Assembly: GCA_027365485.1 (NCBI GenBank)
Contig: DAHXNH010000293.1
Location: forward strand, 1 to 32,527
From: Clostridiales bacterium
GTDB lineage: Bacteria > Bacillota > Sulfobacillia > Sulfobacillales > Sulfobacillaceae
Reading direction: 5' to 3'
Length of the DNA: 32,527 nucleotides
Part shown: positions 1-32,527 of the stretch, piece after piece
How positions within the stretch are numbered: the first letter of the stretch is position 1
Layout of the letters: the number at the start of each line of letters is the position of its first letter
Position numbers and translations under genes: made by a program
The notes under the pieces: generated by a model
The model's input: only the letters and a program-made list of their open reading frames with translations
Databases searched by the model: none
What the model was told of the DNA's origin: nothing

Positions 1-6
1 GGTGAG

Positions 7-14
7 AAAGGAGG
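7..14 (+). promoter_or_regulatory. Shine-Dalgarno site of the SASP gene
   Basis: AAAGGAGG lies 7 nt upstream of the GTG at 22. It is a near-perfect ribosome site and fixes the GTG as the start of the first gene. No promoter can be seen because the window begins just before it. Confidence 0.75.
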
Positions 15-21
15 CGGTGCG

Positions 22-222
22 GTGGCCAAAACGACGGGGGATCAAGAAGAGCAGAGATTGCGACTAGAGCGCAAGATTGCCGCCGCCAAAGCGCTCGGAT
101 TGTGGGAAAAGATCCTCGATGAGGGCTGGGGTGGACTAACCAGTCGTGAATCGGGAGCTATTGGGGCGTTTGTTGCCCACCGCTTACCTGTATCCGACGA
201 TTTTGCCCCGCCGCTACCCTGA
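22..222 (+). CDS. Small acid-soluble spore protein, alpha/beta type
   Basis: Encodes 66 residues from a GTG start. Alpha/beta-type SASPs coat and protect DNA in the dormant spore and are degraded at germination. Visible in the sequence: a charged N-terminus, then a helix-turn block with the hallmark GWGGL (residues 35-39) followed by SRESGAIG and a second helix. This matches the order of the SspF/SspH-like branch (a lysine-rich helix, then GWGG, then a Gly-containing second helix). The length fits the family. The C-terminal tail, rich in Pro and Asp, is unusual. The stop is followed after 19 nt by the next gene, so the two may be cotranscribed. A spore gene at the head of a housekeeping run is curious, but no internal terminator separates them. 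The family call is from motif recognition only. Confidence 0.72.
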   Translation: MAKTTGDQEEQRLRLERKIAAAKALGLWEKILDEGWGGLTSRESGAIGAFVAHRLPVSDDFAPPLP

Positions 223-241
223 AGAAAGAGGAGAAGGTTCA

Positions 242-979
242 GTGTATTGGCAACAGTTGAGCACCAAGGAGTTTGCTGACCGGGTGGTGGGCAGGGCGGA
301 CACGGTCTTGATTCCAGTAGGCAGTGTGGAGGCCCACGGACCGCATTTACCTCTGGGAGCGGATAATCTGACTCCGGAAGCGATTTGTCAGAGGATCGAA
401 CGAGGGCATCCGGACCGGATCGTAGTTGCGCCGACGATAGCCTACGGACACACCTGGGAGTTGGCCAAATGGCCGGGTACGCTCTCACTTTCCAGTCGTC
501 TCGTCGCTGACTATGCCACTGAGGTCGGGCAGGCGATGGTGGCTTGGGGAATGCGTCAGGTGATTTTTGTCAATGGCCACGGAGGCAATGTGGGGCCGCT
601 GACCGAAGCCATGGAGCGCATTGCTGAGTCTTCGGCGCGGGTCTTGCTCATTAACTGGTGGCTGGATTTTAGTCAAGACATTCTTACCGTGACCACCGGC
701 CAGGGTCATGCCGGCGAGGACGAGACATCGGCGCTGTTGGCCGTTTGTCCCGATTTGGTAGATATGACAGCAGCTCAACAAAATCCCAACCGAATGCGAT
801 GGACGGGGATGAAAGCTCAGGATATTTTGGACAGGAAATTCCGCCATGCGCTGACCGGAAACGCTAAGTTGGCCAGTCAGGCAAAAGGCGAGGCCATTTT
901 AAATCTGGTGGAGCAACGGATTTTTCAACTGCTGGATGACCTGTGGGCGGATCGTTTATTTGATGAACGGAGGGATTAA
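242..979 (+). CDS. Creatininase-family metal-dependent amidohydrolase
   Basis: Encodes 245 residues from GTG 242, chosen because AGAGGAG lies just upstream. A longer in-frame start at 146 would run inside the SASP gene. Creatininase-family enzymes use two metal ions to open cyclic or linear amides; members include creatininase, the formamide hydrolase of riboflavin/F420 synthesis and MftE. The metal ligands are visible: E30 and H32 in a GSVEAHGPHLPLGAD block ending at D41, H113 in NGHGGN, and E159 in HAGEDETS. All residues needed for catalysis therefore appear intact. The substrate cannot be deduced. No riboflavin, F420 or mycofactocin genes are nearby. The next gene starts 2 nt after the stop and encodes an aminotransferase, so a joint role in nitrogen metabolism is possible but only inferred. 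Confidence 0.85.
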   Translation: MYWQQLSTKEFADRVVGRADTVLIPVGSVEAHGPHLPLGADNLTPEAICQRIERGHPDRIVVAPTIAYGHTWELAKWPGTLSLSSRLVADYATEVGQAMVAWGMRQVIFVNGHGGNVGPLTEAMERIAESSARVLLINWWLDFSQDILTVTTGQGHAGEDETSALLAVCPDLVDMTAAQQNPNRMRWTGMKAQDILDRKFRHALTGNAKLASQAKGEAILNLVEQRIFQLLDDLWADRLFDERRD

Positions 980-981
980 GG

Positions 982-2178
982 GTGCCACTCAGCGTGACCG
1001 ACCGGCTCAAACAATTGAGCCCTTCGCCGACGATGGCGATAGACGCCAAAGTTAAGAGCCTGATTCGTGACGGACGGGATGTCATTAATCTTACTGCGGG
1101 GGAGCCCGATTTTGACACTCCGAGTGCCATACGTCAAGCGGCGGTGGCCGCCATGGAGAAAGGAGAAACGCGGTATACTCCGGCCGGGGGGACCCAAGAG
1201 CTCAAGCGGGCGGTGTCGGATAGGCTGCAAAAAGATACCGGTCTTACCTATCAACCGGAAGAAATCTTGGTGTCGGTCGGCGCCAAGCACTCTTTGTATA
1301 ACGCGGTGATGGCGCTAGTGTCTCCGGGCGACGGAGTCTTAGTGCCGGTGCCCTATTGGGTCACCTATCCCGAACAAGTGCGCTTGGCCGACGGGATCTT
1401 CGAACCGGTAAACATCGCGGCGGAGCGGCAGGGGGAATTGTCGGCGAAGGATTTAGAAGCGGCGATTACGCCTAAAAGTCGCGGTTTGATCTTAAATTCT
1501 CCCAGCAATCCGTCGGGGGCGGTGATTGAGTCCGGTGAATTACAGGCTATCGCTGAGTTCGTGATCGAGCATGATCTTTGGGTGCTTTCGGATGAAATAT
1601 ATGGTCGACTGGTTTACGAGGGTGCCGAACAACGTTCGATCGCCAGCTTTCGGGGCATGCGCGAGCGGACCATCGTGATCAACGGCGTCTCGAAGGCCTA
1701 CGCGATGACCGGTTGGCGGATAGGGTATGCGGCCGGACCCAAGGAAGTCATCTCGGCGATGGCCAATTTGCAGTCGCAATCGACATCGAATCCTAGCAGC
1801 ATTTCGCAAGCTGCGGCTGTGGCGGCATTGACTGGAGACCAGGGACCGGTGGACACGATGCGTTTGAACTTCGACCAAAGGCGTCGTTATACCTTGGAGC
1901 GGATTGACCGGATCACGGGGTTAACCGCGGCATCTCCCAAAGGCGCCTTTTATCTCTGGGTGGATCTGTCGCCGTGGCTGGGCAAGGAGATAGCCGGGCG
2001 GCGGATTGAAAACGGGGATGACCTCGCCTTCGTGCTGCTCGAAGAAGCGGGGGTGGGGGTGGTCCCGGGTTCGGGTTTTGGGGTCGATGACCACTTTCGG
2101 CTGTCCTATGCCACCTCGATGAAATTGTTGGCCGATGCCATGGATCGGATGCAACGGCTGCTGGGCTCGGTGGAATGA
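982..2178 (+). CDS. Class I PLP-dependent aminotransferase (aspartate aminotransferase-like)
   Basis: Encodes 398 residues from GTG 982, with CGGAGGG about 8 nt upstream inside the end of the previous gene. Fold-type I aminotransferases of the AspB group exchange amino groups between aspartate and 2-oxoglutarate in the cytoplasm. Landmarks: LTAGEPDFDTP near residues 37-47, YTPAGG at 65-70 (substrate domain), NSPSNPSGA at 172-180, SDEIYG at 203-208 (Asp and Tyr contacting the cofactor), the Schiff-base Lys K238 in NGVSKAYAMTGWRIGY, and a C-terminal FRLSYATS carrying the carboxylate-binding Arg. The length is typical. The gene overlaps the next start by 4 nt (ATGA). Substrate choice (aspartate, or a related acid or prephenate) cannot be read from the sequence, so I give no symbol. 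Confidence 0.88.
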   Translation: MPLSVTDRLKQLSPSPTMAIDAKVKSLIRDGRDVINLTAGEPDFDTPSAIRQAAVAAMEKGETRYTPAGGTQELKRAVSDRLQKDTGLTYQPEEILVSVGAKHSLYNAVMALVSPGDGVLVPVPYWVTYPEQVRLADGIFEPVNIAAERQGELSAKDLEAAITPKSRGLILNSPSNPSGAVIESGELQAIAEFVIEHDLWVLSDEIYGRLVYEGAEQRSIASFRGMRERTIVINGVSKAYAMTGWRIGYAAGPKEVISAMANLQSQSTSNPSSISQAAAVAALTGDQGPVDTMRLNFDQRRRYTLERIDRITGLTAASPKGAFYLWVDLSPWLGKEIAGRRIENGDDLAFVLLEEAGVGVVPGSGFGVDDHFRLSYATSMKLLADAMDRMQRLLGSVE

Positions 2179-3545
2179 CGCCTTTCCAATCGGTGGCGGT
2201 GGTGGGGCTCGGCGTGAATAACCGACCGTTGGTTCCGTACTGGGTGGGGCGGGGAGCTTCGGTGGTGGTGGCAGATAGGCGGTCTTCTGAAGCTCTCTCG
2301 GACGATCTTAGGCCATGGCTGGATGGGTCACATTTGACGATTTATGGCGGTGGCGACTATCTGGACCAATTGGTTCGCGATCCCACCATTCAAGTGGCAT
2401 ATTTGACTCCGGGGATGGTGAAAGATCTCCCCCAAATTCGCGCGTTGGCGGAGCGCGGCATTGCTCTGAGTTCGGAGACGGACTTGTTTTTGGCTGAGTC
2501 GCCGGCTCCGGTGTTGGGCATTACCGGTTCTGCTGGCAAGACTACGACCACGACTTTGATTGGGCACGCGCTGGCAGCCAGCGGGGTCGACGTGGTGGTC
2601 GGGGGCAACATCGGCCGCTCTTTACTGCCGGAACTAGGGGGGTTGAAGCCGTCTATGTGGGCGGTCATGGAACTTTCCAGCTTCCAATTAGACCTGGTCG
2701 AGCGAAGTCCACACGGGGCGGTCTGGCTCAATTTGGCGCCGAATCACCTCGACATCCACGGCAGCATGGAAGCTTATACCAAGGCCAAACGGCATATTAT
2801 CGAGTTTCAAAGCCGAGACGATTGGGCCGTGTTGCCTTGGGATGACGGGGCGGTGCTGACTCCCGCCGAAAACTTTGGTGGACAGCGCTACTACGTGAGT
2901 CTCGACCAGCCGGTACCGGTGGGGGCGTTTTTGGCAGAAGGCTCCCTCTGGTGGCGGCCCGAACGAGGGATGGCGGCGCAAGCCGTAGTTTCGGCCAGCC
3001 GGGTGCTGTTGCCCGGCCGTCACAATCTGTTCAATGTTTTGGCGGCGACCGCCGCAGTGATGCTGGCCGGGGGTCACAGGGAGGCGATGGCCGAAGTCGT
3101 CCAAACCTTTCGTGGCGTGGCTCATCGCTTGGAGACGGTGCGAAGGGTAGACGATGTCGTGTATATCAACGATTCGATTGCAACCGCGCCGGATCGAACG
3201 TTTGCCGCTTTGGCTGCATTGAAAGGACCCATTGTGTTGATTGCCGGCGGCTATGACAAGCATTTGGATTATCGAGAATTTGGTCAGCGAGTCGTTTCGG
3301 CTCCGGTGCGCTCGGTGATTCTGTTGGGGCAGACGGCCGACAAGATCGCTATGGCCTTAACTGAGGCCGGGGCGGATTTGCCGATACGGCGGGCGGAGAG
3401 CTTAGAAGCGGCCGTTGACCAGGCTCGGGCCGAAGCCGAGGCTGGCGATACCGTCTTGTTATCGCCAGCATCCGCCAGTTATGATATGTTTAGCAATTTT
3501 GAAGAGCGCGGCCAGCGGTTTCGTGAAATCGTGGACAATCTATAG
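2175..3545 (+). CDS. murD: UDP-N-acetylmuramoyl-alanine--glutamate ligase (MurD)
   Basis: Encodes 456 residues; the ATG overlaps the upstream stop by 4 nt. MurD adds glutamate to UDP-MurNAc-L-Ala in the cytoplasmic stage of peptidoglycan synthesis, using ATP. Domain order is normal: N-terminal Rossmann UDP-binding domain (residues 1-100), central ATPase with P-loop GITGSAGKTTTTT (115-127), ELSSFQLD, APNHLDIH, then a C-terminal domain with GGYDKHLDY (K362) and SPASASYDMFSNFEERG. One deviation stands out: the family motif NDSKATN reads N332-D333-S334-I335-A-T, so the lysine equivalent to E. coli Lys319 is isoleucine. Other ligand contacts appear kept. murD normally sits in the dcw cluster; here it lies between an aminotransferase and typA. 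The isomer of glutamate used cannot be settled from sequence. Confidence 0.9.
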   Translation: MTPFQSVAVVGLGVNNRPLVPYWVGRGASVVVADRRSSEALSDDLRPWLDGSHLTIYGGGDYLDQLVRDPTIQVAYLTPGMVKDLPQIRALAERGIALSSETDLFLAESPAPVLGITGSAGKTTTTTLIGHALAASGVDVVVGGNIGRSLLPELGGLKPSMWAVMELSSFQLDLVERSPHGAVWLNLAPNHLDIHGSMEAYTKAKRHIIEFQSRDDWAVLPWDDGAVLTPAENFGGQRYYVSLDQPVPVGAFLAEGSLWWRPERGMAAQAVVSASRVLLPGRHNLFNVLAATAAVMLAGGHREAMAEVVQTFRGVAHRLETVRRVDDVVYINDSIATAPDRTFAALAALKGPIVLIAGGYDKHLDYREFGQRVVSAPVRSVILLGQTADKIAMALTEAGADLPIRRAESLEAAVDQARAEAEAGDTVLLSPASASYDMFSNFEERGQRFREIVDNL

Positions 3546-3590
3546 GTGAACCAGCGGAACGGACAGTTCCCAAATTTTGGAGGTTGAGCA

Positions 3591-5426
3591 TTGGCTGAGA
3601 TAGAACGAACAGATTTAAGAAATATTGCGATCATCGCTCACGTTGACCATGGCAAGACCACCTTGGTGGATGCGATGTTGAAACAAAGTGGGATATTCCG
3701 GGATCCCAGCCATCAGAGCGAGCGCATGATGGATACCAACGATCTGGAGCGCGAGCGTGGTATTACCATTTTGTCGAAGACGACAGCGGTAGTCTATCGC
3801 GGGATTACTATTAATATCGTGGATACGCCCGGACACGCCGACTTTGGGGGAGAAGTGGAACGAATTTTGTCCATGGTGGACGGGGCGCTGTTGATCGTCG
3901 ATGCTAACGAAGGCCCGATGCCGCAAACGCGCTACGTCCTGCAGAAGGCGTTGCAATCGGGGCTGAAACCGGTAGTGGTGCTTAATAAGATGGACCGCGA
4001 GGGAGCACGCCCTGAGGAAGTATTGGACTCGGTTTTGGAACTGTTTATGGACTTGGAGGCCACCGACGCCCAATTGGAGTTTCCGGTGGTTTATGCGAGC
4101 GCCAAACAGGGCATTGCCTCGCTCGAACGGACCATGGCGGAAGCGGGAGACCTGGAATGCTTGTTTGAGACGATCTTAGACGCGATTCCCATCCCCCACG
4201 GCGATGAGGATGGATCGCTGCAACTGTTGGTGACCACCCTGGACCACGATGACTACTTGGGGCGGATGGCGATTGGTCGAGTGCGCCAAGGGAAGTTGGC
4301 GGCCAACCAAATCGTGGGCGTGATTGCACACGACGGCTCGATGAGCCGAACCCGGATTACCAAAGTTTTTGGCCGAATGGGGTTGAAGCGGGTAGAAATG
4401 GAGACCGCCCGGGTAGGTGACATCATTACCTTGGCCGGATTGGAAGGCGTCACCATTGGCGAGACGGTGACCGATGCCGACAATCCTTCGGCACTGCCCC
4501 CGATTGTCGTCGATGAACCGACGCTTACCATCCTGGTGGGCGTGAATACGAGTCCCTTTGCCGGCCAAGAAGGTCAATTTGTGACCTCGCGTCAACTGCG
4601 GGACCGGTTGTTCCGAGAAGCCGAACGCAACGTGGCTTTACGGGTCGAAGAGACGGAAGATGCAGAAGTCTTTCGCGTGTCTGGTCGTGGCGAATTGCAT
4701 TTGGGGATTTTGCTGGAAGAGATGCGGCGAGAAGGCTACGAGATTGAGGTGGCCAAGCCCGAAGTCATTCTTCATGAGACTGCCGAAGGGCGCATGGAAC
4801 CGATGGAACGGCTGTATTTAGATGTGCCTGACGAATATGTGGGCGTGGTCATGGAACTCTTGGGACCAAGGCGGGCAGAAATGCAGGCGATGGCGCCAGC
4901 AGGCCCAGGGCAAACCCGGATGGAATTTGTCATTCCGGCTCGCGGCCTCTTAGGGTTTCGTTCGGCCTTCGTTAACCAGACGCGCGGCTATGGCATTATG
5001 AATCATCTCTACGAAGGCTACGCCCCGTATCAGGGGGTGATCGAGGAATATCCCCGGGGCGCGCTGGTGGCGATGGAAACGGGGTCGACGACGTCTTATG
5101 CCCTAGATAACGCGCAAGAACGGGGAGTACTGTTCGTCGGCCCGGGCACGCCGGTATACGTAGGGATGGTGGTGGGAGAAAATAGCCGACCTACGGATTT
5201 GGAATTAAACGTGTGCAAGAAAAAGCATGTGACCAACATGCGCGCTTCCAATTCCGATGAGGGCGTGCATTTGACTCCGCCTCGGGCGCTATCCCTGGAT
5301 CAAGCGCTTGAATACGTGAAGAACGACGAACTGGTCGAAATTACTCCCACCAACGTGCGTTTGCGCAAGGCGACATTGGACCGGAATCTGCGCAAGCGTG
5401 AGACTAAAGTCAGTCGGACGGTGTAG
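3591..5426 (+). CDS. typA: Ribosome-associated translational GTPase TypA/BipA
   Basis: Encodes 611 residues from TTG 3591, preceded by TTTTGGAGGTTG, a strong ribosome site about 7 nt away. TypA/BipA is an elongation-factor-like GTPase that binds the 70S ribosome and supports growth under cold and other stress and large-subunit assembly. Seen: P-loop AHVDHGKT (residues 16-23), the RERGITI switch I element, [14 protein letters not shown] (G3), NKMDR (G4), then EF-G-like domains and the family-specific C-terminal region with [16 protein letters not shown] and [10 protein letters not shown]. The length is standard. The 45-nt gap after murD holds no terminator, so readthrough is likely. The next gene starts 1 nt after this stop. 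Confidence 0.95.
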
Positions 5427-5427
5427 G

Positions 5428-8256
5428 GTGGGACCGGTCTGGACCATTTTTTCAGGCTATTCTTTGTTGCGCTCAATGTGGCCGATGGACCGAGGGTTAC
5501 AGCGTTTGAGCGAGCAGGGATTTCGCCACGTGGCCCTGGCCGATTTTCAGACGATGGCGGGCGTGGAGCAGTTTGACCGATTGGCGCGGGGCTATGGTCT
5601 GGAACCGTGGCTGGGAGTGACGCTGATGGCATCTGGCCCGGGTGGGTTGGTCTTTCCGGTTCGGCTGTTTGGGCTCAGCCAGCGCGGATATCGCCTGTGC
5701 TGCCAGGCGGTGAGCGATGAGGCCGGGAGGCGCTTGGATCAATTGGCGGATAAGGATCTTGGGCTCTCCTTGCCGCCCGAGAGCATCTTAGCCGGGAAGA
5801 GTCACGATGCTTGGCTGAAGAACTTTGGCTGGGTGGCCGAAGAGGTGTTGCCAAACGCCCGCGGGCAAAGCCATCGGGGGTGGATTTCCGTGCCCTATTG
5901 GCCCGTTCGCTATCTCCAAGCCAGTGATTTTAAAGCGTATCAAATGCTGTGCAGGATTGGCGAACATGCGGTGGAACCCGACGCTCGAGCGGCTCCCGAG
6001 GCTCTTAGCTGGCGGCAAATGTTCGCGAGTGTGGACCCGTTTCCGTTTGAGCACGCACCCACGGTTTTACCCAACGAGGGCTATCAAATTCCGCGCAGTG
6101 CGTCGACTTTGGAAGAGGAATTTGCGTCCCTCCGTCGTCAGGCTGAACAAGGCTTGAAAGCGCGATATTCGGATGCACATCATGGCCGTGAACGTCTCCT
6201 GCACGAATTGGGAATCATCCGACAACTGGGCTTTCAAGGATATTTTCTGTTGGTGTCTGAGCTCACGGATTGGGCGCGTTCGACCGGTATTCGGATCGGT
6301 CCGGGGCGGGGATCGGCGGCGGGCTCATTGGTTTCCTATGCGCTTGGCATTACCGAAGTGGATCCCTTAAAGTACGGCCTCATATTCGAGCGTTTTTTGA
6401 ATCCGGAACGCGGCGGTCTTCCCGATATCGACCTCGATGTAGACTATTCAAGGCGTACGGAAATATTAGATCACCTTCGAGATCGCTGGGGCAATCAGCG
6501 CGTCGCTCAGATCGGTGCGTACGGCACCTTGGGTGCTCGGGCGGTGTTGCGTGATGTGGCCAGGGCAAAAAAAATCGCCCCTGAGGTCGTGCAACGAGTC
6601 ATGGCGTCTTTAGACATCGACGGATCGACCTCGCTCGTCGGCCAACACCAAAAGTTGGCGGCGAGGCTTTCGACCGCCGATCCCGACGGGGACTGGCTGG
6701 AAATGGCGGAGGCGCTGGAGGGGTTGCCACGTCACGCCTCCATCCACGCCGCCGGGGTGGTGATCGCTCCCGATAAAGTGACTGATTTCGTGCCGGTGAC
6801 GATGACGGATGGGCACTTTATCACCCAAATGGAGATGGCTTCGGTCGAACGTTTGGGCTTAGTCAAACTCGATGTGCTGGGGTTGAGAACGCTTTCGGTG
6901 TTGGATCAGGCTGAACGTTGGATTCGCCAGAGTGGCCATACGACCAGGATCGAGAGCGTGCCTGAGGCGGATGCAAAGACGCTCAGGCTGTTGGCTCAGG
7001 CGGATACTGACGGAGTCTTTCAACTGGATGGCAGCGGCGTCAAGCGTCTTTTGGAGGAGATGAGGCCGCGGCATTTGACCGAAGTGATGGCGGTGGTAGC
7101 GTTGTATCGTCCCGGGCCGATGGAGGCCATTCCGCAATACTTGGCGGGTCGGCGTAGTCCGAGTCCGCACGCGAAAGATTCGGTCGACGAGATCTTACGC
7201 GAGACTTACGGAGTCATGGTCTATCAAGAACAACTGATGGCCATGGTCCGGGCATTAGCCGGGTACAGTTGGGCGGAAGCCGATCAATTTCGTCGCGCGG
7301 TCAGCAAACGCGACCACCAATTGATGGCGATGGAGGAAGAGAGGCTGTTGGCCCGGCTGGATGCGGGTGCCATGGAGGCAAACACCGCTAAAAAATGGGT
7401 GAGCCGGATTCATGCCTTTGCGGATTACGGATTTAATAAGTCGCATGCCGCCGCCTACGGGCTCTTGGCCTACTATCTGGCTTATCTCAAAGCGCATTGG
7501 CCCTTGGCTTTCTGGGCGGCAGAGTTATCCTCGTTGGGCGGATGGAACGAGCGCATGCACCGTGAAATGCGTCAGATAGTGGGCAGTGGGATAGCGATTC
7601 GACTGCCCGAAATTAATCTTAGTGGCGTCGGATTTCGCCCGGACGATGGGGAGCCGGGATTAATCGCCGGGCTCGACCTGGTCCGCGGGGTGGGGGTGGA
7701 TCAGGCCCGTCGAGTCGTGGAAGAACGGGAACGTAATGGACCCTACCGCGACTATGACGACTACCGTCAGCGCATGGGCCTCAGAGTCGAACCGAGGACC
7801 GAACAGGCACTGAAAGAGGCTCGAGTGTTTCGTCGCTTAGTCGGCAGCGACGGCGGATCGGAGCAGTTAAGTCTTTTTGCTCAAGAGTCAAAGCCCGGGG
7901 ATAAGCCCCAAGTGGTCGACTGCCTGGCCAGTTTTGGCTGGCCGTGGCCAGTGCCTGAGGGACCGATTTATTTTGCGACGTTCGATGAGGCAGCCGAGCG
8001 GGCGCAGTTGAGTGAGGATCTGGCCCATTGGGCCCGGCAACATCCCGGAAGGTGGCCGCTGGTGCAGGTGATGGATAAGAATCGGGGGAAACGGTGGCCG
8101 TTTACGGTGTCCGGCCACTTCACCGACCTCGATACCTTGCGCGAGATCGAAGGAATCCGCCGAGTGTCCCGACAAGTGCGCGAGCTCGATAGGGTGACGG
8201 AGGTGGGCGAGACGGTGGTGGCATTGGATGGACTCAAAGAGGAGCGACCCCGATGA
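5428..8256 (+). CDS. dnaE: DNA polymerase III alpha subunit, DnaE type, with degenerate PHP domain
   Basis: Encodes 942 residues from GTG 5428, right after the typA stop; no good ribosome site is present, so translation is probably coupled. DnaE-type polymerases are C-family replicative or lesion-bypass enzymes. The polymerase core looks active: GPGRGSAAGS (291-300), PDIDLD with D333, D335 and D337, HAAG at 440-443, and D482 in VKLDVLGLR. FADYGFNKSHAAAYG also matches the family. EQLSLF (812-817) resembles a sliding-clamp-binding motif. Odd points: the PHP domain starts IFSGYSLLRS where the family has a HLHxHTEYSLLDG-type block, and ALADFQTM replaces ALTDHGNM, so the metal-binding histidines are gone. 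The protein is about 200 residues shorter than a standard DnaE, mostly at the C-terminus where the OB fold and clamp-loader-binding regions lie. It may serve as a secondary polymerase beside PolC. Confidence 0.9.
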   Translation: MGPVWTIFSGYSLLRSMWPMDRGLQRLSEQGFRHVALADFQTMAGVEQFDRLARGYGLEPWLGVTLMASGPGGLVFPVRLFGLSQRGYRLCCQAVSDEAGRRLDQLADKDLGLSLPPESILAGKSHDAWLKNFGWVAEEVLPNARGQSHRGWISVPYWPVRYLQASDFKAYQMLCRIGEHAVEPDARAAPEALSWRQMFASVDPFPFEHAPTVLPNEGYQIPRSASTLEEEFASLRRQAEQGLKARYSDAHHGRERLLHELGIIRQLGFQGYFLLVSELTDWARSTGIRIGPGRGSAAGSLVSYALGITEVDPLKYGLIFERFLNPERGGLPDIDLDVDYSRRTEILDHLRDRWGNQRVAQIGAYGTLGARAVLRDVARAKKIAPEVVQRVMASLDIDGSTSLVGQHQKLAARLSTADPDGDWLEMAEALEGLPRHASIHAAGVVIAPDKVTDFVPVTMTDGHFITQMEMASVERLGLVKLDVLGLRTLSVLDQAERWIRQSGHTTRIESVPEADAKTLRLLAQADTDGVFQLDGSGVKRLLEEMRPRHLTEVMAVVALYRPGPMEAIPQYLAGRRSPSPHAKDSVDEILRETYGVMVYQEQLMAMVRALAGYSWAEADQFRRAVSKRDHQLMAMEEERLLARLDAGAMEANTAKKWVSRIHAFADYGFNKSHAAAYGLLAYYLAYLKAHWPLAFWAAELSSLGGWNERMHREMRQIVGSGIAIRLPEINLSGVGFRPDDGEPGLIAGLDLVRGVGVDQARRVVEERERNGPYRDYDDYRQRMGLRVEPRTEQALKEARVFRRLVGSDGGSEQLSLFAQESKPGDKPQVVDCLASFGWPWPVPEGPIYFATFDEAAERAQLSEDLAHWARQHPGRWPLVQVMDKNRGKRWPFTVSGHFTDLDTLREIEGIRRVSRQVRELDRVTEVGETVVALDGLKEERPR

Positions 8257-8867
8257 AACAGACACCGAATCACAAACGGAGAAAGAAAGCGGCGGGACGA
8301 AGTTCAACGCAAGCGATTAGGACGGCGGCCATGGTCAGTCACTTGACACCGCCGCCTGGGACAGTGATGGCAGCGTATCCCGCTTGGCGCGATCGCGTCT
8401 ACCGTGGATCGTTGTGGACTTTGTCTTTGGTGTTCTTGGCGGTGGCAGTGGCAATTGTATGGAGTCATCAGGAGATCGCGGAAATTGCGGTTGCAGCCGG
8501 CGTGTTGGCTAATCTGTGGGCCTCATGGACCTTTTTAGTATGGGTTCCCAAATGGCGCTGGATCGTGCGGATTTTAGCCTTCGTCTCGCTCTTTGGCTGG
8601 GCGACGGGTTTGCCGTTTTTATTATGGGGCGGAATGCTAGCGGCCACTGCCATTATGGCCGCCAAGGAGTATCATTGTTTTAAGTTTTGGACCGGGCGTT
8701 ATTTGCCTTGGGTCAGTTTGGCAGCCGGGGTAGCTTGGCTGATTGGATCCGGCATTCCCATGGTGGTGTTGCTTATGGCTTTGTCGGGCGGGTGGATGGC
8801 CTTGTTGTGGGAACGCTCTAAAATGCCATTGTTTGAGGTCAACGTTGAGCAAGAGACATCGTCTTGA
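8253..8867 (+). CDS. Integral membrane protein, possibly DUF2301-like
   Basis: Encodes 204 residues; the ATG overlaps the dnaE stop by 4 nt, indicating translational coupling. The first 45 residues are basic and polar and probably cytoplasmic. They are followed by about six hydrophobic segments (near residues 52-70, 75-95, 105-120, 122-135, 150-168 and 170-185). The fourth is followed by AAKEYHCFKF, which resembles the Lys-Glu...Cys-Phe signature I associate with DUF2301 membrane proteins; that link is from memory and tentative. No catalytic motif is evident, and no function is proposed. Its stop overlaps a weak upstream TTG for the methyltransferase, so both belong to the same transcript. 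Confidence 0.72.
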   Translation: MKQTPNHKRRKKAAGRSSTQAIRTAAMVSHLTPPPGTVMAAYPAWRDRVYRGSLWTLSLVFLAVAVAIVWSHQEIAEIAVAAGVLANLWASWTFLVWVPKWRWIVRILAFVSLFGWATGLPFLLWGGMLAATAIMAAKEYHCFKFWTGRYLPWVSLAAGVAWLIGSGIPMVVLLMALSGGWMALLWERSKMPLFEVNVEQETSS

Positions 8868-8905
8868 CCGAGAGTCTCGGCCACAGGCGTGAAAGGGAGA
8901 GATCA

Positions 8906-9541
8906 ATGGACCGATTCGAATACGCGGAGCAACTGTTTGTGCATGAAGATCAGATTTTGAAGGACATTAAAGAGGATATTCGGCGGCGGGGCATGCCAGA
9001 AATTTTCGTTCCGCCGTTAATCGGGGCTCTGTTAAACTGGCTGGTGCATCTTCGTCGACCGCAAAAAGTGTTGGAAATTGGGGCGCTTGGTGGATATTCT
9101 GGGGTATGGTTGGCCCGGGGATTGCCTCCAGAGGGGACGTTGCTGTCGTTGGAACTGAATAGTGAGTACGCCCAGGTGGCCAAGGCCAATCTGGCCAAGG
9201 CAGGGCTAGGCGAGAAAGTCGAGTATCGCGTGGGCCCGGCCGTAGACAGCTTGATCGGATTGGCTGCGGAAAACGTACACTTCGATTTTTTCTTTATCGA
9301 TGCCGATAAGGAGAATTACCCGAAGTATCTGGAATGGGCCTTAACCTTAGCCAATCCTGGGGCCATGATTACTGCGGACAACACCTTGCAAAATGGGCGG
9401 GTGTATTCTCCCGACTATCGGGACCGAAGTACCGAGGCCATGCGTCGGTTTAATCAGATGGCAGCCGAGCATCCGCGACTTAGATCGCTGCTTATTCCCT
9501 TGGCGGATGGCCTCCTGGCAGCCGAAGTGCTGTCTTCCTAA
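8906..9541 (+). CDS. SAM-dependent O-methyltransferase, family 3 (catechol/caffeoyl-CoA type)
   Basis: Encodes 211 residues from ATG 8906, chosen for AAAGGGAGAG about 6 nt upstream; an in-frame TTG at 8864 lacks a ribosome site. Family 3 O-methyltransferases move a methyl group from SAM to a hydroxyl of small aromatic or related molecules, usually with a divalent metal. Seen: SAM-binding EIGALGGYSG (57-66), acidic residue E83 in the next strand (SLEL), metal-site FIDADKENY with D132, and ADN at 158-160 supplying a further Asp/Asn pair. Length and order match bacterial members. The substrate is unknown. It is the last plus-strand gene of the left run and its stop overlaps that of the convergent membrane protein. 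Confidence 0.87.
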   Translation: MDRFEYAEQLFVHEDQILKDIKEDIRRRGMPEIFVPPLIGALLNWLVHLRRPQKVLEIGALGGYSGVWLARGLPPEGTLLSLELNSEYAQVAKANLAKAGLGEKVEYRVGPAVDSLIGLAAENVHFDFFFIDADKENYPKYLEWALTLANPGAMITADNTLQNGRVYSPDYRDRSTEAMRRFNQMAAEHPRLRSLLIPLADGLLAAEVLSS

Positions 9542-9897
9542 TGGCGGGTAATTTTGGGCGTGATCACCATCTCGATCACGCCTAAGAGGATGCCCATGAG
9601 AATAGCACCGAACAACGTGATCGGCCAAATTGGGACAAACCAGCGGGTCGCATACACGATGGCGGTGGTGGTGACCATCCAATAGACAAAACGGCGTCCA
9701 AAAGACTGGTGGTAGCCGCGATAGGATTCGAGCGCACTGCCCACCAGCCCGGTCATCAGGCCAGCCACCACGGCTGCCCAGAACAGGGGGCCCAACCGCA
9801 GTGGGGAGGGTTCGGCCAACACTACAAACACAAACAAGATACCGGGCACGACCAGGACAGAAATGGCCGTGCGTAAGATGGTGCCGTAAAAGCCCAT
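9538..9897 (-). CDS. Small four-helix membrane protein, unknown function
   Basis: Encodes 119 residues from ATG 9897, preceded by GGGGGGTGG; a TTG at 9912 in frame is less likely because it lies within that G-run. Four hydrophobic stretches are clear: a first near residues 5-25 (TILRTAISVLVVPGILFVFV), a second over the LFWAAVVAGLMTGLVGS region, a third around VYWMVTTTAIVYATRW, and a fourth over TLFGAILMGILLGVIEMV. The linker between helices 2 and 3 is polar and basic (ESYRGYHQSFGRR), which suggests it faces the cytoplasm. No family is recognised. It converges on the O-methyltransferase with a 4-nt overlap of stop codons. Confidence 0.7.
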   Translation of the reverse strand: MGFYGTILRTAISVLVVPGILFVFVVLAEPSPLRLGPLFWAAVVAGLMTGLVGSALESYRGYHQSFGRRFVYWMVTTTAIVYATRWFVPIWPITLFGAILMGILLGVIEMVITPKITRH

Positions 9898-10402
9898 AAT
9901 GCCACCCCCCAAAAGGTTTGGGATTAGGGTACCCTCGGCGAAAGCGGGGAATACGCGTTTTGTGTGTAGTCTGGGGGAAGAAGTGAAGTCGTGTGCGTAG
10001 TCGGGCTCTTCGCACCAAAGCGGTAGATAGACCTAGAGGCTTTTGCAAACCTAGCGGGCGGCGGGACAAACCTGGGGTGTCCGATCAACAATGAGCGGCA
10101 TGAAGAATCTAAATTCCGGTGGCCTTCAGATTAAACGACGCCTAACCGCAAAAGGATCGAGGTGGCTTTCACCGGCATCTGTCGGTCTAGGCTCGTTTGG
10201 GCCCCAGCCAGGTGTGAGAAGACCTTGGCACGGAGACGACCCCTGGTTCGGTTGAACCATTCTGTCTTATGGACCCGAGGGCCCACTGAACGATTGCGGT
10301 CGTTAGAGTGGGCGCGATGAGGGCGGACTCGGTTCCTGCCAGGCGATGAGGACAACGACGGGCCGTAGAATTGGCGTGTGCGATGCTAGGAAAGGCGGAG
10401 GG
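9898..10402. other. Gene-poor gap of about 500 bp
   Basis: No convincing gene is present. A 74-codon minus-strand frame (10131-10355) has no ribosome site and an Arg-rich, low-complexity product. Its last 15 residues or so (PVKATSILLRLGVV) read more like protein, so a decayed gene end is possible but unproven. No tRNA-like or terminator-like structure stands out. Confidence 0.5.
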
Positions 10403-10960
10403 CTAGCTTAGCCATCGGGTGCGCTCGTTGCCGGCAATGCGCTCCGGGTGGGGTGTTCTTGCGGGATATCCCACGAAAAGATAGGCGATAATTCGCTGCT
10501 GAGGGTTCAAGTCTAGCCAGGCGCGGAAGGGTTCAAAATATACGAGAGGTCCGGTGTGCCAGTAGGTGCCTAGGTGGCGAGCGTGAGCGACTAAGGTCAT
10601 GTTGTAAACAGCCATGGTCACCGCTGCGTAATCTTCTTCAGCCCGAAAAGGATTGGGGTCAAGATTTTGGATGGCGACAATCGATGCGGGTACGGCCAAG
10701 ACGTCTAATTTTGCCTTGCGGGCAATCGCTTCCGCTTGAGGTTTTTCGCGATTTTTAGCCAAGACTGCTTGTTCTCGAAAGTTTGCCATATGTTCTAGGC
10801 TGTCTCCTTGCACGACGACGAATTGCCAGGGCTGGGTTAAATGGTGGTTGGGGACAAATACAGCAAGATCGATCATTTCTCGCAAGACCTGCTCGGGAAC
10901 GGGATCGGGCAAGAATTGATGAATGGTGCGGCGATGGCCTAAGGCTTCGATAATATCCAT
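10403..10960 (-). CDS. Nitroreductase-family FMN oxidoreductase
   Basis: Encodes 185 residues from ATG 10960, with a very strong GAGGAGG about 9 nt upstream. Nitroreductase-family proteins are homodimeric flavoenzymes that reduce nitro compounds, quinones or related substrates with NAD(P)H. Seen: an N-terminal HRRTIHQF FMN-phosphate motif (residues 9-16), VPNHHLTQPWQFVVV around 36-50, a central helix pair with DYAAVTMAVYNMTLVAHARHLGTYW, and a C-terminal IIAYLFVGYPA strand followed by the tail that usually extends over the partner subunit. The length is typical. The gene appears to be monocistronic, with its own TATAAT box at 11022-11027. The physiological substrate cannot be predicted. Confidence 0.88.
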   Translation of the reverse strand: MDIIEALGHRRTIHQFLPDPVPEQVLREMIDLAVFVPNHHLTQPWQFVVVQGDSLEHMANFREQAVLAKNREKPQAEAIARKAKLDVLAVPASIVAIQNLDPNPFRAEEDYAAVTMAVYNMTLVAHARHLGTYWHTGPLVYFEPFRAWLDLNPQQRIIAYLFVGYPARTPHPERIAGNERTRWLS

Positions 10961-11021
10961 AAGTGTAAACCTCCTCGGTGAATGGGTTGCTGGGTGGCAA
11001 GTGACTGTAGACCTGAAAGAT

Positions 11022-11050
11022 ATTATAGCGGATTGTCTGTACAGGGTTCA
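11022..11050 (-). promoter_or_regulatory. Promoter of the nitroreductase gene
   Basis: On the minus strand a perfect TATAAT lies at 11022-11027, about 60 bp upstream of the start. The best -35 match 17-18 bp further up is weak (about 3 of 6 positions), so only the -10 element is firm. Confidence 0.5.
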
Positions 11051-11129
11051 TCGATCCTCGGATTAGAGGCTAACCCGGGTGCGGACTCAGCAGGCGCTGG
11101 ATCACGCGCCATGACGTGGGATCAAGGGA

Positions 11130-11157
11130 AGGCGCTTTGAGGGCCCTCAAAGCGCCT
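11130..11157. terminator. 28-bp perfect palindrome, probable terminator of the solute-binding protein gene
   Basis: Two 14-nt halves starting AGGCGCTTTG are exactly complementary with no spacer. The element lies about 97 bp beyond the stop of the minus-strand solute-binding protein gene and can form a stem of 11-12 bp with a tight loop. The minus-strand tail (TTCCCTT) is only mildly T-rich. A run of seven T on the plus strand comes 20 nt later but has no plus-strand gene to serve. Terminator is the best reading; a protein-binding palindrome is the alternative. Confidence 0.55.
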
Positions 11158-11253
11158 GGGTGTGTAACCCGGTTTGGTTTTTTTGTGAAAACATCGGACG
11201 GCAATGTCGTTTCAGTGTGATTGACCTAAGCACGGGCAGGGCGCTAAGAACAT

Positions 11254-13299
11254 TTAGTGAATCGTCATATACTGCAACTGGTAGAAATACTGCATTTGCC
11301 AAGGATTGGCCACTACTTGACTGAGGTTCGGTTTGGCTACGTACACGGTTTCGCCGTAATTTAGCGGGATGACATAGCCAGATTGGATCATCGCATCGGC
11401 GATCTTCGCGGCGAGAGCGGCCGATTGACTGGCGCTTGGCGTGTTGGCTAGTTCAGCTGTCCACATCCGCTCGTTGGCCACTAACGGGGGTTCGTGTTGA
11501 TCGTTCCAAGCTTGACCATTGATGCCGAGACTAATCGTCCCACCGCCTTCCGAGTACGTTCCCACGAATTTCCAAAAAGCTTCCCAATCCTGATGCTTGG
11601 CCTGAGCCGTCTTAGCCGTTTTGTACGAGGCAAGATAGAGGTTAAGGTCTTGGGTTAAGGTGGGCACTCCGGGAATAATCAGTGCGGCTCGATAGGCCGC
11701 CGGCTGCCTTGCGGTCCAAGCATCGATGTAGGCGATGTCAGCTTTGGCGGCTTTAATCAAGGGCTGCCAAGTGGCGTACGTCACGCCCCCGTGAGTATTA
11801 GTGGGATTGCCGAAGGCTTTCACATTGCGGGGGTCATAGGGGTCGAGGTACCAAACTGCAGTGTGGGATCGATAGGCCTGAGGTCCAATAGACCCGTAAA
11901 AGCCCTCCCACTGATTGGACTGCAAGGGCCAGTTGACGGTGCTGTCCCAATTCGACACTCCCAGATCGGTACTGTACCCAGGCAAAATCCCAGGATCAAT
12001 GCCTTCGTACATCAGCGTGTTCTCTTCCGTCGTGTTCATCGGTTCGATTTTGAAGTTTAGGTTCAAATTGGTTTTTAGCTCTGCGGAGATTGCTTCGGCC
12101 ATGGAGATGGACTGTGGGGAGTAGGTTTGGGTAAAGGTGTAAAGATACAATTGCCCTATGCCCTTGCCATCGGGATAACCGGCTTTGGCCAAGAGCTTTC
12201 GCGCGTTAGCAACGTTGTAACCATACGGATTATGCTCGAGGGTATAAGTTGGAAATCCTGGGTAGGCGAAGACCGACGTGGCTCCAGCCATATTGTTGAG
12301 GACGGGATCAACGATTGGGGCACGGTCGATCGCCATGGCGATGGCTTCACGGACCAAAGCGCTATTGAGTGCCGAAGGATCCGGCGAATGGTCGTAGCCC
12401 AAGTAATTGACCAAAGCCTCCGGAGTTTTGTGCACTTGGCTGGGAAAATGGGCTAGCGCATACTTGTAGTCCGAAGGAGTGCTAATAATCGCTGCGTCTA
12501 AGGCCCCGGATTCGTAATCTTCGAGAGGGACCGTCGGTTCGGGGATTAGGTTGATTTGACTCACATTGCCTACGTTGACCTCTCCAGAATGACCGACATA
12601 GTAGGGATTGCGAGTGAGGACATCTTCCCCGTTGGTTTCAAACGACTTCAGAATATAAGGGCCGTCGCCCACAAAGTACTGAGGCAGCCACCAATTGGTA
12701 CTATGCTTTTGGACATCCGGCGGATACAAGGGCATGGACCCGGCAATCGCGAGCCAGCTTTCGATATTGACCGACGCAGTGAGAGTAATCTTGAGCTCGT
12801 AGGGATTCAGCACCTTAATCCCGACTTTGGAGGCAGGCACTTCCCCTGCCTTATATGGTGAAGCATTGAGCACGTAGTTGACGACACTTTCCCAAGTAGC
12901 CCCGTCCGTGTTGGACGGGGAATCCATTCGCATCCATGCGTAATAAAAATCTTCGGCGGTGACAGGTTGACCGTTTGACCAACGCGCGTTGTGCCGTAGT
13001 TGGATGGTCCAGACGCGACCACCGTCAGAAATTTCCCAACTCTGAGCGATTTTGGGCTCTAGTTGGTTTTTGGCATTGTATCCGAACAAGCCTTCGAGAG
13101 TGGTGCCTTGGTCAATTAAAATTTGACTGCTCCAGGTCAGGGGGTCGAAGGTCGACAGAGAACCTGCCGGGTAAACTATGGACACCGCTTTGGTCGCTGC
13201 CCTAGCCACCGGGGACATCGTTTGTAGCAAACTGGTTCCGCCGAGCGCAGCGCTGGCCAAGACCACCGATGCGATTGCCATCAACTTGGGTTTCGTCAT
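11254..13299 (-). CDS. Secreted ABC-transporter solute-binding protein, family 5 (peptide type)
   Basis: Encodes 681 residues from ATG 13299, preceded by AAGGAGGAT; upstream in-frame codons to 13509 have no ribosome site. Family 5 binding proteins capture oligopeptides, nickel or related ligands outside the membrane and hand them to ABC permeases. Seen: a Sec signal peptide of about 34 residues ending SPVARA before the mature ATK, then the family pattern with TFDPLTWSSQ, LEGLFGYN, QPTVAEDFYYAW-like text (PVTAEDFYYAW), a GDGPYILKSF strand, and LVREAIAMAIDR in domain II. There is no cysteine at the cleavage site, so it is not a classical lipoprotein. No permease or ATPase gene lies nearby. It is longer than the usual 540-600 residues. 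Confidence 0.88.
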   Translation of the reverse strand: MTKPKLMAIASVVLASAALGGTSLLQTMSPVARAATKAVSIVYPAGSLSTFDPLTWSSQILIDQGTTLEGLFGYNAKNQLEPKIAQSWEISDGGRVWTIQLRHNARWSNGQPVTAEDFYYAWMRMDSPSNTDGATWESVVNYVLNASPYKAGEVPASKVGIKVLNPYELKITLTASVNIESWLAIAGSMPLYPPDVQKHSTNWWLPQYFVGDGPYILKSFETNGEDVLTRNPYYVGHSGEVNVGNVSQINLIPEPTVPLEDYESGALDAAIISTPSDYKYALAHFPSQVHKTPEALVNYLGYDHSPDPSALNSALVREAIAMAIDRAPIVDPVLNNMAGATSVFAYPGFPTYTLEHNPYGYNVANARKLLAKAGYPDGKGIGQLYLYTFTQTYSPQSISMAEAISAELKTNLNLNFKIEPMNTTEENTLMYEGIDPGILPGYSTDLGVSNWDSTVNWPLQSNQWEGFYGSIGPQAYRSHTAVWYLDPYDPRNVKAFGNPTNTHGGVTYATWQPLIKAAKADIAYIDAWTARQPAAYRAALIIPGVPTLTQDLNLYLASYKTAKTAQAKHQDWEAFWKFVGTYSEGGGTISLGINGQAWNDQHEPPLVANERMWTAELANTPSASQSAALAAKIADAMIQSGYVIPLNYGETVYVAKPNLSQVVANPWQMQYFYQLQYMTIH

Positions 13300-14649
13300 T
13301 TCTAAAATCCTCCTTAAAAGGGGTGCGAGAGACTGAACCGTTCCAAGTTCTACGCCGATATCGGAAAACACTGACCAAAGCGATATGATGTAGCGAAAAC
13401 TAAGATTCGGGAAATAATCGAAAATTCCTGCTAGCCTGGCGAAAAAACGCCACCAAAGTGAACCGAAAAGTTGAACCACGGTATTGTTACGGCTGCAGGG
13501 ACTCAGCAACTGCCAACATTTTGAAGGAAACTCTGTGTGGGATGTTTTTTCGGTCGTCCACGAATCTTCTAGGGAAATTGATCGTCAACCGAGGCCGTCA
13601 TCGGCTAAATTCTGGTGAGATTAACACGACGCCAGGCGAGGACTTGCAGTCATTTCAGCGGTTGCCGATAACTTAGTAGCATTGAAGGCGAACCCAGGCA
13701 CTTCCGGCAGAGCTCGCAGAAGCCTCCAGTCATCGCCCCAAAACGGTGCAAGAGGTTTTTGCCTAAGCCTCAAGTGAAGCGGACATTCCAAGTGGCAGCA
13801 CATCAAGGATGCGGCTGAATTTGACTGATCATGTCATTGCCGTCGGACGAATCTTAAGATGGGAAGAGTCGTTCCAGGGCGCTATTCGTCCATAGATCTT
13901 AGATCGAAGTGCGGGCAGAGCAGCCTGTCTTATCCAATTAATTAAACGACTAACGATCTTCGTCATTCGTGAATCCTCCAATCTCAGCCAAATGATCTGC
14001 GCTCACTGTACCAACCCCTGCCTTCGATGGCCTTGGCAAGCGCTAGCTGTTCGCGGTGTTAGTTTGTTGCCGGGTCATCCGGTCCGGCGGAGAACCTTGG
14101 AGCCTCAAAGGAGCATGGGACGCCAATTTAAGCCAATCAGGCCTGGGCCTCGACTCCATCGTGCCGGCCCCCGGGGATTTCCGAAAAATGTGGGATGCCG
14201 GGCCTCTGGCAAGGATTGGTGGCACACCCGCAAGCTTCTTAAGGATCTGGGATCACCACCCATTCAACCAAGACAACCAAGACAACCGTGGAAATCAGGG
14301 CCGACTCGGACTCCTTACCCGCGAAGGGCCAAGGGGCCTATGCCGGGAATGGACCCGAAAACCTCCTTAACCGCGCAAGAAGGTATGAAGAGGGCCTAAA
14401 CCTTTTCGATCGGTCAGCCCGCTGCCCTGACTTTCACCAAGAGCACGAGGCGGCCCTCGGGGGAGGGGACGGATCGTCCTTACGATGGCGATTACCAGCG
14501 GGCCGAAAGTGATACCGGGGACGGCGGATCGCGTCATGGTTTCCGTTTTGGGGGAAACGCCCACGTGTTAGGGAAACCATTATGCAAAAAGGTGTTGAGA
14601 CGCACAGAGCTTAGGCATCAAACCGGCAAATGGGCGCATAGCGTAAGGC
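13300..14649. other. Gene-poor block left of the repeat protein
   Basis: About 1.35 kb with no convincing long gene. It holds the leader of the solute-binding protein (to about 13450), a possible 45-codon minus-strand ORF (13829-13966, listed separately), and scattered frames of 60-135 codons on both strands with no ribosome site and Arg/Pro-rich low-complexity products. A short tandem repeat (unit CAACCAAGA, 2.5 copies) lies at 14265-14287. I see no insertion-sequence ends, RNA gene or CRISPR repeat. The block may be decayed coding sequence. Confidence 0.5.
13829..13966 (-). CDS. Possible 45-residue small protein, or remnant of a larger gene
   Basis: A minus-strand ATG at 13966 follows TTGGAGGATTCACGA, a ribosome site as good as those of the proven genes nearby, and opens a frame of 45 residues ending with TGA at 13829. 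The product is basic, with an N-terminal helix-like stretch of alternating hydrophobic and charged residues (IVSRLINWIRQAALPALRS) and few acidic residues. No family is recognised. The frame after the stop does not obviously continue, although a second frame at 13621-13806 on the same strand could be the shifted remainder of a broken gene. Either a genuine small protein or the translated start of a pseudogene would fit. Confidence 0.35.
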   Translation of the reverse strand: MTKIVSRLINWIRQAALPALRSKIYGRIAPWNDSSHLKIRPTAMT

Positions 14650-14684
14650 AAAAAGGCGTCCATCGATTTTCACCGATAGACGCC
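14650..14684 (-). terminator. Rho-independent terminator of the 662-residue protein gene
   Basis: On the minus strand GGCGTC pairs with GACGCC and an inner ATCG with CGAT, giving an interrupted 10-bp stem over an 8-nt loop, directly followed by TTTTT. It begins about 48 bp past the stop of the minus-strand gene ending at 14732. Confidence 0.85.
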
Positions 14685-14731
14685 CGCTTACTCCTGGAAA
14701 TACAGCCTGTCCGCGCAGATGAACGAATCCG

Positions 14732-16720
14732 TTAACTGGATGGGTGAGAATCGAGCAGCGCGTTCACCGTCGGCCACAAGTGGACGATCTTTTTGTAGAC
14801 TAAGGGATTCAAACGATACTCTAGAAACCAAGACGCGTCAGTACCCGAGGCCTTGAGAGCAGGGATCCACGGAGCCAACGCACCTACGTAAGTCGAAAGT
14901 AAATCGTCAGGCAGCAACCCTTCAATTTTTTCTGCCATTGCTACCAGAGAAGACATCGGGGTCACCGACGCTGGCGTAGGCTCTGGCTCACGAACTTTTG
15001 GCTCATCAAATTGCGGGTGCGCAAATGAACCTTGGGAGCTAGCTCGGGACGGCTGACGCGTCAGACGGTAACTCGTACGGCGGTTGGAACTAATGCGTTC
15101 GACGATATACTCACCGTGCGGGTGTGTTGCAGCCTGGATCAGCCAGAGAGATAACGGGTGTTTCTGGGTGACACTCTTTAACGGTGGCAACGGCAATGCC
15201 CAGCCGTGTTCAGCCCCAGTGTTTTCGAGATCTCGTAAGATCACCGACTTATTGCCAAAAGCGCGTTCCCATCCGGCCAAAAATTTTTGGATTTGGGCGT
15301 CCGAGAACGAGAACTGATCCAGATCGGGCGTGCCCGCAGGAATCTTGGCAGACTCGGTCGTCACCGACGACGAGCTGGGAGATTGCGCCCGCCCAGGCTC
15401 GACCGAATCGGGAGAAGCAAAACGCAATTCGAATACGGTTCGTTTTTTGCGCGGGTTATAGGAATGTTCGATGCTCACACCGATCTCCGCCGGAAGCGGT
15501 TGCGTAAGCAACTCCCGGAGATAGCGCATTTGCTGTGTGTGCATCTTGGGCAACACCCGGCGCAAGCTCGGATCCTTGGTAATCACCTTCAAGATGCGGT
15601 CCAAGGGTACAGCCTCCGAGCCCAATTCGGACGTCCACGCTTCCACAAATCGAGCCCAGTCGAGCCGCGACCACCCGTCGGGGTTGGAGGGCGGAAGGGC
15701 TTCCCGTGTCGTGGACGAGGGGGCTGGCATGGCTTGAGCGGCTCCCGGAACCATTGCATAGCGAGACTCCCAGGGAGTGGCGGCGCGTTCTTCACAGGCT
15801 AAAAGGCCTAAGCGTTCCGCCTGTTCCAGCCAATCCATGATGCGTTGGCGCGCAGTCAGGGGATCGTCGCCTGCAACCGCGGTTGATGGGACGATGCCGC
15901 GCTCTCGAATAAGCCAGTGTAATTCCTGGCCTGACGCCGCCTGGCCGCCATTTTTCGCTGACCAGGCTTTGGCGAATGCTGGCCACTCGTCATCGGCCAT
16001 CACCGGCCCTGCGGTCGAAGAAGTGGAATCCCTGGCTTCTACACTCAACCAATGCGTATAGTTGGCTAATAGCGAATCCAGGTCCGGAGAAGACGTGGTC
16101 GGGCTGGTGGTAAGCCATTGCTCCAATGCAACCAATTCGTCGTCGTGAGTGGCGTAGGCGTCCCAAAAGTCGGAATCGTTGAGGCATTGTCGGGCCAACT
16201 TGTCAGTCCAGGCCGCAGGCAAGGTCAGGTCTTCCGACTCTTGGGGATGTTGGTCGACCCATTTGGCAATGCGAGCCCACTCATAAAACGTGCTAAATGG
16301 GAGATCGCGCGTACCTTCGGCGACCCGTTTGACCAACAATCGAGCATCGTCGAGTGTCTCCGAGTTCCAGTGGTAGCTTTCTAGAATGCGCTGCCACATG
16401 GTGCCGGGATTGCTGTGCAGGGTTTTGGCTATAATAGTGGCTGCCGGCGGCAGGGTGACATAAGGTTTGGAGCCTGGCTCTTGAGAGGCCCAGATCTGTA
16501 CAAATTTGGCCCAATGAGACAAAGATGGCTCGGGTGCATCGGGGACGGAAAAGTATCGTACGGTAGCTAAGGCTCTTTTGTCTAACGGCAGAGTAAGCCA
16601 ATGTTGAGCGCGTTCGGGATCCCAGCCGGCGTGCATCAACACCGTGCCTGCGACCCCTTTCCAAGGATACGAAGGCGCGGTAAAGGTGTAGCGCCTGGGT
16701 TCTGATGTTTGTTCCTCCAT
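14732..16720 (-). CDS. Uncharacterised 662-residue protein with three or more 82-residue repeats
   Basis: Encodes 662 residues from ATG 16720, with TTTGGAGGAGG about 9 nt upstream; longer in-frame starts to 16945 lack a ribosome site. No known family is recognised. I see three diverged repeats of nearly equal length: residues 245-326, 354-435 and 476-557. Each opens with an aromatic-F-x3-W helix (EWPAFAKAW, DWARFVEAW, QIQKFLAGW), then a Gly and a hydrophobic helix, and closes with a basic hairpin ending in R-Y/F-x-L, set 67-68 residues after the header Trp. A fourth header (HWAKFVQIW) occurs at 69-77. The shape recalls winged-helix domains such as those ending phage/plasmid primase-helicases. 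Linkers are Ser/Pro/Thr-rich. There is no signal peptide or membrane segment, so the protein is probably cytoplasmic. It is monocistronic with its own terminator. Confidence 0.8.
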   Translation of the reverse strand: MEEQTSEPRRYTFTAPSYPWKGVAGTVLMHAGWDPERAQHWLTLPLDKRALATVRYFSVPDAPEPSLSHWAKFVQIWASQEPGSKPYVTLPPAATIIAKTLHSNPGTMWQRILESYHWNSETLDDARLLVKRVAEGTRDLPFSTFYEWARIAKWVDQHPQESEDLTLPAAWTDKLARQCLNDSDFWDAYATHDDELVALEQWLTTSPTTSSPDLDSLLANYTHWLSVEARDSTSSTAGPVMADDEWPAFAKAWSAKNGGQAASGQELHWLIRERGIVPSTAVAGDDPLTARQRIMDWLEQAERLGLLACEERAATPWESRYAMVPGAAQAMPAPSSTTREALPPSNPDGWSRLDWARFVEAWTSELGSEAVPLDRILKVITKDPSLRRVLPKMHTQQMRYLRELLTQPLPAEIGVSIEHSYNPRKKRTVFELRFASPDSVEPGRAQSPSSSSVTTESAKIPAGTPDLDQFSFSDAQIQKFLAGWERAFGNKSVILRDLENTGAEHGWALPLPPLKSVTQKHPLSLWLIQAATHPHGEYIVERISSNRRTSYRLTRQPSRASSQGSFAHPQFDEPKVREPEPTPASVTPMSSLVAMAEKIEGLLPDDLLSTYVGALAPWIPALKASGTDASWFLEYRLNPLVYKKIVHLWPTVNALLDSHPSS

Positions 16721-18171
16721 AGACCTAACCTCCTCCAAAGTACGCTGACTGGACATGGGTTTCAGCGCGTAGGTTGCGTCCGCGGATCGTGGCGGGTTGG
16801 ATCGGACTTCGACCTTGGCAAAACCACTAGCGGAGGGCTGGCGGCATCGCGCCCCTCTTGATCCGGTGGCACGATGGCGGCGGGTCGGCGCATCTAGCCA
16901 CCGGCACATATCTCCGATCCTTCGGTTACACCCGCAAAAACCCATAAGGTCACTGCCAACTATTCCCGCTCCATTTTACTGCATTGGTCGCGATCTATCA
17001 AGAGATGGACGCGGCTCGGCAATACCGTGGGAAGCGAGAGGGCAGGCCATTCGTTGTACGGGCGGAGATCCAGGGTATCTGCGCGCCTAGTTCGTCATCA
17101 CGCCGATCCGGGTTGTACGAGCGGGAGTTAAGCCTCTGGAGGGGGGTCAAAGTCATCGACCCCCCGGGGAAAATCAGGCCCACGAGGTCGAAATGATCGG
17201 GAACCGGGGGCGGTGCGTCCTTCGAAATGGCGTCCTGGCTTTTACCCGGACGCCAAAGAACTCGGGGCTTTGGAGGTCTTTCCCTGCCATGTTCACTTTT
17301 GTCAGACTGGCGGATTCGTCTAACCCTCGGCCCGACAGCCCGACCTTGTTGCAGCGAACCCAGCGATTCCTTGCAGACAGTGGGGGGTAAGCGTCGTTGC
17401 ACCGGAATGACCAGTGAATGCACGGATCCGTTGTCGCTTCATCCGTTCTGGAGTGGGGTAGCGTGCATGGTTTGAGCGCCAGGACTTGTGAGCCTGAACT
17501 CAAAGTCCCGGCCGTGATCCGGGGATCCCTAGCGAAGATCCGTCCCCCCAACCACGATGGCCGACGGTCGGAGACCGCTTCAGATCGGACCGTTCAGCGC
17601 GTGGTGTCGGGTTTTCGCGGACTCTCCCGCAAAAACTCCTGAGTCGTTGCGAAATGGCTTAGAAGGGGTCCGTAGGCACCGAAGGGTTTTGGTCGGCGGG
17701 CGTGACCCGGGGAAGCAAGACCCAGGCCGCCTAAATCCCTGATAACCTCTGGCCCAGGGACTTGGCGATGGGGGTTCCGGTGCCTGATTAGCCTGCGGGT
17801 TTTGACCCCGGAGCTCACCCGGGGGCAAGGATCAGGAGCAGCGGGAGAGCGGCAGATTCCCAAACTCGGCGGATAGTGCCTAAAGCAGACGAGATGGCCG
17901 ATGCACAGTCGACGCCCACAATGTGATTCGCGTCCGAAACCATCGATCCACCCGAAAAGAGGAGCGCGTGCCCGGGTTTTCCTGGCTCAGGAGAATGGTC
18001 ATAGCCGGTCGCGGAGTAGGGTGTGGTGGCTTGCATTCGCGCCTCTCTCGATCCTCATCATCCGATTATATGCACCGCATTCTAGAGAGGGATGGTCGGC
18101 AGGTGAAGCGCAGCGGAGCGAGGCGGGAAAGGAACTCTCGCCTCGGATTCGCCGAATTGGAGTGAAGAACG
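16721..18171. other. Gene-poor block right of the repeat protein
   Basis: About 1.45 kb without a convincing gene. Several frames of 60-140 codons occur on both strands, none with a ribosome site, and overlapping each other in a way typical of GC-rich non-coding DNA. The left end must contain the promoter of the repeat-protein gene, but I find no good -10/-35 pair. A GC-rich hairpin lies at 17141-17165. A near-duplicate of about 12 nt (GTTGTACGGGCGG and GTTGTACGAGCGG) occurs near 17055 and 17113. An 8-bp inverted repeat AGGCACCG/CGGTGCCT brackets about 17671-17785, which might fold as an RNA. Confidence 0.5.
17141..17165. repeat. GC-rich hairpin
   Basis: GGGGGGTC and GACCCCCC form a perfect 8-bp stem over a 9-nt loop. 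No T-run follows on either strand and no gene ends nearby, so it is not a clear terminator. It may belong to an unannotated RNA or be an isolated hairpin. Confidence 0.5.
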
Positions 18172-19089
18172 CTAACTGCCGGATTCGGTGTGCTTCACGG
18201 TGTTGCTCATCCGCGACCACTTGCTCGACTCCAACACCGGGGTCGACTTGATGGCGGCGATGAGTCGATCCATATCGCGGTGCAGCGGTAGGATGCCGAG
18301 GCCTGCCTTGCCGGAAGGATGCGGCAATTCCATTCGGGTGAGCGGCGCTTGATCGGGATAACCAATGTCTTTTTGAACGCCGACCGCGGTCGCGGCAGAA
18401 TGGGTGATGGCTTGGCGTTGGGAAACGTCCCAGAGCGCCGACTGACCCCGGGGATTCTTGGGAATGAGTTCCACGGCCAGACCGTCTTCCAACCACCGTT
18501 GGCGCGTGTGGGGAAGGCCGACTTCCATTAGCATCACGTCGCCCGCATACAGTAGCGAGTCTTTTTCAAAGCTAATCTTGGAAGGGCGCACGTCAATCAT
18601 TTGGCCGACGGTGGGTCCATGCATGAAGTATTCTCCGCCGATTATGGCCAAAATTCCAATGACGATCCCTGGAATCCAGCCTAAAAATGCGGCGCTGGCT
18701 GAAGTTAAGAGGCCAATCAGCATGGCCAGGAAATTACGCGCTTCGTAGGTGATGGCGATGCCGGCAATATAGCCCGCTCCCCTAGGCACCAAAATGAGAT
18801 TTTCTTCGGCCGTCAGCGTTGCTGCCTCGGTAGTGCGCACATCGCGAAATTGCGTCGCGGCTAAGGTCAAAAACGTGGCTGCGGTAAATTCCTTCCCAAT
18901 GAGCGCGGTAATTATCGACGACCCGATCATAGCGGCGATAATACCCAGCGCCAACTGCGAAATATAACCGGAGGGGTAACCGGGGTAGTGGTCACGCCCG
19001 CTGCGCAAAGATATGAGGCGCGAGATAAATCCGGCCACAAACCCGATAATCATCGGAGTCCAGTTGATCGCTGGAGTCGAAGATGACAC
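18172..19089 (-). CDS. YIEGIA-family integral membrane protein
   Basis: Encodes 305 residues from GTG 19089, with GGGAG about 10 nt upstream. The YIEGIA family is found in endospore formers and has no firmly established function. Seen: a polar N-terminus, membrane segments near residues 11-29, 43-65, 118-137 and 138-156, and a conserved loop with QFRDVRTTEA (80-89) and LVPRGAGYIAGIA (100-112). The name-giving motif reads YIAGIA here, so its glutamate is replaced by alanine. The C-terminal half (about 157-305) is soluble, with an LPHTRQRWLEDGLAVELIPKNPRG stretch and a helical tail. It is divergent from the CorA-type gene, with 112 bp between starts. A role in the spore or its envelope is inferred from family distribution only. 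Confidence 0.75.
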   Translation of the reverse strand: MSSSTPAINWTPMIIGFVAGFISRLISLRSGRDHYPGYPSGYISQLALGIIAAMIGSSIITALIGKEFTAATFLTLAATQFRDVRTTEAATLTAEENLILVPRGAGYIAGIAITYEARNFLAMLIGLLTSASAAFLGWIPGIVIGILAIIGGEYFMHGPTVGQMIDVRPSKISFEKDSLLYAGDVMLMEVGLPHTRQRWLEDGLAVELIPKNPRGQSALWDVSQRQAITHSAATAVGVQKDIGYPDQAPLTRMELPHPSGKAGLGILPLHRDMDRLIAAIKSTPVLESSKWSRMSNTVKHTESGS

Positions 19090-19201
19090 GTCTTATCACT
19101 CCCAATTGTAATCTCAAGCCGTTCCCTGCTAGTGTGACTTGGAAACGGTCCAGGCATACGTCCATTGTTGGGTGGACACTATGAAGCCAGGGGGTGGACT
19201 G

Positions 19202-20140
19202 ATGCGAATACTATACGGAAAGGAGGGCCAGACGCGGCAAGCGCCCACCTGGCCCGACGACGCTGACGTGCTCTGGATTGATCTTGGCGCTGATGACCGT
19301 GACCAAATTGAAAATGTGCTCAACCGTCTCTATCCCGCGCATCCCGCGGCCGTACAAAAAGTGGTGAACCGCCACGACCAGCACCCCGGTCTACTGATCG
19401 AACCCAAGGCCGTGACGGCGATTGTCGACCAGCCTCACGGAACCGTCAAAGACTTGTGGACAGAGTCGGTTGGGCTAATCATTGGCCACCGGTTTATGGT
19501 GACCACGCACTGGCACGGCCCCAGCCGCATTTTGGACCAAGTGGCTGACCACGTGTTGCATGGCAATGGGCTTAAAGAAGGCATCGACATAGTCTTATAC
19601 CACTACCTGGATTTGCATATTAGCGCCTGGCAAGATCTGGTCCGTGAAATTAGCCGCGACTATGAGATGATTCATCGCGCGATGCTCAGTCACCCGTATC
19701 ATAACTTGGCTCACGATATTTTGACGCTTAGGCGGCGCACGATGCGAGCCCGTCGTTCGGTTCGGCCGGAGCAAGAAATTTTCACGCTCTTGGGCTCTCA
19801 ACACTTTCCCTACGTCCGCAACAAGAATCGACTGTACTTCAAAGATCTGTCCGACCAAATGGCGGATCTGATTGAGGATTTGAACGGGTATCGCGATGGT
19901 CTCTCCGAAGCCGTCGAGGCTTATACCTCGATGCAATCCAACGAAATTAATAAGGTCATGCGGGTGTTGACGGTAATCTCGGTACTGGCGCTGCCCGCGA
20001 CCACCATCGCTTCAATTTATGGCATGAACTTTAACATTCCTGAGCTTCATTGGAAGTATGGGTACTGGTACTCTCTGGTGTTAATGGCGGTGGTCACCGC
20101 TGCCGTCTTTTTGTACATGAAACGCCATGACCACCTTTAG
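19202..20140 (+). CDS. CorA-family divalent cation transporter
   Basis: Encodes 312 residues from ATG 19202, chosen for GGGGGTGG about 5 nt upstream; in-frame starts at 19139 (TTG) and 19181 (ATG) have weaker sites. CorA proteins are homopentameric channels for Mg2+, Co2+ or, in some branches, Zn2+ efflux. Seen: an N-terminal alpha/beta cytoplasmic domain (about 1-130), long charged helices forming the funnel (about 140-260), the first membrane helix (about 254-275) ending in the selectivity signature YGMNF with GMN at 274-276, a PEL loop, and a second membrane helix before a short basic tail (KRHDHL). All family hallmarks are intact. The transported ion cannot be assigned. Confidence 0.9.
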   Translation: MRILYGKEGQTRQAPTWPDDADVLWIDLGADDRDQIENVLNRLYPAHPAAVQKVVNRHDQHPGLLIEPKAVTAIVDQPHGTVKDLWTESVGLIIGHRFMVTTHWHGPSRILDQVADHVLHGNGLKEGIDIVLYHYLDLHISAWQDLVREISRDYEMIHRAMLSHPYHNLAHDILTLRRRTMRARRSVRPEQEIFTLLGSQHFPYVRNKNRLYFKDLSDQMADLIEDLNGYRDGLSEAVEAYTSMQSNEINKVMRVLTVISVLALPATTIASIYGMNFNIPELHWKYGYWYSLVLMAVVTAAVFLYMKRHDHL

Positions 20141-20249
20141 GGGAAGATAGGGCGGGTGCGGTTAAATTTTGCCGAAGATGGGAAAAATTAGACCATCGCT
20201 CCTGACTTCACGTCTTGAACCACAAAAAATCCCCTGAAGGAGGCCTAAG

Positions 20250-22076
20250 ATGGCCACCAGCGAATCCTCGCCTTGGCGGAGTGAAAACCGACCAGAGGCC
20301 GATGAAGCGTTTAGCATCCGCGAATATCTGGAGTGGGTCAAACACGACCCGAATCTTTCCGAAACTGCGCATCAGCGCATTTGGCGTATGGTGATGGCAA
20401 AAGGCCCGCGCGATCCGAAAGGTCATCCCTATCCATTTTTTAGTGAGACGCTTTACGGCATTGACAGGGCCATCGAGACCGTGGTCGACGAATACTTTCG
20501 GCCAGCCGCCATGGGGTTTGACGTCCGCCGTCGCATTTTGCTGCTGGTAGGGCCGGTAGGTGGCGGCAAGTCGACCCTGGTCAGTCTCATCAAACGTGGC
20601 TTAGAAAGGTTTACGGGGACAACCGAGGGAGCGGTCTATGCCTTGGTGGGATGTCCGATGCATGAGGATCCGATTCACCTGTTGTCGATGGAGGAGCGCG
20701 AGCGCTTAGCCGATGGCTATGGAGCGCGGGTTCATTGGCTGGAGGGTGGGCTTTGTCCGTATTGCCAATGGCGCCTCGATCACGAATACCAAGGCAATCG
20801 AGACTGCTTTACGGTCAAACGGGTACGTTTGTCGGAAGCCCGGCGGGTGGGCATTGGAACCTATGCGCCCTCGGATCCGCGCTCGCAGGATATTTCCGAA
20901 TTAACCGGTTCGGTAGACTTTGCGCAGATTGGCATCGTGGGCAGCGAATCCGATCCGCGGGCGTTTCGATTTGACGGGGAACTAAACATTGCCAATCGTG
21001 GGCTGGTCGAATTTCAGGAGATGTTAAAGCTTGACGAGCGCTTTTTATACCATCTTTTGTCATTGAGCCAGGAAGGTAATTTTAAAACCGGGAGATATCA
21101 ATTGATTTCGGCCGATGAGGTCATTGTGGGCCACACCAACGAAAACGAGTTTCGCGTCTTTAAGAAAAATCCCAAAAATCAGGCGTTGTTGTCTCGCATG
21201 GTGGTAGTGCCGGTTCCTTATAACTTAGACGTGGATCAAGAAGTGAAAATCTACCAAAAGTTGTTGCTGGGCCGCACCAAACCGGGTCAACACGTAGCCG
21301 CAAAAGCCCTGGAGATGGCCGCTACGGTGGCCGTGCTCTCTCGACTGGAAGATGAAGAGACCAAAGAGAGCGACCGTCTGTCCAAATTGGAGCGCCTTCG
21401 CGGCCACGGCCGCGAGAGCAGCGGATCCGGCGAAGGATTCGAAGGGATGGATCCCAGATTTGTCATCAATCGCTTGTCGCAACTTCTGGCACGGTCTGAG
21501 GCATGTGTCGATGGACTCGACGCGATTCGGGCTCTTTTGACCGGCGTGCTTGATGATCCTTTCGTCGATGCCAAGTGGCGGGAGACGGTCCAAGAATGCG
21601 CTTTAGTGGCTGAGACGCTTTGTTATCAAGAAATCGAATCCGAAGTGCGCCGAGCTTTCGTGGCCGAAGGCGAGGAACAAATCCAAGCGCTTTACCAGAA
21701 CTATGTCGAGGCCTTGACCCGCTCGGTCGAAGAACCGGCGACATTTGCCCACAGTAGGGAAGAACGCTTCCTGCGTGCGATTGAAACTCGCTTGGACGTC
21801 ACCGAAAATCAAAAACACCAATTTCGCGAGGAAATCTATCTTGGCCTAAAGAACGCTCAAGATGACTTTTATGGCGCCAGGGCCACTAAATTCAATCGCG
21901 CATTAGAAGAAAAACTTTTTGACGATCTGAGAGACGCGATGCACTTAAGTGCCCCTGACCGGGCCATGCTGGGCTGGATCGAACGCGCGGTCGAGCACAT
22001 GGTAGCCAGCGGAGGATACTGCCCACGGTGCGCCACCGGAGCGATAAGGCGGTTGGGTACGGTGTTTCGACGATGA
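20250..22076 (+). CDS. prkA: PrkA-family serine protein kinase / AAA+ protein
   Basis: Encodes 608 residues from ATG 20250, with AAGGAGG about 6 nt upstream. PrkA proteins combine an AAA+ ATPase core with a C-terminal kinase-like domain; members act in sporulation in Bacillus and in starvation response in enterobacteria (YeaG), though kinase versus protease activity is debated. Seen: SIREYLEWVKHDP (22-34), Walker A GPVGGGKST (101-109), a Cys-containing CPYCQW segment, EFQEMLKLDERFLYHLLSLSQEGNFK with the Walker B-like acidic region, the NENEF sensor region, and a long helical C-terminus ending CPRCATGAIRRLG. The length is close to the usual 630. It overlaps yhbH by 4 nt (ATGA), forming the well-known prkA-yhbH-spoVR order. 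Confidence 0.93.
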   Translation: MATSESSPWRSENRPEADEAFSIREYLEWVKHDPNLSETAHQRIWRMVMAKGPRDPKGHPYPFFSETLYGIDRAIETVVDEYFRPAAMGFDVRRRILLLVGPVGGGKSTLVSLIKRGLERFTGTTEGAVYALVGCPMHEDPIHLLSMEERERLADGYGARVHWLEGGLCPYCQWRLDHEYQGNRDCFTVKRVRLSEARRVGIGTYAPSDPRSQDISELTGSVDFAQIGIVGSESDPRAFRFDGELNIANRGLVEFQEMLKLDERFLYHLLSLSQEGNFKTGRYQLISADEVIVGHTNENEFRVFKKNPKNQALLSRMVVVPVPYNLDVDQEVKIYQKLLLGRTKPGQHVAAKALEMAATVAVLSRLEDEETKESDRLSKLERLRGHGRESSGSGEGFEGMDPRFVINRLSQLLARSEACVDGLDAIRALLTGVLDDPFVDAKWRETVQECALVAETLCYQEIESEVRRAFVAEGEEQIQALYQNYVEALTRSVEEPATFAHSREERFLRAIETRLDVTENQKHQFREEIYLGLKNAQDDFYGARATKFNRALEEKLFDDLRDAMHLSAPDRAMLGWIERAVEHMVASGGYCPRCATGAIRRLGTVFRR

Positions 22077-23239
22077 CCCGGTCTCAGCGCTTCACCGTGG
22101 GCGGAGGTGATCCGGGCCCGGTCAATGTACTCGCACCAGACCAGCGCCGCCACCGGGAGAAAATTGAACAAGCCATTCGCCACAATTTGGCCGATATGGT
22201 AGCCGAGGAGCACGTGTTGGTGACTCGCGGCGAAAGACGGTTTGCGACCCGAATCGAACATCTGAAAGAGTGTCGGATTCGCTACGACGCTCACCAGGGA
22301 ACGTGGGCTAGTCTGGGCTGGCCGGAAGGACAAAATCGACCGGAGGGAGGGCCGGAAAACGAGAGCAGCGGACGCGGGGTCGGTGGCGGCGGGGCGGAGG
22401 CCGCCTTTGGGGAAGAAGAAACCCCGGTGCTTTTGGAAGACTTGTCGCAGGCGGTGTTCTCGTATCTTGCGTTGCCCGACTTAGACCCAGAGCGAATGGC
22501 CAAGGGTGAGGGTTGGACTGGGGCATTGGGAGAATTTGGCCGCAAGGGTACGAGATGGGCCAAGCGCCAGACACTCTGGGCAAACTTGACCAAAAATGCC
22601 TATCTGGGTCAGCCTCGGATCAAAGATTTAGCGCCCGAAGACCTTCGCTTTTGGCAGTGGTCGGATGCGCCTCAGCCAGGCGGAGGGGCGGTCGTGATGG
22701 CGTTAATGGATACCTCGGGATCCATGGGGAATTTCGAAAAGTACCTGGCCAAGAGTTTCTTTTTTTGGACAGCCGAGTTTCTGAGACAACTCTATCCATC
22801 GGTGGATCTGGTCTTTATCGCCCATGACGTACGCGCCCGGGAGGTGGACGAGGACACATTCTTTCATCGTGGGGCCTCAGGCGGAACGGTGTCGTCATCG
22901 GCGTACCTCCTAGCCTATCAGATTTTGGAAGAACGCTATTCTCAGGAACAATATAATGCCTACGCGTTTCATTTTAGCGACGGAGGCAATCTGACCTCAG
23001 ACAATCCCACGGCCTTAGCGTCAGCAATGCGCCTTCAGGAGCGGGTCAACCTCTTTGGCTACGGAGAAATTCACGACACCGATCGGAGCCCCTCCCAGTT
23101 GTACCAGGCTTTGCATAAACAAGGTCGGCGGGCGGTTTTGCTGCGAAGCAAAGAGGACGTGCTGGGTGCCCTTGTCGAATTTTTCGGGGCAGCGGATCCT
23201 AGATTTGAGACCGCCCTTAAGGACAAGAAGGAGCGATAG
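22073..23239 (+). CDS. yhbH: YhbH/YeaH-type DUF444 protein with VWA-like domain
   Basis: Encodes 388 residues from ATG 22073, overlapping the prkA stop; a start at 22028 would lie deep in prkA without a ribosome site. DUF444 proteins are constant partners of PrkA and SpoVR; in Bacillus yhbH loss affects sporulation. Seen: N-terminal HREKIEQAIRHNLADMVAEE (27-46), a Gly/Glu-rich low-complexity linker (about 90-112), then a VWA-like fold opening with MALMDTSGSMG, whose DTSGS (213-217) is a MIDAS metal site. FIAHDVRAREVDEDTFF and HFSDGGN match further conserved blocks. The biochemical role is not settled; a scaffold or adaptor in the kinase complex is inferred. Only 4-10 nt separate it from spoVR. 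Confidence 0.93.
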   Translation: MTRSQRFTVGGGDPGPVNVLAPDQRRHREKIEQAIRHNLADMVAEEHVLVTRGERRFATRIEHLKECRIRYDAHQGTWASLGWPEGQNRPEGGPENESSGRGVGGGGAEAAFGEEETPVLLEDLSQAVFSYLALPDLDPERMAKGEGWTGALGEFGRKGTRWAKRQTLWANLTKNAYLGQPRIKDLAPEDLRFWQWSDAPQPGGGAVVMALMDTSGSMGNFEKYLAKSFFFWTAEFLRQLYPSVDLVFIAHDVRAREVDEDTFFHRGASGGTVSSSAYLLAYQILEERYSQEQYNAYAFHFSDGGNLTSDNPTALASAMRLQERVNLFGYGEIHDTDRSPSQLYQALHKQGRRAVLLRSKEDVLGALVEFFGAADPRFETALKDKKER

Positions 23240-23249
23240 CAGGTTGGCG

Positions 23250-24494
23250 ATGACGCAGATTAACGTATCCGCGATGCTGGATCGGGTGGGTGAATCCGCC
23301 GACCGATTTGGTCTTCCCTTATATTCGACCCATTTCGAGTTGGTTAGCACCTGCCAATTGAATCAGTTGGCGTCTTATGGCGGGATGCCCGTGCGCTATC
23401 GCCATTGGAGTTTTGGCAAACTCTTCGGGCATTACCAGACGGCCTATGATTTTCGTCAGAGTCGGATCTATGAAATGGTCATCAACCACGACCCCGCTTA
23501 TGCATTTTTGGACCGAGCCATGGAACCGACTCGCACTTTGGTGGTCTTGGCCCACGTGCTCGCGCATGTCGCCTATTTCCGTTCGCATGCGGCCTTTGCA
23601 CTCACCGCGAGTGATGAGGTCAGTGTCATGGTTGAACATCGGCGCGCGATGGAAAGCTATCAGCGTCGCTATGGCCGCAAGACGCTGGAAGCTTTCGTCG
23701 ACGCCGCTCTCGTCATGGCGGACTTCACTGCTGAAAGTGTGCGCAATCGGTCGATGGGGGAGGAGCCGGACGATCTCCTTGGGTTCTTGGCGCTCTATGC
23801 GCCAGGGCTTCACGCCTGGCAGCGTCATATCTTAACCATGCTTCATCAAGAGGCGCGCTATTTTTGGCCACAACAATTGACCAAAATCGCTAATGAAGGC
23901 TATGCCACATTTTGGCATCGTCGCATTCTCAGCGGTTTGCGCTTAACCGACGATGAGGTCCTCGCAATGGCTAAGACGAATGCGGAATTAGTGCAAGTAA
24001 CGCCTCCTCAACTCAACCCCTACCGCTTAGGCTATCTCTTGGTTCAGCAGGCACAAATGGTGGATGGGGAACGAGGCATGCTCAGAGTGGCCAAAGAACT
24101 CTTCGACACGGGTCTGGTCCGTGAATATTTGACTGCCGACGCGGTCAGAATATCGGGTTTGCAGGTATCCTGGACGGATGCAGCCAAGGTCGAGCCCGAG
24201 AAGAATTGGATGGAGGTGAAGCAAACTCTGTTGGCGGACTTGGACCATGCCGGACTACCGCGATTGACCGTCGACCGAAAGACCTCTTTGAACACGGGCT
24301 GTCTCCAACTGATCCACCGTCACACCGGCCGGGACTTGGATTACCCCATGTTAACTCAGGCCTTAACTTTGGTGGCGGAACAGATTTGGCGCGGAGAAGT
24401 CGTCATAACGACAAAATATCGCGGCATTGCCCACCGCCTGCGCCACGACGGAAAGACGGTCCGCGATGAAGTTATCGGAGAAGCGATGAATTAG
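23250..24494 (+). CDS. spoVR: SpoVR-family protein (stage V sporulation protein R)
   Basis: Encodes 414 residues from ATG 23250; a TTG at 23244 with AAGGAG 10 nt upstream is an equally plausible start adding two residues. SpoVR is needed for spore cortex formation in Bacillus, and its homologue YcgB acts with YeaG/YeaH in enterobacteria. Seen: FGLPLYSTHFELVSTCQLNQLASYGGMPVRYRHWSFGK near the N-terminus, the strongly conserved YEMVINHDPAYAFL, VLAHVLAHVAYFR, and the long stretch HILTMLHQEARYFWPQQLTKIANEGYATFWH. The GGMPVRYRHWSFG and NEGYATFWH blocks are diagnostic. The third gene of the prkA-yhbH-spoVR unit, it ends overlapping the convergent zinc-ribbon gene by 4 nt. Its molecular function remains unknown in general. 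Confidence 0.93.
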   Translation: MTQINVSAMLDRVGESADRFGLPLYSTHFELVSTCQLNQLASYGGMPVRYRHWSFGKLFGHYQTAYDFRQSRIYEMVINHDPAYAFLDRAMEPTRTLVVLAHVLAHVAYFRSHAAFALTASDEVSVMVEHRRAMESYQRRYGRKTLEAFVDAALVMADFTAESVRNRSMGEEPDDLLGFLALYAPGLHAWQRHILTMLHQEARYFWPQQLTKIANEGYATFWHRRILSGLRLTDDEVLAMAKTNAELVQVTPPQLNPYRLGYLLVQQAQMVDGERGMLRVAKELFDTGLVREYLTADAVRISGLQVSWTDAAKVEPEKNWMEVKQTLLADLDHAGLPRLTVDRKTSLNTGCLQLIHRHTGRDLDYPMLTQALTLVAEQIWRGEVVITTKYRGIAHRLRHDGKTVRDEVIGEAMN

Positions 24495-24754
24495 GCATGA
24501 AGCGGCATCAAATACGGGATGACGAGAGCGGCTAGAATAATAAACAGCAACCACCATAGCGTACTTCGCGATCCCGTCGGCACGTGCAAAGCCTTCCGTG
24601 CCACCCGGCGGCGTCGTTGGAGCGAAATAATCTTGGCAGACGGAGGAATCCTCAGAGGTTGAGCATCAAATCCACACTGAGGACAACTAGTTTCGTCACT
24701 AGTCAGGGAAGCGCCGCAATGACGGCAGATCAACGAGGTCCATTCCTTACCCAT
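24491..24754 (-). CDS. Zinc-ribbon protein with one C-terminal membrane helix
   Basis: Encodes 87 residues from ATG 24754, with GGGGGCGG about 10 nt upstream. An N-terminal zinc ribbon is formed by C10-x2-C13 and C24-x2-C27, followed by a proline-containing linker, a very basic stretch (QRRRRVARK, about 46-54) and a single hydrophobic helix (about 67-84). The arrangement suggests a tail-anchored protein with the metal site in the cytoplasm. Small proteins of this design are common in Firmicutes and lack a known role. It faces the prkA-yhbH-spoVR unit tail to tail, with a 4-nt overlap of stops. A perfect 14-bp palindrome upstream suggests it is regulated. Confidence 0.72.
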   Translation of the reverse strand: MGKEWTSLICRHCGASLTSDETSCPQCGFDAQPLRIPPSAKIISLQRRRRVARKALHVPTGSRSTLWWLLFIILAALVIPYLMPLHA

Positions 24755-24793
24755 AGCCGAACCGCCCCCACGAAGATGTCTGTAGTTTCTTTT

Positions 24794-24827
24794 ATGATAG
24801 CAGATCCGCGGAAACCTGACGTCAGGT
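24794..24827 (-). promoter_or_regulatory. Promoter and palindromic operator of the zinc-ribbon gene
   Basis: On the minus strand an extended -10 element, TGCTATCAT, has its hexamer at 24794-24799. A perfect 14-bp palindrome ACCTGACGTCAGGT covers 24814-24827, where the -35 element would be. A repressor bound there would block RNA polymerase. The binding protein is not identified. Confidence 0.5.
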
Positions 24828-24847
24828 CCAAAAAATATTTTGAAAGC

Positions 24848-24876
24848 CGACGAGCGGCCATCTTAGCCGCTCGTCG
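24848..24876 (-). terminator. Terminator of the Nudix gene
   Basis: An 11-bp perfect stem (CGACGAGCGGC with GCCGCTCGTCG) over a 7-nt loop lies 17 bp beyond the stop of the minus-strand Nudix gene. On that strand it is followed by GCTTTCAAAATATTTTTT, a T-rich tail, although the T-run is interrupted. Confidence 0.75.
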
Positions 24877-24892
24877 CTGAACGTGGGTGTTA

Positions 24893-25429
24893 TTACAACG
24901 GCGTGTGATTATTCGCTTCAGGACGCCAGCGTCCTCGTTTAAATACCCATCCGCGCGAATTTAAAAAATAGACGAGACCCAAGTGGGTTTTAGCGTCCGC
25001 GGCCCGACCTTCCACCAGCAAATTGGGGACATCGGCTGCGGGAATGATTTTGACCACAATCTCTTCGGTCGCATCCCAATTGGTCTCACCAGGCGTCGGA
25101 TCCATCGTGTAATACAAGTGAACCTTATGCCTAGAGAGGCCAACCGACGGATAAAACCTGGATAGCAGTCGCAAATCCGCCGCTCGATAACCGGTTTCCT
25201 CCTCGAGTTCGCGTCGGGCTCCTTCGACTGGGTCTTCACCGCGATGCAAACGTCCTGCGGGAAGCTCTAGAATTTTTCGCCCCAGCGCCGGCCGAAACTG
25301 TTCTACCAAAACCACGCCTTCCGAAGTTTCAGCGATCACCGCGCATACATCTGGCAACACTAGGTACTCGTGAATATAATGGGTTCCTCGCACGGTCACA
25401 GGAACCCGCCGAATGCGATTTCTTAACAC
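24893..25429 (-). CDS. Nudix hydrolase, ADP-ribose pyrophosphatase type
   Basis: Encodes 178 residues from GTG 25429, with GAGGAGC about 10 nt upstream. Enzymes of this type split ADP-ribose and related nucleoside diphosphate sugars to AMP and a phosphorylated sugar, and serve to remove reactive ADP-ribose. The Nudix box is complete: G59-x5-E65-x7-R73-E74-L75-x-E77-E78-x-G80. Upstream, VVLVEQFRPALGRKILELPAG is typical of the ADP-ribose pyrophosphatase group, where the QFR segment helps bind substrate. The length is usual for NudF-like proteins. It is a single gene with its own extended -10 promoter and terminator. Substrate preference is inferred from similarity of these blocks only. Confidence 0.88.
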   Translation of the reverse strand: MLRNRIRRVPVTVRGTHYIHEYLVLPDVCAVIAETSEGVVLVEQFRPALGRKILELPAGRLHRGEDPVEGARRELEEETGYRAADLRLLSRFYPSVGLSRHKVHLYYTMDPTPGETNWDATEEIVVKIIPAADVPNLLVEGRAADAKTHLGLVYFLNSRGWVFKRGRWRPEANNHTPL

Positions 25430-25465
25430 GATGTTTTAAGCTCCTCACGACCAATGCTCGTACAC

Positions 25466-25473
25466 ATTATAGC
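25466..25473 (-). promoter_or_regulatory. Extended -10 promoter of the Nudix gene
   Basis: The minus strand reads TTGCTATAATG, that is TG-n-TATAAT, with the hexamer at 25466-25471, about 37 bp upstream of the GTG start. No convincing -35 element is seen; extended -10 promoters often do without one. Confidence 0.65.
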
Positions 25474-25513
25474 AAGTAAGCGAGAAAATTGGGAAAGGGT
25501 CTCTTCCGAAAGA

Positions 25514-25580
25514 CGAGCCCCACTCCTGGATAAGTCGAGGGAGATGGCTTCGAATTCCAAAATTTTTACAGCGGGGCTCG
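25514..25580. repeat. Inverted repeat in the nudix-gltB intergenic region
   Basis: CGAGCCCC (25514-25521) and GGGGCTCG (25573-25580) are perfectly complementary over a 51-nt gap. They lie between the divergent promoters and so outside both expected transcripts. They could be the base of an unrecognised small RNA or chance. Confidence 0.35.
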
Positions 25581-25647
25581 CGGACACCAGATGGGAAGGT
25601 TATCGCCAATGACCAGGAGAAGGGTATTCCCTTACCCGCAACAAACC

Positions 25648-25656
25648 TGTTATAAT
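25648..25656 (+). promoter_or_regulatory. Extended -10 promoter upstream of the leader ORF and gltB
   Basis: TGTTATAAT (TG-n-TATAAT) has its hexamer at 25651-25656. The -35 region is poor. A transcript from here would include the small ORF at 25750 and a leader of more than 400 nt before gltB. Confidence 0.5.
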
Positions 25657-25749
25657 TTACAGGCAGAGCGATCAAAAATGTCGCCTATCCTCGAGTGTTT
25701 GTCACGTTTCCTGAATTGGGACCGATAAGCTTGGAGGAGAGAATCACGC

Positions 25750-25896
25750 TTGCTCCCGGCCACCCTATCCACTAAGCCTTGGGTTTTTTGGGTAAATAAT
25801 ATAAACTTTCGAGCGGGATTCAGCGGTCGGCTGGTTTCAGGATGGGCGGGTTTCGTGGCCGTTACAGGGATTTTGAGTCTATCCGGGTTTTTGTGA
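25750..25896 (+). CDS. Possible 48-residue leader or small membrane peptide upstream of gltB
   Basis: A TTG at 25750 follows TTGGAGGAGAG with a spacing of about 10-12 nt and opens a frame of 48 residues ending at TGA 25894-25896. The peptide has a Trp-containing N-terminal part (KPWVFWVNN) and a hydrophobic C-terminal stretch (LVSGWAGFVAVTGILSLSGFL, roughly residues 28-48) long enough to span a membrane. It sits downstream of an extended -10 promoter and 201 bp before gltB, so it could be an independent small membrane protein or a leader peptide. It contains no run of Glu or Gln codons that would suggest simple attenuation by those amino acids. No homologue is recognised. Confidence 0.35.
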   Translation: MLPATLSTKPWVFWVNNINFRAGFSGRLVSGWAGFVAVTGILSLSGFL

Positions 25897-25915
25897 GATC
25901 GGTAGATGGTCTGCG

Positions 25916-25980
25916 TTCTAACGGTTATTTATGCATGTTGTTGGATGAATACTAGTAAGTTTAGTGTCTGCATGTTAGAA
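25916..25980 (+). promoter_or_regulatory. Repeated octamer and inverted repeat upstream of gltB
   Basis: TGCATGTT occurs twice in the same direction (25932-25939 and 25969-25976), 37 bp apart. A 7-bp inverted repeat TTCTAAC/GTTAGAA (25916-25922 and 25974-25980) encloses them. They lie 54-118 bp above the TTGACA element and could be operator sites. No regulator gene is nearby. Confidence 0.3.
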
Positions 25981-26033
25981 TCTCTGAAACATGGTTTGTG
26001 TGATGGCAACGCATTCTCTGTCAGGCCACGGGG

Positions 26034-26060
26034 TTGACACGGACATTTTTGCGTTATTCA
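26034..26060 (+). promoter_or_regulatory. Proximal promoter of gltB
   Basis: A perfect -35 TTGACA (26034-26039) is followed after 15 bp by TATTCA (26055-26060). The spacing is shorter than the preferred 17 bp, which suggests a weak or activator-dependent promoter. gltB begins 37 bp downstream. Confidence 0.5.
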
Positions 26061-26097
26061 GTTAGACTTTCCTCGGAAAGGAAGGTTACGTAGAATT

Positions 26098-29000
26098 ATG
26101 AGTTTTTCGCGAGCGCCAAAGGAGCAAGGGCTGTATCTCCCCGGGTTTGAGCATGATGCCTGCGGGATTGGATTTGTAGCCAATATCAAGGCGAAAAAGT
26201 CGCATGATATTATTGAGCAAGGGCTTGGAGTCTTAGAAAACCTTGAACATCGTGGTGCGCAAGGCAGCGAGGCCAATACCGGGGATGGAGCGGGCATTTT
26301 AATTCAATTGCCGCATCGACTGTTTCTCGAAGAGGCAGAACGCTTGGGCTTTGTATTGCCGGGCCCAGGGCTTTACGGGGTGGGCGTGATGTTTTTGCCC
26401 ATGGACGAAAAGGCGAGACTAGCCTTTGAACGCCGGATTGAGGCAGTGGTCATCGAAGAGGGTCAGACGGTGTTAGGCTGGCGAGATGTGCCCTCGAACC
26501 ACGATGGTTTAGGCCGAGTCGCGCTGTTGTCTGAGCCCTATGTTCGGCAGGTGTTTGTAGGCCGATCCGAGGAGATCGTCGATGATGATGCCTTTGAGCG
26601 TAGGCTCTATGTGATTCGCCGTCGAATTGAGCATGACTTGCGCCAACATCCACTGGCCGGAGATCATTCCGCTTATTGTGCCAGTTTTTCGTCGCGCACC
26701 CTGGTATATAAAGGCATGTTTACCTCCTATCAGGTGCGTAGCTATTTCCCAGACTTGGAAGATCCGCATACCGAGTCGGCGTTTGCCGTGGTTCATTCAC
26801 GATTTAGCACGAATACCTTTCCCAGTTGGGATAGGGCGCATCCTTATCGCTATGTCATTCACAACGGTGAAATCAACACCTTGCGCGGGAATGTCAATTG
26901 GATGCGAGCCCGTGAAGCGCAGCTAAAGTCTGATCTGTTTGGGGATGATTTATCGCAGCTCTTGCCCATTATCGACGAAGATGGCAGCGATACCGCGATG
27001 TTTGATAACGCGTTGGAATTTTTGGTGCTGGCCGGGCGGCCATTAGCCCATGCGGCAATGATGATGATTCCTGAGCCCTGGTCGAATCATGAGAGCATGA
27101 GTCCCGAGAAGCGCGCCTTTTATGAGTATCACAGTTGCCTGATGGAACCTTGGGATGGCCCTGCGGCCATGGTTATGACGGATGGCAAGCAAATTGTCGC
27201 AGCGTTGGATCGGAACGGACTCAGACCCGCACGCTATTACGTGACCAAAGGCGACCTGATCGTTTTAGCCTCAGAAGTGGGTGTGTTAGATATACCGCCG
27301 GAAGAGGTCGTGGCCAAAGGCCGATTGCAACCGGGACGCATGTTGGTGGTGGATTTAAAAGCGCAGCGCATCGTTTCCGACGAGGAAGTGAAGGCCGAGT
27401 TTGCGAGTCAGCACCCTTACGGGGCGTGGTTAGATGAACACTTGGTGAGGCTGGAAGAACTGCCGGAACCTCCTTACGTGCCCGAACCCGATCATGAAAC
27501 CGTGTTGCGCCGTCAAATGGCCTTTGGCTACACCCATGAGGAACTGGACAAAGTGATTCAGCCGATGGCTCTCACCGCTCAGGAGCGGGTAGGTTCGATG
27601 GGTATCGATACCCCCTTGGCGGTGCTGTCGGAGCGCCCTCAACTGCTCTATCGGTATTTTAAACAATTATTTGCCCAGGTGACCAATCCTCCCATTGACG
27701 CGATTCGCGAAGAAATTGTGACCGCGGTGGCGACGACCCTGGGTTCGGAAGGCAATCTCTTAACCACCGAGGCTGAAGCGTGCAGACAAATAGAGTTGCC
27801 GACCCCGATCTTGACCAACCCGGAATTCTACAAGTTGGTTCATGTGGCTCGAGCAGGCTTTTCGGCTCGGACGTTGCCCATCTTGTATGAAGTGGCCGAA
27901 GGGGCGAAGGGAATGGAGCATGGGCTTCAGCAGTTGTTTGATGCCGCCGACCAGGCCATCGCCGAAGGGGTCAACATTTTGGTGTTGTCTGATCGCGGCC
28001 ACAACGCGGTCGATGCTCCTCTGCCCGCCTTGCTCGCAGTCTCTGCGTTGCATCACCATTTGATTGATCAGGGAACGCGCACTCAAGCCGGATTGGTCAT
28101 TGAATCGGGCGAACCGCGCGAGGTTCATCACTTTGCCATGCTCATTGGCTATGGGGCGAGTGCGATAAATCCCTATTTGGCCTTTGAATCGATTGAAGTG
28201 CAGATTGCTCAAGGGCTGTGGTCTAACATCAGCGTCGACGAGGCGATTCACAACTACGTCAAGGCCTGCACCAAGGGCGTGGTTAAAGTGCTGTCTAAAA
28301 TGGGGATTTCGACCATCCAAAGTTATCACGGAGCCCAGGTGTTTGAGGCGATTGGGTTAAACCAGGCATTTTTAGAGCGCTACTTTACAGGCACTTCGTC
28401 AAAGCTTCAAGGGATGGGTTTGGAGGAAGTGGCCGAAGAAGTTCGGCGTCGCCATCATCGGGCCTATGCCCAACGCAACGGCTCGACGCGCTTGGCTTTG
28501 GAGTCTGGTGGCCATATTCAATGGCGGGTGGAAGGCGAAGAGCATCTTTATGATGCCAAGACGGTGTACCTGTTGCAACAAGCGTGTCGAACCAACGACG
28601 CTGGACTTTTTGAACAGTTCAAAGAACGGGTGTTGGAGTTTTCGCGGGTACGGTTTAATCTGCGCAGTTTGCTAGAGTTTCAGTTTGCCAAAGCGCCTAT
28701 CCCTCTCGACGAGGTGGAGCCGGCCGAATCGATTGTGCGTCGATTTAAGACCGGCGCCATGTCTTTCGGATCGATTAGCCAAGAGGCGCATGAGGCACTG
28801 GCGATTGCGATGAACCGGATTGGAGGCAAGAGCAATACCGGTGAGGGTGGCGAGCACCCTAGTCGCTTTGTCGCCGATGACAATGGCGATTTGCGCCGCA
28901 GTGCGATTAAACAGGTAGCGTCCGGCCGGTTTGGGGTTACGAGTCATTATCTCGTGAACGCGGATGAGATCCAGATAAAGATTGCGCAGGGCGCAAAGCC

Positions 29001-30687
29001 TGGCGAAGGCGGGCAGCTCCCGGGCAAAAAGGTCTATCCCTGGATTGCTGAAGTGCGCCATTCAACCCCAGGTGTGGGCTTAATCTCGCCGCCGCCGCAT
29101 CACGACATCTATTCGATCGAGGACTTGGCACAGTTGATTTACGACCTGAAAAACGCCAACCCGCGGGCTCGGATCACGGTCAAGCTGGTATCCGCGGTCG
29201 GCGTGGGAACGATCGCGGCCGGAGTGGCCAAAGGCAAGGCGGACTTGGTGTTAATCTCAGGGTACGACGGAGGGACCGGGGCTTCTCCAGAGACCAGCAT
29301 TCAACATGCGGGCATGCCTTGGGAATTGGGCTTGGCTGAAACCCATCAGACCTTGTTGCTGAATGGACTGAGGGACCGTATTCGAGTCGAGACCGACGGG
29401 AAATTGTTGACCGGTAGGGATGTGGCGATAGCTGCGTTGCTCGGTGCGGACGAGTTTGGCTTTGCCACCGGCCCTCTGGTCAGCTTGGGCTGTGTGATGA
29501 TGCGGGTTTGTCATCTGGATACCTGTCCTACCGGCATTGCCACCCAAAATCCAGAGCTGCGCCGGAACTTTAATGGCGATCCGCAATTTGTGGTCAACTT
29601 TATGATGTTGGTGGCCAATGATTTGCGCCAGTATATGGCGAAATTGGGAATCCGTACCGTGCGCGAAATGGTGGGGCGGAGCGATCTTTTGACTCCGGTT
29701 AGTCTACCCAATCATTGGAAAGCCAAAGGTCTGGATCTTACCCCGATTGTTAATCAGGCGGTCGATCTGGACCGCAGTCGAGAGCAGCAAGATCATCGTT
29801 TGGACGAGACCTTGGATGCGACCGATCTGATTCGGCGGGCGGCTCCGGCATTGGAGCGCCAGGAACGGGTGTCTGCCAGCCTGGCTATTCGCAATGTCCA
29901 TCGGGCGGTAGGTACCCGTCTGGGCAGCCAAATTACCCGCCGGTTTGGTAGCCAGGGATTGCCCGAGGACACCATTGAGTTTCGTTTCCGGGGTTCGGCC
30001 GGGCAAAGTTTTGGCGCCTTTATTCCCCGCGGGCTCAGCCTTTGGCTGGAAGGCGACGCCAATGACTATGTGGGCAAGGGGCTTTCAGGAGGAAAGATCA
30101 TCGTTTATCCCGACGCGCGCTCGACCTTTATTTCGCACGAGAATAGCATTATTGGCAATGTTGCCCTGTACGGGGCGACTTCGGGCCAAGTCTACATTGC
30201 GGGCATGGCTGGGGAGCGCTTTGGCGTTAGAAACAGTGGAGCGCTGGCTGTCGTCGAAGGTGTTGGCGACCATGGTTTGGAGTACATGACGGGTGGCCAG
30301 GTGGTGATACTCGGACGAACCGGAAGGAACTTTGCCGCCGGTATGTCAGGTGGCATAGCCTATGTGTTGGACGAAAAGGGAACATTTGCGCATCGTTGTA
30401 ATCTAGACATGGTCACTTTGGAAGCGCTTGATGATTTGGAAGAAGCGGACCAAGTGCGCCAGATGATTGAGCGTCATGTGGACTACACCGGTAGTGTGCG
30501 CGGTAAGGAGCTGTTAGCCGACTGGACCAATACCAAAGAGCGGATGGTCCGGGTGGTGCCTAAAGACTATCAGCGCATGCGCGAAGCCATAGCCCGAGCC
30601 AAAGATGCGGGAATGGACGAAACCGAGGCAGCCATGGCTGCCTTTGAAGACAGTCAAAATGGGCTGGTGGGCGTGGGCGGTAAATAG
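26098..30687 (+). CDS. gltB: Glutamate synthase large subunit
   Basis: Encodes 1529 residues from ATG 26098, with GGAAAGGAAGG about 12 nt upstream. The large subunit takes ammonia from glutamine through its class II amidotransferase domain and channels it to an FMN/iron-sulfur site, where 2-oxoglutarate becomes glutamate. Seen: C22 in DACGIGF, which becomes the N-terminal nucleophile after removal of a 21-residue propeptide; [19 protein letters not shown] and [10 protein letters not shown] in the amidotransferase; [17 protein letters not shown] and [13 protein letters not shown] in the synthase domain; the [3Fe-4S] cysteines C1132, C1138 and C1143; and a Gly-rich beta-helix at the C-terminus (about 1270-1500). 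Length and order are normal. The partner gltD follows 49 nt later. Confidence 0.97.
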
Positions 30688-30736
30688 CGTCCACCAGTGC
30701 CTATTATCCAACGACGAGAGAAGGTGTGCGGTTCGA

Positions 30737-32215
30737 ATGGGGAAAATTACGGGGTTCATGGAATATCCACGCGTCGTGGCGCCGGATCGTCCGCCTCGAG
30801 AGCGAATCAGCGATTGGCAGGAGTTTATTCAGCCACTCGATGAGAAAGGCATCGAAACGCAGGCGGCCCGATGTATGGACTGCGGCATTCCTTATTGCCA
30901 GAGCGGCACACTGCTCAACGGAATGACGGCTGGCTGCCCTACGCATAATTTGATACCGGAGTGGAATGATCTGGTCTATCGCGGTGCCTGGCAAGAGGCC
31001 TTGACCCGTCTGCTGAAGACGACCAACTTTCCCGAGTTTACGGGACGAGTGTGTCCTGCACCCTGTGAAGGCTCCTGCACTGTGGGGCGCTTGGGAACTC
31101 CCGCGGTCGCCATCAAGAGCATTGAGCGTCAAATCATCGACCGTGGGTTTGCCGAAGGCTGGGTGGTGGCGGAACCTCCGAGCGTGCGCACCGGGAAAAA
31201 GGTGGCGGTGGTGGGATCGGGACCGTCGGGACTCGCTGCCGCAGCGCAATTAAATAAAGCGGGACATTGGGTCACGGTGTTTGAACGTGCCGATCATCCC
31301 GGCGGTCTCTTGATGTACGGCATTCCCAACATGAAATTGGATAAAGGCATCGTCGATCGGCGATTGGATTTGATGCGAGAAGAAGGCATCCATTTTGTCA
31401 CCAATACCGAAGTAGGGAATGATTACCCAGTCGAGCAGCTGCGTGCGGACTTTGACGCGGTCGTGCTTTGTATTGGCGCCACCAATCCTCGGGATCTGCC
31501 CGTGCCCGGGAGACAATCGCGCGGGGTGCATTTCGCGATGGACTTCTTACGCAATAATACGAAGCGGCTCAGCAATCCAAACCATCCGTATATTTCCGCC
31601 GAGGGCAAGGATGTCATCGTGATTGGCGGTGGCGATACCGGGACGGATTGCGTCGGTACGGCAATTCGCCAACATTGCCGTCGGGTGATTCAGTTGGAAA
31701 TCATGGAAGAAAATCCCCCCACCCGGGGCGCAGAAAATCCTTGGCCTGAGTTCCCTCGGATCTATAAAATGGACTATGGTCAAGAAGAGGCTCGGGTCAT
31801 TTTCGGTGACGATCCTAGAGAATACAAGACCACAGCCAAACGCTTCACGGCCAACGAACGCGGTGAAGTCACCGGGTTGGATATTGTTCGCCTCCGTTGG
31901 GAGAAGGGTGATGGCGGGAGAATGCGGCCGGTTGAAGTCGACGGCAGTGAGCAGCATTTAGAGGGCCAATTGATTTTGCTGGCGATGGGATATTTGGGAC
32001 CAGAAGCGATGCTTTTGGATAAAATGGGTATCGAGCGCGACTCGAGGCAAAACGCGAAGGCAGAATATGGCACATTTACCACCAATCTTACCGGAGTGTT
32101 TGCGGCAGGCGATGCTCGTCGGGGACAGAGTCTGGTTGTCTGGGCCATTAATGAAGGGCGTGCGGCGGCTCGGGAATGCGACCGTTATTTGATGACAGAG
32201 ACCGATCTGTCGTAA
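30737..32215 (+). CDS. gltD: Glutamate synthase small subunit
   Basis: Encodes 492 residues from ATG 30737, with GAGAGAAGGTG about 11 nt upstream. The small subunit passes electrons from NAD(P)H through FAD and two [4Fe-4S] clusters to the large subunit. Seen: N-terminal cysteines C46, C49, C54 and C67 and C106, C110 and C114 for the clusters; FAD-binding GSGPSGLAAAA (160-170); GGLLMYGIPNMKLDK; a second dinucleotide site GGGDTGTDC near 296-304 for NAD(P)H; and a C-terminal GVFAAGDARRGQSLVVWAINEGR that closes over FAD. All expected parts are intact. It forms a two-gene operon with gltB. Confidence 0.97.
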   Translation: MGKITGFMEYPRVVAPDRPPRERISDWQEFIQPLDEKGIETQAARCMDCGIPYCQSGTLLNGMTAGCPTHNLIPEWNDLVYRGAWQEALTRLLKTTNFPEFTGRVCPAPCEGSCTVGRLGTPAVAIKSIERQIIDRGFAEGWVVAEPPSVRTGKKVAVVGSGPSGLAAAAQLNKAGHWVTVFERADHPGGLLMYGIPNMKLDKGIVDRRLDLMREEGIHFVTNTEVGNDYPVEQLRADFDAVVLCIGATNPRDLPVPGRQSRGVHFAMDFLRNNTKRLSNPNHPYISAEGKDVIVIGGGDTGTDCVGTAIRQHCRRVIQLEIMEENPPTRGAENPWPEFPRIYKMDYGQEEARVIFGDDPREYKTTAKRFTANERGEVTGLDIVRLRWEKGDGGRMRPVEVDGSEQHLEGQLILLAMGYLGPEAMLLDKMGIERDSRQNAKAEYGTFTTNLTGVFAAGDARRGQSLVVWAINEGRAAARECDRYLMTETDLS

Positions 32216-32241
32216 TCTGGAAGAGGGTGAGGAGACATCTT

Positions 32242-32304
32242 TCGAGGGGGTGGGTCTGAGATTTTGTGGTTGACGGATGGATTCCCCCCTCGAGTCCACA
32301 AAAT
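32242..32304 (+). repeat. Two interleaved inverted repeats (possible pseudoknot)
   Basis: Repeat A is TCGAGGGGG (32242-32250) with CCCCCTCGA (32285-32293). Repeat B is ATTTTGTGG (32261-32269) with CCACAAAAT (32296-32304). Both are perfect over 9 bp and arranged A-B-A'-B', which allows an H-type pseudoknot or two mutually exclusive hairpins. They lie between gltD and the next gene. No T-run follows, so they do not form a standard terminator. Confidence 0.6.
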
Positions 32305-32368
32305 GGGTTTCAAAACGCCAAGAAACGATTAAAATGTCCTTAGCGGGGAAAGTAAGGAGGAGTATCTG

Positions 32369-32527
32369 TTGGGTGTCACCGTAAACGCCATCTCGGAGAC
32401 AGAGACGGAATGGCTAGTGGATCTGCGAGTCTATGAGGGAGTCTACCGTAAAGATCACTATCCGGTTCGTGTTGTCGAAGTGCCTTCCCCTCCGGCCGGG
32501 CGCACGCCTGAGTTGCTCGAACGGCAG
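32369..32527 (+). CDS. Start of an unidentified gene, cut by the window end
   Basis: A TTG at 32369 follows AAGGAGGAG with about 8 nt spacing, one of the best ribosome sites in the window. The frame stays open to the window end (53 residues). The product starts MGVTVNAISETETEWLVDLR and continues with a charged region and a proline-rich PSPPAGRTPE. No family can be recognised from this fragment. It is preceded by the interleaved repeats at 32242-32304, which may lie in its leader or in the 3' end of the gltBD transcript. A TAAAAT element near 32329 might be a weak promoter. Confidence 0.6.
   Translation, partial: MGVTVNAISETETEWLVDLRVYEGVYRKDHYPVRVVEVPSPPAGRTPELLERQ

Follow-up and report, generated by a model that had tools for sequence, protein, structure and literature searches.

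A 662-residue protein of the Sulfobacillus group with three predicted winged helices akin to the ends of primase-helicases, a candidate multivalent DNA binder

The gene, its homologues and its surroundings

What could be the role of a protein that carries several predicted winged helices and no recognisable enzyme? The question is raised by a solitary gene in the window (the whole stretch of DNA that was analysed, 32,527 nucleotides), which encodes a protein of 662 residues designated P0001. A preliminary description had proposed that it consists of old, diverged repeats and could act as a multivalent binder of nucleic acid or protein. The gene and its signals are as follows.

14732 to 16720, minus strand: gene for the 662-residue protein P0001, from the open reading frame, the homologues and a dN/dS of 0.17 against sister genome G001
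16727 to 16736, minus strand: Shine-Dalgarno sequence GGAGGAGGTT, read from the sequence, strong, 6 nt 5′ of the ATG
14654 to 14685, minus strand: intrinsic terminator with a 14-bp stem (fold z -5.35); the same hairpin is present in G001

The open reading frame (14732-16720, minus strand) comprises 662 amino acids and a stop codon. Its frame continues uninterrupted upstream to 16945; this extension is kept in the sister genome only and is missing from the other homologues, so that the start assigned in the preliminary description is the likely one. The terminator lies directly past the stop codon, and none of the other open reading frames tested between 13992 and 18251 had a Pfam match. The gene was thus found, as had been proposed, to stand alone with its own terminator (hairpin 14685-14654) in gene-poor DNA. 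Pfam matches among the window genes scanned were to metabolic, transport and sporulation genes. The GC3 of the gene (0.61, compared with 0.55-0.66 in its neighbours) was host-like.

Homologues were sought in the taxonomic family (the Sulfobacillus group), where P0001 occurred in 6 of 34 genomes, that of the window included, with one copy in each and in differing places. A search for paralogues had been suggested earlier; it returned a single copy per genome, the window's own included, and five homologues in the family. These are 94, 51, 42, 38 and 38 per cent identical to P0001; the gene is spread over four genera, and relatives on named contigs belong to Sulfobacillus benefaciens and to Bacillota bins. 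No full-length P0001 was found outside the family among 154 genomes of the class, and no relative was detected in 50,697 phage records, 72,556 plasmid records or viral contigs. Weak whole-profile matches elsewhere in the phylum (DinG-like helicases, a WYL-like protein and a glycyl-tRNA synthetase subunit) were judged by reading to be chance.

The flanks of the homologues vary from genus to genus. The neighbour in sister genome G001 is an IS66 transposase; in G013 uracil-DNA glycosylase genes, a PIN gene and a group II intron were found; in G027 the neighbours are kdp genes; and in G031 a PDDEXK transposase lies nearby. A DUF3050 gene adjoins the homologue in both G026 and G031, and a functional link was rejected because DUF3050 genes also occur in genomes without a P0001 homologue. 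Iteron-like repeats common to the gene flanks were not found beside the homologues. The P0001 gene looks like an accessory chromosomal gene.

Several other observations were made on this DNA. In G013, two distinct uracil-DNA glycosylase family genes bracket the homologue (L010:6256-6831 and L010:10168-10815). Downstream of the P0001 gene, at 14265-14287 of the window, there are 2.6 copies of a 9-bp tandem repeat, whose counterpart in the sister genome is a five-copy array (L002:993-1048); it is a variable-number repeat in noncoding DNA. The segment at about 11363-13958, which holds most of a gene for a family 5 solute-binding protein, has no counterpart in the sister genome, where the sequence on either side is conserved, and was gained or lost recently. 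Sporulation-type genes occupy 18172-24494, with YIEGIA followed by PrkA, DUF444 and SpoVR in a row; the longest reading frames of DUF444 and SpoVR share 185 bases, an overlap that a wrongly called start or a frameshift probably explains.

Three repeats and their relatives

The protein was divided into the following parts.

16001 to 16720, minus strand: N-terminal domain, residues 1-240, mostly helical, the most conserved part; relatives outside the family not found
15743 to 15994, minus strand: predicted winged helix R1, residues 243-326, from AlphaFold2 secondary structure and the primase-helicase winged-helix profile (E 1.7e-7); acidic in all members
15413 to 15667, minus strand: predicted winged helix R2, residues 352-436, from AlphaFold2 secondary structure and the same profile (E 1.3e-5); basic in all members
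15050 to 15307, minus strand: predicted winged helix R3, residues 472-557, from AlphaFold2 and the same profile (E 2.3e-7); basic in all members where complete
14750 to 14953, minus strand: C-terminal helical segment, residues 590-657, from alignment and AlphaFold2; a coiled-coil-like tail extends it in two relatives

Three segments sharing a header of the type aromatic-x2-F-x3-W had been described, and all three are present. The header reads W246-x2-F249-x3-W253 in R1 and W355-x2-F358-x3-W362 in R2, as had been stated, and I477-x2-F480-x3-W484 in R3, where an Ile departs from the type by taking the place of the first aromatic. The distance from the header Trp to the closing aromatic is exactly as claimed, namely 68 (W253-Y321), 68 (W362-F430) and 67 residues (W484-Y551). 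The closing motifs (RYAM, VFEL and SYRL) fit the proposed R-Y/F-x-L loosely. When P0001 was shuffled 5000 times, a pair of header and closing motif arose 0.08 times on average, and no shuffle yielded three. The similarity of the repeats to each other was weak (hhalign E 0.0016, 0.0016 and 0.023), in keeping with the little identity noted before; it is their common match to one outside profile, together with the predicted structure, that makes the three repeats clear. The hhalign scores were 44, 35 and 41 against that outside profile, compared with 17-23 among the repeats. Being closer to the outside profile than to one another, the repeats could have arisen either by duplication or by repeated recruitment.

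An AlphaFold2 model of P0001 was obtained from a six-sequence alignment with moderate confidence (mean pLDDT 65, pTM 0.33), values at which the relative placement of the domains cannot be trusted. In this model R1 (243-323), R2 (352-434) and R3 (474-555) each show helices and then a beta hairpin, the order of a winged helix, and the topology helix-strand-helix-helix-hairpin is predicted for all three; a structure devoid of repeated domains, which would have spoken against the preliminary description, was not what was predicted. By VIA-align, R1 and R3 matched many winged helices, with Z scores of 5.7-7.1 to solved winged-helix chains, a level close to that of unrelated models and indicative of a common fold, not of function; the matched chains come from functionally unrelated proteins (linker histone, LOTUS, Fur, PadR and MukB/E/F). 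When viral models were searched with Foldseek, Pas55 of phage phiAsp2 ranked second (probability 1.00, E 0.019); this protein had been named by sequence search before the structural match. Also matched, at probability 0.99, was A0A1P8DIJ9, listed without a name; its 755 residues agree in length with the Rctr197k ATPase found by sequence.

The relatives of the repeats were traced by profile searches. Among genomes of the class, a profile of the whole protein gave one weak match (E 0.00125), over R1 only and against the last 90 residues of a helicase; the helicase's own matches include a phage DNA polymerase/primase family, and a Prim-Pol gene adjoins it. From relatives of this helicase in three more genomes and in phages TPWB-08 (whose protein has Prim-Pol and PriCT-2) and Rctr197k, a profile of the end domain was built. 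Against it R1, R2 and R3 gave E-values of 6.6e-8, 3.4e-6 and 2.6e-7, and N- and C-terminal controls gave 0.19 and 0.054, each value referring to one single comparison. Shuffled, reversed and within-protein controls were used for these profile-profile comparisons, and none of 100 column shuffles attained the score of R1, R2 or R3. When the sequence found first was left out and G356 and Pas55 were added, the three repeats still gave E-values of 1.7e-7, 1.3e-5 and 2.3e-7, and the N- and C-terminal segments of P0001 gave no match (0.21 and 0.09). Likewise, when a profile of the repeats only was run over 154 genomes of the class, the best matches outside the family were ends of primase-helicases (G089, 1.1e-6; G133, 6.5e-6 and 2.6e-5; G056, 1.2e-5; G114, 0.00107); weaker matches in G040 and G115 were judged unconvincing. 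A joint profile found a further primase-helicase, G356, in an unrelated family (E 2.1e-11); its match to L064, an SbcC-like protein, was weak and was set aside. The resemblance to primase-helicase ends that the shape of the repeats had suggested was thus borne out both by these profile values and by the Foldseek match to Pas55, and the C-terminal winged helix of mobile-element primase-helicases was recognised in three copies. At the level of sequence profiles, these data support the view that R1-R3 are homologous to the single C-terminal winged helix of phage and plasmid primase-helicases.

Known families and enzymatic domains were also searched for. The whole of P0001 gave no match above cut-off in Pfam, NCBIfam, PHROGs, PADLOC or PDB sequences, and weak matches to Rab-9A, DnaA, beta flower and SAM_SMF, all under cut-off, were dismissed. 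Neither a primase domain (Prim-Pol or Toprim) nor a helicase or nuclease was matched in six homologues by Pfam or NCBIfam. The Walker A pattern is absent from P0001, in a strict form that also misses related helicases, and reading of the sequence revealed no Gly-Lys pair at all. Pfam Pox_D5 (PF03288) was matched neither by the repeats, which are divergent, nor by the related primase-helicase winged helices. The claim that no enzyme domain is attached therefore stood (no primase, helicase, P-loop or catalytic family was matched), and the databases searched held no full-length match to a known single-domain enzyme, the other result that would have contradicted the preliminary description.

The N-terminal domain, selection and charge

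The N-terminal domain is acidic and has 84 invariant residues across the six sequences. Modelled alone, it was predicted better (pLDDT 78, pTM 0.61) than in the whole-protein model. It failed to align to the helicase set and to primase-helicases, its model had no significant Foldseek match in the PDB, a search in which relatives may be missed, and VIA gave nothing above Z 4.2 among 94 chains inspected. A fourth header had been reported at residues 69-77. The header is indeed present, and both of its Trp residues are invariant in six sequences; a winged helix behind it is not borne out, since the model has no wing and the profile match is non-significant. Although this region scored above 100 shuffles against R2 (E 0.0038), its score against the primase profile was equalled by 5 of 100 shuffles, and at most 18 residues aligned to the joint profile, so that the resemblance spans little over one helix. 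A fourth winged helix at this position was accordingly not retained.

Comparison with the sister genome gave a dN/dS of 0.17 for the whole gene. By segment, with small counts and for this one pair of genomes, the N-terminal domain, each of the three repeats and the C-terminal segment had a dN/dS of 0.08-0.14. The linkers that follow R2 and R3 had values of 0.58 and 0.54, and the short one behind R1 had 0.15. The domains of P0001, unlike two of its three linkers, are under purifying selection, and the contrast between domains and linkers largely delimits the same domains as the structure prediction. The charge of the repeats also differed. R2 and R3 had a pI of 8.1-10.7 wherever present, and R1 one of 4.8-6.1; the winged helices of the outside primase-helicases had a pI of 8.1-9.8. 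The wing of R2 in the window is basic (EHSYNPRKKRTVFEL). These values make R2 and R3 the likelier contacts with DNA. The whole protein is acidic (pI 5.3-6.7). Two homologues (L005 and L006) end in a coiled-coil-like tail (EENERLKRLLG...) which P0001 lacks and which is reminiscent of the IS3 OrfA leucine zipper.

A candidate DNA binder and its alternatives

Three DNA-binding parts of replicase type in tandem, with no engine attached, point to a binder. We consider it somewhat probable (at roughly 55 per cent) that P0001 is a non-enzymatic, multivalent DNA-binding protein built from the winged-helix modules of mobile-element replicases. In the earlier proposal of a multivalent nucleic-acid or protein binder, the three winged-helix units are now predicted and enzyme motifs are absent; the binding itself, like the valency, oligomerisation and regulatory role of P0001, is what we infer, DNA binding being suggested by sequence homology and charge. 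The protein would open with an orphan helical domain at the N-terminus, continue with three winged helices and variable linkers, and end in a C-terminal helical segment, coiled-coil-like in some members, that may mediate self-association. Double-stranded DNA would most likely be bound by the basic R2 and R3, in the manner of the replicase winged helix, and the acidic R1 and the N-terminal domain would more likely touch protein. Bound jointly to one extended or repeated site, the winged helices could make P0001 an architectural or regulatory factor in transcription or replication. Precedents exist among replicases: the winged helix of pRN1 ORF904 is a biochemically confirmed DNA-binding domain, in phage P4 alpha the winged helix binds repeats at the origin (PMC4234260), and origin recognition has been proposed for the C-terminal winged helix of PrimQH primases (PMC5862659). 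Against the DNA-binder reading stand the acidity of the whole protein and of R1, the lack of common iterons beside the genes and the only moderate confidence of the structural model. Winged-helix folds are also used for protein contacts, which likewise counts against it.

P0001 could instead be a scaffold whose winged helices have turned to protein contacts, for instance in a replisome or repair complex. The acidity of R1 in all members would fit, as would the acidic and best conserved N-terminal domain and the presence of MukE, the cullin winged helix and other modules for protein contact in the Foldseek and VIA lists; R2 and R3, however, are basic wherever present, and so is the R2 wing in the window, and we regard a scaffold as distinctly unlikely. 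An ordinary multi-domain transcription factor for a few host genes, in which the likeness to primase-helicases has no functional weight, seems doubtful, if less so. Winged-helix folds are very common among bacterial regulators, the Foldseek and VIA lists include MarR, PadR, Fur and other regulators, and the gene is solitary with its own signals. On the other hand, one-component winged-helix regulators (GntR, MarR, PadR and others) all stayed below the curated Pfam cut-off in whole-protein and repeat scans, the best match, to GntR (E 0.0048), coming from a single one among 20 repeat sequences; the repeats-only profile returned primase-helicase ends and not regulators; three winged-helix units in tandem are unusual for this class; and no conserved neighbour gene presents itself as a target.

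P0001 might also be the initiator, remnant or active, of an integrated mobile element, which we hold to be very improbable. Its winged-helix modules are otherwise seen in mobile-element replicases, its presence in the family is patchy, and some homologues have a transposase or intron gene in their vicinity (IS66 in G001, the group II intron in G013 and the PDDEXK transposase in G031). Yet no phage, plasmid, integrase or replication gene was recognised in the flanking stretches read, the phage, plasmid and viral collections held no relative, GC3 is host-like, and purifying selection acts on a gene conserved over four genera. P0001 could also be a host-encoded blocker, in which the cell would have adopted the DNA-recognition module of phage or plasmid replicases, in three copies and free of the enzyme, to occupy the origins of incoming elements and stop the start of replication. 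We rate this as a long shot; a precedent for a chimeric interfering protein comes from phage ICP1, which directs a chimeric nuclease at the subviral parasite PLE (PMC8263062).

The C-terminal winged helices of mobile-element primase-helicases (the Rctr197k ATPase and the TPWB-08 protein and, by the literature, pRN1 ORF904 and PrimQH) resemble the P0001 repeats in length, about 85-90 residues, and in a common header W-x2-[FL]-x3-W followed by helices and a closing hairpin. Those enzymes combine one winged helix with Prim-Pol, PriCT and helicase, whereas P0001 has three, with an orphan N-terminal domain instead. Pas55 of the Actinoplanes phage phiAsp2 has one stretch predicted to be structurally like P0001 and differs from it in carrying a helicase and a family A DNA polymerase as well. 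The tripartite HTH/wHTH proteins of BREX defence, BrxA among them, which are proposed to be DNA scanners, similarly place three units on one non-enzymatic chain (PMC12839542); their partner domain differs from that of P0001, PADLOC gave no match indicating kinship with BrxA or BREX at E 5, and no BREX genes were recognised among the window genes scanned or in the homologue flanks.

P0001 is a new architecture made from a known module and has so far been seen in a single small family of bacteria. The other proteins found here have the winged-helix module once, within a replication enzyme, and P0001 shows that the module can be separated and put to new use. The protein is a ready test object for what this module binds. 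If its target were the origins of mobile elements, P0001 would represent a novel type of defence in bacteria of acid mines.
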